Assembly: GCF_009846865.1 (NCBI RefSeq) | Contig: NZ_WUWN01000013.1 | Span: forward strand, 1-64,000 | Direction of reading: 5' to 3' | Length of the DNA stretch: 64,000 nt | Source: Puerhibacterium puerhi | Lineage (GTDB): Bacteria; Actinomycetota; Actinomycetes; Actinomycetales; Cellulomonadaceae | In this document: one piece after another, positions 1 to 64,000 of the stretch | How the letters are laid out: each line of letters begins with the position of its first letter | Position numbering within the stretch: the first letter of the stretch is position 1 | Translations under genes and position numbers: made by a program | The notes under the pieces: model-generated | What the model was told of the DNA's origin: nothing | Database searches by the model: none | What the model saw: only the letters and a program-made list of their open reading frames with translations

Positions 1-1449
1 CGCCGCGACGGCGGCGCCCGCGAGGAGCAGGCCGCGCAGAACGGCGCGCCCGCCGGTGCCGGCCAGCAGGGTCAGCAGGACGGCGGCGCGCAGCGCCCGG
101 CCCGCCAGGACCGCCGCGACGACCGCCGCGACGACCGCGACGACGACCGCGAGGGCGGCTCGCGCCGCCGCCGGGGCCGTGACCGCGGCCGCGACCGCAA
201 GCGGGGCCGGAGCCGCGGCGGCCAGCCCGACGTCGCCGGGCTCGAGGACATCGAGGTGCGCGAGGACGACGTGCTGCTGCCCGTCGCCGGCATCCTCGAC
301 ATCCTCGACAACTACGCCTTCGTGCGCACGAGCGGCTACCTGCCGGGCGAGAAGGACGTCTACGTCAGCCTCAACCAGGTGAAGAAGGCCGGCCTGCGCC
401 GCGGCGACGCCGTCGTCGGCGCCGTCCGCCAGCCGCGCGAGGGCGAGGAGCCGCCGCAGGGCAAGAACGCGCGCAGCAAGTTCAACGCGCTCGTGCGCCT
501 CGACTCCGTCAACGGCATGTCGCCGGAGCAGGCCCGTCAGCGCCCGGAGTTCACCAAGCTCACGCCGCTGTACCCGCAGGAGCGCCTGCGCCTGGAGAAC
601 CCGGAGGCCACCCGTCTCACGCCGCGCGTGATCGACATCGTCGCGCCGATCGGGAAGGGCCAGCGCGGCCTCATCGTCGCGCCGCCCAAGGCCGGCAAGA
701 CGATCATCATGCAGCAGATCGCCAACGCCATCACGAACAACAACCCTGAGGTCCACCTCATGGTCGTGCTGGTCGACGAGCGGCCCGAAGAGGTCACGGA
801 CATGGAGCGGACGGTCAAGGGCGAGGTCATCGCCTCGACGTTCGACCGCCCGGCGTCCGACCACACGGTCGTCGCGGAGCTGGCCATCGAGCGCGCCAAG
901 CGCCTCGTGGAGCTGGGGCAGGACGTCGTCGTGCTGCTCGACTCGCTGACCCGCCTGTCGCGCGCCTACAACCTCGCCGCCCCGGCGTCCGGCCGCATCC
1001 TGTCCGGCGGTGTCGACGCCGCGGCCCTGTACCCGCCGAAGAAGTTCTTCGGCGCCGCCCGCAACATCGAGAACGGCGGGTCGCTGACCATCCTTGCCTC
1101 GGCGCTCGTGGAGACGGGCTCGAAGATGGACGAGGTGATCTTCGAGGAGTTCAAGGGCACGGGCAACATGGAGCTGCGCCTGTCCCGCAACCTCGCCGAC
1201 AAGCGGATCTTCCCGGCGGTGGACGTCAACGCGTCCGGCACCCGTCGCGAGGAGATCCTCATGTCCAAGGACGAGCTGGGCATCGTCTACAAGCTGCGCC
1301 GCGTGCTCGGCGCGCTGGACCAGCAGCACGCCATCGAGCTGCTGCTCGGCAAGCTCAAGGACACCCGCACGAACGTCGAGTTCCTGCTCGAGGTCCAGAA
1401 GACGACGCCGAGCAGCCTGTCCGACCAGCGCGCGGGCGAGACGATCTGA
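1..1449 (+). CDS. rho: Transcription termination factor Rho (5' end outside window)
   Basis: ATP-dependent RNA helicase that ends transcription by loading on untranslated RNA. The reading frame is open from base 1, so the start lies upstream. Bases 1-250 encode an Arg/Asp/Gly-rich disordered segment typical of actinobacterial Rho. The conserved part begins near base 256 ([20 protein letters not shown], the RNA-binding region), followed by the Walker A loop APPKAGKT (bases 679-702), Walker B with [16 protein letters not shown], and the Q/R-loop region near [19 protein letters not shown]. The ending is normal. The GTG at 256 is an internal Val rather than the start, because the upstream frame is open and has the family's usual extension. 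A long GC hairpin follows, then rpmE. Identity is very secure; only the N-terminus is missing. Confidence 0.97.
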
Positions 1450-1471
1450 CCTCCCGCACAGCCCGCCGGGC

Positions 1472-1506
1472 CGCGCCGCCGCCGCGATTTCCGCGGCGGC
1501 GGCGCG
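1472..1506 (+). terminator. GC hairpin after rho
   Basis: Perfect 15-bp inverted repeat, arms 1472-1486 and 1492-1506, loop ATTTC. It starts 23 bases after the rho stop. No T-tract follows, so it may act as a U-less terminator, a 3'-end stabiliser, or part of rho autoregulation. The structure is seen; the function is inferred. Confidence 0.6.
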
Positions 1507-1590
1507 CTCTGGCAGAATGACCCGTCGGCCATCCGGTTCACGGCCCGCAGTCAGCGGGGCGACCCGGAGGCACCACCACGAGGAGCATCC

Positions 1591-1800
1591 ATGAAGTCCG
1601 GTATCCACCCCGAGTACGTCGTGACGAAGGTCGTGTGCACCTGCGGCAACGAGTTCGTCACCCGCAGCACCGAGCAGTCCGGCGTCATCAGCGCCGACGT
1701 GTGCAGCGCCTGCCACCCGTTCTACACGGGCAAGCAGAAGATCCTCGACACCGGTGGCCGCGTGGCCCGGTTCGAGGCCCGCTACGGCAAGCGCAAGTAG
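1591..1800 (+). CDS. rpmE: 50S ribosomal protein L31, zinc-binding form
   Basis: 69-residue large-subunit ribosomal protein. It starts [10 protein letters not shown] and has the four cysteines of the zinc-containing (C+) form: C16, C18, C38 and C41 (VCTCGN and [11 protein letters not shown]). It is therefore the primary L31 rather than the zinc-free paralogue made under zinc starvation. The AGGAG Shine-Dalgarno at 1581-1585 fixes the ATG. It is a single-gene unit: hairpins lie on both sides, and the downstream one looks like a true intrinsic terminator. Position between rho and prfA is conserved in actinobacteria. Confidence 0.97.
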
Positions 1801-1809
1801 CGACCCCGC

Positions 1810-1879
1810 AGCGCCGGTGGTCCGCCCGACAACCTCTCCAGGGGCAGTCGGAGGCCGGACCACCGGCGCTGTTGCTTTG
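1810..1879 (+). terminator. Intrinsic terminator after rpmE
   Basis: Perfect 15-bp stem, arms 1810-1824 and 1856-1870, with an inner 5-bp stem (1826-1830 with 1847-1851) in the loop. The T-rich stretch GTTGCTTTG follows at once. It lies 9 bases after the rpmE stop and ends that unit before prfA. Confidence 0.85.
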
Positions 1880-1971
1880 CCCGGACACCTGCCCGGGCTC
1901 CCGCCCGAGCACCAGCCCGCGCACCAGTTCGAGCACCGTCCCGGGAAACCTCAGCCACCCACGGAGCCCAC

Positions 1972-3069
1972 GTGACCGACCCCTTCGCCGCCGTCCGGCC
2001 GCTGCTCGCCGAGCACGCCGAGATCGAGCGCGCGCTCGCCGACCCCGCCGTGCACGCGGACGCCGGCCGCGCGCGGACGCTGGGGCGGCGGTACGCGGAG
2101 CTGAACCGCGTCGTCGGCGCCTACCGCGCCTTCGAGGCGGCGCGCGACGACGCGCAGGCCGCCGCCGAGCTGGCCGAGCTGGGCGGCGACGACGCCGCCG
2201 AGCTCGCCGCCGAGCTGCCCGCGCTGCGGGCGGCCGAGGCCGATGCCGCGGAGCACCTGCGCCGCGTGCTCGTGCCGCGCGACCCGGACGACGGGCGCGA
2301 CGTCATCCTCGAGATCAAGGCGGGGGAGGGCGGCGAGGAGTCGGCCTTGTTCGCCGGGGACCTGCTGCGCATGTACCTGCGGTACGCCGAGCGCCGCGGG
2401 TGGTCCACGCAGGTGCTGGAGTCCACCGAGTCGGGGCTGGGCGGCTACAAGGACGTCCAGGTGGCCATCAAGGCCCGCTCGGTCGAGGACCCGGCCGACG
2501 GCGTGTGGGCGAACCTCAAGTACGAGGGCGGCGTGCACCGCGTGCAGCGCGTGCCCGTGACCGAGAGCCAGGGACGCATCCACACCTCCGCGGCGGGCGT
2601 GCTGGTCTTCCCCGAGGTCGACGACCCGGGCGAGGTCGAGATCGACCCGAACGACCTGCGCATCGACGTCTTCCGGTCCTCGGGTCCCGGCGGGCAGTCG
2701 GTCAACACCACCGACTCCGCGGTGCGGATCACCCACCTGCCGACCGGCATCGTCGTGTCGATGCAGAACGAGAAGTCCCAGCTGCAGAACCGCGAGCAGG
2801 CCATGCGCGTGCTGCGGGCGCGGCTGCTGGCCGCCCGCCAGGAGGCGCAGGCCGCCGAGGCGGCCGACCTGCGCCGCTCCCAGGTGCGCACCGTGGACCG
2901 CTCGGAGCGGATCCGCACCTACAACTTCCCGGAGAACCGGATCGCCGACCACCGCACGGGGTACAAGGCCTACAACCTCGACCAGGTGCTCGACGGCGAC
3001 CTCGAGCCGGTGATCCGCTCCGCCGTCGACGCCGACGAGGCCGCCCGCCTCGCCGCCGCGGGCGCGTGA
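1972..3069 (+). CDS. prfA: Peptide chain release factor 1
   Basis: Class I release factor that reads UAA/UAG stop codons and triggers peptidyl-tRNA hydrolysis. 365 aa, a normal length. The codon-recognition tripeptide PVT lies in [18 protein letters not shown] (the RF1-type PxT, not the SPF of RF2), and the catalytic GGQ lies in [18 protein letters not shown] start after an ACGGAG-like ribosome site. Its stop overlaps the GTG of prmC (GTGA), so the factor and the methyltransferase that modifies its GGQ glutamine are translationally coupled. Confidence 0.97.
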
Positions 3070-4055
3070 GCACCGGGGCCGGGGCGTCCCCGGCGACGGA
3101 GCCCGCGCCGCCGACGGCCGGCGCCGCCGTGCGCTGGGCGGCCGCCCGCCTCGCCGCGGCCGGGGTGCCCTCGCCGCGCACCGACGCGGAGCTGCTGCTG
3201 GCGCACGTCCTCGGCGCCGACCGCGGCGAGCTGCGCCGCCTGGCGGTCCTCGACGCCGCCCTGCCGGGCGACGCCCCCGCCACGTTCGCCGCCCTCGTCG
3301 GGCGCCGGGCGCGGCGCGAGCCGCTGCAGCACCTCGTCGGCACGGCGCCGTTCCGCCACCTCGAGCTCGCCGTGGGCCCGGGCGTGTTCGTGCCGCGCCC
3401 CGAGACGGAGCAGGTCGCCCAGGTGGCGATCGACGAGGCGCGCCGGCTCGCCGCCGCCCGCGCGGGCGAGCCGGTCGTCGTGGTCGACCTGTGCACCGGC
3501 TCCGGCGCGATCGCGCTGGCCGTGGCCACCGAGGTGCCGGCGGCGCAGGTGCACGCCGTCGAGCTGGACGCGGCGGCCCACGGGTGGGCCGAGCGCAACG
3601 TCGCCGCCGTCGCCCGCGCCACCGGGGTCGCCGTGCGGCTCCTGCGCGGCGACGCGCGCACGGCGCTGCGCGAGCTCGACGGGCAGGTCGACGTCGTCGT
3701 GTCCAACCCGCCGTACGTGCCCCCGGACGCCGTGCCCCGCGACCCCGAGGTGGCCGGGCACGACCCGGCCGTCGCGCTCTACGGCCTGGGCCCCGACGGG
3801 CTCGAGGTGCCGCGCGGGGTGACCGCCGCCGCGGCGCGCCTGCTGCGCCCCGGCGGGCTGTACGTCATGGAGCACGCCGAGGTGCAGGACGCCGCCGCGC
3901 GCCGGATGGTCGACGCCGTCCGGGACGGCGCGGGCCCGGCGTTCGCCCCGGCCGAGACCCGCCCGGACCTCGCCGGGCGTCCCCGCATGGTGGTCGCCAG
4001 GCGCCGGCCCGAGGCGCCGGCGGCGTCCCCCGCCGTGCCAGACTGGATGCCGTGA
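3066..4055 (+). CDS. prmC: Release factor glutamine methyltransferase
   Basis: SAM-dependent N5-glutamine methyltransferase that methylates the GGQ glutamine of release factors. 329 aa from GTG 3066. After an Ala/Pro-rich N-terminus come the PrmC helical domain ([13 protein letters not shown]), the SAM-binding glycine motif [16 protein letters not shown], and the NPPY catalytic motif at residues 214-217 ([14 protein letters not shown]). The start is set by the GTGA overlap with prfA; a much longer frame that reads on upstream is only an open high-GC frame through rpmE and prfA. It ends with a GTGA overlap into tsaC. HemK is the older name. Confidence 0.95.
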
Positions 4056-4789
4056 GCAGCATGCAGGACGTCACCGACCCGAACAGCTGGGGCCCCGCCC
4101 TCGACGAGGCGGTCAACACCGTCTCGCGCGGTGGCCTCGTCGTGCTCCCCACCGACACCGTGTACGGCATCGGCGCGGACGCCTTCGACGCCGACGCCGT
4201 CGCGGCCCTGCTCGCGGCCAAGGGCCGAGGCCGGCAGATGCCCCCGCCCGTGCTGGTGCCCGACACCCGCACGCTCGACGGCCTGGCCACCGAGGTGCCG
4301 GACGACGCGCGCCGGCTCGTCGAGGCGTTCTGGCCCGGGGGGTTCACGATCATCCTGCGGGCCCAGCCGTCGCTGCAGTGGGACCTCGGCGAGACCCGCG
4401 GCACGGTCGCGCTGCGCATGCCGGACCACCCGGCAGCGCTGGCGCTGCTGCGCCGCACCGGGCCGATGGCCGTCTCGAGCGCCAACAGGACCGGCCAGCC
4501 GTCGGCGCTCGACGCCGCCGACGCGCGCGATCAGCTCGGCGACGCCGTCGCCGTCTACCTCGACGGCGGCACGGCGCCCGGCGGGGTGGCGTCCACCATC
4601 GTCGACGCCACGGTGACGCCCTTCCGGGTGGTGCGCCAGGGCGCGATCGACCTCGAGGCGCTGCGCGCCGTGGTGCCCGACGTGCTCGGGCCGGGGGAGG
4701 AGCCGGCCGCGGACGCCGCGGGACCCGCCGAGCCCGCGGCCGCGCCCGGTGACGCGGCCGACGAGAGTCCCGCCGGAGCCGCCGGGTGA
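4052..4789 (+). CDS. tsaC: L-threonylcarbamoyladenylate synthase (Sua5/YrdC family)
   Basis: Makes threonylcarbamoyl-AMP from Thr, bicarbonate and ATP, the first step of t6A37 tRNA modification. 245 aa. YrdC-fold motifs: GGLVVLPTDTVYGIGADAF, KGRGRQMPPPVLV, FWPGGFTIILRAQ, GTVALRMPDHP and PMAVSSANRTGQPS. The last ~35 residues are an Ala/Pro/Glu tail beyond the domain. GTG 4052 overlaps the prmC stop as GTGA, matching the other junctions of this operon; ATG 4061 is an alternative only three codons in. It sits where Rv1301 lies in M. tuberculosis. Confidence 0.93.
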   Translation: MSSMQDVTDPNSWGPALDEAVNTVSRGGLVVLPTDTVYGIGADAFDADAVAALLAAKGRGRQMPPPVLVPDTRTLDGLATEVPDDARRLVEAFWPGGFTIILRAQPSLQWDLGETRGTVALRMPDHPAALALLRRTGPMAVSSANRTGQPSALDAADARDQLGDAVAVYLDGGTAPGGVASTIVDATVTPFRVVRQGAIDLEALRAVVPDVLGPGEEPAADAAGPAEPAAAPGDAADESPAGAAG

Positions 4790-6135
4790 GGGCGTACGTC
4801 CTGCTGATGCTGGTCGCGGCGGCCGTCACCTACCTCTCGACGCCCGCGGCCCGCTGGCTCGCGCGCCGCACCAACGCCATCTCGGCGGTGCGCGACCGCG
4901 ACGTGCACACCCTGCCCACCCCGCGGGCCGGCGGCCTGGCGATCCTGCTCGGCATCGTCGTGGCGGTGTTCGTGGCCTCGCACATGCCGTTCCTCGAGCG
5001 CGTCTTCGACGAGCCCCAGGTGTGGGGCATCGTCGGGGGAGCGGTCATCGTCGCGCTCCTGGGCTGGGCCGACGACATCTGGGACCTCGACTGGATGACC
5101 AAGCTGGCCGGCCAGGTGCTGGCGGCCGGCTTCATGGCGGTCATGCAGGTCCAGCTCGTGAGCTGGCCGGTCCCGGGCACCCTCGCCATCCCGTCGTCGC
5201 GGATGTCGCTGTTCGTCACCGTCCTGGTGATCGTCGTGGCCATGAACGCGGTGAACTTCGTCGACGGCCTGGACGGCCTCGCGGCGGGCATCGTCGCCAT
5301 CGGCGGCGCCGCGTTCTTCCTGTACACCTACGGGCTGACCGCCCAGCAGAGCCCCATGGACTACTCGGACCTGTCGTCGATGACGATGGCGGTGCTCGTC
5401 GGGGCGTGCCTGGGCTTCCTGCCGCACAACTTCTTCCCGTCGCGGATCTTCATGGGCGACTCCGGGTCGATGGTGCTGGGGCTGGTGTTCGCCGGCGCGA
5501 CGATCTCGGTGACCGGCCGGATCGACCTGTCGACGTCCGGGGCGCAGAACGTGCCGGCCATCATCCCGTTGCTGCTGCCCATCGCCGTCGTGCTGCTGCC
5601 GCTGCTCGACATGGGCATGGCCGTGGTGCGGCGCGTCGCCGCCGGCAAGTCGCCGTTCCACCCGGACCGGATGCACCTGCACCACCGCATGCTGGCGATC
5701 GGGCACTCCCACCGCCGCGCCGTCGTCATCCTCTACGTCTGGACGGCGGTGTTCGCCTTCGGCGCCGCCGCGCTGGTGCAGTGGCACTGGACCGGGGTGC
5801 TCGCGGGCGTCGGCGTCGCCGTCGTCGCCGCGCTGGCCGCCACGCTCGGCCCGCTGCGCACGCGCGGGCGGTTCCTCGACGACGACGTCGCCACCGCGAG
5901 CGCCCGGGCGGTGGACGTCGACGAGGCCGACGTGCCCGGCGAGCCCGGCGTGCCTGTCGGGACCGGGGTGCCCGCTGCGTCCGGCGTGCCCGCTGCGCCG
6001 GGGCCGGCCGCCCCGTCGCCCTTCCTGCCGACGTCCGCCCTGCCCGGCCCCGTCCCCGCCCCGACCGGCTCCCTGCCGACCCCCGCCCCGACCTCCACCC
6101 CGACCCCCACCACGACCGAAGGACGCCCCCGGTGA
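4786..6135 (+). CDS. wecA: WecA/MraY-type undecaprenyl-phosphate sugar-1-phosphate transferase
   Basis: Polytopic membrane enzyme that moves a HexNAc-1-phosphate from UDP-sugar to polyprenyl phosphate, starting synthesis of an envelope glycopolymer. 449 aa. Family motifs: PTPRAGGLAILLG, the Asp-rich LGWADDIWDLDWMTKL, NFVDGLDGLAAG, IFMGDSGSMVLG, and the C-terminal His cluster PDRMHLHHRMLAIGHSHRR. About eleven hydrophobic segments are visible. Roughly the last 70 residues are a Pro/Thr/Ala-rich tail, presumably cytoplasmic and disordered. Position before atpI/atpB matches rfe (Rv1302). GTGA overlaps at both ends. The donor sugar (GlcNAc or other) cannot be read from the sequence. Confidence 0.9.
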   Translation: MRAYVLLMLVAAAVTYLSTPAARWLARRTNAISAVRDRDVHTLPTPRAGGLAILLGIVVAVFVASHMPFLERVFDEPQVWGIVGGAVIVALLGWADDIWDLDWMTKLAGQVLAAGFMAVMQVQLVSWPVPGTLAIPSSRMSLFVTVLVIVVAMNAVNFVDGLDGLAAGIVAIGGAAFFLYTYGLTAQQSPMDYSDLSSMTMAVLVGACLGFLPHNFFPSRIFMGDSGSMVLGLVFAGATISVTGRIDLSTSGAQNVPAIIPLLLPIAVVLLPLLDMGMAVVRRVAAGKSPFHPDRMHLHHRMLAIGHSHRRAVVILYVWTAVFAFGAAALVQWHWTGVLAGVGVAVVAALAATLGPLRTRGRFLDDDVATASARAVDVDEADVPGEPGVPVGTGVPAASGVPAAPGPAAPSPFLPTSALPGPVPAPTGSLPTPAPTSTPTPTTTEGRPR

Positions 6136-6623
6136 CGACCTCTCCCGACCCCCGGCCCGCCGAGGACCCGACGCCCGCCGCGCCCGACGCCGCGCCCGCC
6201 ACCACGCCCGCCACCGACCAGGGCGAGCCGGAGCGCCGCGTGCTGCGCCGCGCCCTGCGCGACACGCTGCTGCTGCTGCTCGTCCTCGCCGTCGTCGGCG
6301 TCGTCGTCGGCGCGCTCGTCTCCGGCGCCGCCGGCGTGTGGGGCGCCCTCGTGGGCGTCGCCCTGGCGGCCTTCTTCTGCGGGGTCACCATCTGGTCGAT
6401 GGGCCGCACCGTCGGGGCCAGCCCGGCGACGACGGGCGCCGTGGTCATGGGCTCGTGGATCGCCAAGATCGTCGTGCTGGTCGTGGTGCTCGCGGTGCTG
6501 CGCGGCCAGGACTTCTACGACCGGTGGGTGCTCATCGCGGTGCTCGCCGTGGGCGCGATCGGCTCGGCGCTGCTCGACTACCGCGCCGTGCAGCGCGGCC
6601 GCGTGCCCTACGTCCAGCCCTGA
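6132..6623 (+). CDS. atpI: AtpI-like ATP synthase-associated membrane protein
   Basis: 163-aa protein: a ~35-residue Asp/Pro/Ala N-terminal segment, then four hydrophobic segments (DTLLLLLVLAVVGVVVGALV; WGALVGVALAAFFCGVTIW; GAVVMGSWIAKIVVLVVVLAVL; WVLIAVLAVGAIGSALL) and a short basic tail. Place and topology match Rv1303 and the AtpI-like proteins that head actinobacterial atp operons, thought to help assemble the c-ring. Sequence conservation in this family is low, so the name rests mainly on context. GTG 6132 overlaps the wecA stop; a 233-base gap with a candidate promoter separates it from atpB. Confidence 0.72.
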   Translation: MTTSPDPRPAEDPTPAAPDAAPATTPATDQGEPERRVLRRALRDTLLLLLVLAVVGVVVGALVSGAAGVWGALVGVALAAFFCGVTIWSMGRTVGASPATTGAVVMGSWIAKIVVLVVVLAVLRGQDFYDRWVLIAVLAVGAIGSALLDYRAVQRGRVPYVQP

Positions 6624-6689
6624 GCCCGGGCCGCCGGCCTGCACCGGCCCCGCTCCCGGCGCGCCCCGGCGCCCGACGGCTCGTGCCGT

Positions 6690-6856
6690 TGTTCACAAGG
6701 GGCGGTTTTCCGGCCTGAACTCGGGCGGGACCGGGTCGGGGCATCCCCGAACATCCGGTAGAGTTACCGGCGAATCCATGACGGCCAGGTCCGACGGCGT
6801 GCCCGCACTGCGGCGACTCGGACCTCTGACCTACGGGAGTCCTCCTGTCCACGTCA
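6690..6856 (+). promoter_or_regulatory. atp operon leader and candidate promoter
   Basis: Between the atpI-like gene and atpB. TAGAGT (6759-6764) fits an actinobacterial TANNNT -10 element. No good -35 is visible, so the promoter is weakly supported. A GGGAG ribosome site lies at 6835-6839. Confidence 0.35.
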
Positions 6857-7660
6857 GTGAACACCCTGCTCCTCGCCGCCGACGAAGGTGAGGGTGGTTT
6901 CCACGCGCCGTCGATCGCGGACTTCTTCCCGCATGCCATCCTCTTCGAGGGCACGCCCTTCCAGATCGACCGGCACTGGATCATCCGCATCGTCGCGACG
7001 ATCGTGCTGCTGACGGTCTTCGTCGTCGCCGCCCGTCGCGCCCGCCTGGTGCCCGGCCGGTTCCAGTCGGCGATCGAGTTCCTGCTCGACTTCGTGCGCG
7101 TGCAGATCGCCGAGGAGGTCATCGGCAAGGCGAACGCCCGGCGGTTCGTGCCGATGCTGACCACGATCTTCCTGACGATCCTGGCCTTCAACCTCACGGG
7201 CATCGTGACGGGCCTGAACCTGGCCGTGACGTCGCGCATCGGCACCCCGCTGCTGCTGGCGCTGTGGGTCTTCGTGACCTACTGGGCCGTGGGCATCAAG
7301 AAGCACGGGCTCGGCGGCTACCTGAAGAACAACCTCTTCCCGCCCGGCGTGCCGTGGCCGATCTACATCATCCTGACGCCGATCGAGCTGCTGCAGCTGC
7401 TGATCATCCGGCCGTTCTCGCTCACGGTGCGGCTCGTGGCCAACATGGTCGCCGGGCACATCATGCTCGTGCTCTGCTTCGCGGCGACGCAGTTCTTCCT
7501 CCTCGAGGCCAGCGGCGGCATGAAGGTCTTCGGCGTGCTGACCCTCGGCGGCGGCATCTTCATCACGCTGTTCGAGATGCTGGTCGCGTTCCTGCAGGCG
7601 TACATCTTCGCCCTCCTGGCGGCGGCCTACATCAACATGTCGCTGGAGGAGGAGCACTGA
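6857..7660 (+). CDS. atpB: ATP synthase Fo subunit a
   Basis: Stator subunit forming the proton half-channels against the c-ring. 267 aa with five to six membrane helices; the essential Arg is in RPFSLTVRLVANMVAGHI. Typical actinobacterial start region (ADEGEGGFHAPSIADFFP). Start is uncertain: GTG 6857 is the first conventional start, but GGGAG at 6835-6839 is 17 bases away from it. An in-frame CTG at 6845 sits at the ideal 5-base spacing and would add MSTS. First gene of atpBEFHAGDC. Confidence 0.95.
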   Translation: MNTLLLAADEGEGGFHAPSIADFFPHAILFEGTPFQIDRHWIIRIVATIVLLTVFVVAARRARLVPGRFQSAIEFLLDFVRVQIAEEVIGKANARRFVPMLTTIFLTILAFNLTGIVTGLNLAVTSRIGTPLLLALWVFVTYWAVGIKKHGLGGYLKNNLFPPGVPWPIYIILTPIELLQLLIIRPFSLTVRLVANMVAGHIMLVLCFAATQFFLLEASGGMKVFGVLTLGGGIFITLFEMLVAFLQAYIFALLAAAYINMSLEEEH

Positions 7661-8591
<931 letters not shown>

Positions 8592-8592
<1 letters not shown>

Positions 8593-9407
8593 TGCGCGGG
8601 ACGAGCGGAGCATCGCTGGCCGCGGCGCGCGAGCGCTTCGAGCCGGTGCTGCGCGACGCGGGTGACGCGGGCCTGACGCTCGGCGAGCAGCTGTTCGCCG
8701 TCGTCGACGCGCTCGACTCGTCGGGTGCCCTGCGCCGCACGCTCTCCGACCCGTCGACGCCGGGCGAGGACAAGGCGGCCGTCGTGGCGCGCGTCCTCGC
8801 GGGCGGCTTCGACGGGCGCGTGGTCGACCTCGTGGCGGGCCTGGCCCGGTCGCGCTGGTCGGCCGAGGCGGACCTGGCCGACGCCGTCGAGCGCCTGGGC
8901 GTGGACGCGGTGCTCGCCGCTGCCGAGGCCCGCGGCGCGCTCGAGTCCGTGGAGGACGAGCTCTTCCGGGTCACGCGTGCGCTCGCCGGCGCCCGCGAGG
9001 CGCGCGAGGCGCTGTCCGACGCGTCGTCCGACCCGCGTCGCCGGGCCGCGCTCGTCGACGCGCTGCTCGCCGGCAAGGCGGACGCCGTGACGGTCGTCCT
9101 CGCCCGGCGTGCGACGACCGCCCTGCGCGGCCGTCGGTTCGTCGCGGCGCTGACCGAGATCGGCGAGGTCGTCGCGGAGCGGCGCAAGCGCCTGGTGGCC
9201 TCGGTCACCAGCGCGGTGGTGCTCACGCAGGCGCAGACCGACCGGCTCGGCGCGCTCCTCGAGCGTGCCTACGGCCGGCCCGTGCAGCTCAACGTCTCCG
9301 TGGACCCGTCCGTGCTGGGCGGCCTGCGCATCCAGGTCGGCGCGGACGTCGTCGACTCCACCGTGCTGTCCCGCCTGGCCGACGCGCGTCGCCGGCTGGC
9401 CGGCTGA
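8592..9407 (+). CDS. atpH: ATP synthase F1 subunit delta
   Basis: Links the b stalk to the top of F1. 271 aa, longer than the ~180 aa of E. coli but usual for actinobacteria. The C-terminal signature is clear: RKRLVASVTSAVVLTQAQTD and VNVSVDPSVLGGLRIQVGADVVDSTV-like residues (here LNVSVDPSVLGGLRIQ, then VGADVVDSTVLSRL). The ATG shares one base with the atpF stop. A 97-base gap to atpA holds a good ribosome site (ACAGGAGCAG). Confidence 0.94.
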
Positions 9408-9504
9408 ACCGACGAGGCACAGCCGGCCCGCGTCCGACGCGGACCGCCGGCACAGACAACGAACGTGAGGCCGCCGATCCCGCGGCCACGACAGGAGCAG
9501 AACA

Positions 9505-11130
9505 ATGGCTGAGCTGACGATCCGGCCGGAGGAGATCCGCGCCGCTCTGGACAGCTTCGTGAAGTCCTATGAGCCCACGGGCGCGGCGACCGAAGAGGTC
9601 GGCCGTGTCACCTACGCCGCGGACGGCATCGCCTACGTCGAGGGCCTGCCGGGCGCCATGGCCAACGAGCTGCTGCGCTTCGAGGACGGCACGCTCGGCC
9701 TCGCGCAGAACCTGGACGTGCGCGAGATCGGTGCCGTGGTGCTCGGCGAGTTCGCCGGCATCGAGGAGGGCCAGGAGGTCCGCCGCACGGGCGAGGTGCT
9801 CTCCGTCCCGGTCGGCGAGGGCTACCTCGGCCGCGTCGTGGACCCGCTGGGCAACCCGATCGACGGCCTGGGCGCCATCGAGTCCGAGGGCCGCCGCGCC
9901 CTCGAGCTGCAGGCCCCCGGCGTCATGGCCCGCAAGTCGGTGCACGAGCCGCTGCAGACCGGCATCAAGGCGATCGACTCGATGATCCCGATCGGCCGTG
10001 GTCAGCGTCAGCTGATCATCGGCGACCGCCAGACCGGCAAGACGGCGATCGCGATCGACACGATCATCAACCAGAAGGCCAACTGGGAGTCGGGCGACCC
10101 GACGAAGCAGGTCCGCTGCATCTACGTGGCGATCGGCCAGAAGGGCTCGACCATCGCCTCCGTGCGCGGCGCGCTCGAGGAGGCCGGCGCGCTGGAGTAC
10201 ACGACCATCGTCGCCGCCCCGGCGTCCGACCCGGCGGGCTTCAAGTACCTGGCCCCGTACACCGGCTCGGCCATCGGCCAGCACTGGATGTACTCGGGCA
10301 AGCACGTCCTGATCATCTTCGACGACCTGTCGAAGCAGGCCGAGGCCTACCGAGCCGTCTCGCTGCTGCTGCGCCGTCCGCCGGGCCGCGAGGCGTACCC
10401 CGGCGACGTCTTCTACCTGCACTCCCGCCTGCTCGAGCGCTGCGCGAAGCTGAGCGACGAGCTGGGCGCGGGCTCGATGACCGGCCTGCCGATGATCGAG
10501 ACCAAGGCGAACGACGTCTCGGCGTACATCCCGACCAACGTCATCTCCATCACGGACGGCCAGATCTTCCTGCAGTCCGACCTGTTCAACGCCGACCAGC
10601 GTCCCGCCGTGGACGTCGGCATCTCGGTGTCCCGCGTCGGCGGCGACGCCCAGATCAAGGCGATGAAGAAGGTCGCGGGCACGCTGAAGCTCGAGCTGGC
10701 CCAGTACCGCTCGCTCGAGGCGTTCGCCATGTTCGCCTCGGACCTCGACGCGGCGTCGCGCGGCCAGCTGGCCCGCGGTGCGGCGCTCATGGAGCTCCTC
10801 AAGCAGCCGCAGTACACCCCGTACCCGGTCGAGGAGCAGGTCGTGTCCATCTGGGCCGGCACCAAGGGCAAGCTCGACGACGTCCCGATCGAGGACATCA
10901 AGCGCTTCGAGGCCGAGCTGCTCGACCACATGCGTCGCAAGACCGACGTGCTGACGACCATCGCGACGACCGGCAAGCTGGAGGCCGACACGGAGGCCGC
11001 GCTCGCCGCCGCCGTGGACGAGTTCCGCGCCGGGTTCGTCAAGGGCGACAGCACCCCGCTGGTCGGCGGTCAGGACGACGTCGACGTGACGGTCGAGCAG
11101 GAGCAGATCGTCACGGGCAAGAAGGCCTGA
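9505..11130 (+). CDS. atpA: ATP synthase F1 subunit alpha
   Basis: Non-catalytic nucleotide-binding subunit of the F1 hexamer. 541 aa. Walker A GDRQTGKT at residues 173-180; Walker B region [17 protein letters not shown]; the ATP synthase alpha/beta signature is in [17 protein letters not shown]. Full length, with a C-terminal actinobacterial extension ([17 protein letters not shown]). It is followed three bases later by atpG. A very long antisense frame over atpA-atpG-atpD is a high-GC shadow. Confidence 0.98.
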
Positions 11131-11133
11131 CGC

Positions 11134-12030
11134 ATGGCCGGAGGATCCCAGCGCGTCTACAAGCAGCGGATCAAGTCGACGCAGTCGCTGAAGAAGATGT
11201 TCCGCGCGCAGGAGCTCATCGCCGCGTCGCGCATCGGCAAGGCCCGTGCGCGCACCGCGGCGGCGGCGCCCTTCGCGCAGGCCATCACGCGGGCCGTGTC
11301 CGCGGTGGCGACCCACGCGTCGGTCGAGCACCCGCTCACGAGCGCGCGCCACGACACCGACCGGGTGGCGATCCTCGTCGTCTCGTCGGACCGCGGCATG
11401 GCGGGCTCGTACTCCTCGGCGATCATCCGCGAGGGTGAGCGCCTGCGCGAGCGCCTCGAGCGCGAGGGCAAGCAGGTGGAGCTGTACGCCACGGGCCGCC
11501 GTGCCATCTCGTACTACCGCTACCGCGGGCGCCAGCTCGCCGGCGAGTGGTCGTACGGCTCGGAGCGCCCGTCGGCCGAGGACGCCGAGGAGATCTCGGA
11601 GACCCTCCTCGGCCGGTTCCTGGCGGGCGCCGCCGACGGCGGTGTCGCCGAGCTGCACGTGGTCTACACGCAGTTCGTCAACATGGTCACGCAGCGTCCC
11701 CGGGTCGCGCGGCTCCTGCCGCTCGAGGTCGTGGAGGGCGTGTCCGAGCAGGGCGAGGCCGCGCCGCTGTACGACTTCGAGCCGTCGCCCGAGGTCGTGC
11801 TCGACACGCTGCTGCCGCGGTACGTCCGCAGCCGCATCTACAGCTTCCTGCTGGACGCGGCGGCGTCCGAGCTCGCCTCGCGCCAGCGCGCGATGCACAC
11901 GGCGACGGACAACGCCGAGGACCTGATCCGTACCTACACGCGCCTGGCCAACCAGGCGCGCCAGGCGGACATCACCCAGGAGATCAGCGAGATCGTCTCG
12001 GGTGCCGACGCCCTCGCCGCGTCGGCGTAG
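11134..12030 (+). CDS. atpG: ATP synthase F1 subunit gamma
   Basis: Central rotor shaft. 298 aa. N-terminal helix [20 protein letters not shown] and C-terminal helix with the signature [21 protein letters not shown] pair as the coiled coil inside the alpha/beta ring; the Rossmann-like middle includes [18 protein letters not shown]. Normal length, ATG start three bases after the atpA stop. Confidence 0.97.
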
Positions 12031-12066
12031 CGGATTTCCGCTCGCCCTGCGCGACGACCAGACTGA

Positions 12067-13581
<1,515 letters not shown>

Positions 13582-13588
13582 CGCCCCC

Positions 13589-13626
13589 CGGCCGGCCGGC
13601 CGCTCGCCAGAGCGGCCGGCCGGCCG
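13589..13626 (+). terminator. 17-bp perfect hairpin between atpD and atpC
   Basis: Arms 13589-13605 and 13610-13626 are perfectly complementary, with a GCCA loop, starting 7 bases after the atpD stop. All but three pairs are G-C. No T-tract follows. It could lower read-through into atpC, protect the 3' end of upstream RNA, or both. The structure is directly visible; its effect is inferred. Confidence 0.7.
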
Positions 13627-13700
13627 CCGGACAACCCACGGCGTCCCGCCGTCCGCCGCACGGCGGCACCCGGGGCGCCGCCCCCGAGAGGAGTACCCCT

Positions 13701-13985
13701 GTGGCAGAGCTGAGCGTGGACCTCGTGGCCACCGACCGCAAGGTCTGGTCGGGCACGGCCCACCAGGTGAGCGCGCCGTCGGTCGACGGCCAGGTCGGCA
13801 TCCTCGCCAACCACACGCCGCTGCTCGCGGTGCTGCGCCCGGGCACGGTCAAGGTCAGCACGACGCACGGCGAGTCCGTCGAGGTGCACGTCAGCGGCGG
13901 CTTCGTGTCCGTGGACGACAACCTCGTGACGATCGTCGCCGACGACATCGCGCCGGTCGCGCCGGCCGAGTCCCGGATCGCCTGA
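13701..13985 (+). CDS. atpC: ATP synthase F1 subunit epsilon, short form
   Basis: 94-aa epsilon subunit, made essentially of the N-terminal beta-sandwich (MAELSVDLVATDRKVWSG; VGILANHTPLLAVLRPG; VEVHVSGGFVSVDDN). It ends soon after the sandwich at PAESRIA, so the C-terminal two-helix domain found in the ~138-aa E. coli protein, which brakes ATP hydrolysis, is absent. GTG start with GAGAGGAG site. The stop is genuine in frame; I see no frameshift that would restore a helical tail. The loss is probably a lineage trait. Confidence 0.93.
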   Translation: MAELSVDLVATDRKVWSGTAHQVSAPSVDGQVGILANHTPLLAVLRPGTVKVSTTHGESVEVHVSGGFVSVDDNLVTIVADDIAPVAPAESRIA

Positions 13986-13996
13986 GGCTCACCGCC

Positions 13997-14416
13997 GTGC
14001 CGTTCGCCGCCTGGGTCGCCGTCGCCGTCATCGCGCTGCTGGCCGTCCTGGCGGCGATCGGCGCGTGGCGGCTGCGGGCGCTGTCGCACCGGGTCGGCTC
14101 GTTCCCGTGCCACGCCCGGGCGGCGGACACCCCGAGCGCCGCGTTCACCCTGGGCATCGCCCACTACGCCGTCGGGCGCATCGACTGGTACCGGTGCTGG
14201 TCGCTCGCCCTGCGTCCCGCGCGGACCTGGTCGCGCGAGCGGCTCGAGGTCACCGGCCGCGTCCCGCTGGACCAGGCCGGCCAGCCGGACCAGTACCTGG
14301 TGCGATGTCGCTACGACGGGACGGACTTCGAGCTGTCCATGTCGTCCGGCGCGTACGCCGGCCTCGCCTCCTGGCTCGAGGCCGCACCACCGGGCCGCCG
14401 CGACCTCGTGCTCTGA
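13997..14416 (+). CDS. DUF2550 family membrane-anchored protein
   Basis: 139-aa conserved actinobacterial protein: one N-terminal membrane segment ([24 protein letters not shown]), then a soluble domain with [27 protein letters not shown] and a C-terminal [19 protein letters not shown]. It matches the DUF2550 family, represented at the same place in mycobacteria (Rv1312) right after atpC. Function unknown; context suggests envelope or energy metabolism but proves nothing. GTG start 11 bases after the atpC stop, so co-transcription is likely. Confidence 0.8.
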
Positions 14417-14519
14417 CGCGCCGGCTCCCGGCGCCGTCGCCCCGCCGCGGTCCTCGTGCCGCCGGCCCCACCCCCACCCCGGTCCCGTCCCTGACCGCCA
14501 GATCGACCGCTGGAGCTTT

Positions 14520-15215
14520 GTGCGCCTCGTCGTCGCCCAGTGCTCGGCCCGCTACACGGGCCGCCTGACCGCCCACCTGCCCCTGGCCACCCGCCTGCTC
14601 GTCGTCAAGGCCGACGGCAGCGTGCTGCTGCACTCCGACGGCGGGTCCTACAAGCCGCTCAACTGGATGAGCCCCCCGTGCACGCTGCGGGTGGCGGAGC
14701 CGGACGACGCGGCCCGCGCGCGGGGCGTGACCGCCGTCTGGACGGTCCAGCACGCCAAGTCCGACGACCGGCTGGAGATCGAGCTGCACGAGGTCGTGCA
14801 CGACTCGAGCCACGAGCTCGGCGTCGACCCCGGCCTCGTCAAGGACGGCGTCGAGGCCCACCTGCAGGAGCTGCTCGCCGAGCAGATCGCCCTGCTCGGC
14901 GACGGGCACACCCTCGTGCGCCGCGAGTACATGACCGCGATCGGCCCCGTCGACATCCTCGCCCGCGACCCCGCGGGGGGCACCGTCGCCGTCGAGATCA
15001 AGCGTCGGGGCGACATCGACGGCGTCGAGCAGCTCACCCGCTACCTCGAGCTGCTCAACCGCGACCCGCTGCTGGCGCCCGTGCGCGGCGTCTTCGCCGC
15101 GCAGGAGATCAAGCCGCAGGCGCGGGTCCTGGCGACCGACCGCGGCATCACCTGCCTCGTGCTCGACTACGACGCCATGCGCGGCGTCGACGACGTCGAG
15201 TCCCGCCTCTTCTGA
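14520..15215 (+). CDS. nucS: Mismatch-specific endonuclease NucS/EndoMS
   Basis: 231-aa nuclease that cuts both strands at mismatches and replaces MutS-MutL in most actinobacteria. N-terminal DNA-binding part begins [16 protein letters not shown]; the RecB-like catalytic core has D145 (GPVDILARD), E159 and K161 (VAVEIKRRG), then [15 protein letters not shown]. The last residues, VESRLF, resemble the C-terminal peptides through which NucS proteins bind the sliding clamp. GTG start set by GGAG at 14512-14515. No terminator is seen between DUF2550 and nucS. Confidence 0.95.
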
Positions 15216-15264
15216 CGGCCTGCCGCTGCCCGGTGCTGGGAGCGGCGTGCGGGAGGATGGCGCC

Positions 15265-16530
15265 ATGACGCCCACGCCCTCCCCGTCCGGCACCGTCGTC
15301 CTGCGGGGCCGGGTCGTGACCCCGGACGCGGTGGTCGACGACGGCGTCGTCGTGCTCGACGGCGACCGCATCGTGCTCGTCGGGTCCGTCGACGACGTCG
15401 TGCGCGCAGGGGTGGCCCCCGACGTCGCCGCGGCCGTCGCCGAGTCCGCGCCGACCCCCGGGACGACGCTCCTGCCCGGCCTGGTCGACCTGCACAACCA
15501 CGGCGGCCGCGGGGCGAGCTTCCCCGACGCGACCACGCCGGACGAGGTGCGCACGGCGGCGGGGGAGCACCTGCGGCACGGCACGACGACGATGCTGGCG
15601 TCGCTGGTCACCGCCGACCGACGCACGATGCTGGAGCGGGCGGAGCTGCTCGCCGCGCTGGCGGAGGCGGGCGAGCTCGCCGGGATCCACGCCGAGGGGC
15701 CGTTCCTGTCGTACGAGCGGCGCGGCGCGCAGAGCCCCGAGCACCTCGTGGCCGGCGACGCCGGGTTCGTGCGCGAGCTGTCCGCGGCGGCGCGCGGGCA
15801 CCTGCGCACGATGACCGTGGCCCCGGAGGTGCCGGGCGTGGCCGGGCCCGGGGGCGCCGCCGAGGCGCTGGTCGCCGCGGGCGCCATCCCGTCCCTGGGG
15901 CACACCGTGGGCACGACGGAGGAGGCCGAGGCCCTGGTGGCGCAGGTCGCCGCGGGGCTGCGGGAGGCGGCCGCCGGGGGAGCGCCGGCCCGGGAGATGA
16001 CGGCCACCCACCTGTTCAACGGCATGCCGCCGCTGCACCACCGCGCGCCCGGTCCCGTCGCGGCGTGCCTCGCCGCGGCGGCCCGGGGCGACCTCGTGGT
16101 CGAGCTCGTCGCCGACGGCGTGCACCTCGCGCCGGCCACGATCCGCTCCGTCATGGCGACGCTGGGCGCCGACCGCGTCGCGCTCGTCACCGACGCGATG
16201 GCCGCCGCGGGCATGCCCGACGGCGCCTACGAGCTGGGGCCGATGTCGGTGACCGTCCGCGGCGGCGTCGCGCGCCTGACCGACCCCGGCGACCCCGAGG
16301 GCGGCTCGATCGCCGGCGGCACGGCGCACCTGCTCGACGTCGTGCGCACCACGGTTGCGGCCGGCGTGCCGCTGGTCGACGCCGTCCGGGCGGCGTCGTG
16401 GGTGCCGGCCCGCGTGCTCGGCCGCCGGGACGTCGGGGGCCTCGTGCCCGGGCGGCGCGCGGACGTGGTGGTCACCGACGCGCAGCTGCGGCCGGTGCGC
16501 GTGCTGCGCGCGGGCGTCCAGGTCGCGTGA
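15265..16530 (+). CDS. nagA: N-acetylglucosamine-6-phosphate deacetylase
   Basis: Amidohydrolase that turns GlcNAc-6-phosphate into glucosamine-6-phosphate and acetate, used in chitin and cell-wall sugar recycling. 421 aa. Motifs in order: LLPGLVDLHNHGGRGASF (metal site), GIHAEGPFLS, PSLGHTVGTTEEAE, THLFNGMPPLHHRAPGPV, ELVADGVHLAP and LVTDAMAAAGMPDG. No nagB or GlcNAc transporter lies beside it, so it appears to be an isolated gene. ATG 15265 follows GGGAGG by 8 bases; GAGGAT six bases before the ATG also resembles a leaderless -10, so the initiation mode is ambiguous. Confidence 0.92.
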   Translation: MTPTPSPSGTVVLRGRVVTPDAVVDDGVVVLDGDRIVLVGSVDDVVRAGVAPDVAAAVAESAPTPGTTLLPGLVDLHNHGGRGASFPDATTPDEVRTAAGEHLRHGTTTMLASLVTADRRTMLERAELLAALAEAGELAGIHAEGPFLSYERRGAQSPEHLVAGDAGFVRELSAAARGHLRTMTVAPEVPGVAGPGGAAEALVAAGAIPSLGHTVGTTEEAEALVAQVAAGLREAAAGGAPAREMTATHLFNGMPPLHHRAPGPVAACLAAAARGDLVVELVADGVHLAPATIRSVMATLGADRVALVTDAMAAAGMPDGAYELGPMSVTVRGGVARLTDPGDPEGGSIAGGTAHLLDVVRTTVAAGVPLVDAVRAASWVPARVLGRRDVGGLVPGRRADVVVTDAQLRPVRVLRAGVQVA

Positions 16531-16567
16531 CCGGGCGCTGACCAGCGCCGACGTCCACCGTGCTGGC

Positions 16568-16588
16568 GCGGCGGGCGTGGCCCGCCGC
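16568..16588 (+). terminator. Hairpin after nagA
   Basis: 9-bp perfect GC stem (16568-16576 with 16580-16588, loop GTG), 37 bases after the nagA stop, followed by more GC-rich inverted sequence. Probably ends nagA before the lacI promoter; no T-tract. Confidence 0.5.
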
Positions 16589-16620
16589 CCCACCGGCGCC
16601 GGCGCGGGGCGCCGGACCGC

Positions 16621-16650
16621 TTGACGCGGGATTCGTTCGACGGCAATACT
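16621..16650 (+). promoter_or_regulatory. Candidate promoter of the lacI/xyloglucan locus
   Basis: TTGACG (16621-16626) is a near-perfect -35. A modest -10, AATACT (16645-16650), lies 18 bases further. The operator array begins about 16 bases downstream, so repressor bound there would block the start of transcription. The -35 is convincing, the -10 less so. Confidence 0.55.
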
Positions 16651-16665
16651 CGATGCGCAACATCA

Positions 16666-16722
16666 TCGAAGCGCTTCGACAATGCGCTTCGACGATGCGT
16701 TTCGACGAAGCGCTTCGACGAA
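16666..16722 (+). promoter_or_regulatory. Array of four LacI-type operator sites at 13-bp pitch
   Basis: Four tandem 13-bp units: gcgcttcgacaat (16671), gcgcttcgacgat (16684), gcgtttcgacgaa (16697) and gcgcttcgacgaa (16710). Each boundary makes a CGAAGCGCTTCG-like palindrome centred at 16672.5, 16685.5, 16698.5 and 16711.5. The outer two are perfect (14 bp at 16666-16679, 12 bp at 16706-16717); the inner two are degenerate. The central CG flanked by inverted repeats is typical of LacI-family operators, and the downstream gene encodes one. Binding is inferred. Confidence 0.8.
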
Positions 16723-16792
16723 ACGCTCGCCCGCGCGAGCGGCGGCGGGCGCAGCGCACCGCCAGGTGCGCCGATCACGGGGAGGTGACCGG

Positions 16793-17872
16793 ATGGCGAC
16801 GATGCAGGACGTGGCGCGGCGCGCGCAGGTCTCGCTGAGCACGGTCTCCTACGCCCTCTCGGGCACGCGCCCCGTCTCGGCGGACACGCGCCGGCGCATC
16901 GAGGAGGCCATGGCCGAGCTCGGCTACCAGCCGAACGCCATGGCGCGCGGGCTGGCCTCGCGGCGCAGCAACGTGCTCGCCCTGATCTACCCGGCGATGG
17001 AGCGCGGGCTCGGTGGCACCGTCGCCGAGTTCGTCGACGCCGCGGCGGTCACCGCCCGGGAGAACGGCTACCACCTGGTGCTGTGGCCCTTCCGGACCAC
17101 CCAGGCCCCGGAGATCCGCGACCTGGTCCGCCAGGGGATGGCGGCCGGCGTCCTGCTCATGGAGGTCGCGCTCGACGACGCGCGGGTGGACACGCTGCAG
17201 GAGGCCGGCATCCCCTACACGATGATCGGCCGCACCCGGGACGTCGAGGGACGCCCGAGCGTGGACATCGACTTCGAGCAGACCACCGAGGACGCCGTCG
17301 CCCACCTCGTGGGCCTCGGCCACCGCCGCATCGGCTTCGTCAACCACTCCCTCGCCAGCCGGGAGTCCGGCTACGCGCCCACCTTCCGGGCCCAGGAGGG
17401 CTACGAGGCGGCGATGCGCAGCCGCGGCCTGGCGCCGGTCGTCGTGCACAGCGACGAGTCGCCCCGCGGCGGCCGCGCGGCAGCCGCCGAGCTGCTCGAG
17501 CGCGACCCGGAGCTGACCGCGCTGGTGACGATGAACGAGATCGCGACCTTCGGCGTGATGGTGGAGCTGCAGTCGCGGCGCATCGACGTGCCGAGCCAGA
17601 TGTCGATCCTGTCGATCGTCACGTCGCCGGGCGTCGGCGAGATGACCAACCCGCCCCTGACCACCCTGCACGCCCCGGGCGCGGAGCTCGGACGCCTCGG
17701 CGTCCTGAAGCTCCTGTCGCTCGTCGACGCCGGCCGCCCCGCGACGCCGGACGTGCTGATCCCGTGCGCCCTCGAGCCCGGGGGCAGCGTCGCGCCCGCC
17801 CCGGGCGCGACGCCCCGCACTCACCGCGACGGCCCGGGGAGCGCCGTCGACGGCGATACCGCGTCGTCCTGA
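16793..17872 (+). CDS. LacI-family transcriptional regulator of the xyloglucan-type locus
   Basis: 359 aa. Residues ~3-48 are the LacI helix-turn-helix and hinge helix (MQDVARRAQVSLSTVSYAL, then GYQPNAMARGLASRR); the rest is a periplasmic-binding-protein-like effector domain (LVGLGHRRIGFVNH; ALVTMNEIATFGVMVELQ; TTLHAPGAELGRLGVLKLL). ATG 16793 is set by the GGGGAGG site 16779-16785; the frame is open further upstream through the operator array, but that is not coding. It most likely represses itself and the downstream importer and glycosidase genes, with an oligosaccharide as inducer. The effector is inferred from neighbours. Confidence 0.92.
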   Translation: MATMQDVARRAQVSLSTVSYALSGTRPVSADTRRRIEEAMAELGYQPNAMARGLASRRSNVLALIYPAMERGLGGTVAEFVDAAAVTARENGYHLVLWPFRTTQAPEIRDLVRQGMAAGVLLMEVALDDARVDTLQEAGIPYTMIGRTRDVEGRPSVDIDFEQTTEDAVAHLVGLGHRRIGFVNHSLASRESGYAPTFRAQEGYEAAMRSRGLAPVVVHSDESPRGGRAAAAELLERDPELTALVTMNEIATFGVMVELQSRRIDVPSQMSILSIVTSPGVGEMTNPPLTTLHAPGAELGRLGVLKLLSLVDAGRPATPDVLIPCALEPGGSVAPAPGATPRTHRDGPGSAVDGDTASS

Positions 17873-17971
17873 CGCACCAGCGCGGCCCGACGACGGGTCG
17901 CGTCCACCCCGCCCGGGCCACGAGCCCGGGCAACCCGGCCATCGGCCGGGACTCGACGAGGAGGACCCGCG

Positions 17972-19294
17972 ATGAAGCGAACCCGCAAGGGCTCGATGAT
18001 CGCCGCCCTGGCGGTGCTGCCGCTCGCCCTGACGGCGTGCGTCGGCGGAGGTACGAGCGGCGGTGACGCCGCCGGCGGTGGCGACACCGACGACAAGACG
18101 CTGACGATCTGGCACTACGAGAACGACGACTCCGCGATGGGCCAGGCCTGGGCCCGGGCCATCGAGATCTTCGAGGACGAGCACCCGGACGTCGACGTCG
18201 TCGTCGAGAAGCAGACGTTCGAGCAGATCCAGAAGAACGCCAAGATCGTGCTCACCGGCGACGACGTGCCGGACGTCATGGAGTACAACAAGGGCAACGC
18301 CACCGCGGGCCAGCTCGCCGCGCAGGGCCTGCTCGCGCCGCTCACGGACGTCGCCGAGGAGAAGGGCTGGGCCGACAAGCTCCCCGGCTCGCTGCAGACC
18401 ACCGCGACCTACGACGAGAACGGCCTCATGGGCTCCGGCGAGTGGTACGGCGTGCCCAACTACGGCGAGTTCGTGCAGGTGTACTACAACAAGGCGATGT
18501 TCGCCGAGCACGGCGTCGAGGTCCCCACGACCCTCGAGGAGTTCGAGGCCGCGCTGCAGACGTTCAGGGACGCCGGCATCACGCCGCTGGCCGAGGCGGG
18601 CTCCGAGTACCCGCTGGGCCAGCTGTGGTACGAGCTGGTGCTCGCCAACTCCGACCGCAGCCTCGTCGACCAGTACCAGCTGTTCGACGGCGACGTGGAC
18701 TTCCACGGCCCGGAGATGACGGCCGCCACCGAGAAGCTCGACGAGTGGATCAAGGCGGGCTACATCGCCCCCGACTCGGCGGCGCTGACCGCCGAGGACA
18801 TGGGCGTGTCGTTCATCAACGGCACCTACCCGATCATGGTCTCCGGCTCGTGGTGGTTCGGCCGCCTCGTCGCCGAGATGCAGGACGACTGGGGCCAGTT
18901 CAACTTCCCCGGCAACGCGCTGCACCCGGGCTCGTCCGGCAACCTCTGGGTCGTCCCGGCCAACGCCGACTCGAAGTCGCTGGCCGAGGAGTTCATCGAC
19001 ATCACGCTGCGCCCGGAGGTCCAGAACATCCTCGCCGAGACCGGCGGCCTGCCCGTCGCCGGTGACGCCTCGACGATCACCGACGAGCGCACCAAGCAGC
19101 TCACCGAGAACTTCCAGGCGATCCTCGACGAGGACGGCCTGGCGTTCTACCCCGACTGGCCGGTGCCCGGCTACTACGACGTCGTCGTCAGCCAGCTGCA
19201 GTCGCTGGTGAACCAGTCGAAGGCGCCTGCCGAGGTGCTCGACGGGCTCGAGTCCGCCTACGTCGACGGCAGGTCCGACCTGACCGGCAGCTGA
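17972..19294 (+). CDS. ABC sugar transporter substrate-binding lipoprotein
   Basis: 440-aa family 1 extracellular solute-binding protein. Basic N-terminus MKRTRKGS, hydrophobic segment, and lipobox LTAC with C23 as the lipidated residue, then a Gly/Asp linker and the mature domain (TLTIWHYENDDSAMGQAW; GDDVPDVMEYNKGNATAGQLA; PIMVSGSWWFGRLVAEM). It captures an oligosaccharide at the membrane surface for the two permeases that follow. GAGGAGG site before the ATG. Given the alpha-xylosidase and beta-glucosidase downstream, the ligand is likely a xyloglucan oligosaccharide or isoprimeverose; this is inferred. Confidence 0.92.
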   Translation: MKRTRKGSMIAALAVLPLALTACVGGGTSGGDAAGGGDTDDKTLTIWHYENDDSAMGQAWARAIEIFEDEHPDVDVVVEKQTFEQIQKNAKIVLTGDDVPDVMEYNKGNATAGQLAAQGLLAPLTDVAEEKGWADKLPGSLQTTATYDENGLMGSGEWYGVPNYGEFVQVYYNKAMFAEHGVEVPTTLEEFEAALQTFRDAGITPLAEAGSEYPLGQLWYELVLANSDRSLVDQYQLFDGDVDFHGPEMTAATEKLDEWIKAGYIAPDSAALTAEDMGVSFINGTYPIMVSGSWWFGRLVAEMQDDWGQFNFPGNALHPGSSGNLWVVPANADSKSLAEEFIDITLRPEVQNILAETGGLPVAGDASTITDERTKQLTENFQAILDEDGLAFYPDWPVPGYYDVVVSQLQSLVNQSKAPAEVLDGLESAYVDGRSDLTGS

Positions 19295-19300
19295 CCGCCC

Positions 19301-19330
19301 GCGGGGGCGGCCGACGCCGGCCGCCCCCGC
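19301..19330 (+). terminator. Intercistronic hairpin after the binding-protein gene
   Basis: 13-bp perfect stem (19301-19313 with 19318-19330, loop ACGC), seven bases after the stop of the substrate-binding protein and before the permease genes. Such hairpins commonly stabilise upstream RNA or reduce read-through so that binding protein exceeds permease. No T-tract. Confidence 0.6.
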
Positions 19331-19382
19331 CCGGTCCCTGCCGCAGGCCGCCGCACGCCGGCCCGTCACCGAGGAGCTGGAG

Positions 19383-20357
19383 ATGACCGCACAGGTCGAA
19401 GTCCGACCCGAGACCGGACCCGAGGCCCGCCCCGTGTCCCGTCAGCGCCGACGCCGCCGCCCGGCGTGGGTGCCCTACCTGCCGTACCTGATCCCCGGAG
19501 CCGTCGCGTTCGTCGTCGTGATCGGCTACCCGTTCGTCACCAACGTCTACATCAGCCTCTTCTCGTGGCGCGGCGGCATGTCCCCGCTGCAGTGGGTGGG
19601 CCTCGGCAACTACGCCGAGCTGATGCAGGACACCGCGTTCTGGACGTCGTTCACCAACTCGGTGGCGATGATCGCCGCGATGGTCGTGGCGCCCACGCTC
19701 ATCGGCCTCGTGCTCGCTGCCGTGCTGTTCGACTACCTCGGGCGCCGGTTCGGCGGCCGGGTGGCCGCCGTGCTGCGCGCCACCTACTACCTGCCGCAGA
19801 TCCTGCCCGTGGCGGTCGCCGGCGTGCTGTGGAACTGGATCCTCAACTCCCAGACCGGCGCGCTCAACGTGATCCTGCGTGGCCTGGGCGTGGACAGCCC
19901 GCCGAACTGGCTGGGCGACACGTCCACCGCCCTGCCGACCGTGGCCGCCGTGCTGGTGTGGGTGCAGATCGGCTACCCGGTGGTCATCTTCATGTCCGCC
20001 CTGCAGCGGGTGGACCCGGAGCTGTACGAGGCCGCCGAGCTCGACGGCGCCGGCTGGTGGCGGCGCTTCCGCGCGATCACGCTGCCGCAGATCCGCCCCG
20101 AGACGTTCGTCGTGACGCTCACCTGCACCGTGGCGGCGCTCAAGGTGTTCGGCCCGATCTACGTGCTGACCCGCGGCGGCCCCGAGAGCTCGACCCTCGT
20201 GCCGAGCTACTACTCGTATCTGAACTTCTTCGACAAGTCGAAGGTCGGCTACGGCGCCGCCGTCGCGACGGTGCTGACGCTCGTGATCATCGTCGTGGCC
20301 GTCGTCATCCTCGGCCTGCAGAACCGCGCCCAGCGGCGCGAGGAGGAGGGGCGCTGA
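19383..20357 (+). CDS. ABC sugar transporter permease 1 (MalF/UgpA type)
   Basis: 324 aa, six predicted membrane helices starting with YLPYLIPGAVAFVVVIGYPFV. The EAA loop that contacts the ATPase is at LYEAAELDGAGWWRRFRAIT. The N-terminus is a short Arg-rich cytoplasmic stretch. ATG after GAGGAGCTGGAG. The stop overlaps the second permease ATG (TGATG), so the two are translated together and form the membrane heterodimer. Confidence 0.93.
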   Translation: MTAQVEVRPETGPEARPVSRQRRRRRPAWVPYLPYLIPGAVAFVVVIGYPFVTNVYISLFSWRGGMSPLQWVGLGNYAELMQDTAFWTSFTNSVAMIAAMVVAPTLIGLVLAAVLFDYLGRRFGGRVAAVLRATYYLPQILPVAVAGVLWNWILNSQTGALNVILRGLGVDSPPNWLGDTSTALPTVAAVLVWVQIGYPVVIFMSALQRVDPELYEAAELDGAGWWRRFRAITLPQIRPETFVVTLTCTVAALKVFGPIYVLTRGGPESSTLVPSYYSYLNFFDKSKVGYGAAVATVLTLVIIVVAVVILGLQNRAQRREEEGR

Positions 20358-21262
20358 TGTCCACGCTCACCGCACCCGCGTCGACCACGGCGCCGTCCGC
20401 ACCGAAGAAGGTCCGCGCCTCGCGCCAGGACGAGCGGCACCGCCGCGGTGTCGCGCGCTGGTTCGTCCTGTCCGCGGCCGTCGTCGTCGCCCTGGTCATC
20501 CTGGCGCCGTTCGTCATCATGGTGCTCAACGCGCTGAAGTCGCCGCAGGAGTACTCCCAGGACGGCCCGCTCAGCCTGCCCAGCCACCTGTACCTCGACG
20601 GCGTCGTCAACTTCTGGGAGCGCACCGAGTTCCCGGTCAAGCTGTGGAACTCGTTCTTCATCTCCGGCGTGGTGGCCGTGCTCGGCACGCTGCTGTCGCT
20701 GCTGAACGCCTACGCGATCGGCGTCGGGCGCATCAAGGGCCGGCTGTGGATCGTCACGCTGTTCCTGCTGGCCAACATGCTGCCGCAGGAGGCGCTGATC
20801 TACCCGCTGTTCGACATGGCGCAGAAGGTCGGCCTGTCGAACTCGCCGTGGTCGGTGATCATCATCTTCACCGTCATCCAGTCGGCGTTCGGCACGTACC
20901 TGCTGGCCTCGGTGCTGGGCACGTTCCCGCCCGCGCTGCTCGAGGCGGCGGCGCTCGACGGCGCCGGCCGCTGGCGGATCCTGTGGCGGGTCGTGTTCCC
21001 GATCGTGCGCCCCACGCTCGGCGTGCTGATGATCTTCTTCTTCATCTGGACGTGGAACGAGTTCTTCATCCCGCTGGTGATGCTGACCACCGGCGACACC
21101 CAGACGGTGCCGATCGCGCTCGCGTCCCTGCAGGGCGACCGCATGATGGACGCCCCGACGACGAACGCCGGCGCGCTGATCTCCCTGCTGCCCGCGCTGG
21201 TCTTCTTCCTCATCTTCCAGCGCACGCTGACCCGCGGCGTCACCGCCGGCTCCGTGAAGTGA
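20357..21262 (+). CDS. ABC sugar transporter permease 2 (MalG/UgpE type)
   Basis: 301 aa, six membrane helices (first at WFVLSAAVVVALVILAPFVI). EAA loop LLEAAALDGAGRWRILWRVV, followed by the conserved VRPTLGVLMIFFFIWTWNEF. No ATP-binding subunit is encoded in this locus, so the importer must use a shared ATPase of the MsiK type from elsewhere, as is known for actinobacterial CUT1 importers. Confidence 0.93.
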   Translation: MSTLTAPASTTAPSAPKKVRASRQDERHRRGVARWFVLSAAVVVALVILAPFVIMVLNALKSPQEYSQDGPLSLPSHLYLDGVVNFWERTEFPVKLWNSFFISGVVAVLGTLLSLLNAYAIGVGRIKGRLWIVTLFLLANMLPQEALIYPLFDMAQKVGLSNSPWSVIIIFTVIQSAFGTYLLASVLGTFPPALLEAAALDGAGRWRILWRVVFPIVRPTLGVLMIFFFIWTWNEFFIPLVMLTTGDTQTVPIALASLQGDRMMDAPTTNAGALISLLPALVFFLIFQRTLTRGVTAGSVK

Positions 21263-21316
21263 CCGGGCCGGCGTGACCGCAGCATTCCTCACCGACGAGA
21301 CCCGAGAGGGTGACGC

Positions 21317-23616
21317 ATGAAGTTCACCGACGGCTACTGGCAGACCCGCCGTGGCATCAGTCCGCTCTACGCCGTGGAGGTCGACGACGTCCGCGTCGAC
21401 GAGGCCGCCGGCACCATGACGGTGTACGCGCCGACCGCGGTGATCCGCGGCCGTGGCGACACGCTCAACCGGCCGATGGTGACGGTGACGTACTCGTCGC
21501 CGATGCCGGGCGTCGTGGCGGTGGACGTCACGCACCACGCCGGCGCGGCGGCGTCCGGCCCGGCCTTCGCGGTCGCCGGTTCCGAGGGCTTCCGGCCCGT
21601 GGTCAAGGTCGACGAGTCGGCCGGCGTGCTGGAGACCGGCGGGCTGACCGTGCGGGTGCACCGCGGCGGGCGCTGGCGCGTGGACTTCGAGCAGGACGGC
21701 CGCCTGCTGACCTCGAGCCTGCCGAAGTCGGTGGGCGTGATGACCGCCGAGTCGGGCCCGCAGCAGGGTACGTCCTGGGTGCACGAGCAGCTCACGCTCG
21801 ACCCGGCCGAGCACGTCTACGGGCTGGGCGAGCGGTTCGGGCCGTTCGTCAAGAACGGCCAGGTGGTCGACGTGTGGAACGAGGACGGCGGCACCTCCAG
21901 CGAGCAGGCCTACAAGAACGTGCCGTTCTACGTCACGAGCAAGGGCTACGGCGTGTTCGTCGCCCACCCGGAGAAGGTCTCGCTCGAGGTGGCCTCCGAG
22001 GTCAACACGCGCGTGCAGTTCTCGGTCGAGGGCCAGTCCCTGCGCTACTACCTCGTGGGCGGCCCGACGCCCAAGGACGTGCTGCGCCGGTACACCGCGC
22101 TGACCGGCCGCCCCGCGAAGGTGCCCGGCTGGTCGTTCGGCCTGTGGCTGTCGACGTCGTTCACCACCAGCTACGACGAGGCGACCGTCACGAGCTTCAT
22201 CGACGGGATGGCCGAGCGCGACCTGCCGCTGAGTGTCTTCCACTTCGACTGCTTCTGGATGCGCGAGTACCAGTGGTGCGACTTCGAGTGGGACCCGCGC
22301 ACGTTCCCCGACCCGGAGGGCATGCTGGCCCGCCTGCACGACCGGGGCCTGAAGGTGTGCGTGTGGATCAACCCGTACATCGGCCAGCGCTCGCCGCTGT
22401 TCGCCGAGGGCGCCGCCAAGGGCTACCTGGTGCGCACCACCGACGGCGGCGTGTGGCAGTGGGACATGTGGCAGGCCGGCATGGGCCTGGTGGACTTCAC
22501 CAACCCCGAGGCCACGCAGTGGTACCTGGGCCACCTCGAGCGCCTGCTCGACCAGGGCGTCGACGCGTTCAAGACCGACTTCGGCGAGCGCATCCCGGTG
22601 GACGACGTCGTCTGGCACGACGGCTCGGACCCGCGCAAGATGCACAACTACTACGCGCACCTGTACAACGAGGCGGTCTTCCGGCTGCTGGAGCGCAAGC
22701 GCGGCACCGGCGAAGCGGTGCTGTTCGCCCGCTCGGCCACGGCCGGCGGCCAGCAGTTCCCGGTGCACTGGGGCGGCGACTGCGACTCGACGTACGCCTC
22801 CATGGCGGAGTCGCTGCGCGGCGGGCTGTCGCTGGCGATGTCCGGCTTCGGGTACTGGAGCCACGACATCGGCGGCTTCGAGGGCACGCCCGACCCCGGG
22901 GTGTTCAAGCGGTGGCTGGCGTTCGGCCTGCTGTCGAGCCACTCGCGGCTGCACGGCTCGGGCTCCTACCGGGTGCCGTGGGCGTTCGACGACGAGGCCG
23001 TCGACGTCACGCGCGAGTTCACGCACCTGAAGCTGTCGCTCATGCCGTACCTGGGCCGGCTGGCCGACGAGGCGCACCGCGTGGGCGTGCCGATGATGCG
23101 CCCGATGGTGCTGGAGTTCCCCGGCGACCGCGGGGCGCAGCCGTTGGACATGCAGTACATGCTCGGCGACGCGCTGCTCGTGGCCCCGGTGTTCACCCCG
23201 GACGGTACGGTCGAGTACTACGTGCCGGAGGGCACGTGGACGCGGCTGGTCGACGACGCCGAGGGCTCGCACGCGGCCACGGTGACGGGCCCGCGCTGGG
23301 TCACGGAGGAGCACGGCTTCACGTCGCTGCCGGTGCTGGTGCGGCCGGGTACGGTCCTGCCGGTCGGCGCGCGGGACGACGCGCCGGAGTACGACTGGGC
23401 GGACGGCGTGACGCTGCGCTGCTTCGAGCTGCCCGAGGGACACGACGAGGTGGTCACGGTGCCGGGTGGGACAGGCGAGGACGCGACGTTCCGGGTGCGG
23501 CGGACGGCGGACGCCGTCGTCGTGACGACGACGGACGCGCCGGGGGAGTGGGGCGTCGAGCTCGGCGGCCGGCAGGCCCGGGCGACCGGCGCCGGCGAGC
23601 TGCGGGTGGTGGTCGC

Positions 23617-23620
<4 letters not shown>
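21317..23620 (+). CDS. GH31 alpha-xylosidase (YicI-like)
   Basis: 767 aa. Removes alpha-1,6-linked xylose from xyloglucan oligosaccharides or isoprimeverose. Nucleophile D421 is in [10 protein letters not shown] and the acid/base D488 in [10 protein letters not shown]; both contexts match E. coli YicI (D416, D482) rather than GH31 alpha-glucosidases. The substrate-contact region [20 protein letters not shown] also resembles the xylosidase branch. The N-terminal beta-sandwich and C-terminal beta domains are complete. No signal peptide, so it acts inside the cell on imported sugars. GTGA overlap with the GH1 gene. Confidence 0.9.
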
Positions 23621-25080
<1,460 letters not shown>

Positions 25081-25125
25081 GGTCGCCCGCCGCGGCGACG
25101 CCGAGCGGGTGATCTTTCGCACCAC

Positions 25126-25168
25126 CGGACGGCCCGGAGCACCCCGCGAGGGGGCACCGGGCCGTCCG
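25126..25168 (+). terminator. Terminator-like hairpin after the GH1 gene
   Basis: 12-bp perfect stem (25126-25137 with 25157-25168) enclosing a second short stem (CCCC 25142-25145 with GGGG 25150-25153). It lies 45 bases after the GH1 stop and likely ends the sugar operon. Confidence 0.65.
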
Positions 25169-25471
25169 TGCGCCAGGGCGCCGGGGCCCGCCGGCGGGCC
25201 CCGGGGGCTGCGCCGCGAGCCTTCCCGGACGGCCCACACCCTGTGGACCCCGATCGTGCACGGGCTGTGGACGACGGAGGCCGATCCGCGCGGCGCCGCG
25301 GCCGGGCGCCGGCGTGCCCTGTGCACACCGGGGCGGCGGCGGTGCGCGGCGCGGTGGACGGCGCGGCGTCCGGTCGGCGGGCGCGCCGACGGCGGGACGG
25401 GACGGGGGGCGTGTCGGAGGCCGGTGGGACGATGAAGCATGTCTCGACAACGAGTGCGCGACACGCGGCGA
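25169..25471. other. Gene-free stretch upstream of the nrd promoter region
   Basis: About 300 bases between the sugar operon terminator and the NrdR-like boxes. Open frames exist on both strands but all have Arg/Pro/Gly-rich composition without recognisable domains, and none has a ribosome site. Short direct echoes occur (CTGTGGAC twice near 25240-25275). I see no gene here. Confidence 0.6.
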
Positions 25472-25518
25472 CCACAACATGTCGTTGCTGTCCCCGCCCC
25501 AGGCACTAGGTGTAGTGT
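25472..25518 (+). promoter_or_regulatory. Pair of NrdR-box-like sites
   Basis: Box 2 (25503-25518) is GCACTAGGTGTAGTGT, with perfect CACTA/TAGTG arms; by eye it agrees at 12 of 16 positions with the NrdR consensus acaCwAtATaTwGtgt. Box 1 (25472-25487, CCACAACATGTCGTTG) agrees at 10 of 16. The centres are 31 bp apart with 15 bp between the boxes, the three-turn spacing typical of NrdR box pairs. Upstream of nrdHIEF this fits repression by ATP/dATP-sensing NrdR. Box 1 alone would not be convincing. Confidence 0.6.
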
Positions 25519-25694
25519 CTGAGTCCTGAGGGGCCACCAGGCCCTTCCGCGAACCACATCACTGTAGTTTCACGGCCGTCGTTCCTCCCGCGGCCCCGCG
25601 CCGCCGCCCTCGCCGGGCCCGGCCGGAGCCGGGGGAGAGGCCAGGAGACGACCACCGACCAGCGCCCGCGAGGGGCTCAGACAGGGAGACGGAC

Positions 25695-25934
25695 ATGAGC
25701 GTCACGGTCTACAGCAAGCCGGCCTGCGTGCAGTGCGACGCGACCTACCGTGCCCTCGACAAGAAGGGCGTCGAGTACACGGTCGTCGACATCACGCAGG
25801 ACGCCGAGGCGCTGGAGATGGTCCGTGGCCTCGGCTACCTGCAGGCGCCGGTCGTGGTCGCCGACGGCGACCACTGGTCGGGCTTCCGCCCGGACAAGAT
25901 CGGCGCCCTCGCCCGCCAGGCCGCCACGGCCTGA
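25695..25934 (+). CDS. nrdH: Glutaredoxin-like NrdH redoxin
   Basis: 79-aa redoxin that donates electrons to class Ib ribonucleotide reductase, itself reduced by thioredoxin reductase. Active site CVQC at C11/C14 ([20 protein letters not shown]); NrdH features [12 protein letters not shown] and the C-terminal [17 protein letters not shown] ribosome site before the ATG. First gene of nrdHIEF; a 10-bp hairpin (25942-25965) follows it. Confidence 0.96.
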
Positions 25935-25941
25935 CGACCGC

Positions 25942-25965
25942 GGGCCGGGCCTGCGGGCCCGGCCC
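25942..25965 (+). repeat. Intercistronic hairpin nrdH-nrdI
   Basis: 10-bp perfect GC stem (25942-25951 with 25956-25965, loop TGCG), eight bases after the nrdH stop. Without a T-tract it is more likely an RNA-stability or partial attenuation element than a full terminator, since nrdI follows on the same strand. Confidence 0.5.
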
Positions 25966-26059
25966 CCGCGCTCCGCGCGAGCGCCGCGGCCCTGGGGCCG
26001 CCACCACGAGTCCGCGCGTGCCCGGCACGCACCCGGGATGCGTGTCAGGAGAGGGTGAC

Positions 26060-26487
26060 ATGGCAGCTCTCGTCTACTTCTCCAGCGTGTCGGAGAACAC
26101 GCACCGCTTCGTCCAGCGCCTCGGCCTCGAGGAGCTGGGCATGGCGGTCCACCGCATCCCGCTGCGCCCCGCGGACGGCTTCCTGACCGTCGACGAGCCC
26201 TACGTGCTCATGGTGCCCACCTACGGCGGGGGCAACGAGGGCGGGTCCGTGCCGCGGCAGGTGGTCAAGTTCCTCAACGACGCGCACAACCGCTCGTTCA
26301 TCCGCGGCGTCATCGCCGCGGGCAACACCAACTTCGGCGCTGCGTACTGCATCGCCGGCGACATCATCTCGGCGAAGTGCCAGGTGCCCTACCTGTACGC
26401 CTTCGAACTCCTGGGGACAGCCGAGGACGTGACGCGCGTCCGCGGCGGATTGGGACGATTTTGGCAACGACAGTCTCTGATCTCGGC

Positions 26488-26491
<4 letters not shown>
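26060..26491 (+). CDS. nrdI: NrdI flavodoxin-like protein
   Basis: 143 aa. Supplies the oxidant that assembles the Mn(III)2-tyrosyl radical cofactor of NrdF. FMN-binding features: [17 protein letters not shown] (phosphate loop), [21 protein letters not shown] and [17 protein letters not shown]. The ATG follows the strong AGGAGAGGG site. The frame is open further upstream but only into the nrdH region. It ends in a GTGA overlap with nrdE. Confidence 0.95.
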
Positions 26492-29740
<3,249 letters not shown>

Positions 29741-29767
29741 GCCGTCAGCAGGTTCGTGGCTGGACGA

Positions 29768-29803
29768 TCCGAGGGGCCTTGGGCGTATCCGAGGCCCCTC
29801 GGA
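29768..29803 (+). terminator. Terminator-like hairpin after nrdF
   Basis: 11-bp perfect stem, 29768-29778 with 29793-29803 and a 14-base loop, 27 bases after the nrdF stop. The arms also contain a direct repeat of ATCCGAGG. No T-tract. Likely end of the nrdHIEF transcript. Confidence 0.6.
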
Positions 29804-29928
29804 GGCGCTGAAGCCCAGCGTCGTCGAGCGGGCGGTGCCCAGAGCGCGTCTCCGCAACCTGTGCACACCGGCGTTCCCGCGTGGTCACCCCGACGGGCCG
29901 GTGTCGCCCCAGGCCTCGCTCGTGCGAC

Positions 29929-30102
29929 GGGTACGAGTGCCTCGACGCCCTGTCCGGCCGCCTGCGCCTGCTCCACGACGATCAGGACCTGGCGCTCCGC
30001 CCCGGCGCGGTCGTCGACCTCGACACCCGTGTCCCGCACGGGTCCGGCAGCACCGGGGAGTGTCCGGCGGAGGTGCTCCGCCTCCGGGGCCGACCTGGCG
30101 AG
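29929..30102 (+). pseudogene. Remnant of an XRE/cupin-type regulator (cupin half only)
   Basis: Frame 1 translates to GYECLDALSGRLRLLHDDQD, then LALRPGAVVDLDTRVPHGSG and STGECPAEVLRLRGRPGE. This follows the C-terminal cupin domain of small XRE-family regulators (typical form: GYEWLYVLSGRLRLVLGD, then EFDTRVPHWFGSTG). No helix-turn-helix domain or plausible start is found upstream in any frame; the preceding ~110 bases look random and the frame runs on downstream without homology. It is therefore a decayed fragment in the gap between nrdF and the FAD monooxygenase. Recognition is from memory of the family, so moderate confidence. Confidence 0.5.
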
Positions 30103-30285
30103 ATCACCTACGCCACGTCGACCACCCCCACCGCCCCGGGCGGCACCCTCCGCGCGGCGCCGACGCCTGACGTGCCGGCTGAGGTCGGCTCGCCGCGTCG
30201 GTGCGGGCCCCGGGGCGGCGGCGCTGCCGGGCGCTGCACGGCACGCCGCTGCGTGAGCAGCCGGAGAGGTTCGTCGGTCCGGTTG
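30103..30285. other. Non-coding end of the islet
   Basis: Gap between the cupin remnant and the stop of the FAD monooxygenase. Only spurious Arg/Pro/Gly frames. Several short GC inverted repeats lie near 30205-30260, but no clear terminator. Confidence 0.5.
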
Positions 30286-31338
30286 TCAGACGCTGTGCTG
30301 CAGCTGCATCGCCCGTCGCAGGCGGTCGGCGGCAGGGTGCCGGCTGTGGGCAAACGTCCCGATGACCCGGGAGGCCAGCTGGGCGGCACGGGCTCGGACC
30401 CCACGCGAGCGTCGGTAACGGTCGACCGCTCCAGCGAGTCCGTTGTGCAACGTCGCGCTGAGCACGGCGGCGTCCTCGACGGCCAGCGCGGCGCCCAGCC
30501 CGGTGTTGGGTGTCATGGCATGGGCGGCGTCCCCGAGCAGCGCCACCCGCGACGCACCCCACACCGGCCGGTCCAGCTCCCACAGCTCGTGGCGCAGGAG
30601 GGCGTCGGCGGGTAGGTCGCGCAGTGCCTGCACCGCGGCCGCGTCGCGGTCGGGAACCCTGTCCACGGGCACCAGGTCGTCGCCGGCGGTCGCGGCATCC
30701 CGGACGACGAACACGTAGCTGCGGGCGTCGGTCAGGGGGACGATGCCGATCCGTTCTCGGCCGGTCCACAGCTCGGTCGCCGCCTCACCGAAGCGCTCCG
30801 GCACGATCCCGCGCCAGCACACCTGACCGGCTGAGCGCAGCGGCACGTGCGGTGCCAGGGCACTGCGCACGGTGGAGCGGATGCCGTCGGCGGCGACCAG
30901 GAAGTCGAACGACCGGTCCCGGTCACCGACGCGGCAGTGCACGGCTCGAGCGTCCTGTCGGACCGCGTGCAGGGCCGTGTCGAAGCGGAGATCGACCATG
31001 CGGCCCAACCCGTCGGTCAGCGCGGTGACGAGCTCGGCCCGGGCCAGGGCCGACCGGTGCCTCGCCCCGCCGCGGGACCGACCGTCAGGTCCGGTGACGT
31101 GGAGCCCGGCCAGCGGACTGGAGATCGCGGCGACCGGGACACCGGCGTCGGACAAGCGGCGCAACGCCGCGTCGGAGAGGACCAGCCCCGCGCCCGGCCG
31201 TGGCGCCTCCGGGCTGCGCTCGACCACGGTGACGTCATGGCCGGCCCGCGCCAGAAGGCGCGACGCAAACAGCCCACCGATACCAGCGCCCACGACGAGG
31301 ATCTCCGCCGCGTCCGCACGGTACCGGTGCCTCACCAC
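30286..31338 (-). CDS. FAD-dependent group A (aromatic-type) monooxygenase
   Basis: 350 aa. FAD Rossmann motif VVGAGIGGLFASRLLARAGH near residue 15, the DG motif FLVAADGIRSTVRS, and the GD motif VALLGDAAHAMTPNTGLGAA that binds the FAD pyrophosphate. This is the PHBH-fold of NADPH-dependent hydroxylases acting on small aromatic or polyketide-like substrates. Start GTG 31338 is the longest; no strong ribosome site is seen, and ILVVGAG begins at residue 13, so a later start is unlikely. No partner genes adjoin. Codon use seems less GC3-biased than in neighbours and a regulator remnant lies beside it, suggesting transfer. Substrate unknown. Confidence 0.8.
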   Translation of the reverse strand: MVRHRYRADAAEILVVGAGIGGLFASRLLARAGHDVTVVERSPEAPRPGAGLVLSDAALRRLSDAGVPVAAISSPLAGLHVTGPDGRSRGGARHRSALARAELVTALTDGLGRMVDLRFDTALHAVRQDARAVHCRVGDRDRSFDFLVAADGIRSTVRSALAPHVPLRSAGQVCWRGIVPERFGEAATELWTGRERIGIVPLTDARSYVFVVRDAATAGDDLVPVDRVPDRDAAAVQALRDLPADALLRHELWELDRPVWGASRVALLGDAAHAMTPNTGLGAALAVEDAAVLSATLHNGLAGAVDRYRRSRGVRARAAQLASRVIGTFAHSRHPAADRLRRAMQLQHSV

Positions 31339-31732
31339 GCCGCGTGCGACCCGCTCGCAGAAGGGCGCACCGAGGTGTCGCCGCTCGCGGTCCCTGGCCT
31401 TGTGCTCGCGCGACTGGCCCGGCGTGGCGGGACCCTCGGGGCCGCGAGGACGCAGCGTGGGCCTGCCGCGCCACCGGGTCCCAGCTCATGGCCGGCTCGC
31501 TGCACGGCGATCGCCGCACGTGCGGCACGCGGACGGCACGACGCCATCGGCCTCGCGCAGAATCGGTGAGATTCCGCGCCTCACCGGCCGCCCGGACAGC
31601 TGCCGGGACCTCCGGGTCTCCAGGCGCTCCTCGTGCCCGGCTCGCCGTCCGGCGGGCGGACGTGCCCGTCGGGCAGCCGGTCGAACAGGCATGCGATAGC
31701 GTGAGCCCGCTGTTCCGGGAAGGGGGCTGGCG
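31339..31732. other. Divergent intergenic region, no gene seen
   Basis: 394 bases between the divergent FAD monooxygenase and SpoIIE-type phosphatase genes. The open frames lack homology and ribosome sites. TAGCGT at 31697-31702 is a possible -10 for the phosphatase, and a 6-bp inverted repeat GAACAG/CTGTTC (31683-31688 with 31710-31715) flanks it. An AGGGGG ribosome site sits just before GTG 31733. Confidence 0.5.
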
Positions 31733-33097
31733 GTGATCTTGTCGGAGACGTCTGACCCGGGGTCGGCGTGGATCTCGGTGGACGTGCCGGGCGATCTCGC
31801 GCGCCGTGTCCTCGAGGGGTTCGACGAGGCCGCCCGCGGCGGCTCGGACCCCGCCCTGCGCACGCACGTGGACAACCTGCTGCACGCGCTGGTGGAGCAG
31901 GCCCGCCCGCGGGCGCACGGCGTGCAGGGCATCGCGAGGCTGAACACGGACCAGTGGCGCGTCGAGCGCGTGCTGGCGCACCTGGCCGCCGAGTCCCGCG
32001 ACGAGTCGGTGCCGCTCGGCGTGGCGATCACGCGTGCCGGCTGGACGCGGCGCCTGGTGCGCGCGGACGGCGCGATCGTGCGGGCCGAGGACCGCGTGAC
32101 GTTCGTCGGGGACGTCCCCGCCGACGACGCGGCGCAGCTCGCGCTCCTGGACTGGGTCGCCGACGTCGGCGAGGACGTCGTGCACACCGACGACCTGGCG
32201 GCCGACGCCCCGCGCGTGGCCGCCGAGGCGCCCGGCGTGCGCAGCGTCATGGGCATCACCCTGCCGGAGCGGCAGGTGCTGGTCTGGGTGCGCTCGCCGG
32301 GCCCGGACGGGACGGCGTCGCCCTGGACCGAGCTGCAGGTGGAGAGCGCTGCCGCGCTGCGCGGTCACCTCATGGAGTCGCTCTACGTGCGCGGCCGGCG
32401 GGAGCTTCGTGCCACCGGCGAGCTGCAGCGCAGCCTGCTGCCCGCCGACCTGCCCGAGGTGGACGGGTGGTCCATCGAGGCCCGCTACGAGATCGCCGGC
32501 ACCGGCCTCGTCGGCGGTGACTGGTACGACGCCCTGCGCCTCCCGTCGGGCCGGGTCGCGCTCGTCGTGGGCGACGTGACGGGGCACGGCGTGCAGGCAG
32601 CCGCCACGATGGGCCAGCTGCGCACGGCGCTGCGCGCCGGCCTGGTGACGGGCGGGTCGGCGCACGAGGCGGTGGAGACGCTGCGCGAGACGGCGCGCTG
32701 GACGCTGCCCAGGGAGGTCGCGACGCTGTGCGTCGTGCTCGTCGACCCGGCCACGGGCGACGCCGAGCTCGTCTCGCTCGGCCACCCGCCCGTGCTCGTC
32801 GTCAACCCGGACGGCACCACCACCTGGGGCCCGCGGGCCTCGCGGCCGCCGCTGGGCGTCGCGCGGACGGTGCCGGGGGCGACGCGGCTGCACGTCCCCG
32901 AGGGCGGAGCGCTCGTCCTGTACAGCGACGGCCTGATCGAGCGCCGGGGCGAGTCGATCCGCCTGGGCCTCGCCCGGTTGGCCAGGGCGTTCGCGTCGGG
33001 GCCGGACAGCGACCTCGACAGCGTGGTGCGCCGCGCCCGCGACGCCCGGTCCGCCGACGACGCCACGCTGCTCGTGGCGCGTCGCGGCAGCCGGTGA
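31733..33097 (+). CDS. SpoIIE-type PP2C serine phosphatase
   Basis: 454 aa. The C-terminal ~240 residues form a SpoIIE/RsbU phosphatase domain: ELQRSLLPADLPEVDGW, metal-binding GGDWYD and VVGDVTGHGVQAAATMGQLR, then ELVSLGHPPVLVV and ALVLYSDGLIERRGE. Residues 1-~220 are an unassigned sensory region that may be GAF-like (LGVAITRAGWTRRLV; VRSVMGITLPERQVLVW). Such proteins dephosphorylate anti-anti-sigma factors in partner-switching circuits; no anti-sigma or STAS gene is adjacent, so the partner is elsewhere. No membrane segment. GTG start with an AGGGGG site. Confidence 0.88.
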   Translation: MILSETSDPGSAWISVDVPGDLARRVLEGFDEAARGGSDPALRTHVDNLLHALVEQARPRAHGVQGIARLNTDQWRVERVLAHLAAESRDESVPLGVAITRAGWTRRLVRADGAIVRAEDRVTFVGDVPADDAAQLALLDWVADVGEDVVHTDDLAADAPRVAAEAPGVRSVMGITLPERQVLVWVRSPGPDGTASPWTELQVESAAALRGHLMESLYVRGRRELRATGELQRSLLPADLPEVDGWSIEARYEIAGTGLVGGDWYDALRLPSGRVALVVGDVTGHGVQAAATMGQLRTALRAGLVTGGSAHEAVETLRETARWTLPREVATLCVVLVDPATGDAELVSLGHPPVLVVNPDGTTTWGPRASRPPLGVARTVPGATRLHVPEGGALVLYSDGLIERRGESIRLGLARLARAFASGPDSDLDSVVRRARDARSADDATLLVARRGSR

Positions 33098-33169
33098 GTC
33101 GCCGGACGCTACCGCTGCCGCCACGCGCCGTGCCGGCGCCCGAGGGCCCTGCCGGCGCGGCGGTCCCGG

Positions 33170-35455
33170 TCAGCCGGCCGCCGGGGCGCCCGCGTCCTCG
33201 TGGACGACGAGGGCCAGGCCGCCGAACGGTCCCAGGGAGACGCGGAAGCTGCCCAGCTCGTCGACGTGCGCCACGACCTCGTCGGTGGACAGGTCCACGA
33301 CGCGCGACCCCGCCGGCAGCGCCTGCGACATCACGGTGCCGCGCAGCTCCTCCTCGCCGAAGTTCAGGACGGTCACCTGCAGCGTGCCGTCGGCGAGCCG
33401 GTTGACGAGCACCAGCATCGCGGCGTGGCTGCCGTCGGGCACGTCCAGCAGCGTGCCGGTCGCGATCCCGGCCGACTCGCGCACGGCCAGCAGCTCGGCC
33501 AGCCGGGAGACGAACGACCGGGGGTCGCTCAGCTGCTCGGGCAGGGTGCCGTACAGCGAGGTCGCGCGCGGCATCCCCGAGGCGGACTGGTGCGTGTCGG
33601 GGTTCCACCCCATCAGGTCGTGCGCACCGCGCTCCAGCCAGCGGGTGTCACCGGTGCGGACGAGGCTCTTGACCTGGTCGCGGGGGAGCGGGAGCGCGCC
33701 GCACAGGTCCCAGCCCGAGAGGGCGAAGACGCCCGGCTGCCAGGCGTTGTACTTCGCCAGCAGCAGGTGCGCCGACCGGACCCGCTCGACGTCCTCGGCG
33801 CTCATCGCCTCGAGGTCGGTGATCCCGAGGGCGGCGGTGATCACCGACGCGGTGGTGCAGGCGATGCCGTTCTGCGTGAAGACGGCGTTGTACGGCCCGG
33901 CCTCCCCGGTCAGCCGGCGCCGCAGCGTCTCGCGCACGTGCTCGGCGAGGTCCGCCCCGGCCATCTCGACCCCGCCGAGGGTGTACACGTCCTCGCTGTG
34001 GGTGGTCGCGAAGTGCACCAGCTCGTAGGTGAGCTCGTCGTGGTTCTGCAGGGCGTGCACCAGGGACGCCTGGTCGATGCCGGTCCTGATCCCCTCCCGC
34101 AGCACCAGCCGCAGGAACTCCGTGTCGCCGGTGGCCAGGGCGTGGTGGTAGGCGGGCCGGGTGACGAAGTCGTAGGACAGGTCGGGGCCGGCCTCCGAGG
34201 TCGCCTTGATGGCGTCCATCGTCAGGTTGAGCTCCTGGAACGTGAAGCCCCCGACCTTGCGCACCATGGAGCCGATCAGCTGGTTGGCCGCCTCGGACAG
34301 CGGGTGGCCCTCCGACCAGGCCGGCGACTCCTCCGCCGAGCGCTCGACGCCGAGGAACCCGTTGGCGTCCAGCCGCAGGCCGCCCGAGCCGAGGTCGAGC
34401 AGGGAGTGCAGGGCGTCGCCCATCACCAGCCGCATCCCGGCGAAGGTGGGGTCGAGCCAGTTGATCGAGGGCTGTCCCGCCTTGAAGTAGTGCAGGTACA
34501 CCCAGCGCCGGCGCCCGCCCTTGGTGTCCGTGACGGGAGCGGTGGCGCTCCAGTTCGTCTCCTTGACGCCGGGCTCGTAGAAGATGACCCGCTGCAGCTG
34601 GCCGATGATGTAGCCGGCCTCCTGGAGCCTCCGCTCGGTCTCGGCGTCGAGGTTGACCGAGTCCTGCCCCTCGGGCACGTCGGGCAGCAGCCCCCAGTCG
34701 TGCTCCGGGATCTCGACCATGTGGTAGATCCCCGGGTAGTCGCGGTAGTTCATCTCGGCGAGCCGGAAGTCCGCGCCCTTGCCGGTGTGCCCCGGGACGA
34801 TGTCGTCGATGATCGTGCCGCCGTGGCGGGCGGCGTTCTCGCACATCGCGCGGAACTCGTCCTCGGTGCCGAACAGCGGGTCCATCGCCATCGCGATCCG
34901 GTCGAAGTGCCCGTCGATGCTCGGCGTCGGCTCCCAGCCGGTGATGCCGCCGGCCATCTTCACCGGCCCGGTGTGGACGGCCTTGATCCCGATCCGCTCG
35001 AACGCCTGCCACAGGTCGTCCGAGCCGAGCGCGCTGAGGAAGGACTGGCCCCGGCCGGTGATCAGCGACAAGGGGTAGGCGGTGAACCACACCGGGGCCG
35101 TCTCGACGGCCCGGCGCGGGTTCGGGTGGGCGTACGGGTTGTTCCACATGCTCGACTGGCCGGCGAGCTGGCGCGCCATCATGGTGGCGTCACCCAGCAT
35201 CGACTGGTTCACCAGCCACTCCACGTACGCCTTGTTCGTCCCGACGGGCTGCAGCGGCGGGGTCAGGTCGCCGGTGAAGGTGAGCTTGCGGCGGGCGCGC
35301 GGACGCAGCGACCGCGGACGCGCCGGGTAGAACTGCTCGTCGAAGTTCAGCTCGGTGGCGCCGTCACCGTCGTCGCCGGGCGTCTCGACCCCCGGGACCG
35401 GGATGGGCGCCATCCCCTCGACGGCGGGCTCGTCCGCCGGCGGCTCCACCTTCAC
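33170..35455 (-). CDS. GH13-family alpha-glucan enzyme of unassigned subfamily
   Basis: 761 aa. The (beta/alpha)8 motifs are recognisable: region [18 protein letters not shown], region [13 protein letters not shown] (nucleophile D363), region [12 protein letters not shown] (acid/base E408) and region [13 protein letters not shown] (D473). A C-terminal beta-sandwich follows ([15 protein letters not shown]). The long N-terminal part ([40 protein letters not shown]) is unlike TreS, GlgB or GlgX. Trehalose-synthase-like activity is possible but the substrate is unknown. GTG 35455 is supported by AAGGGAGT (35462-35469); the frame is open 231 bases upstream, but that overlaps the divergent promoter region. 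No signal peptide. Confidence 0.8.
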
Positions 35456-35660
35456 GCGTCCACTCCCTTCGTCGCGGATGCCACAAATGCGTCTCATCGA
35501 ACCACGCGGGTCGACCGCGTGCCCGAGGAGGCCTGCGAAGAGCGACGGGCGGGTGGGCGCGTCCCGGGAGCACGCCCACGGACTGTGTACGCTCGTACCA
35601 ACGGCGACGGTGGCACGGTTCGCCGTGCCCGACGCCCCGTGAAAGGCAGCCCGCACCGCC
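35456..35660. promoter_or_regulatory. Divergent promoter region with UUCG hairpin
   Basis: 205 bases between the GH13 enzyme and the MFS gene. TACGCT at 35588-35593 is a candidate -10 for the MFS gene. A 7-bp stem GGCACGG/CCGTGCC with a TTCG tetraloop (35612-35629) lies in its leader, 31 bases before the start. Confidence 0.45.
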
Positions 35661-36941
35661 GTGTACTCGCTCCTCCTGGCGATCATCTACATCGCCTTCG
35701 TCAGCCTCGGGCTCCCGGACTCGCTCGTGGGGGCCGGCTGGCCCGTGATGCACCAGGACCTCGGTGTCCCCGTCGCGTTCGCCGGCATCGTCACGATGAT
35801 CGTCGCGGGCGGCACGATCGTGTCCAGCCTCGCCTCGGAGCGGGTCACGCGCCGGTTCGGCGCCGGCGTCGTCACCGCCGTGAGCGTCGGGCTGACCGCG
35901 GCCGCCCTCGTGGGCTTCTCGGTCTCGGGGTCCTTCTGGCTCCTGTGCCTGTGGGCCATCCCCTACGGGCTGGGGGCGGGTGCGGTCGACGCGGCGCTCA
36001 ACAACTACGTGGCGCTGCACTACGCCGCCCGCCACATGAACTGGCTGCACAGCTGCTGGGGGCTGGGCGCGTCGATCAGCCCGTTCGTCATGAGCTACGC
36101 CCTCACCTCGAGCCTCGGCTGGCCCGGCGCCTACCGCGTCATCGGCCTGGTCCAGGCGGTCCTCACGGTCGTCCTGCTCGTCAGCCTCCCGCTGTGGGGG
36201 AGGGTGAACCCGGTCCGCCCGGCCGGGCGCGCCGACGGGACCGATGACGGGACTGACGACGGGACTGACGACGGGGCCGACGGCGCGGACGGGGCCGGCG
36301 CGGAGCCCCGGCGCACCGACGGCGGCCACGTCCCGCTCGCCCACGCGCTGCGGATCCCCGGCGTCGTCCTGGTCCTGACCGCCTTCTTCGCCTACTGCGC
36401 GCTCGAGAGCGCCGCGATCCTGTGGGCGTCGACGTACCTGGTGGCGGACCGCGGGGTCGCACCGGCGACCGCTGCGGCGTTCGCCTCGCTCTTCCTGCTG
36501 GGCATCACCGGCGGGCGGTTCCTGGCGGGCTTCGTCGCCGACCGTGCCGGGGACAAGCTGCTCATCCGGGGTGGCTTCGCGACGGTCGGCCTCGGCGTCC
36601 TGCTGATCGCGCTCCCCGTGCCGACCGACGTGCTGGCGCTGGCCGGGCTCGTGGTCGCCGGGCTCGGGTGCGCACCGATCTACCCGGCGATCATCCACTC
36701 CACCCCCGTGAACTTCGGCCGCCGCAGCTCGCAGGCCATCATCGGCATCCAGATGGCCGCGGCCTACACGGGCTCCACCCTCGCGCCGCCGCTGTTCGGC
36801 GTGTTCTCGAGCTGGGCGGGCGCGTGGGTCTTCCCGCTGTTCCTCGCCGTGCTGGTGGCACTGGGGCTGCTCATGTCCGAGCGCCTCAACCGGCTCGTCG
36901 CGCGGCGATCGCGCACCGCCGACCTCGTCCGCCAGCCCTGA
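35661..36941 (+). CDS. MFS transporter, sugar-type
   Basis: 426 aa, twelve membrane segments in two six-helix halves: [20 protein letters not shown] through [20 protein letters not shown], and [20 protein letters not shown] to the C-terminus. The layout ([42 protein letters not shown]) resembles the FucP/YbjJ-like branch that carries sugars or related polar solutes. The central cytoplasmic loop has a DDGT tandem repeat encoded by four 12-bp units. GTG start 35661. Divergent from the GH13 gene, so a shared sugar-linked role is plausible but unproven. Confidence 0.82.
36237..36284 (+). repeat. 12-bp in-frame tandem repeat in the MFS linker
   Basis: Four units: GGGACCGATGAC, GGGACTGACGAC twice, and GGGGCCGACGGC. 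Encodes [17 protein letters not shown] in the loop between helices 6 and 7, so unit loss or gain would keep the frame. Confidence 0.85.
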
Positions 36942-36964
36942 GCCGACACCCGTAGGGTGACGCC

Positions 36965-37387
36965 ATGAGCTCCGCTACCACCCCGGGCGACGTGGTGCCG
37001 TGGGTCCTGATCGTCGGTGGGGCCCTGTTCGCGGCCGTCGGGCTGGCGATGATCACCGCGGCCGCCCGTCGGCGCCGCCACCGCGCGACGCGGGGGACCA
37101 CCACCGAGGGCGTCGTCGTCGACACCGTGCGTCGGGTCGCCGGCGAGCAGCTCGAGCACCCGGTCGTCGAGTTCGTCGACGCGCACGGGGCGACCCGCCG
37201 CTTCACCGGCGCCACGGGGACCTTCCCACCGCCGCGGACCGGGCGTCGGGTCACGGTCTGGTACGACCCGTCGGACGCGGCGGCGCGGCCCGCCCTGGTC
37301 CGCGACCGTGCCGGGGCGGTGGGTCGCTGGGGCATCCTGCTGGCCGGCGTGCTCGTGCTCTGCCTGGGCGTCGCGATCCGTCTCTGA
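36965..37387 (+). CDS. DUF3592 membrane protein
   Basis: 140 aa: N-terminal membrane helix (VVPWVLIVGGALFAAVGLAMITAA), a small beta-rich extracytoplasmic domain (TEGVVVDTVRR; PVVEFVDAHGATRRFTG; GRRVTVWYDPSDAA), and a C-terminal membrane helix (WGILLAGVLVLCLGVAI). The arrangement and YDPSDA-like motif are typical of DUF3592. Function unknown. No ribosome site: TAGGGT (36953-36958) lies exactly six bases before the ATG, so the transcript is probably leaderless and independent of the MFS gene. Confidence 0.8.
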   Translation: MSSATTPGDVVPWVLIVGGALFAAVGLAMITAAARRRRHRATRGTTTEGVVVDTVRRVAGEQLEHPVVEFVDAHGATRRFTGATGTFPPPRTGRRVTVWYDPSDAAARPALVRDRAGAVGRWGILLAGVLVLCLGVAIRL

Positions 37388-37431
37388 GATCGTGCCGGGT
37401 GCCCGGGAAGAGGTCGCCGGCGAGGGCGTGC

Positions 37432-38025
37432 CTACCGCTCGCGGCCTGCGCCCGCCAGCGCGCCGCGGACGGCCGAGGTGAGCGTGGGCCGCGGGTCGGC
37501 GGGGTCGCGGCGCGCCACCGCGTGCAGCAGCAGGCCCTCGGCGGCGGCCGCGACGGCGGCGAAGGCGGCCTGGGGGTCGGCGGCCCCGAGCCGCGCCAGC
37601 ACCGGCACCGCCCAGCCGGCGAGCGCGGTGCGGCCGCGGGTCGCGCGCTCGCGCAGGTCGGGGTCGTGGCTGGCCTCGAGGAAGACTGCCAGGCGCGCGG
37701 TGGTGGCGACCAGGTCGGGGCCGGTCGCGTGGGCGAACCAGGCGCACAGGACGTCGACGAGCTCGTCCGGCGTCCGGGGGTCCGGCGCCGCCTCGAGCCC
37801 GGCGAGGTCGCGGGCGGCCAGCTCGTCGGTGACGCCGGCCAGCAGCGCGGCGCGGGTGCGGAACCAGTTCGACGTCGACCCGCGGGGCAGGCCCGCGCGC
37901 TCGTCGACCCGGGCGTGCGTGAGGGCCCGGACGCCCGCGGTGCCCACCAGGTCGATCGCGGCGTCGAGAGCGCGCGCCCGGGTGGTCGGCGGGGCCGGCG
38001 ACGGCGGGGCTTCGGACGACGGCAC
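37432..38025 (-). CDS. TetR-family transcriptional regulator
   Basis: 197 aa. N-terminal TetR helix-turn-helix: ALDAAIDLVGTAGVRALTHA, RVDERAGLPRGSTSNWFRTR, then a ligand-binding helical domain. GTG 38025 has TAGAGT (38032-38037, minus strand) six bases upstream, so it is probably leaderless. It diverges from an alpha/beta hydrolase whose promoter contains a palindrome, so it likely represses that gene and perhaps itself. Ligand unknown. Confidence 0.88.
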   Translation of the reverse strand: MPSSEAPPSPAPPTTRARALDAAIDLVGTAGVRALTHARVDERAGLPRGSTSNWFRTRAALLAGVTDELAARDLAGLEAAPDPRTPDELVDVLCAWFAHATGPDLVATTARLAVFLEASHDPDLRERATRGRTALAGWAVPVLARLGAADPQAAFAAVAAAAEGLLLHAVARRDPADPRPTLTSAVRGALAGAGRER

Positions 38026-38055
38026 GCGAGCACTCTAGCGCCGGGACGCCGCGTT

Positions 38056-38098
38056 CACTACGGATGTGGTAGACACCGCACTACGAACGTAGTAGCGT
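38056..38098 (+). promoter_or_regulatory. Hydrolase promoter with embedded TetR-type operator
   Basis: -35 TAGACA (38070-38075), 17-bp spacer, -10 TAGCGT (38093-38098), then six bases to the ATG. The spacer holds the palindrome CTACGAACGTAG (38081-38092: arms CTACG/CGTAG). A second, weaker element CACTACGGATGTGGTAG (38056-38072) covers the -35. Repressor bound here would exclude RNA polymerase. Confidence 0.7.
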
Positions 38099-38104
38099 CG
38101 GTGC

Positions 38105-39058
38105 ATGGACGCCACCAGGAGCCGCGCGGGCGGGGCCGCGGCACTCATCGAAGCCCCCGCCGTGCCGGTGCTCGACGGCGTCCGGCACGAGGACGTCCGG
38201 GTCGGCGACCTGCGGATGCACGTCGCGCGCGCCGGCCCCGACCCTGCGACGAGCGACGCCACGCCGGTCCTGCTGCTGCACGGCTTCCCGGAGCACTGGT
38301 GGCAGTGGCGCAAGGTCATCCCGCTCCTGGCCACCGACCGCGCGGTGCTCTGCCCCGACCTGCGCGGCAGCGGCTGGACCGACGCGCCGGACGACGGGTA
38401 CGACATCGGGACGCAGGTGGCGGACGTCGTGGGGCTCCTCGACGCCCTCGGCCTCGGCCTCGGGCGCGTGCACGTGCTGGGACACGAGTGCGGGGCGCTC
38501 GTCGCCCTGCGGCTGGCGCTGGACCACCCGACGCGGGTCGCGAGCGTGGTGAGCATGACGGTGCCGCACCTGTGGCTGCGACGGAGCGCCCGGCTGCTGG
38601 CGACGCTGCGCAAGGTCTGGTTCGACCCGCTGCTCGCGGTGCCCGGGCTGGGGCTGTCGCTGCTCTCGCGCGGGCGGCAGCGCCTGCCGCGCCACCTGCT
38701 CACCACCCACGTGAAGGTCCCCGGCGCCATCGGCCCGCGGGACGTCGAGCTCTACCTCGAGCGGCTGCGAGAGCCGGTGCGGGCGCGCGCCGCGGTGGCG
38801 GCTCACCGCGACCTGGTCATGCGGGAGCTGAGCGGCGTCCTGCGCGGCGCCTACGCCGGACGCACGCTCGAGGTGCCGACGGTCGCGCTGCTCGGGGCCG
38901 GCGACTCGCTCTCCGACGTCCGCCTGCTGGGCGGGTACGAGGGGCACGCCGCCGACCTCACGATCGAGATCTTCCAGGACGCCGGGCACTTCCTGCCCGA
39001 GGAGCGCCCCGAGCGCGTCGTGGACGTCGCCCGCGGCGTGTTCGCGCGGGCCGCCTGA
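38105..39058 (+). CDS. Alpha/beta-fold hydrolase, epoxide-hydrolase-like, with Glu at the nucleophile position
   Basis: 317 aa. Oxyanion region LLLHGFPEHWWQWRKVIPLL and PDLRGSGWTDAP as in epoxide hydrolases and haloalkane dehalogenases. The nucleophile-elbow motif reads GHECGA where the family has GHDWGG/GHDxGA, so the nucleophilic Asp is replaced by Glu. The acid (LLGAGDSLSD) and His (DAGHFLPEERPE) regions are kept. The residue change could mean altered chemistry or loss of activity. Leaderless promoter under the divergent TetR gene, hence probably induced by a small molecule that it also processes. Confidence 0.82.
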   Translation: MDATRSRAGGAAALIEAPAVPVLDGVRHEDVRVGDLRMHVARAGPDPATSDATPVLLLHGFPEHWWQWRKVIPLLATDRAVLCPDLRGSGWTDAPDDGYDIGTQVADVVGLLDALGLGLGRVHVLGHECGALVALRLALDHPTRVASVVSMTVPHLWLRRSARLLATLRKVWFDPLLAVPGLGLSLLSRGRQRLPRHLLTTHVKVPGAIGPRDVELYLERLREPVRARAAVAAHRDLVMRELSGVLRGAYAGRTLEVPTVALLGAGDSLSDVRLLGGYEGHAADLTIEIFQDAGHFLPEERPERVVDVARGVFARAA

Positions 39059-39059
39059 C

Positions 39060-39088
39060 GCGCCGGGGCGCGTCCGGCGCCCCGGCGC
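39060..39088. terminator. Bidirectional terminator hairpin
   Basis: 12-bp perfect stem (39060-39071 with 39077-39088, loop GTCCG) between the convergent hydrolase (+) and phosphoribosyltransferase (-) genes, two bases after the hydrolase stop. Confidence 0.65.
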
Positions 39089-39100
39089 GGCCGCGTCGTC

Positions 39101-39634
39101 TCAGGCCTTCGCGACGACGGCGCCCTCGACCGGCGGCTCGGCCGACCACGGGAACGTGATCCAGCGGTCGGTCCGGCGCCAGGAGTAGTCGGGCTCGAAG
39201 ATCGACGCGGGCTTGGTGTACAGCACGGCGCTGCGCACCTGCGCCCCGTGGCCGTCGAGCATCTCCATGACGAGCTGGAGGGTGCGGCCGGAGTCCGCGA
39301 CGTCGTCGACCACGAGCACGTTGGCGCCGGACAGCTCGGCGGTGTCCATGAGCGGCGGCAGCACGCGCGGGTCGGGAAGCGTCCTGCCGATGTCCGTGTA
39401 GAACTCGACGTTCATGGTGCCCACGCCCTTGGTGCCGAGCGCGTAGGCGACGGCGCCGCCGGGCACGAGGCCGCCGCGGGCCACCGCCACGACGACGTCG
39501 GGCACGAAGCCGCTGGCCACGACCTGGCGAGCCAGGTCCCGCACCGCGACGGCGAAGACGTCCCAGGTGAGCACCTCGCGGTCGGCGGGCCGGGGCGCCG
39601 CGGTGGGCGCCGGGGGAGTGTCGGGGGAGGTCAT
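39101..39634 (-). CDS. Phosphoribosyltransferase (xanthine/guanine PRT-like)
   Basis: 177 aa, type I PRTase fold. PRPP-binding motif NVLVVDDVADSGRTLQLV; the earlier VVVAVARGGLVPGGAVAYAL is the substrate/PRPP hood strand; C-terminal DRWITFPWS is typical of small archaeal-type and actinobacterial Gpt-like enzymes in purine salvage. ATG 39634 is preferred over the longer open frame because TACCGT (39641-39646, minus strand) lies six bases upstream, the leaderless pattern, and the upstream frame has no homology. Which base it uses cannot be read. Confidence 0.82.
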   Translation of the reverse strand: MTSPDTPPAPTAAPRPADREVLTWDVFAVAVRDLARQVVASGFVPDVVVAVARGGLVPGGAVAYALGTKGVGTMNVEFYTDIGRTLPDPRVLPPLMDTAELSGANVLVVDDVADSGRTLQLVMEMLDGHGAQVRSAVLYTKPASIFEPDYSWRRTDRWITFPWSAEPPVEGAVVAKA

Positions 39635-39695
39635 GCGCCGACGGTACGCGCGCTGCCCGGGGATCCGGAAAGCCGCCGGGCTCGGCCCGGGGACG

Positions 39696-39734
39696 ACGAC
39701 GGCGGGCGCCCCTGCTCGGGGCACCCGCCGTCGT
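39696..39734 (-). terminator. Terminator after the FKBP lipoprotein gene
   Basis: 17-position stem with one mismatch (39696-39712 with 39718-39734, loop TGCTC), 42 bases beyond the FKBP stop on the minus strand. It separates that gene from the phosphoribosyltransferase promoter. Confidence 0.65.
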
Positions 39735-39776
39735 GGGGCGGCGCGGCGTCGGCGCGGACGCGGGCTCAGCGCGCCG

Positions 39777-40736
39777 TCACTGGGCGTCGAGGATGTCCAC
39801 GACGAAGATCAGCGGGGAGTTCGCCGGGATGGTGCCGCTCGCCTGGTCGCCGTAGGCCTGGTCGGCCGGGACGACCAGCAGCACCTGGGAGCCGACGGTC
39901 TGGCCGGCGAGGCCGTCCGTCCAGCCCTGGATGACCTGGTCGAGCCCGAAGCTCGTGGGGGCGCCGCGCTCCCAGGAGGAGTCGAACTGGGTGCCGTCGA
40001 GGAGCCAGCCGCTGTACTGCACGGTGACGGTCTGGTCGGCGGCGACCTCCGGGCCCGAGCCCTTGATGAGCGGCTGCACGACGAGCTCGTCGGGCGCCTC
40101 GTAGCCCTCGGGGATCTCGATGCTCGGCTTGCCGGAGTCGTCCAGCGTGACGGTCGGCAGGCCCTCGGCCGGCGTCACGGCCTCGCCCTCGGCCCGGGTC
40201 GGCACGGTGCGGGCGTCGGTCACCTCACCCACCGTCACGTACGTCACCGCGTTGCCCGAGGCGTCCTGCGTGGGGTTGGCGAAGACGAAGCGCGCACCGA
40301 CGTGCTTGCCCGACAGCGCCTCGTAGAGCTGGGGGATGATGACGTTCTCGTTCAGCAGCACCGACTCGGCGCTGTCGTCGGCGTAGGTGTCGCCGAGCTG
40401 GCTGGCGTCGGCGCCCGAGTAGACCACCGAGTGGATCGTCAGGGACTGGCCGTCCTCGAACTCGGCGCCGTCGCCGTCGGACACCACGTGCACCGTGGCG
40501 GTGGAGACGGTGAGCGGCGCCGTGAACTTCACGGTCGGTGCCTTGCCGGCGTCGCCCGAGACCTCGACCGACTCGACGGCGGCGACGTCCTCGGCGGTGG
40601 GGGTCGGTGCCTCCGACGCGGAGGCGGAGGCGGACGGAGACGCCGAGGGCGAGGCGTCGTCCGAGCCGCAGCCGGACAGGACGAGTGCGGCGCTGACGAC
40701 GACCGCTGCCGCGGCGCCGGTGATGCGGATCTTCAC
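39777..40736 (-). CDS. FKBP-type peptidyl-prolyl isomerase lipoprotein
   Basis: 319 aa. Signal peptide with lipobox LSGC (C23), a Ser/Ala/Pro linker, then two FKBP-like units. The C-terminal one is canonical: VTVQYSGWLLDGTQFDSSWE, VIQGWTDGLAGQTVGSQVLL, PADQAYGDQASGTIPANSPL, FVVDILD. The first (SLTIHSVVYSGADASQLGDT; LSGKHVGARFVFANPT) is divergent and probably inactive. It acts outside the membrane in folding of exported proteins. GTG 40736 after AAGGAAC; the much longer open frame upstream is a shadow. Confidence 0.9.
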   Translation of the reverse strand: MKIRITGAAAAVVVSAALVLSGCGSDDASPSASPSASASASEAPTPTAEDVAAVESVEVSGDAGKAPTVKFTAPLTVSTATVHVVSDGDGAEFEDGQSLTIHSVVYSGADASQLGDTYADDSAESVLLNENVIIPQLYEALSGKHVGARFVFANPTQDASGNAVTYVTVGEVTDARTVPTRAEGEAVTPAEGLPTVTLDDSGKPSIEIPEGYEAPDELVVQPLIKGSGPEVAADQTVTVQYSGWLLDGTQFDSSWERGAPTSFGLDQVIQGWTDGLAGQTVGSQVLLVVPADQAYGDQASGTIPANSPLIFVVDILDAQ

Positions 40737-40883
40737 TGCTGTTCCTTCGGTCGGGGTCTCGAGCACCCTACCCGCCGAAGCCGGACGTCCCCTGGGCCCC
40801 GCGTGCGCGCTCTGTGCAGACCGGGCGTCCCGCGCACCTTTCCGGCTCCGCGCGGCTCGCCCAGGGAGCGCGACAATGGGGGC

Positions 40884-41180
40884 ATGCCCTCCTCGCGACG
40901 TTCCTCCCGGCGCCCCTACGGCACCGAGCACGTGCCCGTGGACGTCGAGCGCGCGCTCGGCGGCGTCCGCCACGTCTCGGACGCCGACGGCGAGTGGACG
41001 GTGCGGCGCGTGACGGGCGACAAGACGTACCGCTGCCCGGGATGCCAGCAGGAGATCCCGCCGGGCACCCGGCACGTCGTGGCGTGGGCCCGCGACGCCA
41101 TCGGCGGCGAGGCCGCCGGCCTCGAGTCGCGCCGGCACTGGCACGCCAGCTGCTGGGAGCGCCGCGGCCGCCTCCGCTGA
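40884..41180 (+). CDS. Small conserved actinobacterial zinc-site protein
   Basis: 98 aa, strongly basic at both ends. A probable zinc site is made by TYRCPGCQQEI (CxxC) and HWHASCWERRG (HxxxC). Matches a widespread small actinobacterial family sometimes labelled ATP/GTP-binding without evidence. A DNA- or RNA-binding role is possible. No ribosome site; GACAAT ends six bases before the ATG, suggesting leaderless transcription. Internal GC pattern and motif spacing support it as real coding sequence. Confidence 0.72.
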   Translation: MPSSRRSSRRPYGTEHVPVDVERALGGVRHVSDADGEWTVRRVTGDKTYRCPGCQQEIPPGTRHVVAWARDAIGGEAAGLESRRHWHASCWERRGRLR

Positions 41181-41265
41181 GAGTCGGCGCCCCGCCCCGC
41201 GCCGGCGGGCCCGCGCCCGCCCGGCCCTGCCGCGGCGCGGGCGCCGGGTCGCTAGGCTCGAGACG

Positions 41266-42051
41266 ATGAGCTCCCAGACGCACGAGATCCGCTCGATGAC
41301 CGTCCTGCCGGCCCGCCGCGAGGACGTCGAGCTGCACACCGCCGACGGCCTCACCCTCGTCGGCGAGCTGGCCCTGCCGCAGGACCGCGACCCGGCCGCG
41401 ACGCTGCTGACCTTCCACCCGCTGCCGACGCACGGCGGGTTCATGGACAGCCACGTGTACCGCAAGGCGGCATGGCGGCTGCCGGCGCTCGCGGACCTGG
41501 CGGTGCTGCGGTTCAACACCCGCGGCACGAGCTCGCCGCGCGGCACGTCCGAGGGAGCGTTCGACGGCGGCGAGGCGGAGCGGTACGACGTCGCGGCGGC
41601 CCTCGAGCTGGCAGAGTTCCGCGACCTGCCGCGGCCCTGGCTCGTGGGCTGGTCGTTCGGCACCGAGCTGGTGCTCAAGCACGGCGCCGACCCGAGCGTC
41701 GAGGGCGCGATCCTGCTGTCGCCGCCGCTGCACCGCGCCACCGACGCCGACCTGGACCGCTGGGCCGAGCTCGGCCGCCCGCTCGTGGTGCTGGTGCCGG
41801 AGCTCGACGACTACCTGCGCCCCGACGAGGCCCGCCGCCGGTTCGCCCGCGTGCCGCAGGCCGAGGTCATCGGCGTCGACGGCGCCAAGCACCTGTGGGT
41901 GGGGGAGCCCGCCGTGCGGCGCGTGCTCGACGAGATCGTCCAGCACGTGCTGCCGGGCCACCCGCCCCTGCCGACCACCTGGGACGGCGACGTCGCGCAC
42001 GCCGGTGCCGCGGCGTCGTCGGCCCCGGGTGCCCCGTCCACCACGGCTTGA
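41266..42051 (+). CDS. Alpha/beta hydrolase (GxSxG type)
   Basis: 261 aa. N-terminal half DVELHTADGLTLVGELALPQ, oxyanion region LLTFHPLPTHGGFMDSHVYR, FNTRGTSSPRGTSEG, nucleophile elbow LVGWSFGTELVLKHG (Ser in GWSFG), acid region LVVLVPELDDYLRPDEA and His in DGAKHLWVGE. Resembles actinobacterial dienelactone-hydrolase-like peptidases/esterases. Substrate unknown. TAGGCT (41253-41258) seven bases before the ATG indicates a leaderless start. Ten bases separate it from the next hydrolase. Confidence 0.85.
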   Translation: MSSQTHEIRSMTVLPARREDVELHTADGLTLVGELALPQDRDPAATLLTFHPLPTHGGFMDSHVYRKAAWRLPALADLAVLRFNTRGTSSPRGTSEGAFDGGEAERYDVAAALELAEFRDLPRPWLVGWSFGTELVLKHGADPSVEGAILLSPPLHRATDADLDRWAELGRPLVVLVPELDDYLRPDEARRRFARVPQAEVIGVDGAKHLWVGEPAVRRVLDEIVQHVLPGHPPLPTTWDGDVAHAGAAASSAPGAPSTTA

Positions 42052-42061
42052 GAGGACGACG

Positions 42062-42856
42062 ATGACCTCCACGACCCTCGCCCTGCACGAGCTCCACGAC
42101 GGCGGCGGCGTGCCGCTCGTCCTGCTGCACGGGTTCCCGTTCGACCACCGGATGTGGACCCCGCTCGCCAACCACCTGCCGCCGGGCATCCGGGCGCTCG
42201 CGGTCGACCTGCCCGGCGCGGGGCAGAGCCCGCTGGGCGGCATGCCCCCGAGCCTGGAGGCCGCCGCCGCGGCGGTGCACCGCACCCTCGTGGCCGCCGG
42301 CGTCGCCAACGGGATCCTCGTCGGGATGTCGATGGGCGGCTACGTGGCGCTCGCGCTCGCCGAGCTCCACCCCGGCTTCGTCGACGGGCTCGCGATGGTC
42401 GACACCAAGTCGACCGCCGACTCGGAGGAGGCCCGCACCCGGCGCCTCAAGACGGCCGACGAGGTGGAGGCCAACCAGACGGTCGACGCCGTGATGGGCA
42501 TGCCCGCGTCGCTGCTGGGCGCCACCAGCCTGCAGCGACGCCGCCTGCTGGTCACGACGCTGGAGGCCTGGGTGCGGGGCCAGTCGCCGGCCGGCGTCGC
42601 GTGGGCCCAGCGCGCGATGGCCGACCGGCCCGACCGCACCCACGTGCTGCGCCAGCTCGACGGACCGGTGTCGATAGTCGTCGGCGCCGAGGACCTGGTC
42701 ACGCCGCTCGCGGACGCGGAGCACATGGCGGGCGCCGCGCGCGACGCCGCCCTGACGGTGGTGCCGGGCGCCGGCCACGCGAGCCCCGTGGAGGACCCCA
42801 CGGCGGTCGCCGCGGCGCTGTCCCTGCTGCACCGGCGCGTGGTGCGGCACCACTGA
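42062..42856 (+). CDS. Alpha/beta hydrolase (GMSMGG type)
   Basis: 264 aa. VLLHGFPFDHRMWTPLANHL (oxyanion), LPGAGQSP, nucleophile elbow LVGMSMGGYVALALAELHPG (Ser), acid VVGAEDLVTPLADAEHM and His in PGAGHASPVEDPT. Similar to 3-oxoadipate enol-lactonase/haloperoxidase-like hydrolases. Separate from the preceding hydrolase in sequence, so not a simple tandem duplicate. ATG after AGAGGACGACG; co-transcribed with the hydrolase upstream. Substrate unknown. Confidence 0.87.
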   Translation: MTSTTLALHELHDGGGVPLVLLHGFPFDHRMWTPLANHLPPGIRALAVDLPGAGQSPLGGMPPSLEAAAAAVHRTLVAAGVANGILVGMSMGGYVALALAELHPGFVDGLAMVDTKSTADSEEARTRRLKTADEVEANQTVDAVMGMPASLLGATSLQRRRLLVTTLEAWVRGQSPAGVAWAQRAMADRPDRTHVLRQLDGPVSIVVGAEDLVTPLADAEHMAGAARDAALTVVPGAGHASPVEDPTAVAAALSLLHRRVVRHH

Positions 42857-42875
42857 GGCCCGCCTCGCCGGACGA

Positions 42876-42910
42876 CGAAGGCCGTGGACCGGTCCGGTCC
42901 ACGGCCTTCG
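42876..42910. terminator. Bidirectional terminator
   Basis: 15-bp perfect stem (42876-42890 with 42896-42910, loop GGTCC) between the convergent hydrolase (+) and DivIVA-like (-) genes. The arms carry AA/TT near the base, the strongest terminator form in this part of the window. Confidence 0.8.
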
Positions 42911-42935
42911 CCGTGCGCGCAGGGGCGCGCGGACG

Positions 42936-44576
42936 TCAGCGCTTCGTGCGCGCCGGCGCCTCGTCGTCGGACGCCGTGCCCGACGACGTGCCCGACGACG
43001 TGCCCGACGACGTGCCCGACGACGTGCCCGACGCCGCCTCGGCGGCGTCCTCGGCGGGCTCGTCCGCCTCGACGGCGGCCTCTGCCGTCGCAGCGGGCTC
43101 CTCGGCCTGCGTCCCGGCCTGCGTCCCGGCCTGCGTCCCGGCCTGCGTCTCGGCCTCCGTCGCGGCGGTCTCCTCCGCGGTCGGCTGGGCCGCAGCAGGG
43201 GGCGGCGGGACCGGGCGCTCGGCGGCCGGGCGGGCGTCGCCCTGCGCCGCCTTCGCCGCGGCGGCGCGGGCGGCCTGGGCGGGCGTGCTGCCGGCGACGG
43301 CCGAGACCGAGCCCAGCGGCACGGCGCCGCTGACGGCGGGCGCCTCCGGCGGCACGGGGGCCTTCTCGCCCAGCAGGCCGCGCAGCTCGTCGAGGTAGGT
43401 GTTGATCGACTCGTGCTTGCGCGTGAGGTCCTGCAGCTGGCGCTGGGCGGTGCCCCGCTGCTGCTCGGCCTCGACGCGGGCGTCGTTGACCGTCTGCTCG
43501 GCGAACTCGCGGGCCTCGGCGACGATGCCGTCCGCGGTGCGGCGGGCCTCCGAGACCAGCTGCTTGACGTAGGCGTCGGACTCCGCGCGGACCTTCTCGG
43601 CCTGCTGCAGGGCGAGCGCCACGCGCTTCTCGGCCTCCGCGGCGTGCTCCTCGGCGGTGCGGATGAGCTTCTCCGTCTCGGCCTTGGCCGTGGCGTGCCG
43701 CTCGGCCGCCTCGCGCTCCACGTCCTCGCGGCGCTGGGCGGCCTCGAGCTCGGCGTCGGCCAGCGTGCGCCGGGCCTCCTCGCGCAGCCGCTCCAGCTCG
43801 GCGGTCACCTGGTTCGACGCCTCGGCGGCCTCGTGCTTGGCGTCGGCGATGATGCGCGCGGCCTCGCGGCGGGTGCTCTCCAGCAGCTCCGTGGACTCGC
43901 GCTCCGCCTCGTCGCGCAGGGCGGCGGCCTCGGCGGCGGCCTGCGCCCGCAGCTGGGCGGTGTCCCGCTCGGCCGTGACGCGCAGCTCGGTGACCTCGCG
44001 CTCGGTGGTCGAGCGCAGCACGCCGAGGTCGCGCTCGAGGCTCGCCCGGCGCTCGGACTCCTCGGCCTGGACGGTGCTGGTGATGAGCGCTGCCTCGCGC
44101 TCGGCGGAGCCGATGAGCTCCTCGGCGCGGCGCTGCGCGGCCAGCAGCGTGCCCTCGGCCTCGGCGGCCGTCGTCGAGCGGATCTCCTCCGCCTCGCGGC
44201 GGGCGCTCGCGAGCATCTCCGCGACCTCACCCTCGGCGCGCGACCGGACCTGGCCGGCCGACAGCTTCGCCCGGGCCATGATGTCCGCCGACTGCTGGTT
44301 GGCCTGCGTCAGCACGGCCGCCGACTGCTCCCCGGCCGAGCGCAGGAGCTGCTCGATGCGCGAGCCGAGGCCGGAGTACGTGGGGCGGTCGTTCTCACGC
44401 AGCTGGCGCTGGGCCTCGGCGAGCTCCGACTGCATCTGCATCGCGCGCGCGTCGGAGGCCTCCACCTGTCGGCGGGCCTCCTCGAGGGACTGCTCCAGGC
44501 GTGCGATCTGGTTCTCGACCTGTGCGCGGTCGTACCCGCGCATGGTGATCGGGAAGAGCGAGCGCTCGTCGGACAC
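42936..44576 (-). CDS. DivIVA-like long coiled-coil protein
   Basis: 546 aa. The N-terminus SDERSLFPITMRGYDRAQVE has the DivIVA membrane-targeting RGYD element, followed by about 350 residues of nearly continuous coiled coil rich in Ala, Glu and Arg (for example EREVTELRVTAERDTAQLRA). The C-terminal ~130 residues are Ala/Pro/Glu-rich and disordered, with tandem GTQA and GTSS repeats encoded by two 12-bp satellites, and end ASDDEAPARTKR. Likely a scaffold for polar growth or division, like Wag31/Scy/FilP-type proteins; which one is not decided. GTG 44576 has a GGAGG site. Confidence 0.8.
   Translation of the reverse strand: MSDERSLFPITMRGYDRAQVENQIARLEQSLEEARRQVEASDARAMQMQSELAEAQRQLRENDRPTYSGLGSRIEQLLRSAGEQSAAVLTQANQQSADIMARAKLSAGQVRSRAEGEVAEMLASARREAEEIRSTTAAEAEGTLLAAQRRAEELIGSAEREAALITSTVQAEESERRASLERDLGVLRSTTEREVTELRVTAERDTAQLRAQAAAEAAALRDEAERESTELLESTRREAARIIADAKHEAAEASNQVTAELERLREEARRTLADAELEAAQRREDVEREAAERHATAKAETEKLIRTAEEHAAEAEKRVALALQQAEKVRAESDAYVKQLVSEARRTADGIVAEAREFAEQTVNDARVEAEQQRGTAQRQLQDLTRKHESINTYLDELRGLLGEKAPVPPEAPAVSGAVPLGSVSAVAGSTPAQAARAAAAKAAQGDARPAAERPVPPPPAAAQPTAEETAATEAETQAGTQAGTQAGTQAEEPAATAEAAVEADEPAEDAAEAASGTSSGTSSGTSSGTSSGTASDDEAPARTKR
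42973..43032 (-). repeat. 12-bp satellite (5 units) in the DivIVA-like gene
   Basis: Five tandem copies of GACGTGCCCGAC (first with one change), in frame, encoding the SGTS repeat of the C-terminal tail. Confidence 0.9.
43105..43152 (-). repeat. 12-bp satellite (4 units) in the DivIVA-like gene
   Basis: Four tandem copies of GCCTGCGTCCCG (last with one change), in frame, encoding the GTQA repeat. Confidence 0.9.
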
Positions 44577-44833
44577 GAGGGGACCTCCGATGGGGTTCAG
44601 GGAGAGGCGGGCGGCAGCCGCGCCGGGTCGCTCGCGCCAGGATAGTGGCCGGTCAGCCGCGGCGACACCGGCGTCCGGACGGCGACGCGCGCCCGGGGGC
44701 CCGCGGCGGACGGTGCGGGTCACCCGCCGGGCGATCCGCCGGTGCGTCGCTCTGGCGCGCCGCGCTCCGGTGAAGGGATCGTGCAGATAGCGTCCCGGGG
44801 GTGCGAGAGGGCACCGGTGGGCGCCTCCTGCGT

Positions 44834-44863
44834 GGACCGGCACCCACGGTCCGTCCCTATCCT
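44834..44863 (+). promoter_or_regulatory. Candidate promoter of the membrane protein/lipoprotein pair
   Basis: TGGACC (44834-44839), 18-bp spacer, TATCCT (44858-44863). The predicted transcript would start near 44870 and contain the 21-bp inverted repeat at 44881-44901. The remaining 44577-44833 holds no gene that I can support; a second TATCCT-type hexamer near 44645 on the minus strand may serve the DivIVA-like gene. Confidence 0.4.
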
Positions 44864-44880
44864 GGGGTGTCACCTTCTCC

Positions 44881-44901
44881 GTGACGTCCGCTGGACGTCA
44901 C
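44881..44901. repeat. Perfect inverted repeat GTGACGTCC-gct-GGACGTCAC
   Basis: 9-bp arms with a 3-base centre, 31 bases upstream of GTG 44933 and downstream of the candidate promoter. Could be an operator for a dimeric regulator or a leader stem-loop. Confidence 0.6.
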
Positions 44902-44932
44902 TCTCGAGCGCCAACCGGAAGGGAACCACTCG

Positions 44933-46372
44933 GTGCTGCGAAAACTGCTCGGGACGGTCCTGATCGTCCTCGGCCTGGTGGCCGCCGGTCTCGGCGTCGC
45001 CTCCGCGACCGTCTGGCGGCAGTCGGACACCGTGGTGGCGACAGCGACCCCGCAGGGCGACGGCGCGCTGGTGGTCACCGACCCCGGCGTCCTCGAGCTC
45101 GTCGACGACAGCGTCACCGTGCGCGCGACAGTCCCCGGTGACGGCAAGGTGACGCTCGCCGTCGGGCGCGACGTCGACGTGGCCGGCTGGGTCGGGGACG
45201 AGCCGTACACCCGCGTGACCGGCCTGTCCGACTGGGAGTCGCTGGCCGTCGCGGCCGGCGAGCCGTCGGCGTCCCCGTCGCCCGCCGAGGGGCAGGACGC
45301 CGGCGCGGCCGCCGAGCCCGCGAAGCCGAGCGGGGACGACCCGGCCGGCAACGACATGTGGGTGGCGCAGGCCTCGGGCGACGGGACGGTGACGCTGCGC
45401 TGGGGTGACCAGCCGGGCCGCTGGTCCCTGCTCGCGGCGGGCGTCGGCGACGGCGCGCAGGCCCCCACCGTCGAGCTGACCTGGCCCCGCACCGTGACCA
45501 CGCCGTGGCTGTGGCCGGGCGTCATCGCCGGCGTCGTGCTGGTGCTCGCCGGCCTGGCCGTGCTGCTGGTGCGCCGCCGGCGCCGCGGGACGCCGGCCGT
45601 GCCCGACCAGGCCGACGAGGTCGTGCCGCCGTCCGACGGCGCACAGCCGGGCGAGGCGAGCCCGGGCCGTGCGGAGGACCGCACCGCCGACCGCGCCGCC
45701 GACCGGACGGAGCTCCTGGCCGCCGCCGCGGACCAGGCCCCCGCGATCCCGGACGCCGCCGAGCAGCGCTCCGTGCCGTTCGTCGGGCGCCGGTCGCGGC
45801 GCGCGAGCGACCCCTCCACCACGGCCGAGCCGCCGACCGCCACGCCGTCCGCCACGCCGTCCGCCTCCGTGTGGCCGGCGACGACGGGCGCCTCGCCGTG
45901 GCCCGCGCGCCCCGGCGCCGCCCCTCCGGCCGGCGAGGGCGCCCAGGGCGACGGCACGCAGGGCGACGCGACCGCCGCGCCCGAGACCGCCGCGATCGAG
46001 GTCCCCCCTGTCGGGGCCTCCGCCGCGGAGCCGCCCGCGACCACGGGCGCCACGCCCCGCCTGACGCGGCGCGAGCTGCGCGCCCTGGAGGAGGAGGCGC
46101 GCCGGGGCGCCGCCCGGCCGATCACCGGCCGGCTGCGCGCCCTCACCGGGCAGATCCCGGTCGTCGGGCGCGGGCAGCAGGCCGCCGCCGACCAGCCCGC
46201 GGCCCCCGGCGCGGCCCCGGCCACCACGCGCGCCGGCCGCGCGGCGGCGTGGCGCGCCACCTGGGGGTTCGACGGCGGGGCGCCCCGCCCGGCCACCCCG
46301 CAGGACGCCCCGCAGGACGGCGACGACCCGGCCGCCGGTACCCAGGACTCCACCGAGGGAGGCTCGCGATGA
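44933..46372 (+). CDS. Bitopic membrane protein with long Ala/Pro-rich cytoplasmic tail
   Basis: 479 aa. N-terminal membrane segment (VLIVLGLVAAGLGVASATVW), an extracytoplasmic domain of ~165 residues (VVTDPGVLELVDDSVTVRAT; DVAGWVGDEPYTRVTGLSDW), a second membrane segment at about residues 191-212 (GVIAGVVLVLAGLAVLLV) followed by RRRRRG stop-transfer, then ~250 residues of low-complexity Ala/Pro/Thr tail with a basic patch (LTRRELRALEEEARRGAARP). I do not recognise the family. It overlaps the next lipoprotein gene by four bases (ATGA), so the two probably form one envelope module. GTG start with GGAAGGGAAC. Confidence 0.75.
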   Translation: MLRKLLGTVLIVLGLVAAGLGVASATVWRQSDTVVATATPQGDGALVVTDPGVLELVDDSVTVRATVPGDGKVTLAVGRDVDVAGWVGDEPYTRVTGLSDWESLAVAAGEPSASPSPAEGQDAGAAAEPAKPSGDDPAGNDMWVAQASGDGTVTLRWGDQPGRWSLLAAGVGDGAQAPTVELTWPRTVTTPWLWPGVIAGVVLVLAGLAVLLVRRRRRGTPAVPDQADEVVPPSDGAQPGEASPGRAEDRTADRAADRTELLAAAADQAPAIPDAAEQRSVPFVGRRSRRASDPSTTAEPPTATPSATPSASVWPATTGASPWPARPGAAPPAGEGAQGDGTQGDATAAPETAAIEVPPVGASAAEPPATTGATPRLTRRELRALEEEARRGAARPITGRLRALTGQIPVVGRGQQAAADQPAAPGAAPATTRAGRAAAWRATWGFDGGAPRPATPQDAPQDGDDPAAGTQDSTEGGSR

Positions 46373-47385
46373 CCGCCCGCCCCGCACGCCGCACCCCGGC
46401 CGCCGTCGCCGCCGGCGCCCTGACGCTCGCGCTGGCGCTGACCGGCTGCGCCGCGGAGCCGCCGGCGCCGAACCCGGACCCGTCGGCCAGCGGCCCCGTG
46501 CTCAGCGAGGACCAGGACACCCACGTGCTGGGGGAGGTGAACGCGGTGCTCCAGGCGGCGTCGGAGAGCAACGACCCGACGAAGCTCGAGGCCCGCCTCA
46601 CCGGTCCCGCGCTGGCGATCCGCACGAGCCAGCTGGAGGTGGCCAAGGCCCGCGGCAACGCGGACCTGGTGACCGACATCCCGGGCGAGTACCAGCAGCT
46701 GATCGTGCCGACCAACGACACCTGGCCGCGCACGTCGTTCGCCATCACCGTGCAGACGGAGGAGCTGCAGACGCCGCGCCTGCTGGCGCTGGAGCAGGCC
46801 TCGCCGCGCGACCCCTACCGCCTGTGGGGCTGGGTGCAGCTCGCCTCCGGCATCACGATGCCGGCGTTCGCGGACGCCGAGCTCGGCAGCGAGAACCTCG
46901 CCGCCGACGACGACTCGCTGCTCGTGAGCCCGCAGGACGCCGTCAACCAGTACGCCGACGTGCTCACCACGGGCAGCGGCTCGGCGTTCAAGGACACGTT
47001 CGAGGACGACGCGTTCCGCCAGCTGCTCGGGAGCTTCGCCCAGACGCAGAAGGAGACGCTCGACCAGCCGAACGTCGACGGCACGTACACGCTCGAGGTC
47101 ACGCCGACCAAGGACCAGCCGGTCAAGGCCGTGCGCACCGCCGACGGCGGCGCCATGGTGATGGCCGCGCTCACGGCGACCGAGACGATGACGGCCGTCG
47201 AGGGCGCCACGCTGACGCCGCCGACGCGCTCGGGCAAGGCCCTGCTCGGGGACGCCGAGCCGACGAACAAGCTCGTCGACGGCTACTCGGACATGGTGGC
47301 GCTCTACGTGCCGCCGAAGGGCGCCGACGCCAAGGTCAAGCTGCTCGGCTACTCCCACATCCAGACGTCGGTCTCCACGGAGTAG
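46369..47385 (+). CDS. Conserved lipoprotein paired with the preceding membrane protein
   Basis: 338 aa. Arg-rich N-region, hydrophobic core and lipobox LTGC (C27), then a mature domain without a recognised signature (HVLGEVNAVLQAASESNDPT; GEYQQLIVPTNDTWPRTSFA; LVSPQDAVNQYADVLTTGSG). The DAVNQYADVL stretch and overall all-soluble make-up suggest an NTF2-like or similar fold, a guess only. ATG in an ATGA overlap with the upstream gene. Confidence 0.75.
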   Translation: MTARPARRTPAAVAAGALTLALALTGCAAEPPAPNPDPSASGPVLSEDQDTHVLGEVNAVLQAASESNDPTKLEARLTGPALAIRTSQLEVAKARGNADLVTDIPGEYQQLIVPTNDTWPRTSFAITVQTEELQTPRLLALEQASPRDPYRLWGWVQLASGITMPAFADAELGSENLAADDDSLLVSPQDAVNQYADVLTTGSGSAFKDTFEDDAFRQLLGSFAQTQKETLDQPNVDGTYTLEVTPTKDQPVKAVRTADGGAMVMAALTATETMTAVEGATLTPPTRSGKALLGDAEPTNKLVDGYSDMVALYVPPKGADAKVKLLGYSHIQTSVSTE

Positions 47386-47395
47386 CACCTCGCCC

Positions 47396-47425
47396 GCCCC
47401 GGCCGGCCGTCGTGGCGGCCGGGGC
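47396..47425 (+). terminator. Terminator after the lipoprotein gene
   Basis: 10-bp perfect stem (47396-47405 with 47416-47425, 10-base loop), followed by GTCGTCCTT. It ends directly before the -10 element of the thioredoxin-TPR gene. Confidence 0.6.
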
Positions 47426-47446
47426 AGTCGTCCTTAGGATGAGCGC

Positions 47447-48391
47447 ATGAGCAACCCGACTCCCCAGCCGAGCTTCAGCGCGCGCGGCGCCGTCGACCTG
47501 TCGGCGCTGAACCGCCCGCAGTCGCCGCCGCCCGGCGAGCCCGGCGGCGCTCCGGCCGCCGGCGGCTACGTGCTCGAGGTGACCGAGGCCAACTTCCCGC
47601 AGCTGGTGCAGGACTCGGCGACGTACCCCGTCGTCGTGCTCCTGTGGATCCCCACCGACCAGGCGAACGCCGAGCTGGGCACCATGCTGGGCCGGCTCGC
47701 CGAGGAGTACGCGGGCCGGTTCCTGCTGGGCCGCGTCGACGCCCAGCAGCAGCCGCAGATCGCCGCCGCGTTCCGCGTGGAGGGCGTGCCCACCGTGGTG
47801 GCCGTGCTGCAGGGCCAGCCGCTGCCGCTGTTCGCCGGCACCGCCTCCGAGGAGCAGGTGCGCGCGGTGCTCGACCAGGTGCTCGCCGCGGCGGAGCAGA
47901 ACGGCGTCACCGGCCGGGCCCCGGCTCAGGGCGAGGACGGCACCGTCGAGGCGCCTGAGGTGCCCGCGGAGCCCGAGCTGCCGCCGCTGCACCAGGAGGC
48001 GTACGACGCGATCGACCGGGGCGACTACGACGCCGCGATCGCCGCGTACACCAAGGCGCTCAAGCAGGACCCGAAGGACACGATGGCGTCCGCCGGGCTG
48101 GCCCAGGTGCGGCTGCTGCAGCGCACCCGCGACGCCGACCTGCAGGCGGTGCGCGACGCCGCCGCGGCAGCCCCGACGGACGTCGCCGCGCAGCTCGCGG
48201 TGGCGGACACGGACATGCTCGGCGGCAAGGTCGGCGACGCCTTCGACCGGCTGCTGGAGCTCCTGCCCAGCCTGGACGCCGAGGGCAAGGAGCAGGTTCG
48301 CGTGCGCCTCGTGGAGTACTTCGAGGTGGTCGGCGTGACCGACCCGCGCGTCATCAAGGCGCGCCAGAGGCTGGCGCTGTACCTGTACTGA
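47447..48391 (+). CDS. Thioredoxin-fold TPR protein (CnoX/YbbN-like), no CxxC
   Basis: 314 aa. Residues ~40-155 form a thioredoxin fold (LEVTEANFPQLVQDSATYPV; RFLLGRVDAQQQPQIAAAFR; VEGVPTVVAVLQGQPLPLFA) but the active site reads LLWIPTDQANAE, with no cysteine pair. C-terminal tetratricopeptide repeats (AYDAIDRGDYDAAIAAYTKA; ASAGLAQVRLL). Domain order matches CnoX chaperedoxins, which hold unfolded clients and hand them to chaperones; a reductase role is excluded. TAGGAT (47435-47440) six bases before the ATG marks a leaderless start. Confidence 0.87.
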   Translation: MSNPTPQPSFSARGAVDLSALNRPQSPPPGEPGGAPAAGGYVLEVTEANFPQLVQDSATYPVVVLLWIPTDQANAELGTMLGRLAEEYAGRFLLGRVDAQQQPQIAAAFRVEGVPTVVAVLQGQPLPLFAGTASEEQVRAVLDQVLAAAEQNGVTGRAPAQGEDGTVEAPEVPAEPELPPLHQEAYDAIDRGDYDAAIAAYTKALKQDPKDTMASAGLAQVRLLQRTRDADLQAVRDAAAAAPTDVAAQLAVADTDMLGGKVGDAFDRLLELLPSLDAEGKEQVRVRLVEYFEVVGVTDPRVIKARQRLALYLY

Positions 48392-48431
48392 CGCCCGCCT
48401 GCACCGGCACGCGGCTCTCGTCGCGCTCTGG

Positions 48432-48459
48432 GCTCGATGGTCCCGGCTCGATGGTCCCG
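48432..48459. repeat. Two 14-bp direct repeats beyond glgB
   Basis: GCTCGATGGTCCCG twice in tandem, then a partial third copy, in the 89-base gap between the convergent thioredoxin-TPR and glgB genes. No obvious terminator stem. Confidence 0.6.
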
Positions 48460-48480
48460 GCTCGGCAGGCCCCGGGCCCG

Positions 48481-50742
48481 TCAGGCCTCGGGCTCGAGGA
48501 CGAGCGCGCCGAGCGGGGGCACGCGCAGCACGACGGAGTGCTCCCGCCCGTGCCACGGCGCCGGCTCTGCCTGCACGCGGCCCATGTTGCCCACGCCCGA
48601 GCCGCCGTAGGTCTCGGCGTCGGTGTTGATCGCCTCCCGCCACGCCCCGCCGGCGGGCAGGGCCAGGCGGTAGCCCTCGTGGGGGACGCCCGCGAAGTTC
48701 ACCACCACGACGACGGGCAGGCCGGCCGTGCTGCGCCGCACGAACGCGAGCACGTTGTGCTCGGCGTCGTTCGCGTCCAGCCACTCGAACCCGGCGGGGG
48801 AGAAGTCCCGCTCCCACAGCGCCGGCGTGTCGCGGTAGTACCGGTTGAGGTCGCGCACCAGGCGGTGCACGCCGGCGTGCGACGGGTTGTCGAGCAGCCA
48901 CCAGTCCAGACCGGTGGACTCGTTCCACTCGGCGTCCTGGGCGAACTCCGTGCCCATGAACAGCAGCTGCTTGCCCGGGTGGGTCCACTGGTAGGCGAGG
49001 AAGGCGCGCACGCCGGCGAGCTGCTGCCAGCGGTCCCCGGGCATCTTGCGCAGCAGCGAGCCCTTGCCGTGCACCACCTCGTCGTGGCTGATCGGCAGGA
49101 CGTACTGCTCCGAGAACGCGTACACCAGGGAGAACGTCAGCTCCCCGTGGTGGTAGCTGCGGTACATCGGGTCCTCGGCCATGTAGCGCAGGGAGTCGTT
49201 CATCCAGCCCATGTTCCACTTCAGGCCGAAGCCGAGGCCGCCGGCCGAGGTCGGGCGCGTGACGCCGTCGAACGCCGTCGACTCCTCGGCGATCATCATC
49301 ACGCCGGGCGTGCGCCGGTAGGCCGTGGCGTTGGCCTCCTGGAGGAACGAGATCGCCTCGAGGTTCTGGTTGCCGCCGTACTCGTTCGGCGTCCACTCGC
49401 CGTCCTTGCGGGAGTAGTCGAGGTAGAGCATCGACGCGACGGCGTCGACGCGCAGCGCGTCGGCGTGGAACTCCTCGAACCAGTACGTCGCGTTGGCGAC
49501 GAGGAAGTTGCGCACCTCGCGCCGGCCGAAGTCGAACACGTAGGTGCCCCAGTCGGGCTGCTCGCCCCGGCGCGGGTCCGGGTGCTCGTACAGCGGCGTG
49601 CCGTCGAAGCGGGCCAGCGCGAAGTCGTCCCGGGGGAAGTGCGCCGGGACCCAGTCGATGATGACGCCGATGCCCGCCTGGTGGAGCCGGTCGACCAGGT
49701 GGCGGAAGTCGTCGGGGTGGCCGAACCGGGAGGTCGGCGCGTAGTACGACGTCACCTGGTAGCCCCAGGACCCGCCGAACGGGTGCTCGGCCACGGGCAG
49801 CAGCTCGACGTGCGTGAAGCCCAGCTCGGTGACGTACTCGGCGAGCTGGTCGGCCAGCTCGCGGTACCCGAGCCCCGGACGCCACGAGCCGAGGTGCACC
49901 TCGTAGATGCTCACCGGGCCGCCGTGCGGGTCGCCGGCCGTGCGGGCCTCGATCCACTCGTCGTCCTGCCACTCGTGACGTGACTCGACCACCACGCTCG
50001 CGGTGGCGGGCGGCACCTCCGTGCCCTTGGCGAGCGGGTCGGCCTTGGCACGCCAGACGCCGTCGGCGCCGAGGATCTCGTACTTGTACCGGGTGCCGTC
50101 CCCGACGCCGGGCACGAACAGCTCCCACACGCCCGAGGAGCCCAGCGAGCGCATCGGGTGGATCGGCGTCCAGCGGTTGTGGTCGCTGACCACGCGCACG
50201 CCGCGCGCGTTCGGGGCCCACACGGCGAAGGACGTGCCCTCGATGTCGCCCAGCTCGCTGGGGTAGCGGCGCCGGTTCGCGCCGAGCACCGTCCACAGCT
50301 CCTCGTGCCGGCCCTCGCCCACGAGGTGCAGGTCGAGCTCGCCGAGGGAGGGCAGGAACCGGTACGGGTCGTCCTGCGTCTGGACGTCGTCGTCGTAGCG
50401 CGTGCGGACCCGGTAGTCGGGGGCGTGCACCTGCCCGTCGGCGGAGACCGGCGCCGGGATCACCGCCTCGAAGACGCCGGCCGCGCGGTGCTCGGCCGGG
50501 TGCTCGCCGTCGGCGGTGAGCACGACGACCTCGTCGGCGAGGGGCCGCAGCACGCGCACCACGGCCCAGCCGGTCCGCCCGTCGGGGTCGACGGGCAGCA
50601 GGTGCGGCCCGAGCACCGCGTGCGGGTCGTGCGTGGTGCCCTGCGCCACCGCGGTGAGCACCTCGGGGTCGACGGCGGGCGGTGCCGGCGGCGTGGACGG
50701 CGAGGTCCGGTGCGGCGGGGTCGGGGTCGGGCCGGTCGTCAT
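48481..50742 (-). CDS. glgB: 1,4-alpha-glucan branching enzyme
   Basis: 753 aa. Adds alpha-1,6 branches to the linear glucan made by GlgE. N-terminal CBM48-like domain ([39 protein letters not shown]), then GH13_9 core: nucleophile D433 ([20 protein letters not shown]), acid/base E486 ([12 protein letters not shown]), [15 protein letters not shown]. The D-E distance of 53 residues equals that of E. coli GlgB. ATG 50742 after GGAAGGGTG. Last gene of glgE-treS-pep2-glgB. Confidence 0.97.
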
Positions 50743-50800
50743 GACGACACCCTTCCACGGGGCGCCGCACTTCGCTCACCGTTGCCGCGGGCGAGCGACG

Positions 50801-52179
50801 TCACGAGGCCGAGAGCGCCCGGTCGACGGCCGCCAGCGGGATGCGGACCCAGTCCGGCCGCTGGCGCGTCTCGTACACCACCTCGTACAGCGCCTTGTCG
50901 AGGACCAGCGCGCGCAGGGCGGCCGCGGCGGTCGCGTCGTCCATGCCGACGGGCGCGCCCGCGGACGCCCGGTAGGCGGCGAGGAACGCCGCCTCGGCGT
51001 CGGCCGCCCACGCGGGCTCGGCGGCGCCGCCCACGGCCGCGGCGTAGTCGACCGACCGCAGGATGCCGGCGACGTCCCGCAGCGGCAGGTCCGGGGCCGT
51101 GCGCTCGGCGACGGGCCGCTGCGGCTCGCCCTCGAAGTCCAGGAGCTTCCAGCCGTCCGCGCCGTGCAGCGCCTGGCCCAGGTGCAGGTCGCCGTGGATC
51201 GGCTGGAGCGGCACGGGCGTCAGGCGCCGCTCGAGGTCGTCGAGCACCGCGGCGACGTCGGCGGCGCGCCCGGCCAGCGACGGCGCGGCGGCCACGGCGG
51301 CGTCGGCGCGGCGGCGCAGCCCGGCGACGAACGTGCGCGGGTCGAGGGCGCCGCCGGCCGGCAGCGCCCGCCGCATCGCGGCGTGCAGCCCGGCCAGGAC
51401 GGTCCCGAGGTCGGCCGCCAGCGGCGCGAAGCTCTCGCCCCGGCCGGCGAGCTCGCACGCGAGCTCGAAGCCGTCGCGGGCGTCGCGGACCAGCTCGGCC
51501 AGCACGGCGAGGTGCGCGGTGGCGGGGACGGAGCCGTCGCGCGGGCGGTCGACGGGCACCTCGAGCGGGACCTCGAGCGCGCCGAGGAACCGGGGCACGC
51601 CCGCGTACCCCACCGCGGTCAGGGCCTGCGGCACGACGACGTCGGGGTGCGCCCCCGCCGCGACGGTGCGCAGCACCTTGAGCATCGCGCCCGCGTCGGC
51701 GCCCGGCAGCACCGCGCGGGGCAGCACCACCGAGGTGTTCGACTGCTCGCCCGTGATGGCGCGCCCGCCCGCCGCGAGGGCCGCCGCCGCGGCGGCGTCG
51801 TCGGCCACGCCGGCGGCGCGCAGCAGCGCCGCCCAGCAGGCCGGGTGCACGCCGCCGTCGTGCACCGTGACGGGTCCGGACGGCGTCGTGACGGTGCCGA
51901 TCGACCCGGGCGCGTCGAGCAGCGTGGACGTCTCGCCCGCGGGCGTGAGCACGAGCGGCACGTGCACCACGACGGCGTCGTCGCCGCCACCGTCGTCACG
52001 CAGCCGCAGCAGCGCCAGCACCACGTCGTCCGCGCCGTCGACGGTGACCTCGCGCCACGGGCTGAGCGTGCCGGCCGCCCCGCCGGGGAACCACCGCCGC
52101 CCCGGCGCCCACCGGGCGACCAGGTCGGTCACCGCGGGCGGCAGGTACGTGCCGGCGCGGTGGACCCGCACGTCGGCGG

Positions 52180-52183
<4 letters not shown>
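50801..52183 (-). CDS. pep2: Maltokinase
   Basis: 460 aa. Phosphorylates maltose to maltose 1-phosphate with ATP, feeding GlgE. Kinase-like fold: [30 protein letters not shown] (catalytic Asp), then [20 protein letters not shown] with the metal-binding Asp. N-terminal cap begins near [23 protein letters not shown] 52183 lies in a GTGA overlap with treS, so the maltose-forming and maltose-using enzymes are coupled; they are separate proteins, not a TreS-Pep2 fusion. Also called mak. Confidence 0.93.
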
Positions 52184-53966
<1,783 letters not shown>

Positions 53967-53970
<4 letters not shown>

Positions 53971-56333
53971 GCCGGCGTCACCTGCAGCACGTGGGCCACC
54001 TGCACCCGCGGGTCGAGCCGCACGTACGGGTGCTCGCCCCAGGAGTACTCCGCCCCGGTCAGCAGGTCGCGCACGGTGAAGGACGGCGCGCCCGGGTCCG
54101 CGCCCGGCGGCGGGGTGAGGCCCAGCGCCTCGAGGTCGAGGTGGAGCGTCGCCTCCTGGGTGCCCCACGGGTCGATGTTGAGCACCACGAGCACGACGTC
54201 GTCCGACGGCGTCGGCGCGCCGGGCGCGGCGGGGCCGGCGCCGGTGGCCACCGGCAGGTGCGCCCCGCGGATCCGGCGGGAGTAGGCCAGCACGTTGTCG
54301 TTGTCCGCGGCGTGCACGGACAGGTTGCGCAGCTGCTGCAGCGCCGGGTGCTCGCGGCGGATCTGGTTGAGCCGCGTCAGCAGCAGCGAGATGCCGATGT
54401 CCGCTGCCTTGGACCAGTCGCGCGGCTTGTACTCGTACTTCTCGTTGTCGATCTGCTCCTCCACGCCGGGCCGCGGCACGTTCTCCACGAGCTCGTACCC
54501 GGAGTAGATGCCCCAGGTCGGCGAGCCGGTGGCGGCGAGCACCGCGCGCACGGCGAACCCGGACACGCCACCGTGCTGCATGTACGGCGGCAGGATGTCG
54601 TGCGTCGTGGGCCAGAACGACGGGCGCATGACCGACCCGGCCGGCCCGGAGACCTCCTGCAGGTACTCGAGGATCTCCGTCTTGGTGTTGCGCCACGTGA
54701 AGTACGTGTACGACTGGTGGAACCCGATGCGCGCGAGCGTCGCCATCATCGCCGGCTTGGTGAACGCCTCGGACAGGAACAGCACCTCCGGGTGCCGGTC
54801 GTGCACCTTGGCCAGCAGCCACTCCCAGAAGTCGAGCGGCTTGGTGTGCGGGTTGTCGACGCGGAACAGCGTCACGCCGCGCTCGATCCACGTCTCGACG
54901 ACCTCGAGGATCGCCTCGCGCAGCCCGACCGGATCGTCGTCGAAGTACAGCGGGTAGATGTCCTGGTACTTCTTCGGCGGGTTCTCGGCGTACGCGATGG
55001 TGCCGTCCGCCCGGGTGCGGAACCACTCGGGGTGCTCGGTGACCCACGGGTGGTCCGGAGAGCACTGCAGCGCCAGATCGAGGGCCACCTCGAGGTCGTG
55101 GTCGTGCGCCGTGGCCACGAACGCGCGGAAGTCCTCCTCGGTGCCCAGGTCCGGGTGGATCGCCTCGTGCCCGCCGTCGGACGAGCCGATGGCGTACGGG
55201 CTGCCCGGGTCGCCCGGCTTCGGGGCGAGCGTGTTGTTGCGGCCCTTGCGGAACGTCGTGCCGATCGGGTGCACCGGGGTGAGGTAGACGACGTCGAAGC
55301 CCATGGCCGCGATGGCGGGCAGGCGCTCGGCGGCGGTGGCGAACGTGCCGGAGCGCCACGTGCCGTCCTCGGCGCGGACCGCGCCCTCGGAGCGGGGGAA
55401 CATCTCGTACCAGGAGGCGGCCAGCGCCTTGCGGCGCGAGACGCGCAGCGGGTAGGTGGCGCTCGCGGACACCAGGTCGCGCAACGGCGCGCGGGTCAGC
55501 GCCTCGCGCACCGCCGACGTCGTCGCCACGGCCAGCCGCGCCTCGGCGGGCCTCGTGGTGTCGGCCAGCTCGCGGGCGGCGTCGGCGAGCAGGTGCGCGT
55601 CGTGGGGCGTGCGCGCCGCCTGCGCCGCCGGCGTGATGATCCGCTCGAAGAGCCGCACGCCCTCGGCCAGCATGAGGTCGACGTCGATGCCGGCCTCGAC
55701 CTTGATGGTCGCGTCGTGCGCCCAGGTGGCGTAGGGGTCGCTCCACGCCTCGACGCGGAACCGCCAGTCGCCCTCGGCGTCGGGCTGGACGAACCCACGG
55801 AAGCGGTCGAGGCCGGGCGCGACGTCCACCATCGGTGCCGTCGAGTGCACGGTGCCGTCGGGGCGCACCAGCACCGCGGTGGCGGAGACGGCGTCGTGAC
55901 CCTCGCGGAACACGGTCGCCTCGACCGGCACGACCTCGCCGACCGCCGCCTTGGCGGGCCAGCGGCCGCCCTCGACCACGGGCGAGACCTCGAGCACCGG
56001 GATGCGGCCGATCGGCGCGTGCGGCGCCGGTTGGGGCGGCGCGGGTGCGGGGGTGGGGGCCGGTGCGGTGCAGGGCGCCGGCGGCACGGCGTCGTGCACC
56101 GCGCCCGACGCCGGCGCGGCGGCGGCCACCTTCTTCGACGCCCGCGCCGCCCGCGCGCGGGTCGCCCTGGGGGCGGCCGGCGCCGCCGCCGCGGCGGCGT
56201 CCGGGCCGCCGTCCTGCGCCGGGGACACGCCTTGCGGCGCGGCCGCCGCCTTCGCCGCGCGCGTGCGGGGCGCGGGGCGCGGGGTCGTGTCCGAGGGTGT
56301 GGAGGAGCGCTTTCGCGGGCTCGGCGTCGTCAC
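53967..56333 (-). CDS. glgE: Alpha-1,4-glucan:maltose-1-phosphate maltosyltransferase
   Basis: 788 aa, GH13_3. Extends alpha-1,4-glucan with maltosyl units from maltose 1-phosphate. Residues 1-~110 are an Ala/Pro/Arg-rich extension; the conserved part begins at [20 protein letters not shown]. Catalytic D493 ([20 protein letters not shown]) and E522 ([13 protein letters not shown]); [20 protein letters not shown] and [14 protein letters not shown] bind the substrate. GTG 56333 is chosen because TACCGT (56341-56346, minus strand) is seven bases upstream, the leaderless pattern. First gene of the glucan operon. Confidence 0.95.
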
Positions 56334-56452
56334 GCAGGCCACGGTATCCAGGCAGGTGGGCGCCCGCGCGCGCACGGCCCCGGCAAGTCTCGGCGGGCCT
56401 GCCCGGCCCCGCGCCCGTCGTCAGCGCCGGTCACCCGATGGTCACCGGGCGG

Positions 56453-57832
56453 TCACCGGGCGCCCGCCGTCGCACCGGCGCGGAACGCCGCGCCCGCGTG
56501 GTCGGGCGCGAGGCGCGGGCCGCCTCCCATGACCCGCTCGCGCAGCGTCGCGCCGTCCGGCGCGTCGGGCAGCAGGCCCCGGCGGCGCAGCTCGGGGGAG
56601 ACCAGGCGCGCGAACCGCTCGAGGTCGGCCGGCCGCACTGCGGCGCAGACGTTGAAGCCGTCGACGTCGGCCTCCTGCTGCCAGCGCTCGAGCTCGTCGA
56701 CCACCGTGCCGGGCGAGCCGGCGATCACCGGCCCGCGCCCGCCGATCGCGACGAACTCGGCCAGGTCCCGCACCGTCCACGTGCGGTCGCCGAGGGTGGT
56801 GAACGACGCGAGCGCCGACTGGTTGGCGTCCGTGGCCACGTGCTCCAGCGGGGCGTCGGGGTCGGCCCCGGCGAGGTCGACGCCGGTCCACCCGCCGAAC
56901 AGGGCCAGCGCCGCCTCGGTGTCCACGTACGCCCGGTACCCCTCGAGCCGTGCCTGCGCCTCGGCGTCGGTGTCCGCGACGACGACGGTGGCCAGGGCGA
57001 ACGTCTTGATCGCGTCGCGCGGGCGGCCGCGCTCGGCCAGCCCGTCGCGGGTCGCGTCGACCCAGCGGCGCACCAGCTGCGGCGTGCCGCCGGAGAAGAA
57101 CACCGCCTCGGCGTGGTCGGTCGCGAACTGCTGGCCGCGCCGCGAGGCGCCGGCCTGGAACAGCAGCGGCGTGCCCTGGGGCCCCGGCGGGGCGAGCGCG
57201 ACGCCCGGCACGGAGAAGTACCGTCCCGCGAACCCTGCCGGGTGCAGCCGCGCGGGGTCGACCACCACGTTCGCGTCGGCGTCGAGCACCAGCGCCCCGT
57301 CGTCGAACGAGCCCTCGAGCAGCCGGTAGACGACCTCCATGTACTCGTCGGCGCGGTCGTAGCGCTCGTCATGCGGGATCTGGGTGCCCAGGCCGAGGTT
57401 GCGCGCCGCCGACTCCTGGTAGCTGGTGACGATGTTCCAGGCCACGCGCCCGCCGGTGAAGTGGTCGAGCGTGGCCAGCGTGCGGGCCAGCAGGTACGGC
57501 TGGAGGTACGTCACCGACGCGGTGACGCCGAAGCCGAGCGAGCGGGTCGCCGCGGCCATCGCGGGCACGGCCACGAGCGGGTCCAGCACCGGGTACTGCA
57601 CGCCGCCGCGGGCGGCGGCCTGCGGCCCGCCGCCGTAGACGTCGTAGACGCCCGGGATGTCGGCGAGGAACAGCGAGGCGAACCCGCCGTCGTCCAGCGT
57701 GCGGGCCAGGTCGGTCCAGTACCGCAGGTCGGTGAACCGGGCGGCGCCCGACTCCGGGTGCCGCCACAGCCCGGGGGACTGGTGGACGGGCACCATCATG
57801 TCGAAGGCGTTGAGCAGGATCGGGCGGGTCAC
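56453..57832 (-). CDS. LLM-class FMN-dependent monooxygenase (NtaA/SfnA/DszA type)
   Basis: 459 aa. Starts RPILLNAFDMMVPVHQSPGLWRHP as in the NtaA/SnaA/DszA subgroup; WTDLARTLDDGGFASLFLAD, then VYDVYGGGPQAA, GRVAWNIVTSYQESAARNLG and GTPLLFQAGASRRGQQFATD are its flavin and substrate signatures. Uses FMNH2 from a separate reductase to oxidise an organosulfur or amine substrate. Being downstream of a SAM riboswitch points to organosulfur (sulfone or sulfonate). GTG 57832 overlaps the MFS stop (GTGA). Confidence 0.88.
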   Translation of the reverse strand: MTRPILLNAFDMMVPVHQSPGLWRHPESGAARFTDLRYWTDLARTLDDGGFASLFLADIPGVYDVYGGGPQAAARGGVQYPVLDPLVAVPAMAAATRSLGFGVTASVTYLQPYLLARTLATLDHFTGGRVAWNIVTSYQESAARNLGLGTQIPHDERYDRADEYMEVVYRLLEGSFDDGALVLDADANVVVDPARLHPAGFAGRYFSVPGVALAPPGPQGTPLLFQAGASRRGQQFATDHAEAVFFSGGTPQLVRRWVDATRDGLAERGRPRDAIKTFALATVVVADTDAEAQARLEGYRAYVDTEAALALFGGWTGVDLAGADPDAPLEHVATDANQSALASFTTLGDRTWTVRDLAEFVAIGGRGPVIAGSPGTVVDELERWQQEADVDGFNVCAAVRPADLERFARLVSPELRRRGLLPDAPDGATLRERVMGGGPRLAPDHAGAAFRAGATAGAR

Positions 57833-59238
57833 AGGGCTCCCTCGGGGGACAGGGCGGGCTCGCGGCGGGCGGCGCGCTCGGCGCGGGCCCGCACGCCGGC
57901 GGGGTCGGCGGCCGCGACGCAGGCGGCCAGGGACAGCAGGCTCAGCAGGGACAGGTAGGCGGCGACCAGCCAGGGCCGCCCGCCGCCGGCGGCGAGCAGC
58001 AGGGCGGCGATCATCGGCATGAAGCCGCCGGCCAGCACGGTGGCCACCTGGTAGGCGATGGTGACGCCGGAGAACCGCACCTGGACGGGGAACTGCTCGG
58101 CGAACCAGGCGGCCTGCGGGCCGTAGACGGCGTCGTGCGCGAGGTTCATGCCGAGGATCACCACGAGCGGCAGCAGGGCCAGCGGGCCGGCGTCGGCGAA
58201 CGCGAACAGCACCCAGCCGAACGCACCGATCGCCACGACGCCGCCGATCGTCACCGGCTTGCGCCCGACGCGGTCGGACAGCCAGCCCCAGAACGGCCCG
58301 GTCACGAGCCCCACCGCCGAGCCGATCATCACCGCGGTGACGCCGGCCTCGGAGTCGCCGCGCTCGGACGTGAGGTAGCTCAGCAGGTAGACGGTGATGA
58401 GGTAGTACACGGCGTTCTGCGCCAGCCGCAGCCCGATGGTCACCACGAGCACGCGCCGGTGGTCGCGCAGCAGCACACGCAGGGGCGCGCGCTCGACCTC
58501 GCCGGCCTCCTTGATCGCGGTGAACTCGGGGGCGTCGTGCACGCCGAGGCGGATCCACAGCCCGACGGCGACGAGCACCGCGGAGGCGAGGAACGGCAGG
58601 CGCCAGCCGAACGCGGCGAACTGCTCGGCCGTCAGCAGGTGCTGCACGGCGAAGAACGACCCGGACGCCAGGAGCATGCCGGCCGCCGAGCCCACCTGGG
58701 TGAAGGAGCCGAAGAAGCCGCGGTGGCGGGCGGGGGCGTGCTCGACGCTCAGCAGCGCCGACCCGCCCCACTCGGCCCCGGCGGACAGCCCCTGCAGCAC
58801 GCGCAGCGTCACCAGGCCGGCGACCGCCCACCAGCCGACCTGGGCGAAGGTGGGCAGCAGGCCGATGAGGGTGGAGGCGACGCCCATGAGCAGCAGCGAC
58901 GCCACGAGCAGGGACTTGCGCCCGACCCGGTCGCCCAGGTGCCCGGCGACGACGCCGCCGAGCGGGCGCACGACGACGCCGACGGCGAGCGTGGCGAACG
59001 AGGCGATGGTCCCCGCCAGCGGCGAGGCGTCGGGGAAGAACTGGCCGTTGAACACCAGCGCGGCGGCGGTGCCGTAGAGGTAGTAGTCGTACCACTCGAT
59101 GGTGGTGCCGACGAAGGCGCTGGCCAGCACGCGGCGCTTGCCGGCCCAGGGCCGGGCGCCCGTGGGGGCGCCCGCGGCGTCCGTGGCGACGGCGTGCCCG
59201 CCGGGCGGCGTGGCGGGGGTGGGGGGTGCGGCGGTCAT
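57829..59238 (-). CDS. MFS transporter, metabolite:H+ symporter type
   Basis: 469 aa, twelve membrane helices. Family signature GTTIEWYDYYLYGTAAALVF in helix 1, GHLGDRVGRKSLLVASLLLM and LRVLQGLSAGAEWGGSALLS. This branch (KgtP/ProP/ShiA-like) carries small organic anions or zwitterions. In this operon it presumably imports the sulfur compound attacked by the two flavin enzymes. Overlaps both neighbours by four bases. Confidence 0.88.
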   Translation of the reverse strand: MTAAPPTPATPPGGHAVATDAAGAPTGARPWAGKRRVLASAFVGTTIEWYDYYLYGTAAALVFNGQFFPDASPLAGTIASFATLAVGVVVRPLGGVVAGHLGDRVGRKSLLVASLLLMGVASTLIGLLPTFAQVGWWAVAGLVTLRVLQGLSAGAEWGGSALLSVEHAPARHRGFFGSFTQVGSAAGMLLASGSFFAVQHLLTAEQFAAFGWRLPFLASAVLVAVGLWIRLGVHDAPEFTAIKEAGEVERAPLRVLLRDHRRVLVVTIGLRLAQNAVYYLITVYLLSYLTSERGDSEAGVTAVMIGSAVGLVTGPFWGWLSDRVGRKPVTIGGVVAIGAFGWVLFAFADAGPLALLPLVVILGMNLAHDAVYGPQAAWFAEQFPVQVRFSGVTIAYQVATVLAGGFMPMIAALLLAAGGGRPWLVAAYLSLLSLLSLAACVAAADPAGVRARAERAARREPALSPEGAL

Positions 59239-60536
59239 CGCGCGGCCTCCTTCGGGGCGCGGGCGGGCGCGTCGCCGATGGCGTTGAGGCCCTCGGGCAG
59301 CGTCCCGTTGATCCAGTAGTCGCCGAGCGCGCGGGCGCGGAAGGCGATGGGGTTGTGGGTGGCGACGGTCTGGGCGTTGCGCCAGTGCCGGTCCAGGCCC
59401 TTGGCCGTGGACGTGGCCGACGCGCCGACCGTGAGGAACAGGTCCTGGGCGGCCCCGAGGGCGAGCTCGGGGACGGTGACCTGCGCGTGCTCGACGGCGA
59501 TCTCGCCGTCGTGCAGCTCGGTGGGCACCGGCCCGTCGTGGCCGGGGCGGTCGGCCCCGACGCGGGCGGCGGCGGCGATGCCGTCGTCGAGCGCCCGGGC
59601 GGCGTGCAGCACCACCGCCTCGGCGGCGTAGGCCTTCGCGGCGATCCGCCCGGTCGCCTCCTGGATGAGGGGGTCCTCGGCGAACGGCAGGCCCAGCCCG
59701 GTGTTGAACGTGCGCCGCCGCGCGGCCACCGTGGCGGCGGCGTCGCGCCGCGCGGCGTGGGCGATCCCGGCCAGCACGGCGAGCAGCACGAGCTGGAAGA
59801 AGGCTGCTTCGTGCACGGCCTCCGGCGAGCCCGCCACCCGGTCGAACAGCGCGTCCTCGGGCACCGGGACGCCGTCGAACCGCGCGGTGCCCGTGCCGGT
59901 GAGCCGCTGGCCGAAGCCGTCCCAGTCGTCGAGCACCGTGACGCCCGGCGCGTCGGTGGCGACGACGGCGAAGCGCCGCCCGTCCTGCCCGTCGAGCGCG
60001 GCCGAGACGCGGGTGTAGTCGGCGAAGATCGTGCCCGTCGTGTAGTACTTCTCGCCGTCGAGCACCCAGCCGTCCGCGGTGCGGCGCAGCGTGGTGCTCA
60101 GCGTGCCGAGCCGGTTGCCGCCCTTCTCGGTGGAGGCGTTGCCGACGGTGCGCCCGGCCAGGACCCGCGGGTACCACACCGCCTGCAGGCGCTCGGGCGC
60201 GAAGCGCAGCGACTCCACGAACCCGAGGTGCGAGCGGTACAGGTGCGCCACGTTCGAGTCCGCGGCCGCGAGCTCGACGAGCAGCCGCGTGACGGTCTCC
60301 ACGCTGGCGCCCGGCCCGCCGTGCTCGGCCGGCACGCGCAGCGTGCCGAAGCCGGCCTCGTCGAGCCGGCGGACCGGCTCGAACGGCAGCTCGCGGTCCT
60401 GGTCGCGGCGCAGGGCACCGGCGGCGATCTCCTCGAACAGCGGCCGGAACGTCCGACACAGCGCGTCGTGGTCGGCGGGCAGCCGCGGGGGCGTGGCGGC
60501 GGTGCGGGCGCGGACGGCGGACGTCGCTGCGGTCAT
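59235..60536 (-). CDS. Acyl-CoA-dehydrogenase-family flavin monooxygenase (SfnB/DszC-like)
   Basis: 433 aa. Acyl-CoA dehydrogenase fold: DEAGFGTLRVPAEHGGPGAS, GNASTEKGGNRLGTL, DGWVLDGEKYYTTGTIFADY, and C-terminal ATSTAKGLDRHWRNAQTVAT. The catalytic Glu of true dehydrogenases is not evident, and the THNPIAFRARALGDYWINGT ending is that of the SfnB/DszC sulfur-acquisition group, which use FMNH2 and O2. ATG 60536 has a GAGGAGAAGGGA site that is half buried in a leader hairpin. First gene after the SAM-I riboswitch. Confidence 0.86.
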   Translation of the reverse strand: MTAATSAVRARTAATPPRLPADHDALCRTFRPLFEEIAAGALRRDQDRELPFEPVRRLDEAGFGTLRVPAEHGGPGASVETVTRLLVELAAADSNVAHLYRSHLGFVESLRFAPERLQAVWYPRVLAGRTVGNASTEKGGNRLGTLSTTLRRTADGWVLDGEKYYTTGTIFADYTRVSAALDGQDGRRFAVVATDAPGVTVLDDWDGFGQRLTGTGTARFDGVPVPEDALFDRVAGSPEAVHEAAFFQLVLLAVLAGIAHAARRDAAATVAARRRTFNTGLGLPFAEDPLIQEATGRIAAKAYAAEAVVLHAARALDDGIAAAARVGADRPGHDGPVPTELHDGEIAVEHAQVTVPELALGAAQDLFLTVGASATSTAKGLDRHWRNAQTVATHNPIAFRARALGDYWINGTLPEGLNAIGDAPARAPKEAAR

Positions 60537-60548
60537 CGGGCGGTCCCT

Positions 60549-60566
60549 TCTCCTCGTCCGAGGAGA
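60549..60566 (-). promoter_or_regulatory. Shine-Dalgarno-sequestering hairpin
   Basis: TCTCCTC/GAGGAGA 7-bp perfect stem with a GGAC loop on the minus strand. Its 3' arm is the first part of the ribosome site GAGGAGAAGGGA, whose end is 7 bases before ATG 60536. A likely expression platform acting on translation. Confidence 0.6.
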
Positions 60567-60640
60567 CCCGGGCCGCGCAGGCCGGACGGCAGCCGGGACC
60601 GCCGTCCGCGCAGGGGTGCGCGCGACCGACACGGATCCGG

Positions 60641-60733
60641 GATCTCCATCGGTCCTGGCGTTAGCACCTACTCGGGCGCTGCCCGAGGGTTGCTGCGGCG
60701 TCGACGAGCCAGGTCTCTCGGCCGCTCTGGATG
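60641..60733 (-). ncRNA. SAM-I riboswitch
   Basis: Reading the minus strand from 60733: CATCCAGAGCGGCCGAGAG, then ACCTGGCTCGTCGACGCCG, CAGCAACC, a P3 hairpin (CTCGGGC/GCCCGAG), AGGTGCTAA, CGCCAGGACCGATGG. This keeps the S-box consensus GAGnGG...GAGnGA...GGCnC...GAcnCC...GCAACC...AGGTGCTAA, and the ends pair as P1 (CCATC with GATGG). It senses S-adenosylmethionine and normally switches off sulfur genes when SAM is plentiful. It lies 104 bases upstream of the operon start. Confidence 0.92.
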
Positions 60734-60746
60734 GTGTGCGAGAAGG

Positions 60747-60752
60747 AACGTA
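60747..60752 (-). promoter_or_regulatory. Candidate -10 of the riboswitch transcript
   Basis: TACGTT on the minus strand, a TANNNT match. The predicted start near 60740 is about seven bases before the riboswitch begins, a sensible arrangement. No clear -35. Confidence 0.45.
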
Positions 60753-60810
60753 CCCGACGATCCCGTCCGGTGGAAGGAACCTTCTCACTCAGTGGGACGC
60801 GCATCCAGGA

Positions 60811-60856
60811 GGCGGGCCGGGAGGCGGGACAGAAGGCGGGGCAGAAGGCGAGCCGG
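60811..60856. repeat. Degenerate GGCGGG repeats downstream of the FAD dehydrogenase
   Basis: Four imperfect GGCGGG-containing units, two of them 12-bp copies (GGCGGGACAGAA, GGCGGGGCAGAA). The region between the FAD dehydrogenase stop and the sulfur-operon promoter holds nothing else. Confidence 0.5.
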
Positions 60857-60877
60857 AGGACGGCCGCGGCGGGCGGG

Positions 60878-62584
60878 TCAGAGCGCCGCCGCGAGCGCCC
60901 GCCCGGTGACGCGGCCGGTGTGCAGGCAGCCGCCGAGGAACGTGCCCTCCAGCGCGCGGTGCCCGTGCACGCCGCCGCCGCCGAACCCGGCGGCCTCGCC
61001 GACCGCCCACAGCCCCTCGAGCGCCGCGCCGTCGGGGCGCAGCACGCGCCCGGCGGGGTCGCACCACAGGCCGCCGAGCGTCTTGCGGGTGAGCACGGAC
61101 AGCCGCACCGCGAGCAGCGGCCCGTCCTTCGGGTCGGTGAGCCGCCGCGGCGGCGCCACGCGCATGCGCCGGTCGACCAGGTAGCGGCGCGCGGCGGCGG
61201 TGGCCACGACCTGGGGGTCCTTGCCCAGCCCCGAGGCCACCTGGGCGTCGCGCAGGTCGACGGCGGCCGCGAGGTCGCCCGCGTCGACGTGGCCGGCCGA
61301 GCCCGGGGTCGCCTCGGTCAGGGCGTTCATCCGGGCGGCCAGCTCGGCGGGGGTGGCGGCCCAGAGGAACTCCGGGGACTCCTTCGCGAAGCGCGCCACG
61401 GGCCCCACGGCGCCCGGCAGCACGCGCTGGGCGAGCAGCCGCACGTCGCGGCCGGTGAGGTCCGGGTTCTGCTCCGAGCCCGACAGCGCGAACTCGGTGT
61501 CCATGATCGTGGCGTTGAGCACGAACCAGGAGTGGTCGTCCCCGCGGGCGGTGAGGTGCTGGAGCGCGCCGAGCGCGTCGAAGCCCGGGAACAGCGGCGC
61601 GGGCAGGCGGTGGCCGTCGGCGTCGAGCCACAGCGCCGACGGCCCGGCCAGGATGCGGATGCCGTGGCGCGACCACACGGGGGAGTGGTTCGCGATGCCC
61701 TCGGGGTAGTGCCACATGCGGTCCTCGTGCACCAGCGCGGCGCCGGCGGCGCCCGCGGTGGTGAGCATGAGGCCGTCGGTGGAGTCGGGCACGCCCGAGA
61801 GCATCCGGCGCGGCAGCCGGCCGTGGGTCAGGTCCCACCGGGCGCGGGCGAGGTCGTGGTTGGCCCCGATGCCGCCGGAGGCGACGACGACGGCCTGGGC
61901 GCCGAGCTCGACCTCGCCGACGACGTCGCGCGACGTCGGGCGCCCGCGACCGCCGAACGGGGCGCCGGCCGGGGCCGGGTCGTCGGCCAGGACCTGGGCC
62001 CGGACCCCGGTCACGCGGCCGTCGGTGACCACGAGGTCGGTGACCCGGTGGCGGAAGCGGATCTCCAGCAGCCCGGCGTCGCGGGCCTGCCGGGCCGCCG
62101 CGACGAACGGCGCGAGCACGGCCGGGCCGGTGCCCCACGTGACGTGGAACCGCGGCACGGAGTTGCCGTGCCCGCCGGCGGGGTACCCGCCGCGCTCGGC
62201 CCACTGCACGAGCGGGAACCAGCGCACCCCGCGCTCGTGCAGCCACGAGCGCATGCCGCCCGCGGCGAACTCGACGAACTGCTCCGCCCAGGCGTAGCCG
62301 TGCCGGTCGGGGCCCTCGCCGCGGTCCGCGCCGTCGGCGAACGCGGCCGACCCGAGCCAGTCGCTCCACGCGAGCTCGGCGGAGTCGCGCACGCCCAGGC
62401 GTCGCTGCTCCGGGGAGCCCACCAGGAACAGGCCGCCGAACGACCACCAGGCCTGCCCGCCGAGGCTCGCGGCCGGCTCCTGGTCGAGCACGACGACGCG
62501 GCGTCCCGCCGCGGTGAGCTCGGTGGCGGTGACGAGCCCGGCCAGGCCGGCCCCGATGACGACGACGTCGGCGTCCGTGGACAT
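60878..62584 (-). CDS. KstD-like FAD-binding dehydrogenase
   Basis: 568 aa. FAD-binding domain DVVVIGAGLAGLVTATELTA, LGGQAWWSFGGLFLVGSPEQ and C-terminal LWAVGEAAGFGGGGVHGHRA with LEGTFLGGCLHTGRVTGRAL. This is the fumarate reductase/3-ketosteroid dehydrogenase superfamily; close relatives are annotated only as FAD-binding dehydrogenases. Substrate unknown. ATG 62584 has TACGCT (62591-62596, minus strand) six bases upstream, so it is leaderless and a separate unit from the sulfur operon, although on the same strand. Confidence 0.86.
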   Translation of the reverse strand: MSTDADVVVIGAGLAGLVTATELTAAGRRVVVLDQEPAASLGGQAWWSFGGLFLVGSPEQRRLGVRDSAELAWSDWLGSAAFADGADRGEGPDRHGYAWAEQFVEFAAGGMRSWLHERGVRWFPLVQWAERGGYPAGGHGNSVPRFHVTWGTGPAVLAPFVAAARQARDAGLLEIRFRHRVTDLVVTDGRVTGVRAQVLADDPAPAGAPFGGRGRPTSRDVVGEVELGAQAVVVASGGIGANHDLARARWDLTHGRLPRRMLSGVPDSTDGLMLTTAGAAGAALVHEDRMWHYPEGIANHSPVWSRHGIRILAGPSALWLDADGHRLPAPLFPGFDALGALQHLTARGDDHSWFVLNATIMDTEFALSGSEQNPDLTGRDVRLLAQRVLPGAVGPVARFAKESPEFLWAATPAELAARMNALTEATPGSAGHVDAGDLAAAVDLRDAQVASGLGKDPQVVATAAARRYLVDRRMRVAPPRRLTDPKDGPLLAVRLSVLTRKTLGGLWCDPAGRVLRPDGAALEGLWAVGEAAGFGGGGVHGHRALEGTFLGGCLHTGRVTGRALAAAL

Positions 62585-62615
62585 GCGCCGAGCGTAGCCC
62601 CGGGCGTGCGCCCGC

Positions 62616-62691
62616 GGGCCCCGTGGGCCCCGTGGGCCCCGTGGGCCCCGCAGGGGTCTCGCGGGGGTCTCGCGGGGGTCTCGCGGGGGTC
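62616..62691. repeat. Double minisatellite between the FAD dehydrogenase and glgX
   Basis: Four copies of the 9-bp GGGCCCCGT (62616-62651, last with one change), then three copies of the 11-bp GTCTCGCGGGG (62656-62688) and a partial fourth that includes part of the glgX stop codon. Each GGGCCC is self-complementary. Confidence 0.9.
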
Positions 62692-64000
62692 AGCCGCGCG
62701 CCGCGAGGAGCACCTGCAGGCTGAGCGCCTCCAGCGTGGTGCGGTCGCCGGGCGCCGGGGCGAGGTCGTCGGCGGGCCGGTCGGGCGCCTCCCACGCCGA
62801 GCTCCACGCCAGGCGCCACGGCCCGGCTCCGGCCAGGACCGGCGGCAGCGTCACCACCGCGTCGTCGAGGCGGCCGTTGAGCACGAGCAGCACGTCGGCG
62901 TCCCGCTCGCCCGGGCCCGGGCGCAGCATCTGCACCACCCGGCGCCCCGGCTCCTCCCACGCGGCGCGGTCCATGGGCTCGCCGGTCTCGGCGAACCACA
63001 GCAGGTCCGGCCGCGTCTCGCCGGGACGCGGCGTCCCGAGGTAGAACGAGTCGGCCCGCAGCGCCGGGTGCTCACGGCGCAGCCGCAGCAGGGCGGACGT
63101 GGTGGCCAGCAGGTCCCGGTCGGCGTCGCCGAGGTCCCAGTCCACCCACGACGTCGCGTCGTCGAGCGCGTACGCGTTGTTGTTGCCGCGCTGGGTGCGG
63201 CCGAGCTCGTCGCCGGCGGTGAGCATCGGCGTCCCGGCGGCGAGCAGCAGGGTGGCGAGCAGGTTGCGCTGCGAGCGGCGCCGCAGCGGCACGACGGCGT
63301 GCCACGGCTCCGTGGCGACGTCGTCCTGGCCGGGGGCGGCATGGCCCTCGACCCCGTGGTTCCACGAGCGGTTGTCGTCGCTGCCGTCGCGGTTGTCCTC
63401 GCCGTTGGCCCAGTTGTGCTTGCGGTCGTAGGCCACCAGGTCGGCCAGCGTGAACCCGTCGTGCGCCGTCACGTAGTTGACGCTCGCCACCGGCCCGCGC
63501 ACCAGCGGCGGGTCGGAGTGGCCGAACAGGTCCGCCGACCCGGCCAGCCGCGTGCCGAGCTCCCGGACGCCCACCATCGCCCCGCCGCGGGAGCCGGCGG
63601 CCGCCGAGGCGAGCCAGAAGTCGCGCGCCGCGTCGCGGAACCGGTCGTTCCACTCCGCCATCGGCGGCGGGAACTGGCCGGTGCGCCAGCCGCCGGGACC
63701 CACGTCCCACGGCTCGGCGATCAGCTTCAGGCCGCTGAGCACCGGGTCGGTCTGCAGCGCGACGAGGAACGGGTGGTCGGCGTCGAAGCCGTAGGTGCCG
63801 CGCCCGAGCGTCACGGCCAGGTCGAAGCGGAAGCCGTCGACGCCCACCACCTCGGCCCAGTAGCGCAGCGAGTCGAGCGCCATCTGCACCACCCGCACGC
63901 GGCGGAAGTCGAGCGAGTTGCCCGTGCCGGTGACGTCGGCCAGCGCGGCGGGGGAGGCGCCGTCGTGCAGGTAGTAGGCGGGGTTGTCCAGGCCGCGCCA
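62690..64000 (-). CDS. glgX: Glycogen debranching enzyme (GlgX/TreX, 5' part outside window)
   Basis: C-terminal 436 residues. The frame is open to the window edge: WRGLDNPAYYLHDGASPAAL and DVTGTGNSLDFRRVRVVQMA are the GlgX landmarks before the catalytic region. Then FRFDLAVTLGRGTYGFDADH (nucleophile Asp in GFRFDLA), LIAEPWDVGPGGWRTGQFPP (acid/base Glu), NYVTAHDGFTLADLVAYDRK, and TAGDELGRTQRGNNNAY. It removes alpha-1,6 branches in glycogen breakdown, complementing the glgE-treS-pep2-glgB operon. ATG at 63898 is internal. Confidence 0.95.
   Translation of the reverse strand, partial: WRGLDNPAYYLHDGASPAALADVTGTGNSLDFRRVRVVQMALDSLRYWAEVVGVDGFRFDLAVTLGRGTYGFDADHPFLVALQTDPVLSGLKLIAEPWDVGPGGWRTGQFPPPMAEWNDRFRDAARDFWLASAAAGSRGGAMVGVRELGTRLAGSADLFGHSDPPLVRGPVASVNYVTAHDGFTLADLVAYDRKHNWANGEDNRDGSDDNRSWNHGVEGHAAPGQDDVATEPWHAVVPLRRRSQRNLLATLLLAAGTPMLTAGDELGRTQRGNNNAYALDDATSWVDWDLGDADRDLLATTSALLRLRREHPALRADSFYLGTPRPGETRPDLLWFAETGEPMDRAAWEEPGRRVVQMLRPGPGERDADVLLVLNGRLDDAVVTLPPVLAGAGPWRLAWSSAWEAPDRPADDLAPAPGDRTTLEALSLQVLLAARG

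Follow-up and report, generated by a model that had tools for sequence, protein, structure and literature searches.

A TetR-family regulator gene and a divergent hydrolase gene with putative operators interleaved with predicted leaderless promoters in Puerhibacterium puerhi and related bacteria

In the tetR/tetA system, a TetR-family gene lies divergent from its target with two palindromic operators in the intergenic region, and both promoters are repressed (PMC3511530). TetR regulators located less than 200 bp from a divergent gene mostly repress that gene (PMC3511530), and in mycobacteria and Streptomyces the divergent regulators are mostly found within this distance, with palindromic motifs derived from comparison or footprinting; the available portions of these papers state no fixed pitch between operator and promoter and no fusion with leaderless promoters (PMC4482099, PMC3511530). 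A further related case is CifR-cif of Pseudomonas aeruginosa, where a TetR-like repressor is divergent from the gene of an epoxide hydrolase, the latter being part of a three-gene operon, and is freed by epoxides (PMC8244358). According to the title of a paper cited in the same source, CifR has two binding sites, a likeness to the present locus in the number of sites (PMC8244358). The layout described below does not appear in the titles and abstract openings of the literature searched, which was covered in part, and five operator strings searched in PMC full text matched only an unrelated virus paper.

Here we describe the control region between a TetR-family gene and an alpha/beta hydrolase gene in Puerhibacterium puerhi, located in a window of 64,000 nucleotides (the whole stretch of contig NZ_WUWN01000013.1 that was analysed, positions 1 to 64,000). 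The features of the locus are as follows.

37432..38025, minus strand: TetR-family regulator gene, 197 aa, GTG start at 38025-38023, probably leaderless
38032..38037, minus strand (38037 down to 38032): TetR-gene -10 TAGAGT, then N6 and GTG, read from the sequence
38055..38060, minus strand: possible weak TetR-gene -35 TAGTGA with a 17-bp spacer, suggested by eye
38057..38070, no strand: O1, weaker putative operator copy ACTACGGATGTGGT, one mismatch against ACTAYNNNNRTAGT
38070..38075, plus strand: hydrolase -35 TAGACA, from the sequence and the GAC of relatives
38076..38092, plus strand: hydrolase promoter spacer, 17 bp, from the sequence
38080..38093, no strand: O2, main putative operator, perfect palindrome ACTACGAACGTAGT, 14 bases, motif present in relatives
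38093..38098, plus strand: hydrolase -10 TAGCGT, first base common with O2, from the sequence and relatives
38105..39058, plus strand: alpha/beta hydrolase gene, 317 aa, ATG after N6 from the -10, leaderless as judged from the sequence

The hydrolase gene thus shows the arrangement TAGACA-N17-TAGCGT-N6-ATG, in which 12 bp separate the first T of TANNNT (38093) from the ATG (38105). A TANNNT about 12 bp ahead of the start is a mark of leaderless bacterial genes, above all in Actinobacteria (PMC3160421). A preceding sequence-only reading had taken this arrangement for a complete leaderless promoter, a prediction supported by the sequence and by the relatives, and had given the divergent TetR gene its own leaderless -10 about 80 bases away, which agrees with TAGAGT-N6-GTG and with the 79 bases between the two start codons. 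The palindrome which it placed wholly between the -35 and -10 does fill the spacer, but the 12-mer that it quoted is too short; ACTACGAACGTAGT extends over 38080-38093, and base 38093 is common with the -10. The weak second copy that was said to cover the -35 is present as O1, 23 bp upstream of O2, but it only abuts this hexamer, with an overlap of one base, or three if O1 is extended to CACTACGGATGTGGTAG (38056-38072). The proposal of a TetR-type operator within a leaderless promoter is supported by sequence and comparison, with the corrections that this operator belongs to a pair and touches the -10. On its other side O1 covers the site of the candidate TetR -35 (38055-38060) of our own reading. 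As in tetR/tetA, two putative operators lie between divergent genes and overlap both promoters, the overlap at the TetR promoter depending on this weak -35 seen by eye. Unlike tetR/tetA, the target is an enzyme instead of a pump, both genes look leaderless, and the operator pitch equals the -35/-10 pitch, with operator bases that double as promoter bases.

It is very likely, as judged from sequence comparison, that the locus is an autoregulated TetR switch with operators interleaved with leaderless promoters. The repressor and the divergent hydrolase gene would use one common 79-bp control region, where TetR dimers would bind at O2, flanked by the two hexamers of the hydrolase promoter, and at O1, beyond the -35. 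A dimer on O2 would keep RNA polymerase from the leaderless promoter of the hydrolase gene, and a dimer on O1 would block the leaderless promoter of the TetR gene itself and would assist at O2. A ligand, possibly the substrate of the hydrolase, would free the repressor. With an operator pitch of 22 or 23 bp being that of the -35 and -10, repressor and polymerase would read overlapping bases.

One rival reading takes the palindrome for a chance inverted repeat. When the 79-bp intergenic region was dinucleotide-shuffled 2000 times, 79 of the shuffles contained a perfect 6+6 palindrome with a gap of 2, and the 64-kb window holds 77 such palindromes, so that O2 alone is not significant; it is the comparison with relatives, and not the palindrome itself, that decides the reality of O2. 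Two copies of the motif 22 or 23 bp apart appeared in none of 2000 dinucleotide shuffles. With up to one mismatch allowed, the 3.9-Mb genome has five matches to the motif, namely O1 and O2, a perfect site in contig C6 and, in contig C45, two sites with one mismatch each, which on inspection by eye were judged to be chance; the control, the same pattern read backwards, has 19 matches per strand. When both strands of the window are searched for a loose leaderless pattern (TNRACN-N16-18-TANNNT-N5-8-RTG), the single match is at the hydrolase promoter. A TetR-alignment scan of genome contigs gave 290 confirmed candidates, of which the best 80 are used for the counts; these 80 loci are spread over 33 different labels of genus or higher-group rank, among which are group names given to metagenome bins. 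Searched as ACTAYNNNNRTAGT with at most one mismatch within a 280-bp region at the TetR start, the motif adjoins the TetR gene in 76 of the best 80 of 290 loci. Of 1428 control segments taken from these loci, 9 contain it, and among these 9 are real pairs in a displaced position. In the remaining four loci (L120, L125, L129, L142) the sites are likewise paired, but at other places in the locus than the TetR start. With sequence, position and pitch conserved and the motif rare in the genome, coincidence is refuted by the relatives, and we leave it virtually no probability. The target genes of the 76 loci with adjacent sites cluster with the hydrolase type of the window in 54 cases, the rest being small membrane-like and assorted proteins (starts were chosen naively, and L101, L119, L147 and L150 are probably in the wrong frame). 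That the site tracks the TetR subfamily across genera and differing target genes argues against binding of the palindromes by another protein or activation by this regulator, and a protein bound over the core promoter should block it; a few TetR-family members such as AtrA do activate (PMC3511530), and we consider this possibility very unlikely here.

It might also be that this TetR does use the palindromes as operators and that transcription nevertheless starts from other promoters with ordinary 5′ UTRs, the TANNNT match being incidental, as could be argued from the Shine-Dalgarno-like leaders of single-site relatives and of the second hydrolase described below. Among the best 80 of 290 loci, the site pitch is 22 bp in 39, 23 bp in 9 and of other spacing in 5, and a single site is present in 23, mostly with leadered genes, so that paired sites with leaderless genes are not a strict requirement. 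Among the 48 loci whose pitch is 22 or 23 bp, all counted (the first two sites being used for the three-site L113), the TANNNT -10 begins on the last base of O2, a T, in 45, and the start codon follows 11-13 bases past O2 in 42; in 37 of these the distance is 11, the same as in the window. Such fixed positions, and the leaderless mark that they reproduce (PMC3160421), speak against incidental matches, and we hold separate leadered promoters to be improbable. The -35 moves with the pitch as well: GAC directly follows O1 in 35 of 39 pitch-22 loci and is shifted by one base in 6 of the 9 pitch-23 loci, preserving the -35/-10 spacing (35:1 vs 3:6, Fisher p 7e-5 with relatedness ignored); the window obeys the latter rule. 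Points that count against our preferred reading of leaderless promoters interleaved with operators are that O1 in the window is imperfect and that a conserved -35 is described as absent from M. tuberculosis promoters (PMC3898074).

On the TetR side, the left half of O1 is ACTATA in 27 of 28 loci in which the TetR start is 5-7 bases off and in 1 of 20 otherwise; read on the other strand this is TATAGT, a candidate TetR-gene -10. The association is weakened by the relatedness of the 80 loci, since a relatedness-aware comparison left only 2 independent pairs on supported branches, which agreed in nearly all random pairings and were not significant. In 16 of the other 20 paired loci, the stretch from O1 to the TetR gene holds TANNNT-N5-8-RTG, a loose pattern. 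In these last two analyses L112 and L146 gave no usable score for the TetR -10, the site search having probably landed elsewhere. A quick tree of 81 TetRs places the paired layout on both sides of the midpoint, with 11 changes needed, and one alignment (A3) comprises 49 of the 80 loci and the window, L094 and L115 being omitted for a stop in the stretch. Several further observations were made along the way. L094 and L113 carry three operator copies instead of two, and the TetR homologue of L035 (G050 C1:2942631-2943221) has one in-frame TGA. More distant TetRs (L041, L042, L043, L047, L053, L055) have similar palindromes before other kinds of genes, which by eye were identified as FAD-dependent-looking proteins and one reductase-like protein.

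The 197-aa regulator is placed in the TetR family by its predicted structure, with a helix-turn-helix and an all-helical C-terminal ligand domain. Pfam matches are TetR_C_31 (E 3.6e-19) and TetR_C_6, with no TetR_N match listed; the AlphaFold2 model is all-helical (mean pLDDT 91.4; helices 15-30, 37-44, 50-54 onward), and Foldseek gives whole-length matches to TetR-family structures including SCO7518, EbrR and KstR. EbrR and SCO7518 of Streptomyces are among the nearest solved structures by both sequence and fold, and EbrR is multidrug-binding, but at about 22-30% identity in the fold alignments the ligand is not transferable. The hydrolase matches Abhydrolase_1 (E 9.8e-27), and among its nearest relatives of solved structure are epoxide hydrolases and fluoroacetate dehalogenases. 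Epoxide hydrolases of the alpha/beta hydrolase fold are defined by an Asp nucleophile. In an alignment of 49 loci and the window, 49 of the 50 aligned hydrolases carry Asp at this position, and the hydrolase of the window has Glu128 (GHECG) instead, so that it lacks the defining residue of this class, a difference from CifR-cif; the protein may be altered, decaying or affected by a sequencing error. An epoxide as ligand would be a guess by analogy with CifR-cif (PMC8244358). A search for defence systems gave no PADLOC match.

The switch had been called single-input, which understates its reach, as the genome holds one more perfect ACTAYNNNNRTAGT-type site (C6:39062-39075; G000, L183) before a second alpha/beta hydrolase, which has a Shine-Dalgarno-like leader and no TetR gene alongside. 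Isoptericola variabilis JZ7 (G001), taken here to be of the same genus, has another alpha/beta hydrolase with a perfect site upstream (contig C414), and in its neighbourhood, too, no TetR coding sequence was found. The idea that the second hydrolase has its own TetR gene alongside was rejected on tblastn, which with the TetRs of the single-site class and of the window returned nothing significant near C6 or C414 of G001 (best E 0.10); a few bases that by eye look like the 5′ end of a TetR gene are no more than suggestive. A stricter pattern that allowed no mismatch had matches in 18 of 20 genomes, nearly all adjacent to a TetR gene, and further sites were found in G000, G001, G444 and G446. 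The TetR orthologue itself is kept in JZ7 (contig C344; L062, L074) with a perfect O1 and the conserved TetR-gene -10 TAGAGT, and dN/dS between it and the regulator of the window is about 0.24, pointing to purifying selection. The local hydrolase of JZ7 has suffered an in-frame internal deletion, so that only N- and C-terminal portions remain, and both O2 and the hydrolase -10 (GAGCGT) have decayed. Because the TetR gene and O1 persist despite this deletion and decay, an additional role in trans is probable for the regulator in Isoptericola, where it would govern the second, distant hydrolase through the orphan operator. The absence of a gene from G001 is weaker evidence, since this assembly is about 91% complete.

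The logic of this locus is that of a textbook autoregulated TetR switch, and what is unusual, and conserved at the sequence level, is the interleaving of its operators with predicted leaderless promoters. We give roughly even chances to a further-reaching reading, in which a conserved composite holds up to three promoter hexamers in or on two operators set at promoter pitch, such that repressor and polymerase sites would co-evolve, and in which this composite is being rewired in Isoptericola, the local enzyme decaying and the repressor being kept for the orphan hydrolase. From the comparison, the operator, promoter, start site and targets can be predicted at the sequence level for a TetR subfamily found under 33 genus or higher-group labels. 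The locus also provides a candidate leaderless switch of compact size for use in Actinobacteria, and an example of a regulator that appears to have outlived its neighbouring enzyme. As judged from the sequences, the layout recurs in many related soil bacteria and is a widespread variant of a familiar gene switch.

Follow-up and report, generated by a model that had tools for sequence, protein, structure and literature searches.

The window analyzed here is a stretch of 64,000 nucleotides at the start of a contig of Puerhibacterium puerhi. Its minus strand carries a SAM-I (S-box) riboswitch aptamer (60643..60737) followed by an operon of three genes. The first gene (59235..60536) encodes a SfnB-like flavoprotein of 433 aa with the acyl-CoA dehydrogenase fold, the second (57829..59238) an MHS-type transporter of the MFS (469 aa), and the third (56453..57832), which starts with GTG, an LLM-class FMN-dependent monooxygenase (459 aa). 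The genes overlap by four bases each, ATGA between the SfnB and MFS genes and GTGA between the MFS and LLM genes, as the initial annotation had described; its range for the whole unit (56453-60752) is off by no more than a few bases at the 5′ end. The operon contains neither an ABC importer gene nor a flavin reductase gene, and no flavin reductase match was found in the whole window. The riboswitch is immediately preceded, on its own strand, by a gene for an FAD-binding dehydrogenase (60878-62584; NF009472, 781 bits, above the cut-off), and a gene of similar length is found at the corresponding position of the congener (L156:3897-5603).

Families of the encoded proteins

The best match of the flavoprotein is the SfnB equivalog TIGR04022, at 288.3 bits and under the cut-off of 430.9, while the DszC model NF043015 yields 113.6 bits, under its cut-off of 850. 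The closest relatives in the PDB are thermophilic enzymes of the TdsC/DszC type and the methanesulfinate monooxygenase 6u76, all at about 115 bits. The protein thus shares its fold and its best family match with the SfnB and DszC/MsuC-type flavin monooxygenases but scores well below the SfnB equivalog cut-off, and its first description as SfnB/DszC-like was right in outline.

The transporter matches the metabolite/H+ symporter family TIGR00883 with 406.9 bits, under the cut-off of 443.45, and passes the Pfam cut-offs of MFS_1 and Sugar_tr; its description as an MHS-type transporter is supported. The shikimate transporter model gives it 363 bits, and its PDB relatives give no hint of the substrate. 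The MHS symporters are mostly carriers of carboxylates and zwitterions, a point against an organosulfur substrate.

The LLM protein scores 477.1 bits against the NtaA/DmoA family TIGR03860, above the cut-off of 279.7. Its nearest solved relative is DmoA (6ak1), with 48% identity over 451 residues, followed by LadA (42%), HcbA1 (39%), riboflavin lyase (38%) and DszA (34%); SsuD, MsuD and SfnG give 71 bits or less. In a maximum-likelihood tree it belongs to a clade of 14 actinobacterial proteins with a support of 100/100. The sister of this clade (support 92/69) contains DmoA and other SfnB-linked LLM proteins, and the window's protein falls outside it. By sequence, therefore, the enzyme is DmoA-like, and it differs from DmoA itself in its own actinobacterial clade of 14 sequences and in its importer and SfnB partner. 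The earlier label, NtaA/DszA-like LLM, was correct as to the monooxygenase class; scores and tree rule out DszA and NtaA themselves.

The SAM-I aptamer and the leader

A cmscan search of the whole window returned RF00162 as the sole Rfam match above the gathering score. The match is full length (model positions 1-108) and reaches 62.5 bits (E 4e-12) against a gathering score of 44.4 bits; it runs from 60737 to 60643 on the minus strand, inside the interval 60600-60760 in which an aptamer had been expected. The P1 helix (CCAUC/GAUGG), the kink-turn, the core (GCAACC and GGUGC) and the pseudoknot (CCUGGC/GCCAGG) are all present. In an alignment of the 14 aptamers located upstream of homologous SfnB genes, all five P1 pairs are intact in every member. 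Covariation in P1 and P2 is weak across this set, which varies little, and double changes occur at one pair. The aptamer, together with the gene overlaps, is far beyond what chance would produce.

The leader between the aptamer and the start codon (60537..60642, minus strand) forms a spacer of 106 nt and may act as the expression platform. A Shine-Dalgarno-like sequence, GAGGAGAAGG, is placed at 60555-60546 within a 7-bp hairpin (UCUCCUC-GGAC-GAGGAGA, 60566-60549). No intrinsic terminator was found in the leader, so the control step is probably translational. In the folding models the Shine-Dalgarno region is predicted to be paired in both states, and no change in its accessibility is seen when P1 is broken.

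Two candidate elements of the leader were not retained. The anti-P1 helix ACCGA/UCGGU was set aside as an unproven expression platform, its pairing in the window being no better than in shuffled sequences (p 0.36). The anti-P1 sequence is kept in four leaders and forms in unconstrained folds, and in two other leaders the pairing is suggestive against shuffles (p 0.07 and 0.016). A leader peptide starting in P1 (MEIPD...) was rejected because its frame does not stand in the same relation to the SfnB gene in the congener as in the window.

Several relatives, as well as two further sites of the host genome on contigs 70 and 11, carry a Shine-Dalgarno-like sequence that is part of the 3′ strand of P1 or follows it immediately. 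This arrangement would allow P1 to occlude the ribosome-binding sequence directly; the operon of the window, in contrast, has the 106-nt spacer instead.

SAM-riboswitch sites and cassettes in the host genome and in relatives

The host genome contains three SAM-I-like sites and six SAM-IV sites. Besides the aptamer of the window, a SAM-I-like site on contig 70 (44.6 bits) precedes a gene for a MetE-like methyltransferase, and one on contig 11 (28.5 bits, below the cut-off) precedes a rhodanese-sulfhydrylase pair. Three SAM-IV sites are found on contig 11 (17591-17709, 15809-15921 and 8427-8540), two of them upstream of LLM and ABC genes and one before a cysteine-desulfurase-like gene. The other three lie on contig 23 (23176-23289) before an LLM-like gene, on contig 40 (4245-4375) before a Flavin_Reduct-LLM-LLM-MetE-like run, and on contig 56 (58205-58321) near an HbpS-like gene. 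Four of the six SAM-IV sites thus stand before genes for LLM proteins or ABC binding proteins.

The region 17591-17954 of contig 11 holds a SAM-IV site (minus strand) and a weak SAM-I site (plus strand) in divergent orientation, between the cysteine-desulfurase-like gene and the rhodanese-sulfhydrylase pair. SAM-IV and SAM-I sites paired divergently in this way, no more than 400 nt apart, were counted in 22 of 60 genomes. Contigs 70 (1-780) and 40 (1-900) end inside nearly identical genes for a MetE-like catalytic domain, one behind SAM-I (contig 70) and the other behind LLM genes (contig 40); these are probably copies of one duplicated gene at which the assembly breaks.

Flavin reductases are encoded elsewhere in the host genome, by three Flavin_Reduct genes (contigs 23, 40 and 1) and by an SsuE-like gene (contig 23), so the operon needs no reductase of its own. 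Among 297 sampled genomes of the order, 17 contain an ortholog of the MFS gene, and in every one of the 17 its neighbour is the LLM gene. A divergent flavin reductase gene (PF01613) lies beside the MFS-LLM pair in nine of these genomes, and in a tenth it is divergent upstream of the SfnB gene. The initial annotation had contrasted the missing reductase with known organosulfur operons, which more often carry one; given the reductases in trans and the divergent ones in relatives, a meaning for its absence from the operon was rejected.

The order SfnB-MFS-LLM is conserved across Micrococcales-type actinobacteria. It is found in the congener, whose SfnB protein is 92% identical to that of the window, and also in Citricoccus, Rothia, Microbacterium, Curtobacterium sp. 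S6, Kocuria sp. 36, Yaniella and Arthrobacter sp. H14. Nesterenkonia has a MetNIQ-like ABC importer ahead of this SfnB-LLM pair in place of the MFS, with SAM-I at the head of the operon, and SsuA-type binding proteins adjoin homologous pairs there. The replacement of the MFS by a MetNIQ-like importer indicates that the importer is exchangeable. The MFS transporter had been contrasted with the more usual ABC importer; its cassette recurs in many genomes, and the MFS is a lineage marker. ABC importer and reductase genes are indeed missing from the operon, as had been stated, but this is no sign of a new pathway. Arthrobacter rhombi has a rearranged cassette (L031:3370-7447) in the order SAM-I, MFS, SfnB, LLM, directly after a SAM-I-SfnB-LLM operon.

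The association with riboswitches was counted in 33 related loci with homologous SfnB genes. SAM-I lies directly upstream of the SfnB gene in 14 of them and at the head of its operon in 11, which gives 25 loci in total. In a further lineage, a SAM-IV aptamer (L187:1415-1531, 80.5 bits) ends 36 nt before the MFS start codon of the orthologous MFS-LLM pair. Two related but distinct classes of SAM aptamer therefore serve the same genes in different lineages, and this makes a sulfur role much likelier than it would be from enzyme homology. The argument from the riboswitch to sulfur, already made when the operon was first described, is strengthened by these loci.

The association is not universal. 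Even a permissive search detected no SAM riboswitch of any class at cassettes of Rothia, Kocuria, Curtobacterium and Microbacterium (L006, L007, L008, L010, L011 and L012), and the leaders examined in six additional genomes likewise showed none. The link between the enzymes and SAM control is consequently not a fixed one. The genes located just 3′ of the sampled SAM-I sites are metE, MetNIQ-like ABC, rhodanese/sulfhydrylase and SfnB types. SAM-I also precedes an acetate-CoA-ligase-like gene in four loci (L032:943-2916, L033, L145 and L151), which in L032 scores 809 bits against PRK00174.

Regulation, substrate and relation to known systems

The operon is real and well conserved, and it is probably induced by sulfur starvation. 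It is very probably a SAM-repressed operon for sulfur scavenging, in which an SfnB-like flavoprotein, an MHS symporter and a DmoA-like LLM monooxygenase act together with FMNH2 from reductases encoded elsewhere. When methionine or SAM is scarce, the SAM-I leader would permit the expression of the three genes; at high SAM it would shut the operon off, and the 4-base overlaps could pass this control along the operon by translational coupling. The MHS-type symporter would then import a small, probably anionic, organosulfur compound. Subsequently, the two reduced-flavin oxygenases, SfnB-like and DmoA-like, would oxidize the compound and cleave its C-S bond, using FMNH2 that flavin reductases from elsewhere in the genome would supply. 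The products would be sulfite or a thiol, available for cysteine and methionine synthesis.

Three kinds of substrate can be considered. The kinship of the two enzymes points to a thioether, sulfoxide or sulfone, which the flavoprotein would S-oxygenate before the DmoA-like enzyme cleaves the C-S bond, in the order of DszC and DszA. The LLM clade is sister to the one that contains DmoA, the SfnB protein is related to DszC, and the MetNIQ-like importer that stands in place of the MFS in Nesterenkonia would suit a methionine-like thioether. Volatile DMS, however, requires no importer, and the LLM protein is only 34% identical to DszA; this reading has slightly less than an even chance of being right. 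An alkanesulfonate or sulfinate, being anionic, would be a fitting cargo for an MHS symporter, and SsuA-type binding proteins stand beside homologous pairs in Nesterenkonia. The SfnB protein, distantly related to the methanesulfinate monooxygenase 6u76 (115 bits), would convert the sulfinate into the sulfonate and the LLM enzyme would desulfonate it, so that the two enzymes together would parallel MsuC and MsuD. The distance of the LLM protein from SsuD, MsuD and SfnG and its closeness to DmoA speak against such a reaction, and this substrate class is rather unlikely.

On the other hand, the operon might degrade a source of carbon or nitrogen free of sulfur, such as an aromatic acid, a chelator or an alkane, with a riboswitch that is vestigial or that tracks some SAM-linked need. 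The score of the MFS against the shikimate transporter model, the sulfur-free substrates of the LLM relatives LadA and HcbA1 and the many cassettes that lack a SAM riboswitch would agree with this. The occurrence of both SAM-I and SAM-IV before these genes in different lineages, the SfnB type of the partner enzyme and the widespread linkage to genes of the SsuA, MetNIQ and LLM types oppose it, which makes a sulfur-free substrate very improbable.

The sulfur-scavenging operon resembles the ssuEADCB and sfn operons of sulfur starvation in combining FMNH2-dependent oxygenases with an importer for organic sulfur. It differs from them in the use of an MFS instead of an ABC importer, in the reductase supplied in trans and in the RNA switch of the SAM type; the adjacent ABC importer and flavin reductase genes of the ssu-type operon are both missing here. 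The riboswitch agrees with the SAM-I (S-box) regulons (RF00162) in its full-length aptamer, in the control of sulfur genes and in the met-type targets elsewhere in the host genome. Those regulons are usually listed with methionine and cysteine genes (PMC3766115), whereas the target here is an organosulfur monooxygenase/MFS operon and the platform has no intrinsic terminator. The SAM-IV regulons (RF00634) are related to it in that SAM-IV stands ahead of the orthologous MFS-LLM pair of L187 and beside other LLM and ABC clusters of the host genome, but the operon of the window uses SAM-I.

In Gordonia alkanivorans 135, SfnB, an acyl-CoA dehydrogenase and a protein of the NtaA/DmoA family are raised with dibenzothiophene compared with sulfate (PMC11852219), and in Pelagibacter the genes behind SAM riboswitches rise under sulfur limitation (PMC5069961). 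A literature search that lacked most subscription journals yielded no paper joining SfnB with a riboswitch, and none, with the same journals outside the search, joining SAM-IV, riboswitch, monooxygenase and sulfur.

Each part of the operon belongs to a known family, and the whole is best placed with the known SAM-riboswitch sulfur regulons, not as a new system. A broader reading can be put forward tentatively and is more doubtful than probable: SfnB, an interchangeable importer and a DmoA-like LLM enzyme may constitute an actinobacterial module for the import and desulfurization of an unrecognized organosulfur source, as part of a large regulon of SAM riboswitches, where SAM-I and SAM-IV leaders stand in for each other before the same genes.

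The substrates of the SfnB-type and DmoA-like enzymes are mostly guessed from homology, and the RNA ties these enzymes to the need for sulfur by independent evidence. The SAM riboswitches before actinobacterial genes for organosulfur uptake and oxidation extend beyond the usual methionine and cysteine targets of the S-box. The presence of SAM-I or SAM-IV before the same genes in different lineages provides a natural test of riboswitch-class exchange.
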